Shown: piece after piece, positions 1-64,000 of the stretch
How the letters are laid out: each line of letters begins with the position of its first letter
Position numbering within the stretch: the first letter of the stretch is position 1
Origin: Magnolia sinica
Lineage: Eukaryota > Streptophyta > Magnoliopsida > Magnoliales > Magnoliaceae
Reading direction: 5' to 3'
Assembly: GCF_029962835.1 (NCBI RefSeq)
Contig: NC_080584.1
Coordinates: 82,116,862 to 82,180,861, forward strand
DNA: 64,000 bases
Program-made: the position numbers and the translations under genes
Notes under the pieces: model-generated
What the model saw: only the letters and a program-made list of their open reading frames with translations
Told to the model about the DNA's origin: nothing
The model's database searches: none

Positions 1-306
1 CTTCTATATATTCTTTGGTTAGTTGTATTGGTTGTAGTTGCAGAGTGAGGGGTGTGGGAAGTCAAAGTATTAGAATCAAGGATGACTCTAAATAAATCTC
101 GAACCTCCTGAGAAGCTTTGCTACAAGGTGCGGCGTCTCCTCCCAGACAAGCCAAATGTAATTTAAGTCTATTTGTTTTGTTGACAAACTGTTTTCCACA
201 CAACTTATATTTCAACTTTATCTTTCCATCCTGGGAGTAGGTTTGGACTCCACAATCCCAAATATCTGCCGATGCATCATCTTCCGATGATATATCTCGT
301 GTATAT
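1..306 (-). pseudogene. Partial hAT transposase exon with BED-type zinc finger
   Basis: The minus strand is open from an apparent splice acceptor (pyrimidine-rich tract ending CCAG at about 307) to the window edge, about 101 codons. It reads like the N-terminal BED zinc finger of plant hAT (DUF659-type) transposases: a W-D-C-G-V start, then K-L-C-G-K, N-R-L-K-L-H-L-A-C and G-G-D-A-A-P-C. The first metal-binding Cys of the usual C-x2-C pair is Tyr here (K-Y-K-L-C-G-K), so finger function is doubtful. The rest of the gene lies to the left, outside the window. It is in the same orientation as the decayed hAT gene at 524-2595, but is a second N-terminus and so a different element. Confidence 0.6.
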
Positions 307-523
307 CTGGTTAGCTTAGAACAACAAAAAAAAATTTAAGTTATGAATAAATGCAATTACCTAACAATATAATAAGATATTTAAACAACATTATCTAATT
401 GCATAGTACTAATGAAAAAGGAGAAATATTCATCCACCCAAAAACATAACCATAAAACTTCAATGTAACTGTTTTAACAAAATTACAAATAACATGATAT
501 AACAAAATTAGAAGGCATCAAAA

Positions 524-2595
524 TCATATTGCAAATGCAGGCACTGTCTCTTCGATCTTGTCACTCTCCTCTTCATCGAACTCCTCATCAATATAGGTCT
601 CTTTTCCCCACATCGAATACAGCCAATCCTGAGTAAAAATGAGTGCTTCAACCGATTCAGGTGTAAGTGAGCTTCTATACTTGCTTACGACCCTACTCCC
701 CATACTGAACGCGGATTCTGAAGCCACAGTTGAAATTGGAATTGATAATATGTCGCGTGCCATTAACGAGAGCACAGGGTACTGTAACTTACCAGATCTC
801 GTCCTCCACCACTCCAAAATGTCAAAATCATCGCTTTTGTTTAGAACAGAATATCCTCCTTGAGATACTCTTCAAGTTCTGATCTATGCATCTGTACTTG
901 AGTCCTTTCAACTGTGTATAGTAAGTCATGAAATCATCTGTTATATCTTCTTTCGATTCATCAACAGCAGAATTAGAACCCACATGAGGAGATTGTTCTT
1001 TTGCGGCTCACGCATACAAATTATACAATTCACTAGCTGCACCAGAAATCTTTTCGGTCTCAGCAACACCCATCACACCATACAACCTATTACATATGAA
1101 GCCAACTATAAACATCTAGTACCAGGGATCAAGAATGACTGCAACACCCATTAACAGACTACACTCAGACCAATACTTATCAAACTTTATCTGCATACCC
1201 ATGGTTATGAAGTGTAAAAAATCTTGTCCACTACTGCTTTTGCGCAAGGCATCTTTTACCTTCTAAGGTTCAGGCAGAAATATATTTGCTGTTAGATACT
1301 TGCAGCCCGAAAATTTCTTCGTGCTATTGTAAAAAATAGAAAGGAACTTACGAACTGATTGAGCTGTTGACCAATCATCTTCAGAAGGCAGTCAAATATA
1401 TGCATTATTACGCTCCGCATAGTGAGAAAAGGCAGGTCTCAAATCTATCACTAAATCTAACATTTCAAAAGTTGATTTTCAACCTGTCGTGACATCCAAC
1501 TTCATCGTTCTCTGAGTTGACAAATTCATCCACTTTACGATCTCATTCTATGCATGTAATCGTGAAGGTAACCCCCGTATGTACTTCACACTCTCTCTTA
1601 TGTTTTCGATCGTGGGATCAATTGTTTTAAGACCTTCTTGTATAATCAAGTTTAGGATGTGGGCACAACACTTAATATGAAATATCTTTCCACCAAAATA
1701 CAAGTCACTGGTGGCCTTAAACTGGTTGCGCAAATTCATTATCACGCTATCATTTGTAGAGGTATTGTCTAGTGTAATTGTCGAGATCTTCTTCTCAATT
1801 CCCCACTCCATTAGACATCTGTGTATGCAATCTAAAATCATCAAACCACTATGAGGAGGCGTAAGATAACGGAAGTTTATTATTCTCTTGCAAAGCCTCC
1901 ATTCGGCATCAACGTAATGAGGAGTTAGGGGCATATACCCCTTTCGTTGATTGGATGCCGTCTACAAATCTGATGTCAGGCTAATTCGAAAAATCGTGGC
2001 CAACTCTCCTTTCAACTTGACCTTCTCGCCTTCATACATCTTCATACACCCTACTAATTATTGTACGAGAGACCTTCTCGTATCTGGGGTTAAGGCATTT
2101 GGCTAATCCAACAAAAGCAGGACTTTCTACTATCTGAAATGGTCTTTCATTTGAAATAATTAACTTGGTCGTCCACTAATTCACCAACTCTTTATCATAC
2201 TTGTAGATGGACACTGACGGAGCCCCTGCAAATTACGAAAATGAAAGTATTTGTTGCCTTAGCCCACTTCTTGCTTTTTTAAGACACTTTGCAAGATGTT
2301 TCTTCAATGTTGTGGTCGAATCATCTGCTTGCTTAGTGTACTGACTCTTGCAGTGCTTACATTGTATCTTCACTTGGTCGTTCTTCAAGGTTACTTCTTC
2401 AAAATCTTCCCACACTGCCGACCTCTTTTTCGTATTTCCCGCAACATGTGACTGTGTGGTACTAGTATCAATCACGTCGACGGGCACCTCTCCATGTTCA
2501 AGACCTAATCCTTCATCTTCAAGGATCATAAGCGATGTAATTGATCGACCACCAGGGGCCGGGGACAGGGTATTGGAAAGACCCTCGCTTTCCAT
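524..2595 (-). pseudogene. Decayed hAT transposase (RICESLEEPER/ZBED type)
   Basis: Read on the minus strand, the parts appear in correct order. A BED zinc finger lies at about 2280-2430 (C-K-H-C ... L-K-K-H-L-A-K-C). A catalytic-core segment at 1548-1990 has the family pattern K-G-Y-M-P-L-T-P-H-Y and K-C-C-A-H-I-L-N-L-I. The hAT C-terminal dimerisation domain lies at 524-817 (S-T-V-A-S-E-S-A-F-S and a downstream E-A-L-I). Stops and frameshifts separate the parts; one stop replaces the Trp expected in the D-C-W-T motif near 1960. DUF4413-like sequence should lie at 900-1300 but is too broken to place. RICESLEEPER-like hAT proteins include domesticated genes; this copy is a pseudogene. Confidence 0.8.
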
Positions 2596-2658
2596 CTGAT
2601 AGTTGAAATATACTAAATCAAATTAGCATTAGCAATCTAATGTTAATAGAGTTATACT

Positions 2659-3440
2659 AAATCCTAAATTAGTTACCTATTTAAGGTTTGATAAATTGTA
2701 ATACTTTCATATTCTCATTTAAATGTCCACGCTGAAAATCCTGCAGGATCTCCCCATGCCTCTCTAAATAAGTTGATCTTACATTACATTACAATGCCAA
2801 ATATCTAAAGCAATGTGAAAATATTTGGCATTGGATACGAAACGGAAGAAATATATCCAGAGAGAAACGAGGAGATGAACTGTGGATCAAGCATGAACAT
2901 TTAAATAGGTTATATGAAAGCATACTATCCATCTAACCTTGAACTATCCAAAAATGGATAATTTGAGCGATTTCTATGCCACCAAAAACACACTATATCT
3001 ATGTATGACCACATAAAAATCCTCAAACAGGTAACTAATTATCTAACTTACAAGTAATAATTAAATCCTAAATTAGTTACCCATCCAAGGTTGGATAGAT
3101 TGTAATACTTTCATATTCTCATTTAAACGTCCACGCCGAAAATCCGGCAGTGAGGTAGTGTGTGACGTGTCAGGATTACGATGCCAAATATTTAAAGCAA
3201 TGTAAAGATATTTGGCATTGAATACGAAACGGAAGAAACATATCCAGAGAGAAACGAGGAGATAGACCGCGGATCAGGCATGGATATTTAAATAGGTTAT
3301 ATGAAAATATACTATCCATCTAACCTTGAACTGTCCAAAAAGTGACAATTTGAGCGATTTCTATGCCACCAAAAACACACTATATCTATGTATGACCACA
3401 TAAAAATCCTCAAACGGGTAACTAATTATCTAACTTACAA
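2659..3440. repeat. Tandem duplication of a ~0.4-kb non-coding block
   Basis: Copy 1 (2659-3053) and copy 2 (3063-3440) start with the same AAATCCTAAATTAGTTACC and end with GGTAACTAATTATCTAACTT. They share most of their length with scattered substitutions and one block replaced near 2755-2800/3155-3180. The period is about 404 bases. Both lie upstream of the decayed hAT gene, probably inside the same element. No coding potential seen. Confidence 0.8.
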
Positions 3441-5520
3441 TTTACAAATCACAATCACAAGTCACAATAATAATCTAAGAAAAGAAAGCAATAATGAGAT
3501 AATATAAGCAAAGAAAGCAGTGTACATATTAAGACCAGAGTACATAGCCAGTAATCAATCTATGGGTTGTTAGATCAACCTGTAGTCTGCATTGTAATCA
3601 CTCACATTTATCAATAAGAAATGACAATAGTTAAGTGATGTTTTCCTAACATTCATAAATCAGGAAGTAGCCCTCAAATTACAGCCATGTTTCTTTGAAG
3701 TCCAACTTAATGTAGTTACAAATGTAAGGAAACTACAATTAGGATAGTGATTACAATTCAATTCGAGAGTGCAACCTACATGCAAATGCTGCGCGTACAA
3801 TATTTTCTTGCATTAAGACAAAAAATAAAGAGAGACCAAAAATAAAAATAACTGACCTTACAAAAGGCGAAATAAGAGACTGTTAAAATCGAATACGACT
3901 CTAAAATCTCAGGTTGTTCCTTTACTTCAAGCCTTCAACCTGAAAAAGGAACAGAAACAAATAAAGATTAATATATTGGGATAAATGATTAAAAGAAAGC
4001 AATGTCAAGCATATAACCATATTCATTGGTTCCATGTTGCTCTTCTTTATCAATAAGTGTTTTTATTTTGGTGGAAAGCCTCTCTAATTTTAACATACTT
4101 TACAAGCTTAAATTGCAAGCTTAGAGAATTTTGGCAAGGACATCTAGGCAATAGCAAATTTCAATCTTAGAGAATTTTGGCAAGGACATTTACAATCATG
4201 ATTTATCTTCTATACTTCATCTGTTTCAACATGATATGCTAATTTTCGGTTCCAATCAATAATGGTTTCATGGTATTCTTGAGCTGAAAATCAAATTTAA
4301 ATGATGCTTCTCTTTGACATGCAGGGAAGACAAATCCGAGGACTCAAAGAACTGAAAATCAAATCAAATTTAAATGATGCTTCTCATGTTTTTAGCTCTT
4401 CTTTGTTGAAAACAGGAATGGAAAGTTTAGAAACTAAGAATAGAGAAAACTAAGAACAGAAAAAACTACTTTCCCTTTTTTATTTGTTAGTTGATACAAT
4501 TATGGGATTTGAATCTTGAAATTGGATTATGGGATTTGAATCTTGAAATTGGATTTGTAATCAACAGTGTTGATTCGACTGGTTTGCTCCTATGGTTTAG
4601 ATTTTACAGGTTGCTCTGGTTTTTGAGCCAGACCCAGTTTGCAATAGGCCTGCCTTTTGGAGGGTTTGGATTGAGCTACTGTTGTACCAGGTGCGGTGCG
4701 TGGTATTGGAACCATGGGATGGCCTATGGGACTTGGTTCAAAATAGTCAATGGATCAGATGATCCCAGCCATCCAACCATTGATGTGTGAATGGGTTTGG
4801 TCTTAAAAACATGTCTCATCTATGCAAGGGCCCACTTGGATGGGCAAGGGTTGGATCTTTGAAATAGAAAAAGGCCCAGAAAGTTTTTGATTTGATGATC
4901 CTAGCCATTCAATTGGTGGCAATCAAGTTATGGGCCCAGTTAGTTACAATCAGTTGTGCCCAATGAGTCTGATGCATTGACAGGTGGGCCTTTGTTGAAG
5001 GTTCTTAATCTATTAGTTGAGTACTTGTCTGGCCCATCTAGAATTTTTGGCAAGGACATCTAGGCGGTAGCAAATTTCAATCTTAGAGAATTTTGGGGGA
5101 TAGCCCAACCATGGTAGGGACCATCAGATCAACAGTCCATCACAGAACCATGGGACCCACCTTATCATACATTACAAGAAAAATGCAATCTTCACATCTT
5201 AAACGCAATCGAGCAGTTCCAATCAGAAGCAGCAAATCATAGATTTACCCAAGAAACATACAGCTGCAATAGTCGGTCCCAAAAGGACCGAACATAACTC
5301 CAATGAATCCAACATTCAAGGACCTTCAACCAAAAAAGAATAAAATTGAAATGCAACCAGCGACCAGAGGACATAGATTCAAATCAATAACATGCAGTCA
5401 TTATACATCCAAATCGGAACCAAATTCCAACATCAAATAAAATGGGGAGGAAAAAAAATTATAAAAATGAAATACAGAATTTTGCATAAGAGAGAGAGGT
5501 AGAAATACTTTCAGACCACC
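3441..5520. other. Non-coding stretch, probably 5' part of the hAT element
   Basis: No coding region recognised. It holds a perfect 27-bp tandem duplication (4501-4527 and 4528-4554) and a repeated phrase, TTTTGGCAAGGACATCTAGG with following sequence, near 4130 and again near 5047. The stretch lies between the BED-finger exon and a hAT-like terminus, so it may be the 5' region of the hAT element. Confidence 0.4.
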
Positions 5521-5567
5521 ATCAAGCCAGGGCACTATGACGGACGGCGGGACAGTGACGGATGGTG

Positions 5568-5700
5568 GGTTCGGATCGTGTGTTCGTTCAAGCAGGACAG
5601 TGACGGACGATGGGACAGTGACGGACGGTGGGTTCGAATCGTGTGTTCGTTCAAGCAGGACAGTGACGGACGGCGGGACAGTGACGAACGTTGGGCACTA
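5568..5700. repeat. 63-bp minisatellite
   Basis: A 63-base unit starts at 5568, repeats at 5631 and is followed by a partial third copy to about 5700. Each unit contains two or three shorter GGACAGTGACGGACG sub-repeats. The open frames across it on both strands follow from the repeat (63 is divisible by 3) and are not called as genes. Confidence 0.8.
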
Positions 5701-5871
5701 AAGAAGAAGAGGAGACTAGAGAGGAAGAAGATCAGGTATGGTAAGAAAACCGGAAGAAGATCGGGTAGGGTAACTTGGTAAAAAAGAAAAAGGGTCACTC
5801 GTTCTTTGCTGGGTAGGGTAAGAAAGAAAAGAGGGGTGTGCTTAGGATAAAAAAACTTAAAAAGAGGATTT

Positions 5872-6103
5872 ATAGTACCCGCTGGGTCGGGTCTGTTCGG
5901 TTCGGGCCGGTTCCATTCGGTTCGGGTATCCGGGTCGGGTCGGTCTGGATAGACCTCTATCCGCACCCGACCCGAAAGACGAACGGATCTGAGTGGTCAG
6001 ACCTGATCAAGCCGATCTAAGTCGTCAGTTCTGTTCAGAACGGTACCGAGTCGGGTCGGGTCGGGTCGGATCCACCGGATTGGGTCCCAGATGCCCACCT
6101 CTA
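5872..6103 (-). mobile_element. hAT-like terminus with GGGTCGG subterminal repeats
   Basis: Dense GGGTCGGGT / TTCGGTTCGGG / ACCCGACCCG motifs occur on both strands and lead to a terminus that reads, on the minus strand, TAGAGGTGGGCATCTGGG. Plant hAT elements often combine a short TAGAGGTGGGCA-like end with such subterminal repeats. The adjoining 8 bases (6104-6111, GTTCCACA) would be the target duplication, but its partner is not visible in the window. I infer, without proof, that this is the 5' end of the element encoding the transposase at 524-2595. Confidence 0.5.
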
Positions 6104-6117
6104 GTTCCACAATCGAC

Positions 6118-6549
6118 CGTTGGATTCCACGACAGGGAAAAGCCTGAAGATAGCCATGAAAGCTTTGGATCATGTTGATTTTTGTTTTTTCCCTTCATCT
6201 AGGCCTGTATGGCCTAATCAACAGATTGGATATCAAATAAACAGTACAGTGGGCCTTAGGAGGATTTTAATGGTGGATATCCAATCTCTATTGTTTTCAT
6301 ATGGTGTGGACCACTTGAGATTTATATACCTCTAATTTTTTAGATTAAGCCCTAAAATGATCTTTAAAAATGGATGAACGGAATGGATGAAACACATACA
6401 TCATGATAGGGCCCACAGGGCACCGACCACCAGCCACTGGGCTGGTGGCAGGGGAGTAGCCAATCCGTTTCCCTCATTTTAGGGTGTGGGCCCAAAATTA
6501 ATGTATTCTAGTCTACAGTTGGGTTCCACGACAGGGAAAAGCCTGACAA
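6118..6549. repeat. Directly repeated 30-bp flank around a GGCCCAC-type repeat
   Basis: The phrase TTCCACGACAGGGAAAAGCC occurs at about 6125 and again at about 6527. Between them is the 3' half of a GGCCCAC-type element ending ...AGTAGCCAATCCGTTTCC near 6476, the same terminus as the well-defined MITE at 13381-13611. Confidence 0.55.
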
Positions 6550-6553
6550 TGGG

Positions 6554-7172
6554 GGAAGCGGATTGGCTGGTGTACTACACACCAGCTATATAGTTGCTGT
6601 GGGCACGTGTCGTGTGAAGACGAGAACCGACACTCCTTGATCTCTGAGTTGTACCAACGGTTCAAAGGAGATCAAAGTTACATGGCCCACAGTGATGTAT
6701 TTATTATATCTACACCGTTCATCTATTTTCATAGATCATTTTAGAGTATCATCCAAAAAATGAATCATATCCAAACATCATATGGACTACACCACAAATA
6801 GCACCAGAGATAATGATTTTCACTGTTAAACAATTCGTAGGCCCCACCATAACATTTATTTTCCATCCAATCTATTTATAAGGTCACAAAAGACCTGAAT
6901 TAATAGGAAAAAGAAATTTCATATTGATCCAAAACTTCTGTTACCCCAAAAAGGGTCTCAATGGTAGACGTTCAATCTCTCACTTCTTTTTTCAGTGTGG
7001 TCCAGTTGATAGTTATATCTGTCTTATTTTTCATCTCAAGCTTAAGAAGAGCTCGCCAAAAGGATGGACGGTTTGGATATATCACATACTTCATTATCAG
7101 ACCTACGGAGCTTGCTGACGTGAATACAGCAGCTGTATAGCTGGTGTGAGGTACACTTGCCAATCCGCTTCC
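6554..7172. mobile_element. Mutator-like MITE with ~46-bp terminal inverted repeats
   Basis: The left end reads GGAAGCGGATTGGC then ACACCAGCTATATAG. The right end reversed reads GGAAGCGGATTGGC then CACACCAGCTATACAG, so about 46 bases match with few differences. Total length is about 619 bases. Flanks TGACAATGG (left) and TGACTTGGC (right) could be a decayed 9-bp duplication, but only TGAC is convincing. No coding capacity seen; small open frames inside are chance. Confidence 0.65.
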
Positions 7173-7721
7173 TGACTTGGCTTTTAATGGTCCACCTTTT
7201 CTTACATTGTGACCCACTTGAGTGCTTTATAAGCCCCATATTTTGGTACACTATGTAAAAGGACATGGGCAAACTTGTGGACGGATTGGATTCCATCAAA
7301 CATCACGATAGACCCACCATCACCTCAACCTCTTTCCAATTTAATATGACGCGAGTTGCCACCGATGTTACGCGTCACAGCGGGATGCAGCTTTTATAAT
7401 GGTAGTGCCAACTTTGTTGTAAGGCTTATGACAAATCCAACTTATCTACCATTTTTCATATTTCATTTCATAGCATGGGTTCAAAATCTCGAGTCATCCA
7501 ATGCAAATGTGAACCCCGCCCAAGGAAAATTTTGGACGGCCACGTTTAGCTGTCCTCTATTTCTTTGATCGCCGCCAACATGAGCTCTGGATCAGTTTAC
7601 TCTTTTAGTTTCCTGAGTAAAATGACATGCTAAATCTTTTAGGCAAACATCACGGTGGTTGCAACCATCTCGAATCAAATCTGACTGGGTCGTGCTAGAC
7701 CTGGCAGGGTCACCTCGTGAG
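7173..7721. other. Intergenic, no feature recognised
   Basis: Ordinary AT-rich intergenic sequence. I see no exon-like pattern, element ends or tandem repeats here. Confidence 0.5.
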
Positions 7722-8002
7722 TAGAGCTGTACACGCGTCTAGCTTGGCACAACTTGGCTCAGCTCCGCCAATAGCTAATCCCACCTTGAACTTGGCTCAC
7801 CCGGTACTCAAGCCTGATTGGTCAGATTGGCTTGGTTTGGTCCGTAGTAAAGGCCATTTCCAGCCGAGCTCGAGCCTCTGCAATATTTTCTCAAATAAAT
7901 AGAATGCATCTCAAATTTCTCACATAATGCAAACTAGTAATAACAGTTTACATGAATTACGTCAAATACTCAGCAGGTAGATATGAAGGCAATTTCATAA
8001 TG

Positions 8003-8047
<45 letters not shown>

Positions 8048-8382
8048 AGTGATTTGTTTTGTATCCATTCTTTCCTTGCCATTGGCTGATTCCACGGAGA
8101 ATGCATGAACCTGAAACAATATTTCATTGAGTTATTTCATCAAACACCCGGTGAATAGCATTAATATCAAAATAACCAAGTCACCCAGCCGATTTAATAC
8201 GAGTTGAGGTTCAATCCGAATCGAGTCGAGCTCAGGCCAACTCAAACTTGGCTTGAAATATTTTTGAGCTCCAAAAACCAGCTCAACTTGGTTTGAATCC
8301 AATTTCGAACCAAGGTGAGTCAAGCTTTTCCGAGTCAAGTTGAGCGAGCTCACTGAGCTAACTCGACTTGTGTATAGCTCTA
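7722..8382. mobile_element. Non-autonomous hAT element (MITE) with TAGAGCTGTACACG ends
   Basis: The left end reads TAGAGCTGTACACG and the right end reversed reads TAGAGCTATACACAAGTCGA. The subterminal parts are rich in GAGCTCGAG/GAGTCGAG words on both strands. Flanks CTCGTGAG (7714-7721) and CATGTGAG (8383-8390) match in 6 of 8 positions, as expected for a decayed 8-bp hAT target duplication. It is 661 bases long with no transposase. An (AT)n microsatellite sits in the middle. Confidence 0.75.
8004..8044. repeat. (AT)n microsatellite
   Basis: About 20 uninterrupted AT units inside the hAT MITE. Confidence 0.95.
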
Positions 8383-11077
8383 CATGTGAGCGGATTAGGT
8401 GCGGCCCCATTGTACCATACAGTACCAAACACGATGCAGCCCTGACCGTAAGGCCCACTTTGATGTGTGTGTTGTATATCAACACCGTCCATCAAAATGG
8501 GGTGAGGTTACTCCTGACTATAGGAGAATAAATTTGTCATTTTCTCACTTACTGCGCAGCGGTAGCAAGTCTGTGTATTAAAATAACAGCCAGTTTTGGA
8601 TAAATAGTTTTCAAGTAACTTATTGTCAGTTCATATATAGACAAAAGTAGATGCGGTGTTAATTTCAGAAAAATCCTATAATTCTATAAGATAGGTGTGC
8701 AGTTTCCAAACACAATCAATGTCTTCAGATGATTGGATTAATTTTAATTAATTTGGAGTGTTTTGTTGGATGGATTCAAGAAGCTTTTTAAGGCCTACTA
8801 TGAGAAATGACTTCAATCGAGTTGTCTTAACCGTCCAAACATTTGGTATGGTTTCAGTAATAAAATATTTACCATGGAGCATGATTTAAAAACCTGACCC
8901 GAACTCGGTTAACACAGAGGCCTCACCAATAGTGTGGGCCACAAAAAGGTGTGTCATATACCCATAAGGAAATGGATGTAAATGTACAGTAGGAAATCAA
9001 TCCAGCACATGTATGGCCACACAAACATTTATATATGAACGTAGGTCTAGCTGTTCAATTGGGATACGTGGTCATACGTGTAATAAATGGCAAATTCAGT
9101 TAGATGTGTGCTGATTAGAATAGTATCCTAGTGTTAAGGTCGTACTCGAATCAAATCAATTGAACTAGTGACATTAGAACTGAACATATGGTGGTTGGCC
9201 AACGGCTCAACCACCAATTATTATAGCAATAAAGTAATTTTAGAAGGGGTTAGTTCTTCAAAAAGATTTAAAACTAAAAAAAAAAAAAAAAAACCTTGAT
9301 TTCAATGACTTTTATTTTAATGGCAATAGCATATTAAGTTTCTCAGTAAACAGATAATGATATTGCCAAAAAATATTGGATCATTTATTTTATTGATTGG
9401 AATGCTTAATAATGCACGGAAGGACGCGAGGTCGAGCACTGTCTTCCTTAGGGGATAACTGTTCCGAAGACTCCTCATGGAGAAACCTCAAATCCACAAG
9501 GAAAAGAAAATGGAAATAATTCTAAGAAATTCAAAATAATTTGATTGATAATGAAAAACAATATTGCACCCCTTTTAAATAGGGATACTAAGCCATGGAA
9601 GAAGTTTTAGAATTAAACTACAACTAAAACTCATAGAATTCGTGACTTACTATTTATAGACAGTCGTGATTTCCACTATACCTATGGTTTTCGGCGAAAA
9701 AAAAAGTGTCCTATTTCGTTCAACCATGCTATACTCATTATTTTAGGCACTTTTAATGTTGGCCACAACTCCTAAAGCTTAACAGATGAAGAATTATAGC
9801 CAAACTAAAATTTACTATAAATAGTAAAAATGAAATTAAAACATGAATTCGCATATCAATCTGATGGTATTTCGCAAATTTGGCATGGGCAACCCGGCAT
9901 AGCAGGATTGGGTGACTAAAGTAGCTCTTCCTACCCCAAAATCATATACTGTACGTCCGATTGCTCATTTTAGTTTGCGATATACGTCCATTTTAAATTT
10001 TGGCAGTCCAAATTACTTCTGTCATTGACCAACCCTTTTCTAATCCATCTTAGCTATGAAACTGTTCGCAACCCACTCTACATCACTAAAGTAGAACAAT
10101 TAATGAAAAGAAAGATCAACTAAGTATAGGGAAAATAAAATACCTATAGCAAAAAGGTTGTGGATAGTTAACTTACTTTTAAGGTCATACTGCAGTGATG
10201 TTCTAGACAGTGATAGATTTAAGTTAATTAACTAATGATTCTGAACTTACAACAAAATAGCTAGACAAAGGTAGAGTGACTAAAGGTAAGAAGATAAAAT
10301 TAATAACGGTTCATGGAGGATGAAGGATAAGGTAGTGTAGAGCAGTAAAAAAAAATGACTATTTGTGGCGAGGGCTTGAAGCTCTTCTTTGTGTGTTGCA
10401 TTTATAGATTTTTAAAATGTGGTGACTAAGCATAAGCCTCATGGTTTCTACATGAATTTTCCAATCACACAGAAGTTCTATCCTAATAGTATTTGGGATA
10501 TCATTGTCATACTATGTTGTCGTGTATGATCTGTTTCTAATTTTGGAATGGCTCTCTTATATTTGCTCCTAATTCATTGCTTCCTCAAAGGATGGTCGTA
10601 TGTAGTGTTCAATTTGTCAATGATAATATCACTAATATTGTGATATTATTATTATCGTAACATAGCAATATTGACATCACAATCTTTTATTTCTTTTTCA
10701 GTTGTCAACGATTTGTTGAGAAATATTGTGTGCTACTGTTACTCTCAAATATCGATAGAATGTTTGGATGGAAGGTTGGAGGTTGGATGGATAGATAGAT
10801 GAGGTGGTTGGACTAATTTCTTACAGCTCATACTTTTAGGCCTCCATTAAATAGAAACACATAATGTATGCATTCTTTTTTGCATTTTTTTATTCCTAAA
10901 TATGTAAATATGTGTGTTTTAGCATCTCTTGAAATTTCACTAACAAATTCCATTGTTTTCCCCATATTTTCTGCATTTTCAGTTATTAGAGATATTTTTG
11001 ACAATATCAATATTGTTTCCGTTTCCCATCCAACGAAACTTATAGTGATACCAACACTTTGAACGTTAGTGGTAATT
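8383..11077. other. Intergenic, mostly featureless
   Basis: No gene recognised. A GGCCCAC...TGATGTGTGTGTTGTATATCAACACCGTCCATC repeat lies at about 8450-8495 and a poly(A) run at 9280-9296. Small open frames near 10830-11090 show no family pattern. The phrase GGTTGTGGA followed by an AGTTAACTTA-like word near 10157 is loosely echoed near 19533, so parts may be an old dispersed repeat. Confidence 0.45.
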
Positions 11078-11280
11078 AATATCCACACCAACTTGAGGGG
11101 GAGTATTACATATATCCCAATTCCAACTAATTGATTACCAACAAATCACAATCCCAGCTAATTGATTGGCAGCTAGTTATAAGCTAATTGATCCTGATAA
11201 ATGGTTCCTAGTTGGTTAATTTATTTTCCATGTCTACATACAATGTACCAATACATGTAAATTAAAAGAAATACATTTTA
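11063..11280 (+). mobile_element. Ty1/copia 3' remnant: polyprotein end, purine tract, LTR start
   Basis: 11078-11104 reads N-I-H-T-N-L-R-G-S, the typical end of plant Ty1/copia polyproteins. The same bases contain TTGAGGGGGAGT, the usual copia polypurine tract that directly precedes the 3' LTR. The following ~175 AT-rich bases (ATTACATATATCCC...) are therefore probably a decayed or short LTR. The upstream polyprotein is lost. Confidence 0.65.
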
Positions 11281-11378
11281 TTTGAGAGCTAAGATAGCTA
11301 AGAAGAAACATTCAGAAGCCATCGTCACTAGCATAACGTTCTTGGCAAGCACAAGACTGGCAAGAGTGGAAACTCGAA

Positions 11379-12728
11379 TTAAGGAGAACCCGGTGAAGCA
11401 ACATATGATAGCTCGTTTCCTTTTCTTTTCATTCCTCGTCCGTTCTGGTCTTCTAGTGTCATGGGAGAAGAACCTCCAAACCATGACTTTGAAGCAATAA
11501 ATGCCGGTTCTTGTGATTTTCTTTTGGTTCCCCGCTCTTCTTCTTCACCGTCTTCCAGAAACAAGGGTTGGAGGGGCATTTTCCTGCTCTGTTGCTGCGT
11601 TGTCGTCGAATATTTTAACTTTTCATATACATATTTCCACTTACAAGCTATTTCCCTTTCCTTCAATGCCCTCTCTCTCCTTGCATTCTTCCTCATAGCC
11701 TTTGCCATCTCAATGATCCGAGGTGGAAGGCCGCCGCATTCTTCAGCAACACCCCTTGCAAAAGGTTCTACTTCTGGAGTAACCTCCACATCAGCACCTA
11801 GTTTTTCCTTTAACAATTCAAACGAGTCTTCGTTTGAGAGAAGCTCCACTTTCAACTCTCTCTGACAATCCATATCTATGCACAAATCCACCCAGCGAGT
11901 AGTCATCACTAATTTACAACCATTCTCTATATTAGGCTCCGGAATTCCTACCTTTTCCAAAGGAAATGCTTCCCATATATCATCTAATATTAGTACAAAT
12001 TTCTTCCTCCGGGTCAAAGCCTGAAACAATTTCATTGCCTTTCTCATTTCATTATCTTCCTCCCTAAGCTCCAAACCTATCTCCTTTGCTATGTCTTTTT
12101 GTAATCTTTCTATGTGAGTGTCTCTTGAAACAGTCACCCAAATAACGCTATCGAAAATACAAGCGTCCTTCAGCTTGTTATGAATGTGGGTCATGACCGT
12201 GGTCTTGCCAACTCCATCAATACCATAGATTCCTATTATTCCAACCCCAACATCCAATACGGAGTTCCAGATCTTTTTGAAGTTCCTTTCACCCACGAGT
12301 CTTGTCGTGGGTATCTTTCCACCGTCTGGCAATATATCAGCAAACAACCCATCTAAAAATCGACTGTTCTGCTGGAGCTCTACTGTCCGTCGGATCTTCT
12401 TTTCCACAAGCTTTCCCAAATCTGCACGCGAGAGTGAGAATTGTCTCCCTTGGCCCTGAAAACCCTCTTCTATCTGAATCACTTCTTCTATGATCTCTCC
12501 GACATTTTTCAGCCATATGTTCACCTCTCTCTTTGGTTCCTTCCCATATAATACCTCTGCTGAATTCAGTTTTTCCTTCACGTCGGACTCTACGCATTTC
12601 AACACTTCAATTTTTTTCCTCAAAATAGTAAAATTTTCTTCGAGGGTTCTAATGTTGTGCAACTGAGATGCCACTAGGTCGGTCAGCTGTGATACTATTA
12701 TTTGGATGACTGAATCAGTCACAGCCAT
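11379..12728 (-). CDS. Truncated CC-NBS disease-resistance-type protein (RPS2/RPS5-like)
   Basis: 449 residues from the Met at 12728 (context AGGAATGGC; an alternative Met lies at 12737 and a longer in-frame extension reaches 12824). Residues 1-90 are a helical coiled-coil domain. The P-loop G-I-D-G-V-G-K-T-T is at 169-177, kinase-2 F-V-L-I-L-D-D-I-W at 244-252, RNBS-B L-V-M-T-T-R at 273-278, an RNBS-C-like L-L-S-N-E-D-S-F-E-L-L at about 297-306, and the GLPL motif appears as G-L-P-P at 333-336. Full CNLs continue with ARC2, MHD and leucine-rich repeats (about 850-1000 residues); this one instead ends in a charged ~100-residue tail. The tail has two related blocks (about 391-412 and 425-445), each L-E-D ... 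R-G-x-K-R-K. The P-loop and kinase-2 look intact, so nucleotide binding is plausible. It may be an adaptor/decoy-like truncated NLR or a pseudogene; the single long open frame favours a gene. Confidence 0.8.
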   Translation of the reverse strand: MAVTDSVIQIIVSQLTDLVASQLHNIRTLEENFTILRKKIEVLKCVESDVKEKLNSAEVLYGKEPKREVNIWLKNVGEIIEEVIQIEEGFQGQGRQFSLSRADLGKLVEKKIRRTVELQQNSRFLDGLFADILPDGGKIPTTRLVGERNFKKIWNSVLDVGVGIIGIYGIDGVGKTTVMTHIHNKLKDACIFDSVIWVTVSRDTHIERLQKDIAKEIGLELREEDNEMRKAMKLFQALTRRKKFVLILDDIWEAFPLEKVGIPEPNIENGCKLVMTTRWVDLCIDMDCQRELKVELLSNEDSFELLKEKLGADVEVTPEVEPFARGVAEECGGLPPRIIEMAKAMRKNARRERALKEREIACKWKYVYEKLKYSTTTQQQSRKMPLQPLFLEDGEEEERGTKRKSQEPAFIASKSWFGGSSPMTLEDQNGRGMKRKGNELSYVASPGSP

Positions 12729-13371
12729 TCCTGTCATTTTACCCCCACCAATTAGCAAATGAAATGCAGATCCTCGGCAAAGCTTCACAAGACAAACCTG
12801 GCCGGATGTAAACATGTCATGCAAGGTATCATCGTTGGAAGAAAGTTGATAAAGGAGATAGCACAGTAATTATTACTGCTATTTTTATGAAATGTACTTT
12901 TTTCTCTTCTTATTTATTTATTTATTTATTTTTAATTTGCTTTTTCTAATGCCTTGATTCAACAACTCCTAAAATAATTTTCTTTAGATGTAACCACCGG
13001 CATTTCGAGGGGTTTATTTATTTTACCACTTCCCACAGCATCCAAGCAATGACCATTAACTAGTTTCTGAGAGTGCTAAAATATCCCTGTATAAGAAGTG
13101 TTCGTATCTTTACATACATTTAGATCACTGCCTGTCATTGTGGTATAGTTTGATTGCTGCCCACTGACTTTTGAATGGTCCATATTTCTATCCATGTGCT
13201 TTTGAATGGTCTAGTTATTCGTCAACCTACTTTTCGATGATCTTAATAGCTAACAACATTATGTTGAATGGTCTAGATCATTGTCCACTGTCTTGAAATG
13301 GTCCAGATCACCTTCTACTTACCACTTTGTAGGGGTATTTTTGTAATTTTTAAAAAATAAGCCAACAGAAT
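12729..13371. promoter_or_regulatory. Upstream region of the CC-NBS gene
   Basis: This is the presumed promoter side of the minus-strand gene. It holds a (TTTA)n run at about 12918-12943 and three short echoes of a GAATGGTCTAGATCA phrase at about 13173-13310. I cannot place a TATA box with confidence. Confidence 0.3.
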
Positions 13372-13380
13372 TACTTCGAT

Positions 13381-13611
13381 GGAAAGTGATTGGCTACTCC
13401 CCCTCACACCAGCCAATGGCTGGTGGTCGGTTCTCTGTGGGCCCCACCATGATGTATGTCTTTCATCCATGCTGTCCATCTATTTTTATAAATTATTTTA
13501 CAGTATGAGACAAAAAATGAGATACATTCCAATCTCAACTGGACCACATTACACAGAGCACCGACTACCAGCCATGGGGCTGATGGCAGGGGAAGTAGCC
13601 AATCCGTTTCC
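13381..13611. mobile_element. Mutator-type MITE, 231 bp, 60-bp inverted repeats, 9-bp target duplication
   Basis: The left arm GGAAAGTGATTGGCTACTCC... and reversed right arm GGAAACGGATTGGCTACTTC... align over about 60 bases. Each arm contains its own small hairpin (ACCAGCCAATGGCTGGT on the left). Flanks TACTTCGAT (13372-13380) and TACTTAGAT (13612-13620) match in 8 of 9 positions, the duplication size of Mutator-like elements. The core holds the GGCCCACCATGATGTATGT ... TCCATC words seen all over the window, so this copy defines the ends of at least one such family. Confidence 0.9.
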
Positions 13612-13620
13612 TACTTAGAT

Positions 13621-15385
13621 GAATCCCCTTTCACCCAAACAGAAATTTTTTACTTTCATTGGTCCACGTCATCAATAAGGTAATCCACACCGCTGCATTA
13701 AATGCAGTGTATGATGATGTGGCTCAATCAGATTACGGCAAGGATCTTCTACTTAGATTTGATGAAAGGATGTGAAATAAAGAATATAAATTGGTGACAT
13801 CTAAAGAAAATCTTTTTTTTTTAAATTTTTTGAGCAGGTCACGGTCCGAAAACCAAAGTAGTTCAACAACTCTAACCTTGATTTTTGGATGCTTGTCCAT
13901 TGAAACAGCCCCCACTGGATTATTGCAATGTTGGCCATCCAATAAATACGGATTTTTACTGTAAAATTCCTCGCAGTTTGGATTTTACTAAATAGTGCCT
14001 AAAAATACCAAAAGTTTGTGATGGTTCATTTTATGGAGAGAAGTTACATAAATATCTTTGTTTAATATTTCTTTAGAAAGTGGAGAATTATGTATCTGAC
14101 ATCCAAACCATCCAACAGATGTACCCCACTAAATTTTTGTATACATGGGTCTTGACAGTTCATATTTAAAGACATTGGCCAGGATTGTTGTTTTCTCTTT
14201 TTCTTTTTCTCTTTCTTTAACGTTGTCTTTTACAAGGGGCGACCTCACCTAACAAAGAGGGTGGATACTAGTGCTACAGAACATTGTGTGTGTGTTTTGT
14301 TTTTGCTATTTTAATTAGTTTATTATTTATAACCATTTTAAATGCATTAAACAATTAAAAAAACAGAGATTTTTACAGTTAAATTCCTCTCTAATAGACA
14401 TTTTAGCAAATAATTATGGATGATGAGAAATGACACGGCAGGTGCCTTTATGAGAGAAAATTACAATGAGACTTATGAGGCCACATGTTGTATATAACAT
14501 CCAAGCCAACCAACATATGCACCCCAAACATGATGATTTTACGGACCAAAAGTAAGGCGGATCAAATCATCAAATGAGCCACAGTTGAATTTGGATGCTT
14601 TGGGTGGTGTATATTGTTTTGATGGATTGGCCCATGTTATCATGATATCAGCCATCATTTTTAGTTCACTTAATAATTACGCTGGTGTGCATCTACGGGA
14701 CAGGTGGGAAGTCAAATACATACCATGCAGCCCTAGAATTCTAAATTCTTCACTTAGCAAATAAAAAAAAATTAATAATAATAAAAAATGAAGGCAGCAA
14801 CGTAATTTCTCATTTACCTAAGCTATGTGGAGCCTACAGAGTAGCCATTACAAATTCACTCCATCCATCAGTTTTGTAAGACCACAGTAATCTAAAATTT
14901 AAGCCGATCCAAAACTCTTATGGACCATAGCACACCAAACAATAATGATTGAACATCATCCATGAAAGCTTTGTATTAGGATAATAGGGTGGTAATAACC
15001 TAGAACGAATTAGATGGCATATAAACATGATGGTCAAATCCACGAAGGTTTCAATGGTGGATGTTTCCATTCCCACCGTCTCATATGGTAAGGACCACCT
15101 TAGTTTTGGATATTCCTGATTATTAGACGCCTGTCCGATTGTGCTCTTGCAAAACTGATAAATGGAGTGGATTTGTTACACGCATATCTGTGGGCCACAC
15201 AAAACATGAGACCACAGGGGCACAGACAACCCGCTTTTAATTGAATTTCTCCAGGTACTATTTAGTAAAATTTAACTCCTAGAGAAATTTTATGGTAAAG
15301 ATACCTTAAAAAAAAAATAATAATAAATAAATAAATAAAATCTAGTCCAGACAATTAAAGACCTTACCAATTCTTCACTTTGAGG
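13621..15385. other. Intergenic, with GGCCCAC-type repeat fragments
   Basis: No gene recognised. Fragments resembling the GGCCCAC/CCGTCCATC repeats occur near 14870-14950 and 15040-15210. T-rich runs and AATAA-rich low-complexity sequence occur near 13810, 14760 and 15310. Confidence 0.4.
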
Positions 15386-15483
15386 TCAAGTCTTCAGGTT
15401 GACCCAACCCGGCTAGACACCCAGTTCAAAGTTTTCAAGTCTTCAGGTTGACCCAACCCGGCTAGACACCCAGTTCAAAGTTT
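15386..15483. repeat. Perfect 49-bp tandem duplication
   Basis: 15386-15434 and 15435-15483 are identical (TCAAGTCTTCAGGTTGACCC... to AAAGTTT), so the duplication is recent. Confidence 0.9.
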
Positions 15484-15566
15484 TCAATTTTTTGAACTGT
15501 GATTAAAACATCCTAATTAAACTTCTAAAATGCGGAGCTCCCCCCGGTGTCCTATCCATGCTGTCC

Positions 15567-15683
15567 ATTTATTATTATTACACACACTCACCCCTTAGTG
15601 GGATTTCACCACCTAAGGTATTGGAACCCTTGACCATGTGTTAAAACTCCCGGGAGTCTACCACTGGAGCAAGAGAAGGACCC
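15567..15683 (-). mobile_element. tRNA-derived SINE, copy 1
   Basis: On the minus strand a 5' head starts near 15683 with a box-A-like GTGGTAGACTCCCGGGAG and a box-B-like GGGTTCCAATACC, the internal RNA polymerase III promoter pattern. It continues with GGTGAAATCCCACTAAGGGGTGAGTGTGTGT and ends in a (TAA)n-like tail. The same layout recurs at 38196-38334. It has no tRNA cloverleaf and is not a tRNA gene. Confidence 0.65.
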
Positions 15684-15799
15684 AGAAAGTAGTGAGAATT
15701 GATAGTGTGCTTTTGAAAACTCTAGAAAGGCCATGGATGTTTTGGATCAGTCTGATATTTGTGTTTTCTCTTCATCCAAATAAGTGTGACCTTATGAGT

Positions 15800-16110
15800 A
15801 GGTTGGATGACAAACAAACAGTACTGTGGGCCTTAGAAAGGTTTCAACGGTGGACATCATTATCCGCACAGTCTCGTATGGTGTGATCCCCTTAGCTTTG
15901 GACAGCATTGATAAGATACATACATCACGGTGGACCCCACACGCAATCCGCGTCTGTAAAGAACAAAGTGTGGTAGAAAATGCTCCGCAAGACGCGATAA
16001 GGTTAAAGACAGAAAGGACGACTGCGTCAACTGGGGACGCGGATTGCCTGTAGACCTAAGCTCTGCGGGGCCCACCTCGATATATGTGTTAAATATAATC
16101 CGTTCATCTG
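15800..16110. repeat. GGCCCAC-type repeat fragments with CGCGGATTG ends
   Basis: This stretch holds TACATACATCACGGTGGACCCCACACGCAATCCGCGTC and, inverted about 110 bases later, GACGCGGATTGCCTG ... GGGGCCCACCTCGATATATGTGTTAAATATAATCCGTTCATC. The two facing ends suggest two elements head to head or one interrupted element. Confidence 0.45.
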
Positions 16111-16508
16111 CTTCGCCACCTGTACAAACATGGGTCAGATTCAAAGCTTAAGTGCTCCACGCCATAGGAGCTTAGTGCTGCAGGTAACTAACGGAGCACA
16201 AGATAAAAGAAGAAAGAGCGTGGTAGGGTTCGGTTCTTTCAGGTGTCACTTTCTTTCCTATCACATGGGCTCGACACTGGACGGTAGTGATATTGCAGGG
16301 GATGTCGTACGGTAGTAATGGGGCTAGCAACGGTAGAGATGAGCGGCCTGTATTTGCTGCAAGGCAGATTGGAGAGGTGAAATCGGAGATGGGTGCAAAA
16401 GGGACGTGGGAAAGAATGGCAGTGCAGGTAAGATGAATTGGGCTGTGGTGGTCACGATGAAGGCAGAGAGATGGGGATTGCCTGCAAAAGCCTTGGAACT
16501 TCCTGTGA

Positions 16509-16757
16509 CGGGAAGCTAGGGGGCCCACCGTGATGCTTGTGAGAAATCTATCCGTCCATCTGTTTTGCAAGATCATGGTAGGACGTGGGGCCAAAAATGA
16601 GCAGATCCACCCGAGATTTCAATCTGCCTTACTTGAGTTTTGGATCTGTGTTTTTTTTTTTTTGGCCCACGTCCTAACATGATATGGAAAAACAGATGAA
16701 CAAGGTGGATTTCTAACAAGCATCACAGCGGACCACACCTCGACCACAAGCTAGGAA
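16509..16757. mobile_element. Foldback MITE, ~250 bp
   Basis: The left half (GGAAGCTAGG ... GTGATGCTTGTGAGAAATC ... CATCTGTTTTGCAAGATCATGGTAGGACGTGGGGCC) is echoed in reverse complement by the right half (GGCCCACGTCCTAACATGATATGG ... AACAGATGAACAAGGTGGATTTC ... AAGCATCAC ... AAGCTAGGAA). Nearly the whole element is one imperfect inverted repeat around a short T-rich centre. Target duplication not clear. Confidence 0.65.
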
Positions 16758-17420
16758 GGGCCCACTATTGAAGTTTGTGAGACATCTAATCCGTCCATCC
16801 GTTTTAAGTAGATACTGTTAGCACATTGGCGCAAATTAAAATAAGGTAAATCCAAATTTCAAGTAGGTTGCACTAATGGAAACAGTTAGAATTGAACGCT
16901 TACTATTGAAACATTCGTGAGGCCATTGAAGTTTTCAATATGGCTTCTTTTTTTTAGAAAATAAAATAAAATAAAATCTTTCTTTCTTTCAGTTCATCCC
17001 ATCCCAGTATAAGCGACCTTATGAATGGTATAGATGACATATAAACATCACGGTAGACCCATGGAGGTTTTAATTGTAGCCATTTTCTTGCCTACCTTTT
17101 CTGTCATGCGGCCCACTTAAACCTTGGATCTAACTCAATTTTTGGCCAGTCTCCTAATATGGTTTGGTAAAACAGATGAGCAGGGTGGATTTTACACAAA
17201 CATCAAACCTTGGATCTACTTCATTTTTAGGCACACATGGCCAGGCAAAATAGATAGATAGGACGGATGTTACCGAAAAAGCACCGTTGGCCCCACCTAG
17301 CTTCCTGTCCTAGGAAGTTCCCGTGGAAGGCATCCGCAGGCAATGGGCATCCGCATGCATGAATAACAGTGGTGGCAAATAGTACTATGAAGTCAATATC
17401 ATGGGAGCTTCCCATGAGAT
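16758..17420. repeat. Second GGCCCAC-type inverted element, decayed
   Basis: Starts GGGCCCACTATTGAAGTTTGTGAGACATCTAATCCGTCCATCCG and has facing sequence near 17130-17210 (CAGTCTCCTAATATGGTTTGG ... CAGATGAGCAGGGTGGATT). Same style as the previous foldback, with a longer centre. Ends not resolved. Confidence 0.4.
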
Positions 17421-20264
17421 TGAGCTATGTGGGCCCCACCTTAGCATGTTATGGACATCCATACCGGGAATTTAGTAGGTTCCTCTTGGCTGTAGGATGT
17501 GCCAAAAATCAATCACATCGAAACTCAAGTTGGCCATACCATCTAAAGTCATGAGAAATTATGCCTAAAACATCTAAAAGCACTTGATGGGGCCCACCTA
17601 AGTTTTGGAATGACCAAAATTTTAGTGTGACTCCTCATCCAAGTGGGACACAAATGATAGGCTGAATGTCTAAACCACATCTGATTGGGCCATATATACA
17701 ATAGGAAAGTTTCAATGGGTGGGCATCCACTCTCAACCATTGTTTGTTGTGTGGTCTACATAAGTTATTGACTAGCCTGATCATTTTTAGCCTCCTGTCT
17801 TATCGTGGAAGGGTGCATCTGATTAATGGGATCAATGTCCCTCACGCATCAGGAGCCACAAAGCCCGACCACATGGAAAACTTCCCATAAGGTCGGCCTT
17901 ACTGTAGATTTATTTATACCATTCACAGCTACGAGTGCGTATCCTATGCTCAAAGAACAGCTACTAAGCTCCGTGGCCAACATATGCATCCTATTCTACG
18001 ATGGCAATCAATCAGACCTATGCGCAGAAATTCCTTTCTATATTAAGGGAGAGGGTGGGACCTGATCTTTCAAGAAATCTACGAGAGAATCCAATGCAAA
18101 AGTTGGATTGAAATGGCTTCAAAAGCAACTGAGTGCCTGCACAGACAAAAAAAAAAAAAAAAAAGACAATTGTAGGAGAAAGTTGGACTAAACTAAAAAC
18201 TAGAAGAATTCAGATCCTCTGCTGGCCACAAGGGGGAAATTCCTGCTTATTGCAATCTAATTAGACCATATCATCACATACTGCATTTAATGCAGCAGTG
18301 TTGACAACACCAATGATAATATGAACCAATCACGATGCAGAAAGCAGGATTTTTCTGCCTGTGGCAAGAAGATGATCCAGATTCAAACGGGAAAGGAAAG
18401 AAAACAGAAAAGAAAACAAATAGAGGACCGCTGTGAAGTACAAACCTCAACTTAGATGATTCAAGACATGCAAAAGAAGTAAATCATTAGTGCACTGGTT
18501 TCTGAATTTTGAGAGGTAACGTTGATTGTCTGATCTCTATATAACAGCAGAAAATCAACAGTTAAAATTTGAGTTGTAATGTTGATTTTCTGATCTTTAT
18601 ATAACAGTAGAAAATCAACATTAACACGGTTAAAGGTGGGAATGCTTGACCGCTGTGCTTTGAATCCTAACCCAGGCCCATTCATTGCAACTCTTTACAG
18701 TACAAGCGGTTGTAACGTGTCAGGCGCGTCACTCATCTAGAGTGAGACTGATGTGGTAGCATTTCCACGTCAACCAACTTGATAAGGTCATGCACTCTTT
18801 TTGTTAGATTTTATTTATTTATTTAAATAAGGTAACCTTTCTTTTAGGCTATATTTTGTGGAGATCAAGTAACTAACCCATGTATGATCTCGTACAATTG
18901 CCAATAGAAGAAAAGCTATAAAAAGATAAATCAAAGTGCCTAGCAAGCAAGTTATTTTGATTAGTCTATTATTTGGGCAATTCAATCAAACACTTGCCCA
19001 CATGTGTGAATAAGGGATTATATTAGGTTTTTATTTGCATTTAAATAAGTACCAGTGTGCCAGAACTGTTCTCAACTCAAATGTTTCATTGAACGCGGGT
19101 GTCGTCCTCATTAAGATTGACCGATTATGACCAGATCCAAGGATCTAACCACCCTCTCAATCCCTAGTTGTAATAGCGATTAGGAGATTTGTAAAAGGAT
19201 AGAGTTAGTCGACATCCTTGATGGATTCTTTTTGCCTTACTTTTAAAACTTTTCTTTCACTAATAATTGTAACTAATGTAATTTTTAAATGAATAAAGAT
19301 GGACAAATAAGTAAAAAGAAGACTAAAATAATTTTAATTTCATAAATTTATGAATAATGCTCATTATAATCAATAAAATGATAAAAATTAGAAAATTATA
19401 ATACAAAACAAAAGATAAATACCTAACATGTATGTAAGAATAGATAAGATAGGTGAATGGTTAGCAGTATGTGATTAGAAGATTTGGTCTTCTTAGTAAG
19501 AAATCAGTTGATCGGGATCCAACAATAGAAGGTTGTGGACAATTAATTTTATTCTATGGTACTATAGCGGTGGAGCTGGGCAGTAGTGGTTTAAGTTAAA
19601 ACTAGGCTAAGTTATGCGAAGAATTAAATATAAATGTAAAAAAGATAAACTGTGTTTGCCATAAGACCTGTAGCACTTCATTAATTGCTATTTTTATAGA
19701 CTCCTGGGGTGGCAAAACCCTAATTGAATTTCCATGATGGTCCAGGATCCTTCGCGATGACACATGGATTTTCCATCGGGAGCTTCCGTAAACCGTTAGT
19801 CTAAACCTCCACTTTTACATGGATGCTCCTCTGTTGGAGACTTTAAAGGCACTATTGCATCGAGATTTAGTTCGATTAGAGCCATCTTCACACTTTTTTA
19901 TCTATCGTATCTTTGAATAGTTACGTATTTGAGGAGATGGGTCGACCAGATTTGATCTACTATTCTTTCGATTCTCATATACTAAAACATGAATACGCTC
20001 TTCGAATATCCAAAATCTTTATAATCACCATGAGACCTCCGAATGTCTCTGAGAAGATTTCCCATTTTGGAAGGATTATGAGAGACAACCTTACCGAGCA
20101 TATTATTTTCGGATATGTGAAATGATCTTTAACTCAGTAGGTCTTTTATAGATGTGTTGGGTATGCTTCCTTAATGGTGTGCTAATGAATCATGACCACT
20201 TGTCATTCATAGTTTTATTCCTTTAAAGGCGTGTATACTGTTCTTGTGCCACCACATTATGTCA
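17421..20264. other. Intergenic, no gene recognised
   Basis: Contains GGCCCAC-type fragments to about 17900, a poly(A) run at 18149-18164 and a duplicated hairpin at 18521-18619. The open frame at 19913-20125 (plus) has no recognisable family pattern. I see no exon structure. Confidence 0.4.
18521..18619. repeat. Duplicated hairpin, 60-bp period
   Basis: 18521-18559 and 18581-18619 are near copies. The second has perfect 11-base arms, GTTGATTTTCT and AGAAAATCAAC, around a 17-base loop containing TATATAACAG. The first has one mismatch in the arm. Confidence 0.8.
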
Positions 20265-21262
20265 CACCTCGAAATTTAGGGGTCAGGTATGTCCATGATT
20301 CTCGATTTTCTGGGTGTCATTTATGAATGCGAAAGCGTAATTTACTAGTGTAAGTCACATAGTTCGATCGAGTCAATAGTAAAGGACTAAAACAAAATAG
20401 TATATACATATTTGAAAAGAAATTGTATCATACATACAATCATCTCTCACACAACCACATAATTCACTCAATTGCGACTCAAATATACACATTTCCAAAA
20501 ATAAATATAACTGGCTATCCATACATTTTGCTATCAAAATATGGTACGAAACTATGAATTCGTCAGCCTACTTTGCTCATTGATGAATTGAAAATAGAAC
20601 CCATTGAATATAAGGTCCACAAACATGTCCTCCCGTTCAGTTGCCTTTATAGTACATGCGACACAAGTATCTGGTTGGTGTTTTAAAACACCATCCTATG
20701 AGGGAGTCAGTGATCAACTCAATGTTAGTATTCCCCAAATTACACATGTTATTCAAATCAGTAAGTACATGTAATGAAGCATAACATCACAAATAGTTTC
20801 CTAATCTAGATGATTAATGCATGCTAAGAGGAATGAAAAATGGTGGGGTTGCCGAACTTGCCACCCAAAACAGTTTTAGTGGGGTTACCAAACGCACCAC
20901 TCTATGTAATATGATGGGGTTACCAAACATAACACCGAAGTAAAACACAAGCATGATTATTCAACCTTTATTAATTCGTATTGAATCAGCAATATTGGTG
21001 AATCCAAAACACCACAATTGTATCACAAGTTAATATGCAGGAAACATGTGGCTCGTTACCAGTGTCCGCTTGTCCATTTAAGGTTCGTCACCCGATGCCT
21101 TTAGATCAACAATTTCATATGTATGGGCATTCACCTAAGATAATAATTTAATATGATTTGAGTCATCACCCCAAAATCAATGATGGTAGGCTTGTCACCT
21201 CCATTGAATGAAAAGAGGCTATACACGCAGCTAGACAATTCGGGCTACCCCTATAGCTAAAT
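20265..21262 (+). other. Possible gypsy-type LTR fragment
   Basis: Begins GTCACACCTCGAAATTTAGGGGTCAGG, similar to the start of LTRs of some plant Ty3/gypsy elements (TGTCACACCCCGAAATT...). It contains a triple phrase GGGGTTGCCGAACTTGCCACC / GGGGTTACCAAACGCACCAC / GGGGTTACCAAACATAACACC at about 20845-20935. No end, primer site or partner LTR was found, so this is tentative. Confidence 0.3.
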
Positions 21263-21600
21263 CACTACTAGAAAAGGGGGCAAAGGCTATGAATAAAATC
21301 CGTAGCTTTAGACCTATGGCTACGGTTCTAGTCCGTAGCTATTCCGTAGCACGACCGTAGTCGTAGGTGCTGTAACAATAGGTCTGAAACCTATAGCTAC
21401 GGATTTAATCCGTAGCTATAGGTTACAATAGCTACGAATATAATTCGTAGCAATTATATCTGTAGCGATAAGTATAAACAGATACGAATATTATTTGTAG
21501 CTAAAAGTCTGTAGCAATATGCCAAATTTAATAATGACTACAGCTGTTGGATTACCGGCTACGGTCAATATCTGTAGCTATTTCGTACATTAAAAAATAT
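21263..21600 (+). repeat. CACTA left terminus and subterminal repeats
   Basis: Terminal CACTACTAG is followed by more than ten copies in both orientations of a GTAGCTA / TAGCTACGGATT word. In CACTA elements such subterminal arrays bind the element's accessory protein. Confidence 0.8.
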
Positions 21601-21800
21601 ATATAATCATTTGTTCATTCAATTACCATCTACATAATCATTCATTCATTCCATTACAATCATTCATTCATTCCATTACAATTAATTACAATCATTCATT
21701 CATTCAATTACAATCAATTACAATCCTTCATTCAATCAATTACAATTATAATCAATTACAATCCTTCATTCAATCAGTTACAATTACAATTACAATAATG
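21601..21800 (+). repeat. ATTACAATCATTCATTC simple-repeat tract
   Basis: Irregular tandem ATTCATTC and CAATTACAAT words between the subterminal array and the SMC4 fragment. Confidence 0.75.
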
Positions 21801-21946
21801 CTGAAAATACAAATTTTTGGCTTCATTAGAGAAATTTGCTCGACTTCATCTAGAAATTCCAATGAGAAAGAATTGAAAGAGAAGATATATTTTGACGGTA
21901 TAATTTTTTTTCACAAATAAATAAGCCTTTTTCAGCCATCACCCAC

Positions 21947-22123
21947 CTGAAGAATCAAAAACCGATTGTTGTCCAAGTCCACTCCTTTTCCTTTCAATTT
22001 CTTAGCGACCTCTATAAAATTACTTCCATGGTCATTTATGTAGTACTTTAAAGAGTTGTCTCGAAATGCAACTCTAGTAATGATAAAGTCACTTCCTGTA
22101 ACAGCTTCGTATATTCCATCATC
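21947..22123 (-). pseudogene. SMC4: Captured SMC4 (condensin) exon fragment
   Basis: About 59 codons on the minus strand read D-D-G-I-Y-E-A-V ... S-D-F-I-I-T-R-V-A-F-R-D-N-S ... Y-Y-I-N-D and K-L-K-G-K-G-V-D-L-D-N-N-R-F-L-I-L-Q. This is the N-terminal ATPase-head region of the chromosome-condensation protein SMC4. The exon ends in CAG followed by GTGGGT, a normal donor site after the Gln at which I would expect the next exon to begin. The codons before D-D-G do not fit SMC4, so the 5' part is replaced or intronic. A functional SMC4 has over 1,200 residues; this is a fragment inside the CACTA element, not a gene. Confidence 0.8.
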
Positions 22124-22370
22124 ATACAAATAGTTATGGCATTCATAAATCAGAATGACCATTAGGGGAAAAAAAAACAAAGTGAAAGAAGTGCATCATG
22201 TATAACCATTTTTTTCCTTAATGAATTAATAAAAAATTTAAAGAGGAATGAAATTGACATAAAAGGAATGGTCTCATCATATGGTTTGTAGGGCCAAAAT
22301 AAATGTCTGGACGATTTCCGCAAGGAAGACCATCGGTAGCCACAAGTACCCACTTCCCAAGGAATGGTCT

Positions 22371-25300
22371 CACCATATGGTTTAAGTTATAAGTTTATGT
22401 TAATGTTGTAGGTTATATGTTTAGGTTTAGGTTTAAGTTTAAGGATTTGAGAATACATTTACGTTTTAGGTTTAGGGTTAGGTTTTATGTTTAGGTTAAG
22501 GTTACAGGTTTAAGTTTAGGTTTAGGATTATGTTATAAGTGTAGGTTATAGGTTTAGGTTTAGGTTAGGTTATATGTTAAGGTTTAGGGAATTGAGTTTA
22601 GGTTATAGGTTATAGGTTATAGGTTATAGGTTAAGGTTTAGGTTAATTATAGGTTAAGGTTTAGGTTTAACTTATAGGTTTAGGTTTAGGTTATAGTTTT
22701 GGGATTTGAGAATAAGTTTAGGTTATAAGTTTATGTTAATGTTATAGGTTATAGGTTTATGTTATATGTTTAGATTTAGGGATTTGAGAATACATTTAGG
22801 TTTTAGGTTTAGGTTAAGGTTATAGGTTTAGGTTTAGGTTAAAGGTTATAGCTTTAGGGAATTGAGAATAGGTAATTAAGGTTTAGGTTTAGGAAATCGG
22901 GTTCGAGTTCGGGATCAGGTTGAGGTTTGAGTTTTCAAGTTTAGGTTTAGGTTTAGGTTAGGGAGTTGAGATTAGGATTAGCTGTAGGTTTAGGTTTAGG
23001 GATTTGAGAATACATTTAGGTTTTAGGTTTAGGTTATAGGTTTAGGTTTAGGTTAATGTTAATGTTAGGTTATAGGTTATAGGTTATAGGTTAAGGTTTA
23101 GGTTAAGGTTATTGGTTTAGGTTTAGGTTAAGGTTTAGGTTTAGGTTATAGGTTATATGTTATAGGTTATAGCTTTTGGGAATTGAGAATAGGTTAAGGT
23201 TTAGGTTTAGAAAATCGGGTTCTGGTTCGAGATTGGGTTTAAGTTTGGGTTTTCAAGTTTAGGTTTAGGTTTAGGTTAGGGAGTTGAGATTAGAATTAGG
23301 TGTAGGTTTAAGTTTAGGAATTTGAGAATACATTTAGGTTATAGGTTTAGGTTTAGGTTTTAGGTTTAAGTTAAGGTTCGGTTATAGGTTATAAGTTTAG
23401 GTTATAGGTTATAGGTTATATGTTAAGGTTTAGGTTATAGGTTTAGGTTTAGGTTTAGGTTTAGGTTATAGGTTTAGGTTAGGTTTAGGTTTAGGTTTAG
23501 GTTATAGGTTATAGCTTTAGGGAATTGAGAATAGGTTAAGGTTTAGGTTTAGGAAATTGGGTTCGGGTTCAGTATCAGGTTTAGGTTTGAGTTTTCAAGT
23601 TTAGGTTTAGGTTTATGTTAGGTAGTTGAGATTAGGATTAGGTATAGGTTTAGGTTTATGGATTTGAGAATACATTTAAGTTTTAGGTTTAGGTTTAGGT
23701 TATATTTTTAGGTTTAGGTTTAGGTTAATGTTAGGTTATAGGTTATAAGTTTAAGTTATAGGTTATAGGTTATAGGTTAAGGTTTAGGTTATAGGTTTTG
23801 ATTTAGGTTAAGGTTATAGGTTTAGGTTTAGGTTAAGGTTTAGGTTTAGGTTATATGTTATCTGTTATAGGTTATAGCTTTTGGGAATTGAGAATAGGTT
23901 AAGGTTTAGGTTTAAAAAATCGGGTTCGAGTTTGGGATTAGGTTTAAGTTTGGGTTTTCAAATTTAGGTTTAGGTTTAGGTTAGGAAGTTGAGATTATGA
24001 TTAGGTGTAGGTTTAAGTTTAGGGATTTAAGAATACATTTAGGTTTTAGGTTTATGTTTAGGTTTAGGTTATAGGTTTAGGTTAGGTTTAGGTTTAGGTA
24101 TAGGTTATAGGTTTAGGTTATAGGTTATAGCTTTAGGGAATTGAGAATAGGTTAAGGTTTAGGTTTAAGAAATTGGGTTCGGGTTCAGTATCAGGTTTAG
24201 GTTTGAGTTTTCAAGTTTAGGTTTAGGTTTAGGTTAGGTAGTTGAGATTAGGATTAGGTGTAGGTTTAGGTTTATGGATTTGACAATACATTTAGGTTTT
24301 AGGTTTAGGTTTAGGTTATATTTTTAGGTTTAAGTTTAGGTTAATGTTAGGTTATAAGTTATAAGTTTAAGTTATAGGTTATAGGTTATACGTTAAGGTT
24401 TAGGTTATAGGTTTTGATTTAGGTTAAGGTTATAGGTTTAAGTTTAGGTTAAGGTTTAGGTTTAGGTTATATGTTATAGGTTATAGGTTTTGGGAATTGA
24501 GAATAGGTTAAGGTTTAGGTTTAAAAAATCGGGTTCAGGTTTGGGATTGGGTTTAAGTTTGGATTTTCAAATTTAGGTTTAGGTTTAGGTTAGGGAGTTG
24601 AGATTATGATTAGGTATAGGTTTAGGTTTAGGAATTTAAGAATACATTTAGGTTTTAGGTTTAGGTTTAGGTTTAGGTTTTAGGTTTAGATTATAGGTTT
24701 AGGTTTAGGTTTAGGTTTAGGTCAATGTTAGGTTATAGGTTATAAGTTTAAGTTATAAGTTATAGGTTAAGGTTTACATTATAGGTTTTGGTTTAGGTTA
24801 AGGTTATAGGTTTAGGTTTAGATTTAGGTTATAGGTTATAGCTTTTAGGAATTGAGAATAGGCTAAGGTTAAGGTTTAGGAAATCGGGATTGGGTTTAGG
24901 TTTGGGTTTTCAAGTTTAGGTTTAGGTTTAGGTTAGGGAGTTGAGATTAGGATTAGGTGTAGGTTTAGGTTTAGGGATTTGAGAATACATTTAGGTTTTA
25001 GGTTTAGGTTATAGGTTTAGGTTTAGGTTAAGGTTTGGTTATAGGTTATAAGTTTAGGTTATAGGTTATAGGTTATATGTTAAGATTTAGGTTATAGGTT
25101 TAGGTTTAAGTTTAGGTTATAGGTTTAGGTTAGGTTTAGGTTTAGGTTATAGGTTTAGGTTATAGGTTATTGCTTTAGGAAATTGAGAATAGGTTAAGGT
25201 TTAGGTTTAGGAAATCGTGTTCGAGTTCGGGATTGGGTTTAGGTATGGGTTTTCAAGTTTAGGTTTAGGTTTAGGTTAGGAAGTTGAGATTAGGATTAGG

Positions 25301-26396
25301 TGTAGGTTTTGGTTTAGGGATTTGAGAATACATTTAGGTTTTAGGTTTAGGTTTAGCTTTAGGTTAATGTTAGGTTATAGGTTATAAGTTTAAGTTATAG
25401 ATTATAGGTTATAGGTTAAGGTTTAGGTTATAGGTTTTGGTTTAGGTTAAGGTTATAGGTTATAGCTTTTGGAAATTGAGAATAGGTTAAGGTTTAGGTT
25501 TAGAAAATAAGGTTTGTGTTCGGGATTGGGTTTAAGTTTGGGTTTTCAAGTTTAGGTTTAGGTTTAGGTTAGGGAGTTGAGATTAGGATTAGGTGTAGGT
25601 TTAGGTTTAGGGATTTGAGAATACATTTAGGTTATAGGTTTAGATTCTAGGTTTAGGTTTAGGTTAAGGTTTGGTTATAGGTTATAAGTTTAGCTTATAG
25701 GTTATAGGTTATGTGTCAAGGTTTAGGTTATAGGTATTGATTTAGGTTATGGTTATTGGTTTCGGTTTAGCTTTAGTTTATAGGTTTAGGTTTAGGTTAT
25801 ATGCTATATGTTATAGGTTATAGTTTTTGGGAATTGAGAATTGGTTAAGGTTTAGGTTTAGGAAATCGGGTTTGGGTTTGGGATCGGGTTTATGTTTAGA
25901 TTTTCAAGTTTAGGTTTAGGTTTGGGTTAGGGAGTTGAGATTTGGATTAGGTGTAGGTTAGGTTAGGGATTTGAGAATACATTTAGATTTAGGTTTTAGG
26001 TTTAGGTTAAGGTTATAGGTTTAAGTTATAGGTTTAGGTTTAGGTTATAGGTTGTAGGTTATATCTTTAGGGAATTGAGAATAGGTTAAGATTTATGTTT
26101 ATGAAATCGTATTCGGGTTCGGGATCGAGTTTAGGTTTGGGTTTTCAAGTTTAGGTTTAGGTTTAGGTTAAGGAGTTGAGATTAGGATTAGGTGTATGTT
26201 TAGGTTTAAGGATTTGAGAATACATTTTGGTTTTAGGTTTAGATTCAGGTTTTAGGTTTAGGTTAAGTTTACGGTTTGGTTTAGGTTAAGGTTATAGGTT
26301 TAGGTTTATGTTTAGGTTAAGGTTATAGGTTTAGGTTTAGGTTATAGGTTATAGGTTATAGCTTTAGGGAATTGAGAATAGGTTTAGGTTATAGGT
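22371..26396 (+). repeat. Telomere-like TTTAGG/TTATAGG array with ~340-bp higher-order period
   Basis: About 4 kb of irregular 6- and 7-base units (GGTTTA, GGTTATA, GGTTAA). Standard plant telomere is TTTAGGG; here the third G is nearly always missing. Landmark phrases recur in fixed order: GGGAATTGAGAATAGGTTAAGG, AAATCGGGTTCGGG, GGGTTTTCAAG, GAGTTGAGATTAGGATTAGG, GGATTTGAGAATACATTT. The last occurs near 22451, 22788, 23008, 23326, 23668, 24031, 24284, 24640, 24983, 25326, 25619, 25975 and 26218. Spacings are 220-363, most often near 340. It is a young satellite inside a transposon and not a telomere. Confidence 0.9.
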
Positions 26397-26413
26397 TTAG
26401 GGTGTGGTCTCTG

Positions 26414-26750
26414 TAAATACAGATATAAACACGGCCTTCTCCAATTGGCTAGGCTCCTCCAATGCTGTCCATGGGAAATGGACAGTTTCATCATGGTCAT
26501 AACAGCGGTTCCCACCTTCTAGGGACCCCCGCTCATCCGGATAGCTCTGACGCACATCTGGGTCTACTCCATCAATTTCGAGCAAATACAGATATAAATA
26601 CGGCCTGTCCAAATGGCTAGGCCACTCCAATGTTGTCCATAAGAAATAGACAGCTTCATCATGGTCATAACAACAGTTCCCACCTTCTAGGGACCCCCGC
26701 TCAACATCCGGATAGCTCCGACGCACATCCGGGTCTGCTCCATCAATTTT
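26414..26750 (-). pseudogene. Unrecognised exon-like segment in two tandem copies (168-bp period)
   Basis: Copies start at about 26414 and 26582 (plus-strand coordinates). On the minus strand one frame stays open through both (109 codons), and the main length difference between copies is 3 bases, so frame is kept. Each copy reads I-D-G-[AV]-D-P-D-V-R, then R-G-S-L-E-G-G-N and C-Y-D-H-D-E. I do not recognise the family. It abuts the telomere-like array and lies on the same strand as the four captured exons, so it may be a fifth captured host fragment, duplicated after capture. Confidence 0.5.
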
Positions 26751-28272
26751 TACTGAATTATGCTTGTCCTTCTCATGAGCATGCCTAATATTGCTAATGC
26801 ATGAGATTCAGTACAAATACCTTTTCATGATTCAAAGAAGGGAACTCGAGGGTTTTCCTTACATTAGTATGACATTGGTAGAATTCTGTGTTGTATAATT
26901 CAGTTCTTCAAGTGTGCTCAGCCAAATTGCTCTCAGATATTATCACAAAAAAAAGACATATAGAAACCACTACAAATCTCTCATGTCATGCAAAGAATTT
27001 AAACAGAAAAGGAAACAATTATGAGATCAATTATGCCTAGACCAAAGAAAGAAAAATAATATCTACAAGAAATACCTGCCCTGGCCATGGATTTCTTGAT
27101 TACAACCTCTGTTCATGTTAGCATTTGCATTAATAATGTGTGGAATTATTTGAATATTTTTCACTCCTACGCAGACGATTCAGACAGATCTTGATCTTGC
27201 CAATCTAAGAACATCTGAAGAATTTCTCAAGTTAAGGCACTAACTTTAAGAGATAGAAGCCCATTGTGTTTGCTATCATGCAAGGCCTATGCATTGACAG
27301 GCTGATTATCAGAAGACTAGGATCGTCTGATGGTGGAGTTTCCTTGAAGCATTGACCATTGACAGTGCCCCCAACAGGCAATCACAGAGTTGGGGAGTCG
27401 ATACGAAATCTAGTAATTCATATTGACCATTGTATATTTCCTCTTATATATAAGAATAAGGGCAAATTCTGATATTTTTACCTTATAATTCCGAGTACCA
27501 GCTTACCAATAGGAGAGGTCTCCTTTCAATTCTATCAGTTAGGATTGCACCCAATGCTGTTATCGGAACTTGAAAAACAGTACCATATACAAAAGTTCAG
27601 AAAAAAGGATCTTAAAGTGGAGAAATTTCTGACGTGATTTGCTTGCAGCAGCACATGTGCCAATGTAGATATATTAGGATCCAGTCCACTCATCAGGGGA
27701 GCTACAAGCATACATTGAGTATAGGATGTTGGTCATCTTTTTTCCAACCTCCTTTGGTTAATGACTGGAGAGACCCAAATTTTGCACCATAGCATGTTCA
27801 TGACAACCCTAGCTGATGAATGTTCATTCAAAATACAATCTGTGAGCTATCAAATCAATGATTGCAGTAAGACAAAAGTTGGTGATGGAAATGAAGAATC
27901 AAATATTTCTAAACATTCTCACAACAAGTAGATTTTATCAATTGTAAAAACATTAAAAGAATGTAAGGGCCAAGTTATTTATGAAACTATTGATCAGAGA
28001 CAATCTGTCAGGAACAGTGAGAAAATTTAAATTTGAAAATTTTCCCACTCAGATTTTCCTTCACACAGCATCTATCAGAGAGCCTTGTACCATATCATTT
28101 CCTTTTAATTGGAAACCAACTCTAACACCAACAGAAATGGCACAATGTGAACATAGTCCAGGATAGAGTACTGCACACTCAAAATTCACCGCAAGAAAGA
28201 AGAATATGATTGATTGATTGAATAAATAAAAACTGATATATGTGCGGCAGTAATGACAAGCCAAGTACTACC
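26751..28272. other. CACTA interior, mostly non-coding
   Basis: AT-rich, intron-like sequence. One short plus-strand exon-like piece at about 27180-27251 (after TACGCAG) reads T-I-Q-T-D-L-D-L-A-N-L-R-T-S-E-E-F and faintly recalls C-terminal ends of plant TPR proteins; too short to call. On the minus strand 27230-27430 has brief open frames of unknown origin. Confidence 0.35.
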
Positions 28273-28377
28273 CTATATTGTCTTCCTAAAGTTCTTGGGC
28301 TCCTCAGGGTCCTTAAAAGGGTATGCACCCACTAGCATGACATAGAGGGTTACTCCACATGACCACACATCCACAAT
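28273..28377 (-). pseudogene. Captured SnRK2 protein-kinase exon
   Basis: A 105-base exon follows a good acceptor (TTGCAATTCAG). It reads [20 protein letters not shown] and then [14 protein letters not shown]. This is the kinase subdomain IX region of SnRK2, the ABA/osmotic-stress kinases (SAPK/OST1). From memory, 105 bases is a conserved SnRK2 exon length. The last codon is TAG where family members have CAG before the donor GT, so the exon ends in a stop and the donor is weakened (TAG|GGTAGT). It is a fragment of about 35 codons from a ~350-residue protein, with surrounding intron retained, which implies DNA-level capture. Confidence 0.85.
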
Positions 28378-29758
28378 CTGAATTGCAATAGTAAAAACAG
28401 CTAGCAAGCAGAGTAGATTTGAAATCATGACCATAAAAATAAGAGACAAAAATACTTTTCCTTCGAGGTTTACAAGTGCTCATCTATCAAAATCATACCA
28501 ATAGGAAAATAACGGGTGTGTATATATAACAACGAAAATTCCTAGATTTCATGTAATGACAACAGTCAATACCTATAACAATTTCATAAAGCATGGGAAA
28601 GAAAAGGAATTGATATTTGCATCCACTTTTTGATGTGCCCAACTTTTTCTACATTAACAATAAAATATTTGCAAGTAAAAATAATTGAACTAATGTACTA
28701 TCAAATGCAGATGTGAAAGGTGCATGTAACAAAAAGCAAGGGTAAGAATAGTAGCTCTCACTGAAAATCTGCACCCACCAGGTTTACATCAATGAATTAA
28801 GTGTTCAAACCTCTATATGATGATAACTGCAAGACCGAATACTTGATAACATTCCTGTATTCGTGTTTTCTCCTATATGGAAATAACTTCTTGATTTTGA
28901 AAGACCTTTAGCATGTATGATGCCTTTCTCTGAGGGAATGCATTAATGCAATGTAATCTCTTTTGCCTTAGCTCTCTCTAATGAAAAGATAGACAATTTC
29001 CATGCATTTGAATCAGCCAAGATACAAAGGATTTAAGCAAGTAACAATGACACTTCAATTAGCAAAAAATTCAATCCTCCAACAAAGAAAAAGACTCTTC
29101 TCTATCATATAGAAAAGAGAAAACAAAAGAGTATGACTTCAACATACATAGGAAGCACCCTGTCACTTTGTCATTAATCTCCTACCATTAAAGACAATTA
29201 GCAGGAATCCAGGATGCATTTCAAAACAATTAATTCTGAGCACACATTTTGAAATGCATGTTAAGATTCCTCTAGTTGCATGATTAGTTTCCAATTCCTA
29301 ACTCCACACCAATCTTACCACTGACTCAATCTTGACACACAAGTTTCCTGGACCTAACAACCTTCTAAAACCAAAAGTCATTAAATCTAAGAACAAACTC
29401 CTAGAAGGAATGTTGTTGGAGATTTTTGCACTATGGCCTGCCCCTAGTAGAATGAATAAATGGAGAGTCTGTATTGATAATCGGCCATCTGATGTGTCTT
29501 TCAATAGATCCGGGGATGTTGTGGGGACATTAGTATTCCCCTATATATATGTCATTTCAAAAAGTTAGTATTCCCTATATATGAATTACCCAAGTTTCTT
29601 GACTAGTTTCCAACTCCTTATTTTCTAGCTTTACACCACTACATCCAGTGGATCAAACCTCTGTATGACACCACTACCAACTCTGAATATGAAAAAAAGG
29701 GCATCTATTTCCCGATAAATCAATAATATTATTGGCAAGTAGATATCTTTCAGATTAC
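28378..29758. other. CACTA interior between SnRK2 and TOR fragments
   Basis: AT-rich sequence. Part of it is probably intron captured with the SnRK2 or TOR exon. The open frames on either strand around 29300-29570 have no family pattern. Confidence 0.35.
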
Positions 29759-29880
29759 CTTTGCTCAAGATGCATCAACAATTGTATGAGATGGCGACAA
29801 AGTGCAGGCAGAACATATGCTGGATTCTTTTTAGACAATCTGCCAACAACTGATATAGCAAACTCTCGAACATCAAAATC
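29759..29880 (-). pseudogene. TOR: Captured TOR kinase (Target of Rapamycin) exon
   Basis: A 122-base open exon has an acceptor (TTTTCCATGTCATAG) and a donor (CAAAG|GTAATC), both intact. It reads [16 protein letters not shown] and then [18 protein letters not shown]. This is the HEAT-repeat (MAT/central) region of plant TOR, the growth-controlling phosphatidylinositol-kinase-related kinase of about 2,480 residues. One visible difference from what I recall of the family is Cys where Arg is usual (A-L-R-R-H). It is only one exon. With both splice sites kept, it could be joined into a chimeric transcript with its neighbours. Confidence 0.85.
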
Positions 29881-30068
29881 CTATGACATGGAAAAGAAGA
29901 AGAAAAAAAAAATAGTGAACATGCCCCTATGTTCATAAACGTTTTTCAAATAAAGATAATAGTTCAAAAGCTCATAGAAGAGCCATTAGCAGGTTGTGCC
30001 AAAAATTATACCTCATCAAAAGAAAATCATTATACAAGTAATTACACACAAAAGATAGACAAGCATAC

Positions 30069-30172
30069 CTCACGACTCAAGAAGAACTTCAAATTTTTAA
30101 AGAGAGACTTGCACTCTTTGGTCTCCTTATCTTCTTCTTCATCCTTGCCAGAGGCCCACAAGATGAGTGGGA
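30069..30172 (-). pseudogene. PES: Captured Pescadillo (PES) exon fragment
   Basis: The minus strand reads A-S-G-K-D-E-E-E-D-K-E-T-K-E-C and then L-F-K-N-L-K-F-F-L-S-R-E, followed by a donor (GAG|GTATGC). L-F-K-N-L-K-F-F-L-S-R-E-V-P is a signature of Pescadillo, the nucleolar ribosome-biogenesis (PeBoW) protein, just before its BRCT domain. Upstream, the expected G-A-L-M-H-L-V region is damaged by small indels (CACTCATCTTGTGG). This is the most 5' of the four recognised fragments in minus-strand order. Confidence 0.8.
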
Positions 30173-31081
30173 CTTAGAGAAGTTCCATCATAGGTCGCTC
30201 TAACATGAAACTGTGATGCCTCAAAAATCAGGCTAACCATAAAAACCAATGATGCACAACCATTCAAAAGACTCTAAATTTGCATTTGTAGACCCATATA
30301 CCAAACAGTTGCACAAATTTCTCATCTTCAATCAGTACATTGTTTTAAATGGCTTCAAATTGCTATTGCCTAATGATGCAAACATGAAATTGGAACATAA
30401 CAATAGATGCCAACCAACATTTGGGTGTATTAGAAAATGTTCATAAATACGAAATAAGGCTTTCGAGAATCAAAGGTAATGAACCTTGATAATATACATA
30501 AATTGCAAACGAATAGAAAGTATTTTTTGAGCTTGAAACCTCAGTGGTTTTGATATAAGGGCATCAAACCAATGTCACAGATTCATTCACAGCTGATCCA
30601 AAAGGAAAAACAACTATTAAATTGTATGCCATGGCACTAGACATAAGGTCACAACATTAATGGAAAAAAAGAAGATAAAATGCAAAGAATCGGTTGAAAA
30701 AGAAGTTCTCAAGGTACTGCTCGGAGCTCCTACCTGAGCGAAATAATTCTATAAGATCCAGGAGTGATAGTTTCAAAACAAATGGCACCACCAATGGTCA
30801 CTTGGCCAATGCTGAAAATGCTAGAATGGTATGCACTATTTCTTGGTTTCACTGTCATAAGATATGTGGTGGCTAACCCTACATGCATATTTTGGCCTAT
30901 TTTCTTCTTTGCAAGTTTAACTTTAAGAACATACACTCGTTTCTTCTCGTCATTAGTTACTAGCCTCTGCTATACGAATTAAGAGTGTATTTTATGACGA
31001 TGCATGTTTCTTTAAAGACACACCTTAAAAAAATTTAAAAATCACAAAACAAGGGATTCTTATGACCTTAGGAAGTATTTC
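30173..31081. other. CACTA interior; one unassigned exon-like piece near 30725-30800
   Basis: On the minus strand 30735-30800 reads P-F-V-L-K-L-S-L-L-D-L-I-E-L-F-R-S before a donor-like CTCAG|GTAGGA. It looks like a helical-repeat exon, but I cannot assign it, and an in-frame stop lies shortly upstream. The rest is AT-rich, intron-like sequence. Confidence 0.3.
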
Positions 31082-31489
31082 AGGGCCTGTTTCGCCTAAC
31101 ATCTTGGATGGGATTGGAAGGGATTAGAAGGGATTGGAAGATAGATCCCAGATTGACCAGGCGTGCCAAACAGACACGGGATCTTGATCCCGGGATGTTG
31201 TAATCGCATAGATCTTAAGACAATCCACTGACATCACCATCATTACCTTTAAATCCCATCCAATCCACCCTAATCCATTCAAAATTTCTTGGGACGTGTT
31301 TGGTTCAAGGGATTGAAAGGGATTGGAAGGTTTAATCCCGGGATTGGCTGGGCGTCCCAAACAAACTGGAAATAGCAATCCCATAGATCTTGCACCAATC
31401 CACTGATGCAGTTATCATTACCTTGAAATCCGTGCAATCCACTCTAATACCATCCAATTCCATCCAATCTGCCCAGCAAAACAGGCCCT
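31082..31489. mobile_element. MITE pair with AGGGCCTGTTT ends
   Basis: AGGGCCTGTTT at the left and AAACAGGCCCT at the right bound about 408 bases made of two related ~200-base units (second starts near 31285, GGGACGTGTTTGGTTCAAGGG). Both are rich in GGGATTGGAAGGGATT and its complement. AGGGCCTGTTTGG ends are common in plant Tourist/hAT-like MITEs. Target duplication not visible, so superfamily is open. It lies inside the CACTA element and is therefore a later insertion or was carried along. Confidence 0.6.
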
Positions 31490-31620
31490 AATGGTGGGCG
31501 TTCAATCACCACAGTTTTCTATGGTGTGGTCCACCTGAGATTTAGCCCTAAAATGAGTTGAAAAAAATGAATGGCCCACATACACATATTATGGTGGAGC
31601 CCACGAAGCATTTTTAGATT
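31490..31620. repeat. GGCCCAC-type repeat end
   Basis: Contains TTCTATGGTGTGGTCCACCTGAGATTTAGCCC ... AATGGCCCACATACACATATTATGGTGGAGCCCACGAAG, the right half of the dispersed family. Confidence 0.5.
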
Positions 31621-31995
31621 TCAGAAACAGAGAGAGGGGAATGCGGATTGAAGGATTGAGCATCCAAACGCAACAGATTTGAGAAACAGATAAAGAGAGA
31701 GAAAGAGAGAAACTAACTGTGGTCCTTCTTCATCTCCTTCTCCTTCTTGCAGTGAAAGGGGTTTTTGAAAACAGAGAGAGGGGAATGCGGCCAAGAGACA
31801 GGGAGAGAGGGTGAGGGAGAGCGGGAGATTGAGAGAGGGCAAGGGAAAGAGAGAGACTGAGTGCAAGAGAGAGAGATGGAGAGATGGTTTTCGTCTGCGC
31901 GCAGGAGAAAATGGCGGACGGGAAGGGTTTTGTTTTTGGGACGGGGTTCGGATTTTGGAGGGGCGTGTGACGAATGGCTCCTTGGGGACGTTGGG
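31621..31995 (-). promoter_or_regulatory. CT-rich promoter/5'UTR-like region
   Basis: On the minus strand this is a long run of CTCTCTCTC / CCCTCTCTC with a GC-rich start (CCGCCATTTTCTCCTGCGCGCAG), typical of 5' leaders of plant housekeeping genes. It lies upstream, in minus-strand sense, of the PES, TOR, SnRK2 and SMC4 fragments. It may be a captured promoter that transcribes them; that is inference. The open frame across it is low-complexity and not called as a gene. Confidence 0.4.
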
Positions 31996-32320
31996 TTTTA
32001 GGACCGTGGGGCCCACTGTGATGTATTTCATATATCCACTCCGTCCATTAATTTTAAATTATTATTTTAAGTGCTGATATAAAAAAAATGAGTTAGATAG
32101 AATCTGTAAGGAGACCATACAAAATATTAACAGTAGAAATTTAATTTTTATTATTTCTTATGGTGTGGTCTACTTAGACATTTAATCTATATAATTTTTG
32201 GGCTCATGCACTAAAATTATATATCAGAATTGTTGGACAACTTAGATCAAACACATATATTCCAATGGACCCCATGGATCCCCTTAAGCACCATTTATGT
32301 TTAATATGGTTTAGGTGAGG
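31996..32320. mobile_element. GGCCCAC-type MITE inside the CACTA element
   Basis: The left half is GGGGCCCACTGTGATGTATTTCATATATCCACTCCGTCCATT and the right half GACAACTTAGATCAAACACATATATTCCAATGGACCCCATGG, with the usual TATGGTGTGGTCTACTTAG centre. Ends not resolved. Confidence 0.5.
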
Positions 32321-32339
32321 AGGTATGCTTTAGCGACAT

Positions 32340-32448
32340 ATCACTTAAGCTTTAGCTACGGATTAAATCTGTAGCTATATTGCTATGGATTTAATCTGTG
32401 GCTAAAAGCTTTCAAAGTCTATAGCCTTTACTCGATTTTTTGGTAGTG
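32340..32448 (-). repeat. CACTA right terminus and subterminal repeats
   Basis: Contains TTTAGCTACGGATTAAATCTGTAGCTA, GCTATGGATTTAATCTGTGGCTA and the terminal ...TTTTTTGGTAGTG. The same word family occurs at the left terminus. Confidence 0.8.
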
Positions 32449-32509
32449 AAAACCTGGAGGTCGCCTATCTTATGGGACCGCCGAATCGAATCGATCACCA
32501 ATATACAAA

Positions 32510-32715
32510 AACTCTACCTAAAGGCCCATAGGAAAAGTCCTAATAGCACCCAGACCTACTTTATCCAGGAAGATCAGCCCTCGGACCTGCATTGGAAGAT
32601 CATTCACATGCTTGATGAGGGAGAAGGACTGGGCTTTGTTCCCTCTTCGGGCCATCCCTCCAATTATATTGTATACTAGTAGGAGTCTAACTTTGATGTT
32701 AGACCTATAGATGAT
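32510..32715 (-). pseudogene. LINE-type RNase H C-terminal fragment
   Basis: The minus strand ends with L-P-M-Q-V-R-G-L-I-F-L-D-K-V-G-L-G-A-I-R and a stop. This is the tail that follows the RNase H (RVT_3) domain in plant non-LTR-type proteins. A closely related tail occurs at 35864-36098 (V-R-G-A-L-V-L-D-N-A-G-L-G-A-I-R). Upstream reverse transcriptase is not visible. It directly adjoins the right CACTA terminus, so the CACTA element may have inserted next to or into it. Confidence 0.55.
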
Positions 32716-33185
32716 CTCAGATATTTTGCACTTAGGTATTATACAAAGGAAGAGATCGATTCTATGGCTAGAAACCACGTTTGAATCTTGTCACAAGTTG
32801 TCTTTGTAGGACAAAAGGAGTTACATCCATCCACTATAAATGAGCTTATAAAACTAAAAGGAACTCAATTAGCATTATAGAGTGACATAAAGGTAGATTT
32901 ATAACTAAGTGAGTCACATGGTTCCTCGATCCCTAGCCCTAATTGGGTTTAAAAGGCCTTGTTCGGGGGCTAACTCATGGCCATGGCCTAAAGGAAGGCA
33001 GTGACCTAATCAAAGGTTTTAAATAGTTTTGAATGTAAGAATTTTTTTTATAGTATACCTTTCATCTATGATGAATCTCATCATTTAAATGATTTTGACC
33101 ATGGGACTAAAAGCAGATTGCCTTACGTCTTGGCCGTACATGGAGGACGCATTTGGTGCTTGCCGGATATCCCAGTCGGTGTTTC
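32716..33185. other. Intergenic, no feature recognised
   Basis: No coding pattern or element end. The last five bases (GTTTC) are the target duplication of the solo LTR that follows. Confidence 0.5.
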
Positions 33186-34313
33186 TGTTGAGGGTTAAAT
33201 ATTGCATATTAGACCATAGTTATTACCAGATTTTACAAACATTATACTATTTAATGCCTTATTTTAATTGTGTTTGTGCTGCAAGGTGAATTTAGGAGCC
33301 TGGACTGAAAAATGGTACTAAAAGCATGAATTTAACGCTCAGAAGTCACCAAGGCAAGGGACGAACCCGAGGGGGCCGAGATCGAAGAATTTACATGCCA
33401 GAGATCCGAGAAAATCAAGCCATTCACATTAAACGAGCCTGAAAATCGTTCAGAATGCAAGATCACAGGGTTCCCACTATCCGTTCGACTCAAAACTCTA
33501 TATCTAGCCTGAGGACCATAAATTAACTGTACACGTCAAATTTCAACCATTAGATCCTCGTGAAAGTATCCTAACAGATAAATCAACCCACATATCAGCG
33601 ATCTGGGGCCCACCTGATCTCTAGATATGCCTCAATTTTGTACTTAACACTTTAAAAGATATGAAAGAACGGATGGACGGAGCAGATGTATCAAGAAATC
33701 ACTGTGGACCACACTTTGAGTAGTGTGCGTATGCATAGCAAACATGCATCGGCTGTGCACTATTAAGCCCAAAGTCTTCCACAAATTCTCAGGAAAGCAC
33801 TAGCAGATGGTCCCGTCCGATTGGGTTTTACTAGTGGGCCCCCACTCATCGTTTAGATCAGTAATCTGGACTTTCCTAGCTTTCCTTTTTGGCCCATACA
33901 CGTGTAAGCACGTGGATCGTTAGAAAACGCAAGATGAACGGCGAGTTGAGTTGGTACGGTGGGCCACGCCATAACCTACCAAAATCATCCCATCCCGATT
34001 GGTTTTTCCCCAAGAATCCAATAGACAGAGTAGATTCTTTCAAAAACATCACTGTGGGGCCCACCGAACATGTCAGTGTGTCTGCGTAAGCTTTACGCAT
34101 GTACCGGGAGATCCAATTTTTCAAGCGGTTGTGGCCCATCACTGGTGATCGGATGGTCGATCTGAACCGTCCATCATGTAGGCCGTCCAAAAACGTCTTA
34201 AGGGACGTTTCTTTAGAAAGATAGCAAGAAAAGTGGCATTTTTTCACATGGTTTCTTGACTGTGTAAGCAAAGTCGGTTCATCCAACTTCAAACCGACCT
34301 TGCTCCCTGTTGA

Positions 34314-34320
34314 TATAAAA
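34314..34320 (+). promoter_or_regulatory. LTR TATA box
   Basis: TATAAAA followed by a purine-rich GGAGACGTGAGAGAGAG. The same arrangement occurs in the other three LTR copies at 41997, 45099 (minus) and 47817. Confidence 0.7.
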
Positions 34321-34485
34321 GGAGACGTGAGAGAGAGCAATCATTCTTTGGGAGCAGCCATGGAGGCACAATCTTGGACGTGTGGAGCGTGGCATCATCT
34401 AAAGTTCTTTCCTTCTTCTTAGTTTTTCTTCTTTTCCTTTTATACTTTCTTTTAAGAGATTTTTAGTTTGATTTTGTCAGGTTAA

Positions 34486-34509
34486 ACCTCTTAGCTAGGG
34501 CTAAGAGGT
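34486..34509 (+). other. Conserved LTR hairpin (copy 1)
   Basis: ACCTCTTAGC-TAGG-GCTAAGAGGT is a perfect 10-base stem with a 4-base loop about 165 bases after the TATA box. It is identical in all four LTR copies in the window while their surroundings differ. Confidence 0.85.
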
Positions 34510-35210
34510 GAAGCTTGTAGTAAGATGGGATGTTTTTTTACATTTTGATTCGTATTTATAAACTCTCATTGAGTCTGGTTTGATTATAAGGAATGCCTTT
34601 AGTTTTTAATGGTTTGTTGTGACTTAAATTGTAATAGATCTGCGATAGCTTTGAGTATTGCTTTTTCATTATTATGATTGTAAAGTTAAGAAGCCCTGTT
34701 GTTCACTATTGTCCCTTGGACATGGTTGGATGATGTAATCCTTCTTAACATTCATATATCTCTCCGATTAGTTGTGGATTGGTTAAATTCTGTTGTTTTC
34801 TTTGTCTCATAGGCATGGTTTTGTGATGGAATCAATTCTAATTCTCATTCTTCTCATCTCTTGAAAACTAGATCAAATGAAGTTCAGATTCGATTTTTAG
34901 TGATATATCTTCTAACTGGATAAAGATGAGACTCTCAATCTAGTTGTGTTTATGAATCAAACATAGATCTCTCAGATCTCTACAAGTGGATCCTTGACAC
35001 CCTAGTTTCCCATCTTTGAATTCTACAAGTTTTAGTTAATTAATTCACCATTATTCTCTTAATTCTCCCTGATTTAGATTACATCTTTGCCTAGTTCTGG
35101 TTCAAGTTACTTTCAGATTACGTACAAGGTTCAGTCCCTGTGGATTCGACCTCGGTCTTACCTAGATTATTACTACATCACAACCCTATACTTGGGGTGT
35201 GAATAGTTTC

Positions 35211-35684
35211 CTGGACTGTGAGGCCCACCTTGATGTATGTGTTGTATATCTGTGCCATGGATCAGTTTTTCCAACTCACTATACAGTGCCCACTAATAAA
35301 GCATATTGATGGCCACAAAAGCTTTAGATTCGGCTGTCATCGGAACTTCCCTCATGTGAATGGACGCATCACGTGGTTGCTATGGCGATGTATTAGTGAA
35401 ATCCACTCCAACCATTAGGTTCTTGATGGTATAATTTAACTGTAAGGACAAAATAACAGGCAAGTTTATGGTTTATGTAGGCCACACCAAGAAAAATGGT
35501 GGGAGAAGGGACGCCTATTGTTTAATTTTTACAAGGCTCACCATGATATTGATGTGTGAGATCTACTTAAACTACTAGCTGCCTCTTAACAATAAAATCA
35601 TGGCACAAAACTTTAGGCCTTTTAAGTGATTTACGTGGGCCATACCAAGTGAAATTATTTGGACGGTGGGTGTTCCCTTCACCT
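35211..35684. repeat. GGCCCAC-type repeat fragments
   Basis: Begins CCTGGACTGTGAGGCCCACCTTGATGTATGTGTTGTATATCTGTGCC and contains three further pieces of the same style (CATCACGTGG, CAAGGCTCACCATGATATTGATGTG, GGGCCATACCAAGTG). Element ends cannot be set. Confidence 0.4.
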
Positions 35685-36098
35685 TTTTTTTTATATATAT
35701 AACAAAGTGGGCACATGCCACAGGTATATCCTTAATCGTCAACAAAATTTACAGCCATTTGGGTGGGTCCCTACAAAAAGACTACGGACCACACATATCA
35801 CATATCCACAAGCTATTCTAGACACTAGGACTGAAGTAAACCTCCGAGAAAACCTCTGTACAATCATTTACAGAACATACGCCCACCAGAAGCTAATGAT
35901 AACGGAGAGGAAGGGAGACCACGAAGAAATATCCCTGATGAAGGGCATCTTATAGCACCAAGCCCCGCATTATCCAACACTAGCGCTCCTCTAACTAACC
36001 TCCGAAGGTGGGAACGACATCTGAATATTTTATCTGGGCATCGGCCGCTTGCCATTCTCGCTAAAGCATCAACCACTAAATCCCCCTCACGAACTTAT
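35685..36098 (-). mobile_element. 5'-truncated LINE with RNase H domain and poly(A) tail
   Basis: The minus strand reads V-R-E-G-D-L-V-V-D-A-L-A-R-M-A-S, matching the R-E-G-N-x-V-A-D-A-L-A motif of plant LINE RNase H, and then V-R-G-A-L-V-L-D-N-A-G-L-G-A-I-R. About 180 bases further on it ends in a poly(A)-like run (T run at 35685-35694 on plus). 5' truncation and an A tail are typical of LINE insertions. Confidence 0.6.
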
Positions 36099-36657
36099 AT
36101 GGCCCAGTTAAATTATTAATGTGGGTGTTTTAAGCCCTATTAGTAAATTCTTATCACACACCTTATGATCGGAGTGGATTTCAAATACACATCAAGTTGG
36201 GCCCACCCCATCCCACGCTAGGGCAGGATCGGGAATGGCTTGGGTCTTTACCAGCAGGTTAGGTGGAAAATAAACATTACAAATAAGCCTTTGGAAGTTT
36301 AATTGGTGGGCATTCACTAACCACTATTTCATGTGGTGTGGTCCACTTGATATTTTGATCTCCTTCGTTTCTAGTATTATGCTGTAAAATGAGCTGAAAA
36401 ACTAGTAAACCGCGTGGATATACAATACACGTATCAATGTGGTCCCCACACGGCCAGGGAAACTCTAAATAACCAGTTATCCGGGTGATACGTAATCGGA
36501 TCCCATGCGCAACACATGCTTGGAATCTCCCAAACTAATTCAGAGTCAGTGTCAGGTTACAGTTGCGATGAATTTGGTGTGGTCCAACGCTGAATTTAGT
36601 GTGTCAGGATACAGTTGCGTTGAATTTAGTAATCTGAGTGTGCGGTGATCCAACGCT
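36099..36657. other. Intergenic with GGCCCAC-type fragments
   Basis: Contains CATCAAGTTGGGCCCACCC (about 36190) and TTCATGTGGTGTGGTCCACTTGATATTTTGATC (about 36328). A phrase, TGTCAGG[TA]TACAGTTGCG with a following GAATTT, occurs twice near 36552 and 36605. Confidence 0.4.
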
Positions 36658-36965
36658 GTCAGGCCCACCGTGATATATTTGTTTTATATCCACACCGTCC
36701 ATTTATCTTTTCATTTCATTTTAGAGCATGAACCCAAAAACGTACTGACCTGGATGAAGTGAGAAAACAAATATCAGCTTGATCCAAGTTGTGCCCCCAA
36801 GAAGTTTTTAACGGTGAAATTTCAATCACCATTGTTTCCTGTAGTGTGGTCCACTTGAGCATTTGATCTACATAATATTTTCGTTTATTCCATGAAATTA
36901 GTTTTAAAAATGGATGGACAGCATAGATAAAACAAATACATAACGTTGGCCCACGTAACCACCCA
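36658..36965. mobile_element. Foldback GGCCCAC-type MITE, ~300 bp
   Basis: The left GGCCCACCGTGATATATTTGTTTTATATCCACACCGTCCATTTAT ... CATTTTAGAGCATGA is matched in reverse by the right TCCATGAAATTAGTTTTAAAAATGGATGGACAGCATAGATAAAACAAATACATAACGTTGGCCC. The centre has TTTCCTGTAGTGTGGTCCACTTGAG. The outer CCAATCCGCTCC near 36965 resembles the 13381-13611 terminus. Confidence 0.6.
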
Positions 36966-37168
36966 ATCCGCTCCGTGGAAATTACTGTGTTATTCGTGCG
37001 TGAGTATACGCATCAAAAAACCGATGGAATCTCGTATGATGGTAGCCCAGACGAGTGGACGTGAAACTTGGGTTGGCTCGACACGAAAACGACTGACCCA
37101 AGCACGAGTTTGACTCATGTCCGGTTGACGTTGAAATGTTCTGGGACAGTCCTCTACCAACCGTTGGT

Positions 37169-37650
37169 TTGGGGACGCGGTTTGGCTGGTGACGCTGGTC
37201 GGTGCTCTGTGGCTCCTACAGTGATGTATGTGTTTTATCCACACGGTTCATTCATTTTTAAAGATCATTTTATGCTTCGATCCCAAAAATAAGTAAAATC
37301 TAAATCTCATATGGACCACACCATTGGAAAACAGTATAGATTGAATGCCCACCGTTCAAAAGCTCCTAGGGCTGAGTGTAGTGTTTATTTGACATACAAC
37401 CTGTTGATTAGGTCATACGACCTGGATGAAGGGGGGAAATAAATACCATCTTGTTTCAAAACTTTTGTAGCCACCGAGAAGTTATTAATGGTGGAAGTTT
37501 AATCAACACTATACAGTCCACTTGAGATTTTGATCTGGCTCATTTTCATGCTCATGACATAAAATGATATGGAAAAAATGGGTGGATGGCATGATGAAAC
37601 ACATTCATCATGATGGGCCCACGGAGACCACGATTTGACGCTTGATTTTT
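37169..37650. mobile_element. GGCCCAC-type MITE, ~480 bp
   Basis: The left GGGGACGCGGTTTGGCTGGTGACGCTGGTCGGTGCTCTGTGG ... CAGTGATGTATGTGTTTTATCCACACGG resembles the 13381-13611 MITE arm. The right half is AAATGGGTGGATGGCATGATGAAACACATTCATCATGATGGGCCCACGGAGACC. The interior contains two more copies of the centre (ATATGGACCACACC and ACAGTCCACTTGAGATTTTG). Confidence 0.5.
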
Positions 37651-37669
37651 TTGGCACCAAAAACAACGA

Positions 37670-37975
37670 TGCTGCGAAATATATGTAGGGCCATGAAGAT
37701 ATATGTAGCCTATCCACACCGTCCATCCATTATCCCATCTTAAATTAAGGCATCATCCTAAAAGATGAGAAAGATCCAAAGATCAAGTGAGCCACACCAA
37801 AGGATTTAGGAAATCAAATATCTACTTTTAAAAACTTTTTGGAACCACTGTTTGCTTTTGTGTGAGTTGGATTAGCCTCATTTTTTGGCTCATGCCTCAA
37901 TGTTATTCTATAATGGATGAATGGCAAAGATATATTATATATATCACAGTGGGGCCCACAAATTTAAATCAGTCC
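37670..37975. repeat. GGCCCAC-type inverted element, decayed
   Basis: Left GATATATGTAGCCTATCCACACCGTCCATCCATTA faces right ATAATGGATGAATGGCAAAGATATATTATATATATCACAGTGGGGCCCAC. Ends not resolved. Confidence 0.5.
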
Positions 37976-38195
37976 AGTTGGACCGGTTTCTCAAGCAGAA
38001 ATACATATGAATTTTCAAACAGGAAGATGTAAGAGTAAACATTACTTATCCCAATCCATTATAATAATAAAAGGCTATCAATATTAATCATTACTTATCA
38101 AAATCCAATATAATAAGAAAAGGCCACTAATATTTTCATACAGGATGTAAAAAATCATTACTCACACCTGCCCCACGCGGCAGACTTTCACGCAC

Positions 38196-38334
38196 TTTTT
38201 TTTAATTTTTTTTTTTACACACGCACACGCCCCGCACACTCATGGTAGTGGAATTTCACCACCTATGGATACTTGAACCCTTGACTGGGTGTTGAAACTC
38301 CCGAGAGTCTACCACCCGAGCAAGAGTAAGGATC
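38196..38334 (-). mobile_element. tRNA-derived SINE, copy 2
   Basis: The minus-strand head begins near 38334. Box A-like GGGTGGTAGACTCTCGG is at 38301-38317 and box B-like GGTTCAAGTATCC at 38267-38279, spaced as in a tRNA. The body is GGTGAAATTCCACTACCATGAGTGTGCGGGGCGTGTGCGTGTGT and the tail is A-rich (T run at 38196-38216 on plus). It is the best-preserved of three related copies here. Confidence 0.75.
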
Positions 38335-38390
38335 AAACTTTCAGGCACTTGCATCGTACGGATGAATTCCACCGCAGTCCTTATTTAAAC

Positions 38391-38466
38391 CCATGGGTGG
38401 AATTCATGGCCATGACCTTGCGTTGAAACTCTCATGAGCCTACCACCTAAGCATGACTAAGGACCC
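38391..38466 (-). mobile_element. tRNA-derived SINE, copy 3 (head only)
   Basis: The minus strand reads GGGTCCTTAGTCATGCTTAG then GTGGTAGGCTCATGAGAGTTTCAACGCAAGGTCATGG. It matches the heads of copies 1 and 2, but box B is decayed and the body is missing. Confidence 0.55.
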
Positions 38467-38694
38467 AACGTATTATCATGCAAACCTCACCTTACATGCT
38501 AACCAACATACATGTTATAAATGAAAATATAGCCTATAGGAGATTAGAATTGATACAAGTTTAACTTGCATTATCAAGAGGCCACCAATATTTTTAATCC
38601 TGTTCATATCTCAGGATACTTGATGAATGATGTGTATCCCTAACACATGACTTGTTCAAGATGACTCCACCCCTTCACGCCACGGGTTGTTCGG

Positions 38695-39215
38695 ACACGT
38701 ACTTCCTGTTAACATTAAGTTCCTGTCAAATGCTGGGTGGGGCACACTGAAATGTATGCGAGAAATCCATTCCGTCCATCCGTTTTTTGTGAGCTCATTT
38801 TAGGAGGTGTGGCAAAAAATGAGGTGAGTACAAAACTCAAGTGGGTCACACTTGAGGGAAAATAGGAAAAGAAATTCCAACCGTTGAAACCTTTCTGGGT
38901 TCCACCTTGATGTTTATATGCTATCTAAACCCTTTATAAGGTCAAGTGAAAACATCAAAAATATAGCTTCATACAAAAATTTTATGACTATAAGAATGTT
39001 TCAACAGTGCTCACTAAATGCCTACAGTTTCCTCTCATGTGGCCCACTTAAATGTTGGATACACCTCAATTTTTTATCACACGTTCTAAAATGATCTCTC
39101 AAAATGGATGGATGGAGTGGATTTCTCATATACATTGAAGTAGGCCCCATCCAACATCATTATGCAAGAACTTCCTGCGCAAGGCTTTCACAGGAAATCC
39201 GCGTCCGGGGTTGTT
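38695..39215. mobile_element. MITE with ACTTCCTG/CAGGAAGT ends, ~0.5 kb
   Basis: Left ACTTCCTGTTAACATTAAGTTCCTGTCA ... GGTGGGGCACACTGAAATGTATGCGAGAAATCC is echoed in reverse by right GGATTTCTCATATACATTGAAGTAGGCCCCATCC ... AAGAACTTCCTGCGCAAGGCTTTCACAGGAAATCC. The interior holds several GTCCATCCG / GGATGGATGG inverted pairs. Confidence 0.55.
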
Positions 39216-39299
39216 CATTGAATGTTCAGGAGTCAGGACTCTTCTAGAAATGCAAGAATAGTCAACAATCTTTTTACGCGGACTAGACAACATCCAATC

Positions 39300-39612
39300 T
39301 TTGTGGGCCCACCAAGTTGTATATCATATCATTCATTCTACTTATTTAATTTCGTTTGTCTATGCGTGGTGCTATAAGCTCTCCTTTTACACGGTCTAGA
39401 CAACATCCAAGCTTTGTGGGCCCACCAAGTTGTATATCAGATCATTCATTGTACTTATTTAATTTCGTTTATCTATGCATGGTGATATAAACTTTCATTA
39501 GGTATGTATCTTACTTAATCATATTATTTGATGGTTAAATATTTCATTTAAACCATCAATCCAAGTTGTATATCATATCATTCATTCTACTTATTTAATT
39601 TCGTTTGGCTAT
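39300..39612. repeat. Threefold direct repeat of a ~47-base block
   Basis: CCAAGTTGTATATCATATCATTCATTCTACTTATTTAATTTCGTTT occurs near 39311, 39426 (three changes) and 39562. The first two are part of a ~115-base tandem unit that includes TAGACAACATCCAA[TG]CTTTGTGGGCC. Confidence 0.8.
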
Positions 39613-40782
39613 GCTAGGTTACTAGTTGTGGGTGTTATTTCAATTCAATCCAACCCAACCAACATGGCCCGACCATAACCTTGATATACGGTTGAGTATT
39701 CAACACCTAACCTGAGCCACATTTCAATGGGGTTGAGATTTTAATACATACCATTCGGTTGGGTTGGGCTTAAGGTCGAATCCACTACCAGTATTGATGG
39801 TCTTGACAATAGAATATCGGATTATCTAATATATGGATTAAATAGGCCATTAACACGAGCAATTATTTAGAACCATTAGTAGTCCATGATTGGTCAACAG
39901 ATATATGGATTAAATTGGTGATTGGACCTATTTTTTTTGTAAATGATCTGGACTGTCCATATTAAATGTCATTGATCAAATTGGTATTTCTCACAATTGT
40001 ATTATGTTTGCATGGTGACCATGAAATGAACGGTCTACCTCAATGTATTGAACTGTTCAAGTGTCACAATACAACTAGGACCACTGACTTGGAGTTCTCT
40101 TAGATAAAGATAAAAAAGACAAGAAAGAAGAAAACCAAAAGAGAATACAAAACCTAATAAAGCAACCGTAGACCGGAAGGTTAAAACATCTTGATTTGAT
40201 TCTTTTGAGTTTTGAGTTAGCACAATGCAGATAATGGTTTCGAGTGAGAAAAGAGTACGGCTGGAAATTCACATGGTCTTTTTTAGAAGATGTCAAGATA
40301 AGAGAAGATGGGACCCACTCAACAAACTTTACACTTGATTTATTTGGTTAGCCACGATGAATGCATACTGGTTCATTCCAATCAACCACAGACTGAGGCC
40401 TTACAGCACTTTGAAGACCTCAGCATTCGGAAAATCATGCCTAAAACCTCCAAATTCCCAAGGCGTTTCTGGAATGCCCATTGATCTTGGTGAGACACGA
40501 TGAATGGAAGTTGCGCACCATGGCGGGCCTTGCACACCCATATTGTTGGTGTCACATCTCAATTTTTTCCCATGTGGTGTCCAATTTAGCTGTCGGATGG
40601 ACATGATTTTTGTACCTAAGGATGGACAAACTAAATATTATATAATATTGTGTGTTCGCCATCCAACCCTGCATCAAGCGAGTCTACCACCACAAGATGC
40701 CCCCCTAAACTAGAATATGTTTGCGCAAGATGACCAATCTAGCAACATTGGATTCGATGATGTAGATCAGGCCATGTGGCTG
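39613..40782. other. Intergenic, GGTTGGGTTGGG-rich then featureless
   Basis: 39640-39780 has facing CAATCCAACCCAACC and GGTTGGGTTGGGC, resembling a small hAT-type MITE with ambiguous ends. No coding region recognised further right; short open frames at 40035-40713 have no family pattern. Confidence 0.4.
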
Positions 40783-42894
40783 TGTTGAGGGTTGAATATT
40801 GCATATTAGACTCCAGTTCTTACCTGATTTTACAAACATAATACTGTTTAATGCTCTATTTTAATCATGTTTGTGTTGCAAGGTGAATTTAGGAGTCTAG
40901 AATGAAAAGTGTGCTAAAAGCATGAATTTAATACTCCGAAGTCACCAAGGCAAGGGACGGACCCCAGGGGACCGAGATTGAAGAATTTACATGCCAGACA
41001 TCCGAGAAAATCACGCCACTCACGTTAAACGGACCTGAAAGTCGCCCTGAATGCATGATCATAGGGTTCTCACTATCTGTTTGGCTCGAAACTTTATATC
41101 TGGCCTGAGGACCATAAATTAACTGTAATCTCGAATTTAAGCTATTGGATCCCTGTGAAAGTGGCTCAACGGACAGATCAGACCATAAAACATTGCTTTT
41201 AGGCCCACCTGATATCTGGATATGCTTCAAACTTGGTCTTGACCCCTTAAATTAGCTGTAAGAAAGGATAGATGGATTAGATTTCTTATAAACATCAATA
41301 TGAACCCCACTTCATGTGGCTGGTGTACACAGCAGGTGTATGCCCGCTGTGCACCGGACCAGTTTAGCTGGTCAAGCTCAGTTTGACCAAGCCTCCTTCC
41401 TAAAAACGGAACTTCCGTTTTCCTTTCTCCAGCGTTCACATAGGGACCTGTGGATGATCGTTGTGGGCCACCATGGTGGTCTAGATGATTAATCTGGACC
41501 GTACATTAGAATCACACGGAATATATTACCAAGGACTAGGTGACGAAATTTCAAGAAATAGTGAGAATGAGATCCCAGCTGTTCAAACATAGGACGGACG
41601 ACAGCGAGAAAAATCTTGTGGACCACACCAAAACCAATCCAAAACAGCCCATAATCGATTGGTTTTTCGAGGGGAATCCAATGGACGGAATGGATTTCTC
41701 CGCCAGCATCAATCAGGGGCCCCACAGCTAATGCAAAACCGATTTTACGCACGTGTTACGCAGAGACTGAGCGTCCAGACGGCGTTGCTCGCTGTGGGCC
41801 AGTTATATGGTCAAGGGAAAGGTCGGATCGATGATCGAGACAGTTCAAAGTCTCGAGAAGGAGGTCACACATCTTCCTATGGTGTTAGAATGGGAGGATT
41901 AGATGATCCCTGTCCCGAAAATCCACGTCAAACGCAACTCATCATGCATTTTCTGCTGCTGTTGCTGCGCATGTTTTCACCACCGACTCCAAGGTCTATA
42001 AAAGAGAGAGAGAATGGGACGTGAGGGGCATCCTATCTTGGGACCATGCACAAAGGAGAGAGAGAGGGCTAGTTGGCTTAGTTTTTTTTTTCCCTTTTTC
42101 TTTGTTTTCTTTCTTCTTTTCCTTTGATTTTGTTTAGAGATCTTTAGCGTCATCATGTCTGGGATGAGCTAAACCTCTTAGCTAGGGCTAAGAGGTGAAG
42201 CTTGTAACATGATGGGAGAGTTTCTATGGTTTTGATTCATACGCTAAACCAACTTTGATTTTAGTTTGATTATAAGGAATGCTTTCAGTTTTTAATGATT
42301 TGTTGTGACTTAAATTACAATGGATCTGCGATAGGTGAGAGCATGTTCTTTGCATTTGTGTGATTATGAAATTAGGAATCTTGTTGTTCACCATCGTCTC
42401 CTGGGCATGGTTGGATGATAGAATCCTTCCTAACGTTCAAAGTTCCCTTAGATTGGATGTGGATTGGCTAAATTCTGTTGTTTGTTTTGTCTCATGGGTA
42501 GCATGGTTTTGTGATGGAATCAATTATAATTCTCATACCTATCTTCTATTTGATAACTAGATCAAAAGGAAGTTCATATTTGCGTTTTAATGGTTTATCT
42601 TCCAACTAGATGAAGATAGGACTCTAAATCCAGTTGTATTCTTGAATCAAGCGTAGATTTCCCTGATCTCTACAAGTGGATCCTGGCACCCTAGTTTCCT
42701 ACCCTTAAATTTTACAGATTTTAGTTAAAGTGTTTCACAATTATCCTCTTAATTCTCCTGATTTAGATTACATCTTAGTCTAGTTTTAGTTCGAGTTATT
42801 TTCAGATTACGTGCAAGGTTTAGTCCCTGTGGATTCGACCTCAGTCTTACCAAGATTATTACTACATCACAACCCTATACTTGGGGTGTGAACA
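40783..42894 (+). mobile_element. Solo LTR of the Athila/Tat-like gypsy family, second copy
   Basis: Starts TGTTGAGGGTTGAATATTGC and ends CTATACTTGGGGTGTGAACA. Flanking pentamers GGCTG and GGCAG match in 4 of 5 positions. It aligns with 33186-35205 and 46245-48653 throughout. TATA box at 41997-42003 and the conserved hairpin at 42173-42196. No internal domain follows. Confidence 0.88.
42173..42196 (+). other. Conserved LTR hairpin (copy 2)
   Basis: Same 24-base ACCTCTTAGC-TAGG-GCTAAGAGGT hairpin as at 34486. Confidence 0.85.
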
Positions 42895-44164
42895 GGCAGG
42901 CATGAGATCTTCGTGTCATATGCTAGATGTATGAAGGTCAGCTCATCAATGATCAGGCTTCTAAGAATCATTTCGATTGAATAACTTGTGAATAAGAACA
43001 AGGAACTATTAAGCGGTGTCAACATTGAAGTAAGATCAATAACTAACTACTTTGATAAGGATGCATTCAATGAAGGTAAAGCACGAACGGCAAAAATCAA
43101 CCATCACTTTATAGTTTGTGAGATATGACATTGCCACATAGCAATGGTTATTCTCACTATGCCATTGAAAAATCTATTAATAGCAAATGAACGTATCAAA
43201 TCAAATAATCAAAGCATAAAAAAATTAATAATAATGATAATAAAACTTTTAAACTTCAACACAACATTATTATACAATCCCCTGGGACACTTATCATCTT
43301 CACTATTGATCATCAACATAAACCCCTTAGCATCTAACAGTAGTTTTGTTTGTCTTTGCCTTATGCATGACCGACTTATTTATAGCTAGTAGATGTAATT
43401 CCATTTCATCAGTGCTTGTGTACGGGATTTGAAGGAGAATCTAAGTCTTAAGAATCGTTCGCCTATGCTTATGAGCTGGGTCGACAACAATTTGTAAGAC
43501 CGGCATTACCTATCTCTTACTTATTAACGCAGTGCTCGGTTAAGTGCACCTTGCTGCTCAGTTAAGCACCCCGTTGCTCTCAATCGGGATGATGATTCTT
43601 AACAGTGGTAGGTCTTATTATTTTCGATCTCAAGCTCTGTTGTTAATTTCTATATTCGAATAGCACTTGCAACACTTTTAAAAGTCCTTCATTTTCAAGG
43701 CAAAAAGTGTCTACTGCTGGAAAAGTTCCACCCTCTGCAAGTCATCTGATAGCTCCCTTGACAGTTGGAAGAATAGATAGTTGGTCTACCACTGCTTAAT
43801 TCAGTTGCTCTATCTAGATGATAGGGGTCATAGGTGTTGGGTTTGAATCAGCCCACAATAAGTTCTGGCATGCCCATAAAGTGCACACGTGTACCATATG
43901 GCCGAATTCTAGCCCAACACTAGTTTGGCACTCCCGATCGAACTAGTGTGTAACTGTTAATCGAACTATATAAGAATGTGAGTAGACAATTCACTAAAAA
44001 CAATGGTAACATTGGTGACAATAAACGATATTAAGACCCAAAAAGATTTTTGATGTAGGCCAACCCAAAACTTCTAGATCACTCACCTTCGGCTATCCCG
44101 GAGATAGGATCGTCATCATATGCTAAGTCCCTGGAGCATCTAATTGTGGCTCTAGGTAGCATGC
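42895..44164. other. Intergenic, no feature recognised
   Basis: Low-copy-looking sequence between two LTRs. The open frame at 43144-43389 has no family pattern. A short duplicate GCTC[GA]GTTAAG[TC][GA]CACC occurs near 43535 and 43557. Confidence 0.45.
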
Positions 44165-44856
44165 TGTTCACAACCCAAGTATAGGGTTGTGATGTAGTAA
44201 TAATCTTAGTAAGACTGAGGTCGAATATACAGGGACTGAACCTTGTACGTAATCTGAAAGTAACTTGAACTAGAACCAGATGAAGATGTAATCTAGATGA
44301 GGAAATTAAGGGAATAATTGTGAATTTAGTAACTCAAACTTGTAAAATTTGAAGGTGGGAAACTAGGGTGTCAAGGATCCACTTGTAGAGATTAGGGAGA
44401 TCGCTTGATTTAAGAAGACAACTGGACTTAGAGTCCCATCTTCATCCAGTTGGAAGATATAATGTTAAAAATTAACTATGAACTTCCTTTGATCCAGTTT
44501 TCAAGGGATGAGAGGTATGAGAATTAGACTTGATTCCATCACAAGACCATGCCCAGGAGACAAAGTAAACAATAGAATTTAACCAATCCACATCTAATCT
44601 GAGAGAGTTATGAACATAAGGAAGGGTTCCATCATCCAACCATGCCCATGAGACGATTGTGAACAACAGGGCTCCTACGATCATAACCTCTATACATGCA
44701 TAGAAAATACTCAAAGCTATCGCAGATCCATTGTAATTTAAGTCACAATAAACCATTAAAAACTATGAATATTCGATAAAATCAAACTATAATCAAAGAG
44801 AGTCCCTAAAACATGAATCAAAGCCGTAGAAACCGTCCCATCACGCTACAAGCTTC

Positions 44857-44880
44857 ACCTCTTAGCCCTAGCTAAGAGGT
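44857..44880 (-). other. Conserved LTR hairpin (copy 3)
   Basis: Same hairpin as at 34486, read on the minus strand, with identical stem and loop. Confidence 0.85.
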
Positions 44881-44913
44881 TTAGCCTGACATAATCATGC
44901 TAAAGCAAGAAAT

Positions 44914-44915
44914 AA

Positions 44916-44971
<56 letters not shown>
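44914..44971. repeat. (AAT)n microsatellite
   Basis: About 19 AAT units inside the minus-strand LTR, absent from the other LTR copies. The poly-Tyr open frame across it is an artefact of the repeat. Confidence 0.95.
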
Positions 44972-44973
<2 letters not shown>

Positions 44974-47816
44974 GAAAGAAGAAATCGAAGATGAGAAGGC
45001 GGAGAAGAAGGATGCCGGCCCACGCTCCATAGCTTTGCCGCCACGGCTGCTCACATTCCCAGATGATTTAATTCCCTTCTCCACGCTCTCTCTCCTCCTT
45101 TTATAAACTAAGGTGGTTGGTGGAGTGGCTGTTTACACACAGCAGCATGTGCAGCCATGAAAACACAAGTCGAGTTGCGTTGGGATCTTGTTTTTGGCAA
45201 AAGGATCATCAAAGAACCGAATTTTTCTCTATGGTTGGGGTAAAGAACCCCCCTTTGAAGATTTTAGACGGTTCAGATCATCCAATCGACCACAAACAGT
45301 GGCCCACAACACCCCACAACGTTCAGAAAAACTAGAAGTGCATATGGTGCGAAATTTCCTGTGTGAGATGCTCGGTGGGACCTATAGTGATGTTTTCTGG
45401 AAAATCCACACCGTTAATTAGATTCATGGAGAAATTTAAGTCAGAAAGGAGTAGTTTTGGTCGACTTTTGGTGCAGTCTACTGTATAAAATCAATTCACA
45501 GTCCATCCTATGTTTTTCAACGATCCATGTGTGTATGTATGTATGGGCCCAAAAGGAAACTAGGAAGGGTTGTACCCCCCTTTGGAGAGTATGGACGGTC
45601 CAGATCATCCATTTGGATGATGGGTGGGCCCCACTACCCAAAAATGGTCAAACAGCGTCCACCCGCTGGCGGACACTTTTGTGCTTGAGGAAGAAGGTCG
45701 GGTCAACCTCTGTTGACCGGATTCTCTGTTCGGTGCACCTCTCGTGCACGTATACCTTATGTACATGTAATGTACATGTGGGGTCTATCGTGATGTTCGT
45801 GAGAAATCCGCTTTGTCCATCCATTTTTCTACCTCATTTAAGAGGTTGAAACCAAAATTAAAGTGTATCCAGATATCAGGTGAGCCCTAAATCAGAGATT
45901 TATGGTCTGATCTGTCCGTTGGACTGCTTTCACAAGGATCCAATGGCTGAAATTTGACATGTACGGTTAATTTATGGTCTTCAGGCCATATATAAAATTT
46001 CAAGCCAATTGAATGATGGTAACCCTATGATCTTGTATTCCGGACGATTTTTGGGCCTGTTTAACGTGAGTGGTGTGATTTTCTCAGATCTTTGGTATGT
46101 AAATTCTTCGATCTCGGTCCCCTGGAGTCTTTCCCTTGCCTTGGTGATTTATAAGTGTTAAATCCATGCTTTTAGTGCCCTTTTTTCAATTCAGGCTCCT
46201 AAATACACCTTGTATCATAAACGTGATTAAAATAGGGTGTTAAATGTTAAGGGTCAAATATTACATAACAGACCTAGTTATTGCCTGGATTTACAAACAG
46301 GATACTGTTTAACAGCCCGATTTACTTGTGTTTGTGTTGCAAGGTGACTTTAAGAGCCTGGACTGAAAAATGGTACTAAATATATGGATTGACGCTCTGA
46401 ATTCACCAAAGCATGAGACAGACCCCAGGGGACTAAGACTGAAGGATTTACACACCAGGGATCCGAGGAAATAAAGCCGTTCACGTTAGAGAGGCCCGAA
46501 ACTGGCGCAGAATGCAAGATCACAGGGTTCTCGCCATCCGATTGGTTCGAAACTTCATACATGGGATTGGGACCATAAATTAACCGTACACGTCGAATTT
46601 CATCTGTTATATCCTTGTGGAAGTGGCCCAACGGACAGATCAGTCCCTAAAACTCTGATTTTGAGCCCACCTGCTATCTGGATATGCTTCAGAATTGGTA
46701 TCAATGCGTTAAATGAGATGAGAATACAGATGGATGGAGTAGATTTCTCATCAACATCACAGTGTGCCCTACACTAGTAGAGGCGTGCATATGGAGTGGC
46801 ACGTTCGCCAAGCACCGAACACACCAGAGTCGGTCAACATGCGCTAACCGACGTATCTCCCAGTCCGGCTCTTTCTCAAATAGCGTCCGCCCACGTCTTC
46901 CATCGGTTTTGCTTGTGGGCCCCACCCATCATCCATATCATGAATCTGAACCGTCCAAGGTGTTCAGGGAGGGGGTATTACCCTTGCCTAAGTGGCATAA
47001 ATATAGAAGATAGTGAGGGTCACAATCCAGCCGTCCAAACGGAAGATGGACGGTGGACTGAACCAGCTTGTGGGCCACACCGAAATCAAACCGAAACAGT
47101 TCCTTCCAGAACGGTTTTTCGTCCTGAATCCAGTGGATGGTGTGGATGTCATAATAGAATGTAATCGACCCGCCAGAAGCACAACGGAAGAAGTCCGTTC
47201 TCTCTGTTTGCGCAAGAACAGAGCTTGCGGACGGAATTTGTGGGCCACCATGGCCCATGATCCAGATAATCGGGATCGTCCATCAGGGGTAAAAGGGCCC
47301 TATAAACATGGCCTAGGTGTCGAAATCGCGGAATGAAGTGCAGGCCGCTGTTGATATTCCAAAACGTAGAATAGACGGTGTAACAAAATAAACTATGGGC
47401 CACCATGGTTTTTACCCAAAATCGATCAGGTCTGAATGGTTTTTCGTAAATAATCCGGTGGACGGTGTAGATTTCTTGAAAGATAGCCAAAGTGGGCCCC
47501 ACCGAGAGCACAGCGCAGCTCTTGTGCGTATGTTACGCACATCCAAAAATTTCGGACGTTTCGGACAGTGGTGGCCCATCTCTGCCGATCTATTTGTTGA
47601 TCCAGACCATTCAAGTTGCAGATTCTGGGGTCTAAACTCCTCCTAGGTGGTCGGATCGACCGGACTGGTTTCACTTTCATCTTGCACTCGATCCAAACGC
47701 AAGTCCTTTTGCGTTTCTTTTGCTGCGCATGCTACTGCACCGCCTGGCTGCGTAAGAAGCTGTTTAGGAGCTTTCCGCATCGACGCCAGCAGCCACAGGA
47801 TGGCGTCTAATGCTTC

Positions 47817-47823
47817 TATAAAG
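47817..47823 (+). promoter_or_regulatory. LTR TATA box
   Basis: TATAAAG followed by GAGAAGAAGAGAGAG, the same layout as in the related LTRs. Confidence 0.65.
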
Positions 47824-47980
47824 GAGAAGAAGAGAGAGAAAAAGGGATCGGAGAGGAGAAAAAGGAATTTTGGCAGGGACGTGGCTGGACGTGAAGTTGT
47901 TTAACAGTTTGTTTTCTTCTTCTCGTTGTCCTGATTTTATGCATTGAGAGGTGAGTTAAATCATGGACATGAGTAGCTAA

Positions 47981-48004
47981 ACCTCTTAGCTAGGGCTAAG
48001 AGGT
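47981..48004 (+). other. Conserved LTR hairpin (copy 4)
   Basis: ACCTCTTAGC-TAGG-GCTAAGAGGT, followed in all copies by GAAGCTTGTA. Confidence 0.85.
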
Positions 48005-48659
48005 GAAGCTTGTAGCGGGATGGGAGACTTTTGTTATGCTTTTTGTTTAGACTGAATTGATTTTTGATTTAATTTTATTATGGAAATATTTATAGTTTTT
48101 AATGGCCTGTTGTGACTGACATTACAATGGGTTTGTAATGGCTTTGAGTATTTCTTTTTCCTTACTTTGATTATGATGTCAGAAAAGCCTTGTTGTTCGC
48201 CATCGTCTCCTAGGCATGGTTGGATGGCGGTATCATTCCTAACCTTCATAAACATCTGATTAGTTGGTAATTAGTTTAATTCTGTTGTTGACTTTGTCTC
48301 CTGGGCATGGTTTGGTGATGGAATCCATTCTAATTCATATACCTTTTATCTCTTTAAAAATTATATCAGAGGAAGTTCAGTTTAGGTTTCATGATTTTTG
48401 AAGCAGGCATAAGATCTCCCTGATCTCTACAAGTGGATCCTCTGAATCCCTAGTTTCCTATCTCTGAATTTCTTAAGTTTTAGAGTAATATTTCACTATT
48501 ATTCCTCAAAAACCATTTGATTTATATTTCATCTTAATCTAGTTCTAATTCTACCTAACTTCAGATTACGAACAAGTTTCAGTCCCTTGGGATTCGACCT
48601 CGGTCTCACCGAGTTTACTACTACATCACAACCCTATACTTGGGGAGTGAACAAGTTTT

Positions 48660-48677
48660 TGGCGCCATTGTCGGGGA
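48660..48677 (+). promoter_or_regulatory. Primer binding site, tRNA-Asp type
   Basis: TGGCGCCATTGTCGGGGA is complementary to the 3' end of plant tRNA-Asp(GUC) with two differences (TGGCGCCGTTGCCGGGGA from memory). This is the primer used by Athila and Tat lineages. Confidence 0.85.
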
Positions 48678-49367
48678 TTGACGGCTACGTTTTTCTGAAA
48701 TTAATTAGTTTTAAAATTAGGTTAAGATTAGGATTTTACTAACTTTAGGTTAAAGGTTTTTATTTTATTTTATTTTTAGAAACTAACTTGTTCTCCTGTT
48801 TTGTAGGATCCTGACATAAGTTTCTAAATTGGTAATTCCCTCCTAATTTCTCTGCTTTTTCTACTTTTAAAATTAGGGTTTAAATTTTAGAAATTTTCTA
48901 ATTCTAGTATTTTCCTATTTGTAGGAAATAGTTTATTTTTAGAAACTCTCCTCTTTTGTTTTTAGAAACTAGGTTAGTTATTTCCCTTTTTAGAAATTAA
49001 CTTTCTATTTTTTTATTTTTAGTAACTTTCTAATTTTAACTCTTTTAGAATCTAACTTTGTTTCTTAATTTATTTTTAGAAATTTCCTGCTTGTAGAATT
49101 TTTGTGTAGAAACTAACTTTCTTATTTTGTAAGCTTTTAAGGTAGAAATTTCTAATTCGGTAAGCTTTCTCTCTACTTTCTATTTTTTAGTTCTCTTTTA
49201 GTAATTTACTTTCTAGTTTAGACTTTTCTTCTTTTAGAAACTGACTTGTTTGTTTTCTTTTACAGGTCTTTAACTTAGGGACTTCAAGTTGGTAATTTCT
49301 TTCCAACTCTCTCTTTCTTTCTAGATTTTCTTTTCGTTCGAATTTGATTTAGGGTTGCGAGTGTTTC
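48678..49367 (+). other. T-rich leader between primer site and gag
   Basis: No coding. Many repeats of TTTTAGAAACTAACTTT with TTGTAGG and TTTACAGG words that look like splice-acceptor sites, so the gag transcript may be spliced here. Long leaders are usual in this clade. Confidence 0.5.
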
Positions 49368-50894
49368 ATGCCCAAGTGGGCCCGTGACAACACTCGACGT
49401 CTCTTGACTAAAGGAGGATTGGTTGAGGGGTTGACTATCCACCGTAGGACTAGACACCACTCAAAATCCCCTGAGTTAATTGAAGTGATGGCTGGAAACC
49501 AACCTCTTCTACCCCAACCTAGGGTAGAGGACATTCAGGATGAAAATGAGGTGTATCAAGCAACCCCGCCACGTACCTTACGAGATTATTTACAACCAGC
49601 GGGGGTGAGTACGCCCTCATGCATGATTTTTCCTAAAAATACAGGACATATGGACATCAAGCCAGGGGTTATCCAACTCCTTCCTAAGTTCCATGGGCTT
49701 GAATCTAAAGAACCATATCTACATTTGAAAGAGTTTGATGAGATCAGAGCCACTTTATATTTTCAAAATGTGTCTGAGGACACAGTCAGGCTGAGACTCT
49801 TTCCTTTTTCCTTAAAAGAGAAGGCTAAGACGTGGTTACATTCACTGCGTCCTAGATCCAATGGCGCATGGAATGATATGCAAAGGGAATTTATAAAGAA
49901 ATTCTTTCCACATCATAAAACAATTACCCTTAGAAAAGCAATCATGAACTTCACCCAAAAGGAGGATGAAACGTTTTACCAATGTTGGGAAAGGTTCAAG
50001 GATTTGGTCAGTTCATGCCCACAACACGGCTTTGAAACGTGGCGCATTACAAATTTTTTCTATGATGGACTGACATCTTCCATGCGCCAAATGGTCGAGA
50101 CAATGTGTAATGGAGAATTCATTAATAAAAATGTTGACGAGGTATGGGAGTACCTCAATAGTCTTGCTGAAAAAACACAATCATGGGACTATTACCCAAA
50201 GTTGAACACCACGTCTAGGCCGACTCAATTAAAGGAGAAAGATGGATTATATCTCTTGAAAGAAGAGGATGATCTCAAGTGTAAAGTGACTACGCTCATA
50301 AGGAAAGTTGAGGCCATGGAAGGAAAGAAGGATAAGGTTAATGAAAGTGTTTGCGGCATCTGTGATTGCAACATTCATACAACTGAAAATTGCCCTACAA
50401 TACCCGCCTTTCGAGAAGTGTTGAATGAACAATCCAATGCCGTAAATAATTATCAAAGACCTTTCAATGGACCAACCTCTAATACGTATAATCCTGGTTG
50501 GAAAAATCATCCAAACCTTAGTTGGAGAAATGGACAAACTGCTACCCCTCAAAGTTTCTTCAATCAAAATCCAAATCAGGGAAAACCTCAAGAAGAACCG
50601 GTTCAAAATTCCATGCAAGACCTGACCCATGCAATGCGAGACTTTATGCAAAAGATGGATTCACGCATGACGGTTATAGAAAAAGGGATGTTTCCTACAC
50701 AACCGCTCCCCAATCCTAAACCACAATACGAGATAAGTGATCCCAGCTCTTCAAATCAAATGGGCACGCTAAATCCATCACCACTCTTAAGAGTGGAAAG
50801 ATCATTGATAAAACCCTTCCGGTTAGGCCCGAAAAGCCTCAAGAACCAGAAGAGGACAACAATAATGGATCTAGTGAGACCCCATAAAAATTAG
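49368..50894 (+). CDS. gag: gag polyprotein of Athila/Tat-like element
   Basis: 508 codons from ATG at 49368 (GTTTCATGCCC). It has the plant gypsy gag core: F-H-G-L-E-S-K-E-P-Y-L-H-L-K-E-F near residue 108, F-P-F-S-L-K-E-K-A-K-T-W-L, F-I-K-K-F-F-P-H-H-K, and Q-K-E-D-E-T-F-Y-Q-C-W-E-R-F-K. A zinc knuckle C-G-I-C-D-C-N-I-H-T-T-E-N-C (C-x2-C-x4-H-x4-C) is near 50353. Gag forms the virus-like particle. Near 50780 the reading frame slips: the expected T-L-[KR]-S-G-K-I-I-D-K motif is in another frame, so the last ~35 residues are not native. Protease should follow, but the region is split by the Sirevirus. Confidence 0.9.
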   Translation: MPKWARDNTRRLLTKGGLVEGLTIHRRTRHHSKSPELIEVMAGNQPLLPQPRVEDIQDENEVYQATPPRTLRDYLQPAGVSTPSCMIFPKNTGHMDIKPGVIQLLPKFHGLESKEPYLHLKEFDEIRATLYFQNVSEDTVRLRLFPFSLKEKAKTWLHSLRPRSNGAWNDMQREFIKKFFPHHKTITLRKAIMNFTQKEDETFYQCWERFKDLVSSCPQHGFETWRITNFFYDGLTSSMRQMVETMCNGEFINKNVDEVWEYLNSLAEKTQSWDYYPKLNTTSRPTQLKEKDGLYLLKEEDDLKCKVTTLIRKVEAMEGKKDKVNESVCGICDCNIHTTENCPTIPAFREVLNEQSNAVNNYQRPFNGPTSNTYNPGWKNHPNLSWRNGQTATPQSFFNQNPNQGKPQEEPVQNSMQDLTHAMRDFMQKMDSRMTVIEKGMFPTQPLPNPKPQYEISDPSSSNQMGTLNPSPLLRVERSLIKPFRLGPKSLKNQKRTTIMDLVRPHKN

Positions 50895-51033
50895 AACCGA
50901 AACTTCTAGAAAAGCCAGTTGCTCCATTTCCCTAACGGTTGGTTACACCAAAACCTCTCTCTAACTCTCAGGATATCCTAGAGGTGTTGAAACAAGTGAA
51001 AGTCAACATTCCTCTACTTGATGTCGTAAAACA
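50895..51033 (+). pseudogene. gag-protease linker, left of the Sirevirus insertion
   Basis: Reads, after frame breaks, as ...D-I-L-E-V-L-K-Q-V-K-V-N-I-P-L-L-D-V-V-K and stops at the insertion point. The frame resumes at 62016 with K-Q-I-P-S-Y-A-K-F-L-K-D-L-C, the conserved continuation in this clade. Confidence 0.8.
51029..51033 (+). repeat. Target-site duplication of the Sirevirus, left copy
   Basis: AAACA; identical AAACA at 62016-62020 on the far side. Confidence 0.9.
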
Positions 51034-52239
51034 TGAAAAGGCCAAGCTATATGTCCTAGAGGGGGGGTGAATAGGACAATGCCAAATAAAAACTTATAAC
51101 AGCGGAATAATAAAGAAAATGATAGCCAAATTAAATAACAATGCAGGAAAGTAAAACAACCTCAAAATTCAGATCTTGAGAGGTTGATACAAACGTTATT
51201 CTAAGGACAACCTTACACCAAAAACAGAGTTTATGGTAGGACAACCTTATTTCTAGAAAGGTCTTTGTATCAAGTCTCAAATCGAAGAGGAATACAGAAT
51301 TAAATACAAACTGAAATGAAATAACTTGTAATTAAAAATGTATTGTTCTAGGGACAGCCATACACCATAAAAATGGCAGGGCAACCTTGCTGGAACAACT
51401 TTCAAATGAAATTGAAAAACAAGCTTATAAATGAATAGCAGAAAATAAATTCTAAGCTATTACAACATTCTCACAAAGCTTGAAATAATTACAACATTCA
51501 CCACCATACATACATCCCACAAAAATTAATTAAAAGATTAAAAGAATAAATCAATCAACCACAACTCAAAGGTTTATAGTGGTTCGCCTGTGTGTTCACC
51601 AACTGTTATACAACAGCCACACAAAAAGGCTACTCCACTCCTAATATCCTCACACAGGGGATATTAGCGTTCACTAAAAATAGGTTTTCCCAGGTTCACC
51701 CAAAACCCTTACAATTGTGTCTTTGTATGTGGGCTTACACAATTAAAAAAACCCCACTTCTGAGTTTTCCTGGCTTTCCTCAGATAACCAAAATAACAAG
51801 ATTTTTCTGGCAAATCTTGAAAGAAACCAAAATAATAGAAAGGAATTTACAATATGTAAAATACCTGAAAATCTCCTTCGTTGTAGCAGCCCGGTAGAAC
51901 CAAATCAAAGTAGATGATTGAATGTCCAAGTTCAATGTCCAGTACTTGATTACAATGGTTCTAATTCTAATAGATTTTAAATTAAACCAAATAGGGCTTG
52001 CCTTAATTGATTTTGATTCCAAAGAAAGGGAATAATAATTTCTCTTTATCAAATCAGATTGGAATATAAGAAACAAAATCAATTAAATAAAGCTAAGGAA
52101 AGAGAATATTAAATAAGCACACTTAGCTTAGATGGAGCACAGAATTATCTCTCAGAAGTTTGACGAAGATTGGCTTGAATGGATTAATTAAATCGATGAT
52201 TTCTTCTGAGATTCGTGCACTATTTATAAGTGAGAAGAT

Positions 52240-52610
52240 CGGGTCTTCGACTGGTCTAGAGTGCTCTTCGACTAGTTGAAGCTCTAACAGATATTTGAAA
52301 AATCCGGCGGGATATGCTTTGACCGTTCTACGACTGGTCGTAGGTCACCTACGACTGGTCGTAGGTTTCCTTCGACTGGTCGTAGGTCCTGCAAAGGTTC
52401 GCTAGACTTCGAGTCGTAGATTGTACGACTGGTCGAAGATCAGTCGACACTGTTCCTACGACTGGTCGAACAGATTCCTGGACTAGTCGAAGGCTAACAG
52501 ATTTTATCCGGAATTTGTAACAAACTTACGACTGGTCGAGGAATTTCTTAGACTGGTCGAAGCAAGTCTAGGACTAGTCGAAGAAGGCCTAGGACTAGTC
52601 GAAGAACAGA
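52240..52610 (-). promoter_or_regulatory. Array of ~12 CGACTGGTCG palindromic motifs in LTR U3
   Basis: Twelve copies or near copies of CGACTGGTCG / GGACTAGTCGAAG occur within 370 bases just upstream (in element sense) of the TATA box. CGACYRGTCG is a near-perfect palindrome. From memory, Sireviruses of other plants have clusters of palindromic repeats in the LTR regulatory region; the word here is different. The 5' LTR has the same array minus one unit. Confidence 0.75.
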
Positions 52611-52789
52611 CCAATCACATGTAAAATAAACATTCAGCTTATGTATCCGAAATGACCTACTTCTAAGGTCATCCTATGGTCAAACAAACCTCAATCATGA
52701 AGTATGGACATTGAAACAAGAGACCATGAAGAATGAGCCTTGAAGTCTTGATGTAGATTAAACCTTGAAGTAGCTCAATCTTGAAAGTG

Positions 52790-52985
52790 GCTTGAGTTTC
52801 AGCTTGAGTCTTGAGTTCAGCTTGACTTTCAACTTGAGTCTTGAGTTCAGCTTGAGTTTCAGCTTGAGTCTTGAGTTCAGCTTGACTTTCAACTTGAGTC
52901 TTGAGTTCAGCTTGAGTCTTGATTTCAGCTTGAGTCTTGCCTTGTACTTTCTTTTCAGCTTGAGTCTTGTGAGCAGTTCTTTCAT
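52790..52985. repeat. CTTGAGTTCAGCTTGA minisatellite in LTR
   Basis: 30-base units (AGCTTGAGTCTTGAGTTC AGCTTGA[GC]TTTC) sit at the U3 edge. The other LTR has one unit fewer. Long open frames across it on both strands are repeat artefacts. Confidence 0.85.
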
Positions 52986-53129
52986 TCAAGATCTTGAGCT
53001 TTGCTTGTTGTGAGCTTAGCTTGTTTATGAGAGAGCTTCACTTATGCACGTTATATATAACAGAGTATAATAGTGATTTTGGCACTACAAATTTGACAAC
53101 AAATAGGGATAGAAACTATAGCACTTACA

Positions 53130-53147
53130 ATCTCCCCCTTTGTCAAA
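53130..53147 (-). promoter_or_regulatory. Polypurine tract
   Basis: The minus strand reads TTGACAAAGGGGGAGAT and then the LTR start TGTAAG, as in Sireviruses. It primes plus-strand DNA synthesis. Confidence 0.85.
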
Positions 53148-53586
53148 TTAGTGACAAAACACATAACCATGATAAACAAAAGTAAAACAACTGGTTAATA
53201 CCTGCAAATCAATATTCAATATTCAACATTCAACCAGTTTCATTCAACAAGATCATATACTCAAGATCAAACATATATTCTCCTTGACACCCCACTCCCC
53301 CTGAGTAACATAACCAATGCTACTCCTCTCACAATTACATTAACAACAAACCATTCTCCCCCTTTTTGTCACAATATGACAAAGGAGAACTAAATAAAGG
53401 AATTAGAGTAAACATGAGGAGAAAATAGAGTATAGCAAAAGAGTCATAGAGATACTCAAGATAGCATCACATATATCCAGCATAAATATTACATTAAGAA
53501 CAAATATCCAGCATAAAATCCAACTCAAACTCAATCAAACAAGAGCAAAGTAATAAAGTTATTACATACCAAAAGTCTCATAGAAA

Positions 53587-54726
53587 CTAGTCAGAATTAG
53601 AACTTGAAGATGGAGCAGGAATAGAAGGATCAAGTTGGTGCATGCCTTTGTTCAAGCGCCTAAGATATTTGCGCATATACTTGAATTGCAAATCATGAGC
53701 AACAGACATGTTTTCCAACTTAACATTTATATCCTCAACTCTACCTTCTAATGCACTCAGACGTGCATCAACATCAGATGGTACAAAATCTGGATCATTA
53801 GCTGAGTCAGAATCCAGTTCCTCAAAAATATCATCCATATTAATATCAACACCAGCTTCTTCAGGACCACCACCACCACCACCACCTTGTTCAGGAAGCA
53901 GATCCAACTTCATCTTATTAATATTTGTATTGTTGAAGATCAGATGATGGATTGGTGCTTCATCAACAGGCATATCGACTAACATATGAGTAGCCAATAC
54001 AGTCATAAAGTATGTAAATGGAATGTCACTATGACCAGGATGGAGTCGAAACTGAAGAATGAAATGACAGATTAAGGAAGGCAAACAAATCTGAGTACCA
54101 TTTGAGATAGCATGGATAACACGAACCATAAATGAAGTCAGGTCAGATTTATTACCCGAACGAGGATACAGATTAGACACAAAGATTCTGTGAAGAATTC
54201 TGTATTTGGGTAACAAATACCTTGCGGGGAGCGCATTCCCTTTTTGAGTCCATTGAACATCCATATTACACAGGTCTCTAGTGAGCATGCGTTTTTCAGC
54301 CATTGAGGGTTTATCAGTTAAATTATGAATTGGAATACCCTCATCATTCACAGGAATTTCCATAAGGGCTGAAATTAAATGACGATCAACGTCAAATGGC
54401 CCTTCTAGAGTAGAAATTTGGAAAGTTAAATTATCCTGTGAAAATGCATTAATACATGAAAACATGGATTGGGCAATGGACCGGTATGCAGGCCCACCCT
54501 AATGCAATAAGTTAGTCCAACCTACAGCTTCAAGCATAGGAAGGATGTCAAATGGAGCAATATGATTGACATCAACAGGATGTTCAACGATAACCTTACG
54601 AGATCTAATGTCCCTAACAAATGATGGATCATCATTGGGAACAAGAAGATGACGTTTAGATATAGGGGTAGATCTGGAGGAAGAAGAAGAACAACGTGAA
54701 GTAGTTTTTCTTCCTCTAGAAGCCAT
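53587..54726 (-). pseudogene. Sirevirus envelope-like third ORF with one in-frame stop
   Basis: About 379 codons in one frame between RNase H and the 3' LTR. A Ser/Arg-rich N-terminus (S-R-C-S-S-S-S-S-R-S) is followed by a domain resembling the 'putative plant transposon protein' family: V-N-H-I-A-P-F-D then G-N-A-L-P-A-R-Y-L-L-P-K-Y-R-I-L-H. After an acidic Gly-rich stretch comes a C-terminal coiled coil (L-S-A-L-E-G-R-V-E-D-I-N-V-K-L-E-N). A single TAG at about 54505-54507 divides it into 75 and about 300 codons without frame change. I see no clear signal peptide or membrane anchor, so the 'envelope' name rests on position only. Function unknown. Confidence 0.75.
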
Positions 54727-55019
54727 TTGTAACTAGGAATTAAAGGAATAAAGAAGTTGCAAAGGATTGAGAAGAGGGTTTGCTCAAAACATATTTTTCA
54801 CAACCCAAACCCCAAATCTCAATGATTTTCAAGATAGAAAGCTTCAAGAGAGAAAAGGAAGCAATCTTGACACAAATATGCAAGAAAAACGGATTTGGAA
54901 CACTAACCTTGAAGAACTTGAAGGATGGGTTCGACGAGTCGAAGTTCGGCTCCAAGGAGAAGAAAGAAGAAATGAGGAAGAAAGTGAAAAAAAACCCCAA
55001 TTTGAAGTGAAACCCGTGT

Positions 55020-55090
55020 TCCATGACTGGTCGTGGGTATCTACGACCGGTCGTAGTATGACTGGTCGTGTATACTCACGACTGGTCGTA
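55020..55090. repeat. Four further CGACTGGTCG palindromes inside the element
   Basis: ATGACTGGTCGTGG, TACGACCGGTCGTAG, ATGACTGGTCGTG and ACGACTGGTCGTAT occur within 70 bases just upstream of the envelope-like ORF (element sense). It is the same word as the LTR array and could be an internal promoter for the third ORF. Confidence 0.6.
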
Positions 55091-55184
55091 TAAACCCCAA
55101 AAATTCAATTTGCTTGCAATTTTTACAAAAATTGAAATACAATCTAGCAAATATATACAATATTATACAAGAAGGCATAAATTA

Positions 55185-55620
55185 TCAATTTAAAATGCAA
55201 ATGCCAAGATCAAATTTCATCTTTTTGAACCTGCTTTTATCAAGAGGTTTTGTGAAAATATCAGCACGTTGATCTTCAGTAGGAATATATTCTAGAGATA
55301 TAACTTTTTCTTCTACTAATTCTCTTATATAATGAAATCTAATGTCAATATGCTTAGTATGAGAATGCTGAATAGAATTTTTTGAAATATTTATCGCACT
55401 GGAATTATCACAATGTAATAACATAGAATCCTGTTTAATTCCATAATCACTTAGCATTCGTTGCATCCAGACAAGCTGTGTACATGCAATATACTCAACT
55501 CCAGTTGTTGAAAGTGATATAGAATTTTGTTTCTTACTAAACCAGGAAACTAGACAATTTCCAATGAAAAACAACCACCACCGGTTGATTTTCTATCATC
55601 TAGATTACCACCCCAGTCAG
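55185..55620 (-). pseudogene. pol: Sirevirus pol: RNase H
   Basis: Reads V-S-W-F-S-K-K-Q-N-S-I-S-L-S-T-T-G-V-E-Y-I-A, then L-H-C-D-N-S-S-A-I-N-I-S-K-N and H-T-K-H-I-D-I-R-F-H, the copia RNase H core, and ends with R-A-D-I-F-T-K-P-L-D. Upstream (55575-55700) the Y-S-D-[AD]-W-G-G region has lost bases and shifted frame. Confidence 0.88.
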
Positions 55621-55666
55621 CGAGTACCCAACTAATTGGACATTGGTTTCATGAGGATACCAGAGA

Positions 55667-56218
55667 TCAAGATTTACAGAGTGCTTGCGACATATCTAAT
55701 AATTCGCTGACAATCAAGTGAGATTCTTTTGGATCAGATTGATATCTTGCGCAAATACCAACACTTAGAGAAATATCAGGTCTACTAGCAGTTAAATATA
55801 ACAAACTACCAATCATACTCCGATAAAGTTTTGAGTCAACATTTTTACTATTAGAGTCTTTTGATAGTTTCAGGGTAGTACTCATAGGAGTATCGAAATT
55901 CTTGCCATTCTCAAATCCAAATCTTTTGATTAGATTCAAGGCATACTTAGATTGAGAAATGAATATTCCTTCAGGTTGTTGCTTTACTTGCAATCCAAGG
56001 AAATAAGTCAATTCCCCAACCATGCTCATTTTGAACTGTGATTTCATCAAATCTGCAAACTCAGTAGTCAAGTTAGTACAAGTTGATCCATAAATGATAT
56101 CATCAACATAAATCTGTACCATTAGGATATGATCATTATGTTTCTTAACAAACAGAGTTTTATCAACAGATCCCATTTGAAATTTATGACTTAAAAGAAA
56201 TTTTGTTAGTTTCTCATA
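55667..56218 (-). pseudogene. pol: Sirevirus pol: reverse transcriptase, C-terminal half
   Basis: Contains the catalytic Y-V-D-D-I-I-Y-G-S-T, then Y-F-L-G-L-Q-V and I-G-S-L-L-Y-L-T-A-S-R-P-D-I. Its frame is the same as the preceding piece; a TAG at 56219-56221 stands where Trp follows Q-A-P-R-A in the family. After S-H-L-I-V the frame shifts (the expected R-I-I-R-Y-V is readable in another frame). Confidence 0.88.
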
Positions 56219-57343
56219 CTATGCCCTAGGTGCTTGTTTTAATCCATAAAGTGCCTTTTTAAGCCGATATACATGATCAATATTTTTGGAATCTTCAAAT
56301 CCCATTGGCTGTTCAACATAGACTTCTTCATGTAAATCGCCATTTAGAAAAGCACTTTTCACATCCATCTGATAGATCTTTATCTTTCTAAAACATGCAA
56401 TGGATATAAATAGTCTGATAGATTCAAGACGTGCTACTGGTGCAAAGGTTTCATCGAAATCAATCCCTTCAATTTGAGTATAACCTTGTACCACCAGTCT
56501 AGCCTTGTTTCTAATTATATTTTCACATTCGTTAGACTTATTTTTGAAAATCCATTTTGTTCCAATGATGTGTTTATCTTTAGGTCTTGGTACGAGATAC
56601 CAAACATTATTTCTTACGAATTGGTTGAGTTCATCTTGCATCACAACAATCCAGTTTTCATCAGCCAGAGCTTCTTTTACATTAGATGGTTCAATTTGGG
56701 ATGTAAAACATACATAATTATATATATCCTCAAGTTGTCTACGGTTGCGAACACCAGTGAGAGGGTTTTCAAGAATTTGTGTTGTTGGATGATCTTTAAC
56801 AGTCCTTAACTCAGAATCAGTCTGATTCGATGAAGTATCGGGTTTATCAATGATTAGTACTTCATCATTATCTAAATTAGAGATTGGTGTGTTTAAGTGA
56901 TCATCAATGAGAACATTAATGGATTCTTGAATCACACCAGTCCTTTTATTCAGAACTCTATAAGCTCGACTGTTTAAAGAGTATCCTAGAAAAATACCTT
57001 CATCACTCTTCGTATCGAACTTTCCCAAATTTTCACGATCACGTAAAATATAGCACTTGCTGCCAAAAACTCGAAAGTATTTAACAGTAGGCTTTTTATT
57101 GAACCACAATTCGTAAGCCGTTTTATTATTATCTTTTCTAGTGTAGACTCGGTTAATAATATAGCAAGCTGTGTTGATTGCTTCAGCCCAAAGATTTTTG
57201 GAGAGCTTCATGCTATTCAACATGACATTAGCCATTTCTTGAAGCACCCTATTCTTCCTTTCTACAATTCCATTTTGTTGTGGAGTTTTGGGAGCAGAGA
57301 ATTCATGTAATATTCCTTGGTCGGTCTCGTCTGTATGGACCAT
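56219..57343 (-). pseudogene. pol: Sirevirus pol: integrase end and reverse transcriptase N-terminal half
   Basis: Begins in the integrase core ([17 protein letters not shown], with the catalytic Glu). It continues through the integrase C-terminus to the reverse transcriptase start ([47 protein letters not shown]) and ends at the premature stop after Q-A-P-R-A. The first eight codons are a misplaced copy of a sequence 450 bases upstream in the element. Confidence 0.88.
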
Positions 57344-58380
57344 GTGCTATTCTCAAATTCAGATCCATGATCACTACGAATTTTATTGATTTGAGAAGAT
57401 TTTTCAGTTTGAATCCTTTTGAGAACTTTTCTTACTTCTTCAAGGGTTTCAGATTTATCCCTTAAGAAGACTACCCAAGTGAATCTGGTAAAGTCATCAA
57501 CTATTACCAAGATGTACTTTTTACCACCACGACTTTCCATTCTGGTAGGTCCTATCAGGTCCATGTGGAGAAGTTCAAGTGGTCTTGATGTGGTATTTGA
57601 ATTCACCTTTTTGTGTGAGTTCTTTGTTTGTTTGCCTATCTGGCACTCACCACATATTTTATCTAATTTTTGAAGTTTGGGTAAACCTCTTACAAGTTCT
57701 CGTTTGCTCAATCGATATAGATTTCGATAATGTACATGTCCTAGACGTTTGTGCCATAAGTCAGTCTCGTCTGTATGGACCATGTAACATGTCTGATTAG
57801 ATGAGCTGGATTCACTAATAATATAGCAATTTTCAGACGTTCTACGTCCAGTTAATATTACAGAACCCTTATTATTTAGTATTTCACAGCTTTGATTAGA
57901 AAACCGAACATTATGGTTATTATCACATATTTGTGATATACTAAGCAAGTTGTGCTTTAGGCCTTCAACGTATAAAACATTTTTAAACACAGGCAGATTA
58001 AAAAGTTGAACCGTACCTTGGCCTATAATCTTGCAGTTGCTACCATCACCAAATGTGACTGAACCATCAGTCATATCTTTCAGATCAGTGAATAAGGCTT
58101 TGTCACCTGTCATATGCCTGGAGCATCCACTGTCTAGGTACCACTTTGAATGACTTGTTGCTTTGAAAGCAGTGTGAGCAACCAAGCAGGTGACTTTAGG
58201 AACCCATTTCATAACTGTTTTGGGTTTAGGAACATAGTTGGTCTTCTTTTGTGTATACTTGTAGGAATGACCTATAGAGTTAGATTTTAATAGCTCCTTG
58301 AGTAAATCAACTATCTTTTCAGCTAGTGGATTTCGATTCTGATTAAAGTTGACATGGCTGTTTCTAAGTTTTTGAATTTT
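57262..58380 (-). pseudogene. pol: Sirevirus pol: protease and integrase N-terminal half
   Basis: Retropepsin active site W-Y-L-D-S-G-C-S-R-H-M-T. GAG-pre-integrase zinc motif W-H-K-R-L-G-H ... C-G-E-C. Integrase catalytic Asp residues in L-L-H-M-D-L-I-G-P and I-R-S-D-H-G-S-E-F-E-N. After F-E-N-S the frame leaves the family sequence because of the misplaced 25-bp segment at 57321-57345. The upstream junction to gag near 58375 is also frame-shifted. Confidence 0.88.
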
Positions 58381-59906
58381 TAGAAAAATCTTGATAAGTA
58401 CTTTTCCCTTTTGAGTTTGAGGACTCTCCTTTAACAAACATAGGAGGAGTATACTTTTGTTTAGGAGGTAAATTTTTATCATAGCCCAACCCGGATCGAT
58501 CGCCACATTTTCTTGATCCGGATAAAAGTTTTTCTAACTTTGGATCACCTTGGGCATATTTCCATGTGTCCTTTAAACTCAGAAGAGAAGATACTTCAGT
58601 TTTAAGATTCTCAATTTCAGATTTTAAATCAACAATTAGTGAGTTTTTGAATTCCAAATCGCATTTTGATTTTTCAAAACTATCTGAAATTTGTGATTTT
58701 TCTAAGACAAGTGAATCAAAACAATTTTTGAGTTTAGAAAACTTTTCTTTTTGAAGTTTAAGTTTGACAGCAATTTTACAACTTTCCTTATATAGGGCAT
58801 TGTAAGCGTCTTGAAGATCATCTTCATTTTCACATTCACTATTCAGATTTTCTTCACTTGTAGAGTCATTATCTGAAAATGTGAATTTGGCTAGAGTCAT
58901 AAGAGCTTTGACCTCATTGCCCGACTCAGTTTCAGGATTCAGGAGAACCTTCAGAATCAGATGATTCATCCCATGTAGCCAACATACCCTTCTTCTTGGG
59001 TTTGTCCCTTTTAGGACATCTATTTGCTAAGTGCCCATATTCTTGACAGTTGTAACATTGACTATCTTTCAAAGATTTTCTAGATTTGGGTCTAAACTTC
59101 TTTTTATCATTTGATTTTTGAAAATCAACTCTTTTCTTGCTTTTGAAAATTTTGTAAATTTTTTTAGCTAAAAGAGCCATATCATCTTCTAAATCAGAAT
59201 TTTCTTCTGAATTACATTTAGAAGATTTTAGTGCGATAGATTTACCTTTAGGAGCTTTAAAGTTTAACTCGTAGGTTTGTAGAGAACCAACTAGTTCTTC
59301 AACCCTCATATTATCCGTATCATGAAGTTCCTGGATTACGGTTACTTTAGAATTGAACCGTTCAGGAAGTGACCGTAGTATTTTTGCACACACTTTACTT
59401 TCTAGGATTTTATCGCCAAGACCCCACATTGAGTTTACAATGTCATTCAATCTAGTGTAGAAGTCCATAAACATTTCATTTTCCTCCATATGAATTTCTT
59501 CAAATCTGGTTATGAGGAGTTGGACTTTAGATTTTTTGACAATTGTAGTACTCTCGTGTGTCATTTCTAATACATCCCAAGCTTGCTTTGCAGTATCACA
59601 AGAGATGATTCTTTTGAACTCATCCGGTGATAGTGCGCAAGTAATTGCATTTAGTGCTTTAGCATTTGCACTACTCTCACTTTTCTGAAGGGTGGTCCAT
59701 TGGTAATATGGTGTGGTTTTCATAGATTTTGAATCATCAACCCCAGTAACTTCCATGATAGGAGGATTCCATTCAGTCACTGTGGCTTGCCACACATTTT
59801 CATCCATTGATTTGAAGAAGATCCTCATTCTGGCTTTCCAATAAGCATAGTTGGAGCCATCAAAGGGTGGAAGCTTAGTGACTGAAAGGCTATCAAAATT
59901 TGACAT
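58364..59906 (-). pseudogene. gag: Sirevirus gag with zinc knuckle and coiled-coil tail
   Basis: The N-terminal piece (59906-58932, 324 codons) has the copia gag start L-P-P-F-D-G-S-N-Y-A-Y-W-K-A-R-M, the UBN2-like region, and a CCHC knuckle C-Y-N-C-Q-E-Y-G-H-L-A-N-R-C. A frameshift at about 58935-58969 leads to a second piece (to 58364) with a long charged coiled coil (D-A-Y-N-A-L-Y-K-E-S-C-K through L-K-T-E-V-S-S-L-L), typical of Sirevirus gag. The start ATG lies about 60 bases from the primer site. Confidence 0.9.
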
Positions 59907-59963
59907 CTTAAATAGCTTAAATCGTTAGCTCAGGAATTAAATTCAAAAAAAAACGAGCTATTA

Positions 59964-59976
59964 GGCTTTGATACCA
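59964..59976 (-). promoter_or_regulatory. Primer binding site, tRNA-iMet type
   Basis: The minus strand reads TGGTATCAAAGCC two bases after the 5' LTR end. This is complementary to the 3' end of initiator-Met tRNA, the usual copia primer. Confidence 0.88.
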
Positions 59977-59978
59977 CT

Positions 59979-62015
59979 TGAAAAGGCCAAGCTATATGTC
60001 CTAGAGGGGGGGTGAATAGGACAATGCCAAATAAAAACTTATAACAGCGGAATAATAAAGAAAATGATAGCCAAATTAAATAACAATGCAGGAAAGTAAA
60101 ACAACCTCAAAATTCAGATCTTGAGAGGTTGATACAAACGTTATTCTAAGGACAACCTTACACCAAAAACAGAGTTTATGGTAGGACAACCTTATTTCTA
60201 GAAAGGTCTTTGTATCAAGTCTCAAATCGAAGAGGAATACAGAATTAAATACAAACTGAAATGAAATAACTTGTAATTAAAAATGTATTGTTCTAGGGAC
60301 AGCCATACACCATAAAAATGGCAGGGCAACCTTGCTGGAACAACTTTCAAATGAAATTGAAAAACAAGCTTATAAATGAATAGCAGAAAATAAATTCTAA
60401 GCTATTACAACATTCTCACAAAGCTTGAAATAATTACAACATTCACCACCATACATACATCCCACAAAAATTAATTAAAAGATTAAAAGAATAAATCAAT
60501 CAACCACAACTCAAAGGTTTATAGTGGTTCGCCTGTGTGTTCACCAACTGTTATACAACAGCCACACAAAAAGCTACTCCACTCCTAATATCCTCACACA
60601 GGGATATTAGCGTTCACTAAAAATAGGTTTTCCCAGTTCACCCAAAACCCTTACAATTGTGTCTTTGTATGTGGGCTTACACAATTAAAAACCCCACTTC
60701 GAGTTTTCTGGCTTTCCTCAGATAACCAAAATAACAAGATTTTTCTGGCAAATCTTGAAAGAAACCAAAATAATAGAAAGGAATTTACAATATGTAAAAT
60801 ACCTGAAAATCTCCTTCGTTGTAGCAGCCCGGTAGAACCAAATCAAAGTAAATGATTGAATGTCCAAGTTCAATGTCCAGTACTTGATTACAATGGTTCT
60901 AATTCTAATAGATTTTAAATTAAACCAAATAGGGCTTGCCTTAATTGATTTTGATTCCAAAGAAAGGGAATAATAATTTCTCTTTATCAAATCAGATTGG
61001 AATATAAGAAACAAAATCAATTAAATAAAGCTAAGGAAAGAGAATATTAAATAAGCACACTTAGCTTAGATGGAGCACAGAATTATCTCTCAGAAGTTTG
61101 ACGAAGATTGGCGTGAATACTTTAATTAAATCGATGATTTCTTCTGAGATTCGTGCACTATTTATAAGTGAGAAGATCGGGTCTTCGACTGGTCTAGAGT
61201 GCTCTTCGACTAGTTGAAGCTCTAACAGATATTTGAAAAATCCGGCGGGATATGCTTTGACCATTGTACGACTGGTCGTAGGTTTCCTTCGACTGGTCGT
61301 AGGTCCTGCAAAGGTTCGCTAGACTTCGAGTCGTAGATTGTACGACTGGTCGAAGATAGTCAACACTGTTCCTACGACTAGTCGAACAGATTCCAGGACT
61401 AGTCGAAGGCTAACAGATTTTATCCGGAATTTGTAACAAACTTACGACTGGTCGAGGAATTTCTTAGACTGGTCGAAGCAAGTCTAGGACTAGTCAAAGA
61501 AGGCCTAGGACTAGTCGAAGAACAGACCAATCACATGTAAAATAAACATTCGGCTTATGTATCCGAAATGACCTACTTCTAAGGTCATCCTATGGTCAAA
61601 CAAACCTCAATCATGAAGTATGGACATTGAAACAAGAGACCATGAAGAATGAGCCTTGAAGTCTTGATGTAGATTAAACCTTGAAGTAGCTCAATCTTGA
61701 AAGTGGCTTGAGTTTCAGCTTGAGTCTTGAGTTCAGCTTGAGTTTCAGCTTGAGTCTTGAGTTCAGCTTGACTTTCAACTTGAGTCTTGAGTTCAGCTTG
61801 AGTCTTGATTTCAGCTTGAGTCTTGCCTTGTACTTTCTTTTCAGCTTGAGTCTTGTGAGCAGTTCTTTCATTCAAGATCTTGAGCTTTGCTTGTTGTGAG
61901 CTTAGCTTGTTTATGGGAGAGCTTCACTTATGCACGTTATATATAACAGAGTATAATAGTGATTTTGGCACTATAAATTTGACAACAAACAGGGATAGAA
62001 ACTATAGCACTTACA
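59979..62015 (-). repeat. 5' LTR of the Sirevirus
   Basis: 2,037 bases, bounded by TG (59979) and CA (62015) on plus. TATA box on the minus strand at 61159-61166, palindrome array at about 61180-61525. See the 3' LTR for the differences. Confidence 0.92.
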
Positions 62016-62762
62016 AAACAGATACCTTCATATGCCAAATTCCTGAAAGACTTATGCACGACCAAACGACGGCAGAGTATTCAAAAGAAGATCTTCTTGA
62101 CCGAGAAAGTGAGTGCCATCCTAAAGCAAGATGTGCCACAGAAATTCAAGGATCCCGGTAGCCCAACCATATCATGTGTAATCGGGGACCATCGAATTGA
62201 TCATGCACTTCTTGACTTAGGAGCGAGCGTCAATTTGATTCCCTACTCAGTATACAAACAGTTAGGTTTGGGTGAATTAAAACCCATCCTAACCACACTA
62301 GAACTTGCTGATCGCTCTATTCGTGTACCAAGAGGGATAATTGAGGATGTGTTGGTCCAAGTTGATAGATTTTACTACCCTGTAGATTTTATCATCCTGG
62401 ACACTAAACCCATCAATAACATGAGCACTCAGATCCCCGTCATCCTTGGTTGCCCATTCCTTGCCACTTCAAATGCAATTATCAATTGCAGGAATGGTGT
62501 CATGACTATATCTTTTGGGAATATGACATTGGAGTCAAACATCTTTTTCAATAACGGCAGAAACTTAGAGGATGATGACGATTTCCACGACATTAACATG
62601 ATTGACTCTTTAGTGGAAGATACGACACCTCTGACCTTATCCTCTAACTGTCTAGAGACATGCCTGGCCCACTCCCATGATTTTAATGATGACATGATTA
62701 GGGAGACATGTACCTTGCTTGATACTGCATCGGTACTTGAAGCTAACCGATGGAGGCCATAA
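62016..62762 (+). pseudogene. pol: Athila/Tat-like protease
   Basis: Begins with the second AAACA. It resumes the interrupted polyprotein in broken frames (I-P-S-Y-A-K-F-L-K-D-L-C) and is open from 62097. The retropepsin-like active site appears as L-L-D-L-G-A-S-V-N-L-I-P (D-L-G-A-S is usual in this clade), with V-I-L-G-C-P-F-L-A-T-S-N-A downstream. A TAA at 62760-62762 after R-W-R-P separates it from reverse transcriptase in the same frame. Confidence 0.88.
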
Positions 62763-64000
62763 TTTGAAGAGTTGCCCCAAACTGATGTAGTGCCTCTACC
62801 GTCTAACCTCAAGCCGCCGAAGCTTGACCTAAAATCTTTGCCCTCTGATTTGAAATATGTCTATTTAGGTCAAGATGAAACATACCCGGTGGTGATCTCT
62901 GCCCACCTAGAGAAAGAACAGGAGAGTATACTCATATCTACTCTCATTGAGCGTAAGGGAGCCCTTGAATGGACGATAGCGGACCTCAAGAGAATCGACT
63001 CCTCGATTTGTACTCACCGCATTTATCTTGAGGATAATGCTAAGACTGCTCGGCAATCACAACGTAGACTAAATCCAAACATGAGGGAAGTGGTTAAGGC
63101 CGAGGTTCTTAAACTATTAGATGTGGGTATCATATACCCCATATCCGATAGTCAATGGGTGAGTCCAACTCAGGTGGTTCCTAAGAAGTCCGGAATCACC
63201 ATCATAGCCAATGCCAATAATGAACTCGTGCCAACTAGAGTTACTACTGGTTGGAGAATGTGCATTGACTATAGGAAGCTGAATACCGTCACGAGGAAGT
63301 ACCACTTTCCTTTGTCCTTCATTGATCAAATCTTGGAAAGGCTAACTGGTCATTCCTATTACTGTTTCCTTGACGGGTATTCGGGCTACAATCAGATTGA
63401 AATCGCCCCTGAGGACCAGGAAAAGGCCACATTTACATGCCCCTACGGCACCTTTTCCTACAGAAGGATGTCATTCGGATTATGTAATGCCCCTGCCACC
63501 TTTCAGCGATATATGATGAGTATTTTTTCTGACATGGTGGGGAAATGTCTAGAGGTCTTCATGGAGGATTTCTCTGTTTTCGGTTCATCTTTCAGCGAGT
63601 GCTTCGAGAGTCATAAATGTGTGCTGAAAAGATGTGAAGAGAAGAACTTGATACTTAATAGGGAGAAGTGTCATTTCATGGTTCATAAGGGAATTGTCCT
63701 TGGACATATTATCTCGTCTAAAGGAATCGAGGTGGATAAGGAAAAAATCGATCTTATCTCTAACCTACCTCCACCCAAGAACATCAGAGATGTGCGATCC
63801 TTTTTAGGACACGCAGAATTTTATAGACGATTCATAAAGGACTTTAATCTCCTCTCTCGTCCCTTATGTAATCTTCTGCAAAAGGATGCACCATACGAGG
63901 GGACTGAGTGATGTCAGGAAGCTTTCACCAAGCTTAAGGGCATGTTAACCACTGCACCTATCATGCAACCACCCGATTGGAGCCTTCCTTTTAAGCTTAT
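62763..64000 (+). pseudogene. pol: Athila/Tat-like reverse transcriptase, partial
   Basis: Open from 62763 to a TGA at 63909-63911, after which the same frame continues (C-Q-E-A-F-T-K-L-K) to the window end. It contains W-V-S-P-T-Q-V-V-P-K-K-S-G, W-R-M-C-I-D-Y-R-K-L-N, P-Y-G-T-F-S-Y-R-R-M-S-F-G-L-C-N-A-P-A-T-F-Q-R, and the catalytic box as V-F-M-E-D-F-S-V-F-G. The first Asp of the F-M-D-D pair expected in this clade is Glu, which should abolish polymerisation. R-S-F-L-G-H-A-E-F-Y-R-R-F-I-K-D-F follows. RNase H, integrase and 3' LTR are outside. Confidence 0.9.

Follow-up and report, generated by a model that had tools for sequence, protein, structure and literature searches.

The stretch from 21263 to 32448 of the window (the whole 64,000-nucleotide segment of Magnolia sinica DNA analysed here) is one non-autonomous CACTA (En/Spm-type) element of 11.2 kb. 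Very probably, it is an old Pack-CACTA element of a large M. sinica family, which obtained its cargo by repeated patchwork acquisition and has since decayed. The element carries pieces of at least five host genes, and probably of seven (Table 1).

Table 1. Features of the element, in window coordinates
Feature	Position	Strand	Basis or remark
Whole CACTA element, non-autonomous	21263..32448		Termini, subterminal repeats, full-length sister on chromosome C6 flanked by an exact target-site duplication (TSD)
Left end and subterminal repeats	21263..21762		First 438 bp recurs in genome
Start of next SMC4 exon (EVEQISLMKPK)	21815..21850	-	Frame 21770-21910, minus; family alignment
SMC4 exon piece (DDGIYEAV...RFLILQ)	21947..22123	-	PDB SMC4, E 1e-11
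Telomere-like TTTAGG/TTATAGG array	22379..26408		Higher-order repeat of ~240-360 bp; family core
Two copies of ~165-bp tandem unit EIDGVDPDVRQSYPDERGSLEGGN	26415..26749	-	Open on minus strand; family core
Junction of ~1.17-kb deletion relative to C6 sister	26861..26865		Comparison with C6
Probable sugar-transporter (MFS) region, piece 1	27062..27301	-	94.2% to C19:59875200-59877000
Probable sugar-transporter region, piece 2, QVPITALGAILTDRIERRPLLLVS reading frame	27525..27826	-	88-89% to C19:59875200-59877000
110-bp piece	27819..27928		Three further matches elsewhere, at 90-91%
SnRK2 gene piece, introns included	27930..29661	-	SRK2E, E 1e-16; C16:68919600-68923100
Filler, TOR, Pescadillo and 20-bp block	29655..30175	-	Common to four loci outside the subfamily
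TOR kinase HEAT-repeat exon and flanking intron	29692..30018	-	Exon 29759-29880; mTOR, E 4e-7
Pescadillo exon 3' part, donor site, intron start	30017..30155	-	97.1% to C19:1699157
Beta-galactosidase (GH35) piece, essentially intron	30192..30690	-	89.8% to C2:22588500-22590400
ATG18/BCAS3-like exon piece SRYCSELLPERNNSIRSRSDSF...	30700..31006	+	94.5% to C12:60853700-60855700
Right core and right end of family	31013..32448		31013-31060 recurs; right end in cargo-sharing copies

Borders of the element and the family shell

The element has 5'-CACTA...TAGTG-3' termini with a short terminal inverted repeat. The left terminus (CACTACTAG...) lies at 21263 and its inverted partner ends at 32448; the two match at 22 of 30 terminal bases in the window copy and at 24 of 30 in its C6 sister, and there is a 34-bp inverted match between the left and right ends of the window element. 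Six subterminal words, which were picked after the element ends had been inspected, are found at 13 sites in the left 500 bp and at three in the right 500 bp; for 103 stretches taken from outside the element, the mean is 0.02 per 500 bp. These terminal bases and words bear out an earlier sequence-only reading, according to which CACTA termini and subterminal repeats enclose the stretch. The trinucleotides flanking the window copy (AAT and AAA) are imperfect and give no exact TSD; exact 3-bp TSDs flank all four other copies for which both ends were found (AGT in C6, GAT in C1, TTT in C9, and ATC in C14:58.3M).

The cargo and right end are common to five copies at different chromosomal sites. 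Both ends were found in the window, C6, and C9 copies, whereas for the C4 and C14:18.9M copies a search at the expected positions revealed no left end. The C6 sister is 95.2% identical to the window copy over the gene-fragment half, and region 27100-28060, which is complete in four cargo-sharing copies, is only partly present in C9. Other copies with the same ends thus exist in the genome, and the C6 and C9 sisters, with both ends and exact TSDs, indicate that the ends belong to one element rather than to two. Likewise, the five copies argue that the fragments move with the ends and are not dispersed pseudogenes.

Copies of the family share a recurring shell that consists of the left end, in which lies an old pair of SMC4 exons, a telomere-like array (approx. 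4 kb in the window; present in 17 of the 20 copies read), the 165-bp unit, and a 1.4-kb right end, the last being present in the five cargo-sharing copies; the cargo between these parts varies from copy to copy. Among 2103 candidate places for the first 438 bp of the left end, 40 were scored, and the others are 86-91% identical. The corresponding search for the SMC4 segment yielded 777 candidates, of which 40 were scored, all near full length, with the others at 91-94%. All 40 are full-length element-type matches, and the SMC4 host gene is not among them. Segment 31013-31060 occurs in 16 further places. The SMC4 piece and the telomere-like array belong to the family core. Neither Pfam nor PDB assigns the 165-bp unit to a known family; it matches three proteins without a Pfam domain, one from M. 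sinica and two unnamed or hypothetical.

The longest stop-to-stop frame inside the window element is 145 aa, and the Transposase_21 domain comprises 213 positions; thus, no intact domain fits one frame, in keeping with the earlier remark that no transposase is seen. Transposase_21 is abundant in the genome (1669 candidates; all 150 that were scored lie above the cut-off), and a full transposase-bearing element with these ends was not found among the copies read. A relative at C14:62.9M was considered as the autonomous partner and rejected, as it is nested and its only Transpos_assoc frame falls just below the cut-off.

Host-gene pieces

Assignment to the Pack-CACTA class, proposed from sequence, is upheld by host-gene pieces with donors elsewhere, by the want of an intact transposase, and by cargo that moves with the ends. 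Donors are confirmed for Pescadillo (C19) and beta-galactosidase (C2), and the C16 and C12 loci are candidate donors of the SnRK2-like and ATG18/BCAS3-like pieces, respectively. The SMC4, SnRK2, TOR, and Pescadillo fragments named by the sequence-only reading are all present, and all four lie on the minus strand, but that inventory was incomplete: the beta-galactosidase, plus-strand ATG18/BCAS3-like, and probable sugar-transporter pieces had been missed. Pfam searches with nine raw translations of the element found little.

By itself, the Pescadillo fragment gives an E value of only 0.89. Its identity follows from the C19 host locus, which is 97% identical to the fragment and whose next exon matches Pescadillo (E 1e-7). 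The SnRK2 piece includes one exon at 28276-28377 and, around 28120-28185, what is left of the next; its identity to the C16 locus is 90.3% and 92.7-92.9%, and 82 bp of that locus are absent at 28145 in the window copy. The C16 locus has intact exons, yet visual inspection of 4.9 kb showed no further SnRK2 exon, and the locus is accordingly taken as a candidate donor rather than as an established complete gene. The beta-galactosidase donor is better characterised, its exons matching GHD (E 1.4e-28) and Glyco_hydro_35 (E 7e-8). The remaining names are more tentative. The plus-strand piece, which we take to be ATG18-like, matches only BCAS3_WD40 in Pfam, below the cut-off (E 0.01), and nothing in PDB or NCBIfam; the two pieces at 27062..27301 and 27525..27826 presumably derive from a sugar transporter, to judge from a motif for which Pfam, NCBIfam, and PDB gave no confirmation.

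The expectation that most fragments keep usable splice sites was correct in part. In the window copy, both sites of the TOR exon, the Pescadillo donor, and both sites of the SMC4 intron are kept, and the SMC4 downstream donor is intact, but the SMC4 upstream acceptor is lost, as is the SnRK2 exon-2 acceptor, and the SnRK2 exon-1 donor is altered, with a new stop. In addition, a stop codon lies just before the Pescadillo frame.

Assembly of the cargo

The TOR and Pescadillo pieces appear to have had a history of their own. TOR-only places number 25 elsewhere in the genome, and the block at 29655..30175, with both pieces, is 94-95% identical at C5, C7 (two loci), and C9:30.7M. The order of a capture relay can be read from tiered matches of 701, 521, 327, and 159 bp, together with the flank that C5 and C10 share. 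Most simply, the block would have come second-hand, already joined, from another chimera. The idea that a single element captured four genes therefore does not hold, since SMC4 is part of the family core, TOR and Pescadillo were, most simply, joined elsewhere, and further genes are present.

From 27525 to 31013, adjoining pieces overlap by at most 8 nt or sit at most 16 nt apart, with two exceptions, namely a filler of approx. 30 nt ahead of TOR and, behind Pescadillo, 20 nt of C10-type sequence. In the subfamily of five cargo-sharing copies, the cargo is a patchwork of host-gene pieces that abut one another between the family shell parts and were taken at the DNA level, introns included; the TOR-Pescadillo part, as the junctions are most simply read, was obtained from a different chimera in which the two had been joined before. 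We infer, from the junctions alone, that the pieces may have been inserted over several rounds when a gap or break within the element was wrongly repaired with switches of template. The finished element would then have been moved by Transposase_21 supplied in trans and would have decayed after its transposition.

Alternatively, the cargo might have grown by repeated fusion, in which two nearby related elements are mobilised as one with the intervening DNA. Fusion of neighbouring insertions is a published model for Pack-TYPE elements (PMC8903248, for the part of that account drawn on here), and the window element, too, has internal cargo and conserved ends. However, pieces of 110-1700 bp related to loci on C16, C19, C2, and C12 lie directly against one another, with hardly any intervening element sequence, whereas each round of fusion would presumably leave behind remnants of ends or pieces from a single locus, so that this route is possible but rather unlikely.

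The element or its relatives could also act as a working exon shuffler, with the SMC4 exon as a common 3' exon and with chimeric RNAs that are made and used. Indeed, NCBI annotates two in-frame Pescadillo-TOR proteins, one of which was mapped to the other chimera class, and nine M. sinica proteins of 80-152 aa with the family-type SMC4 exon; the searches were confined to proteins with 0.55-1.75 times the length of the query, and longer chimeras would be missed. Four of the nine are joined to other genes: F-actin-capping beta is the partner in two (P0051 exceeds the Pfam cut-off, P0063 falls just short of it) and oxysterol-binding protein in the other two (P0064 above the cut-off, P0032 below). 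Moreover, 14 of the 18 other copies that contain the segment keep the SMC4 acceptor AG at its position, three have it shifted by one base, and one has lost it. Nonetheless, the protein models might be no more than predictions, 8 of the 19 copies with the SMC4 exon have it in broken form, the splice and stop lesions described above affect the window copy, and four amino-acid replacements are among the differences between window and C6 in the TOR exon. A working shuffler is accordingly improbable. A chimeric transcript is supported at the annotation level only, and for relatives only. A function of the window copy is unlikely; its putative activity would be at most at the RNA level, as a stray chimeric transcript or small RNAs.

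It is highly improbable that two unrelated CACTA ends merely happen to lie on either side of scattered host pseudogenes or nested repeats. The inexact flanks of the window copy and the wide dispersal of TOR pieces by themselves would suit this view, but the same cargo and right end recur in five copies at different sites, and the view is contradicted by the C6 sister, with both ends, cargo, and an exact TSD, and by the exact TSD of C9.

Relation to known elements and significance

The old, patchwork-built Pack-CACTA favoured here has known counterparts, compared below as far as the published descriptions drawn on extend. Soybean Tgm-Express1, in the wp allele, is a CACTA element of 5.7 kb with exon-intron pieces of five unrelated host genes, for which chimeric spliced RNAs were demonstrated (PMC1947982). 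The Magnolia element is likewise a CACTA built of host exon-intron pieces, but it is 11.2 kb long with five confirmed and two probable gene pieces, it occurs in five copies with shared cargo, it contains a telomere-like array and an SMC4 exon common to the family, its cargo apparently derives in part from another chimera, and it is known from DNA, not RNA. Pack-CACTA and other Pack-TYPE elements of Arabidopsis, rice, and maize are non-autonomous TIR elements whose ends are conserved and whose interior contains host coding pieces (PMC8903248), all of which the Magnolia element shares; the examples drawn there carry one or two short pieces, in contrast to the dense patchwork, introns, and apparent inter-element relay of the Magnolia element. 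Chenopodium CACTA elements (Jozin) hold captured gene fragments and satellite arrays (PMC8978399) and in this resemble the Magnolia element, whose array, unlike theirs, consists of telomere-like repeats and is situated next to the SMC4 exon within the family shell. Searches for literature on CACTA elements in Magnolia, Liriodendron, and other plants found nothing, and Magnolia with CACTA gene capture led to the Chenopodium paper only; for telomere-like repeats together with CACTA, the papers that came up concern repeats of Silene and oat genomes.

Gene capture by DNA transposons is well known, although the order and route of captures are seldom visible. The type of element is thus already known, and it is the stepwise history left in the genome that is unusually readable. 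Likely intermediates persist in one genome, from host gene to first chimera, joined block, and final element, and the case therefore offers a test of the ways in which cargo is gained, with a hint that one element can hand pieces on to another. Among the short NCBI proteins of M. sinica labelled "SMC4-like" or "uncharacterized", some probably originate from exons carried by transposons. It is doubtful that the family is a modular exon-shuffling system in which the recurring shell provides the SMC4 exon as a shared downstream exon and interchangeable host exons are delivered upstream of it, by capture or chimera relay; if it were, many different X-to-SMC4 chimeric RNAs would be made across the genome.

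Ends and copies of the element

CACTA termini bound 21263-32448 of the window (C12:82116862-82180861), which lies in a genome of 1.84 Gb; a Magnolia sinica genome of this size has been published (PMC10999834). Of 30 bases in the inverted repeats, 22 are identical; at the ends, subterminal words are far more frequent than in the background. The left 438 bp has 2103 candidate places genome-wide; 40 of these, including the window, were scored, and the others are 86-91% identical. Approximately 10 kb was read from each of 20 left-end copies chosen among the 40. In the aligned first 1.1 kb, 18 of them show 88.8-93.7% identity, the more divergent being the fetched stretches L012 (74.4%) and L018 (64.8%). 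The sequence-only reading had proposed a genome search for copies with the same ends: both ends and an exact target-site duplication (TSD) are found in the C6 sister (12,530 bp, AGT/AGT), and in the copies at C1 (8.9 kb, GAT/GAT), C9 (approx. 19.3 kb, TTT/TTT) and C14:58.3M (approx. 10.8 kb, ATC/ATC), the last two with interiors read in part. The window copy is flanked by AAT/AAA, from which we infer one-base decay of the TSD. Beyond the element, window 34483-34734 is 80% similar to sequence beside the right end of the C9 copy and is probably another dispersed repeat.

Shell and cargo

The family-wide shell consists of a 5.6-kb left part, which comprises the end, the pair of SMC4 exons, the array and the 165-bp unit, and of a 1.4-kb right part starting at 31013; individual copies lack some of these components. 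The array, present in 17 of the 20 copies read, is in the window a 4-kb telomere-like TTTAGG/TTATAGG array with higher-order repeats (22379-26408; TTTAGG 202 times, TTTAGGG 14 times). The SMC4 segment has 777 candidate places; since all 40 scored are near full length (those other than the window at 91-94%), SMC4 is, on this comparison, not an acquisition of the window copy itself. The SMC4 fragment proposed earlier is present; it is family-wide and not captured by this copy.

The cargo between the shell parts (Table) differs among copies. In the C18 copy (14.8 kb read), only 26861-27465 of the window cargo was found; the C1 copy has a different open frame in the cargo position; and, relative to the C6 sister, the window copy has a deletion of approx. 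1.17 kb at 26861-26865. Searches with SnRK2, TOR-Pescadillo and right-cargo sequence recovered five cargo-carrying copies (window, C6, C4:83.3M, C9:60.7M and C14:18.9M), the C14 match in the right-cargo search reaching position 864 of 911. The sequence searched at the left side of the cargo (27100-28060) is complete in four of the five, with the last 210 bp only at C9:60.7M.

Table. Pieces in the cargo of the window copy
Piece	Position	Strand
Probable sugar-transporter piece	27062-27301	
Probable sugar-transporter piece	27525-27826	
Piece of unknown origin	27819-27928	
SnRK2 piece, introns included	27930-29661	
TOR piece	29692-30018	
Pescadillo piece	30017-30155	
Beta-galactosidase piece	30192-30690	
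ATG18/BCAS3-like piece	30700-31006	plus

Including SMC4, library searches confirm five genes, and two more are probable. The four genes named in the sequence-only reading (Pescadillo, TOR, SnRK2 and SMC4) are all among the five, but four is not the full count, as beta-galactosidase and the two probable genes are added. From 27525 onward, adjoining pieces overlap by at most 8 nt or leave gaps of at most 16 nt, with two exceptions: a filler of approx. 30 nt 5' of TOR in window coordinates, and 20 nt of C10-type sequence beyond Pescadillo. Within the cargo region, 26866-27061 and 27302-27524 have no assigned gene match.

Proposed relay of TOR and Pescadillo

A query of 29600-30300 found 39 genomic places. 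The whole 701 bp is matched at five of them (the C4 match begins at position 3), and four others match just 29655-30175. A further 25 places have TOR alone and two have Pescadillo alone; the remaining three matches are small. The Pescadillo host locus is on C19. At a C10 chimera, Pescadillo sequence continues over 406 columns (94.3% to C19), and 20 bp past the Pescadillo border is also present (98.1% over 159 bp); the 4 kb read there revealed no adjacent TOR. The C5 block copy, the one of the four block loci outside the subfamily whose flanks were read, runs past 30175 into C10-type sequence (92.5% over 506 columns and 89.0% over 665 columns). The simplest order suggested by these matches would lead from the Pescadillo host gene to a C10-type chimera, then to a C5-type joined block and finally to the CACTA subfamily of the window. 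The C10 chimera (L032, C10:36485400-36489400) is likely the upstream source of the Pescadillo piece. It also holds a helicase-like piece (Helicase_C E 0.0097, under the cut-off) and one that we take to be SEMI-ROLLED LEAF2-like.

Sequence was fetched for ten of the 25 TOR-only places. Six of the ten (L035-L040, e.g., C6:56105300-56107600) form a second, young repeat family with TOR exons, sharing 94.7-99.0% identity over 1.7-2.3 kb; L036, the member read through, has three TOR exons. The other four (L041-L044) are of a different type with more TOR exons. Among 150 scored of 1669 Transposase_21 candidates, a match lies within 8 kb of three of the 25 places (C5:84.9M, C6:56.1M and C14:81.6M), two of which are fetched members of the L035-L040 type. 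This proximity suggests that the type is probably a transposase-bearing CACTA element with TOR cargo. Either an element of this type or the TOR gene itself may have supplied the TOR piece of the window copy.

Coding state and annotated chimeras

The predicted Pescadillo-to-TOR splice product is in frame, with 75 open codons, in the window and C6. Two NCBI proteins of 97 aa each cross the same splice points: P0004, which matches C7:67940134-67940580, one of the four block loci, and P0005, whose contig has the length of C9. Against the five element copies, the match of the first P0004 exon begins at residue 9, with a TAA in every matched stretch; in the window, a stop stands directly ahead of the Pescadillo frame.

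The family-type SMC4 exon occurs in nine NCBI Magnolia sinica proteins among 85 search matches (P0016, P0031, P0032, P0035, P0043, P0046, P0051, P0063 and P0064), which are short and named 'SMC4-like' or uncharacterized. Four are fused to parts of other genes: F-actin-capping beta in P0051 (Pfam E 2e-14) and P0063 (E 3e-5, under the cut-off), and oxysterol-binding protein in P0064 (E 8e-17) and P0032 (E 6e-4, under the cut-off). None of the nine exceeds 86% identity to the window, so the window copy is not among them. Among the 19 aligned copies that have it, the exon is open in 11 and broken in eight; it is wholly or partly absent from L012 and L018. No sign of constraint was seen in the coding state of the window copy.

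Mechanism and precedent

The window element would have been moved by a Transposase_21 protein acting in trans. At C14:62913600-62931399 (L027 and L031), a copy contains a nested reversed CACTA element with a right end common to both (84%) and a Transpos_assoc reading frame slightly under the cut-off. A long open frame (SMNMSLSDNG...) lies within or adjoining other copies (L017 7542-8413, L009 1-879), and a Pfam search of it gave no family over the cut-off.

The mechanism of Rubin and Levy is reportedly gap repair. For the cargo, pieces from several chromosomes would have been joined by template switching during repair, which appears to fit better than a single fusion event because the patchwork comes from several chromosomes with tight joints. 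PMC8978399 cites a mechanism of Rubin and Levy for acquisition. Acquisition by fusion of elements, a model described in PMC8903248, fits less well as a single event, given the several source chromosomes and the tight joints.

The direct precedent for such a gene-piece patchwork is soybean Tgm-Express1, a CACTA element with five gene pieces and spliced chimeric RNAs (PMC1947982). The window element is, by its sequence, of the same kind and has more pieces (five confirmed and two probable). Relative to Tgm-Express1, it adds the number of pieces, a readable relay, a shell that carries SMC4 and, in relatives, annotated chimeras.
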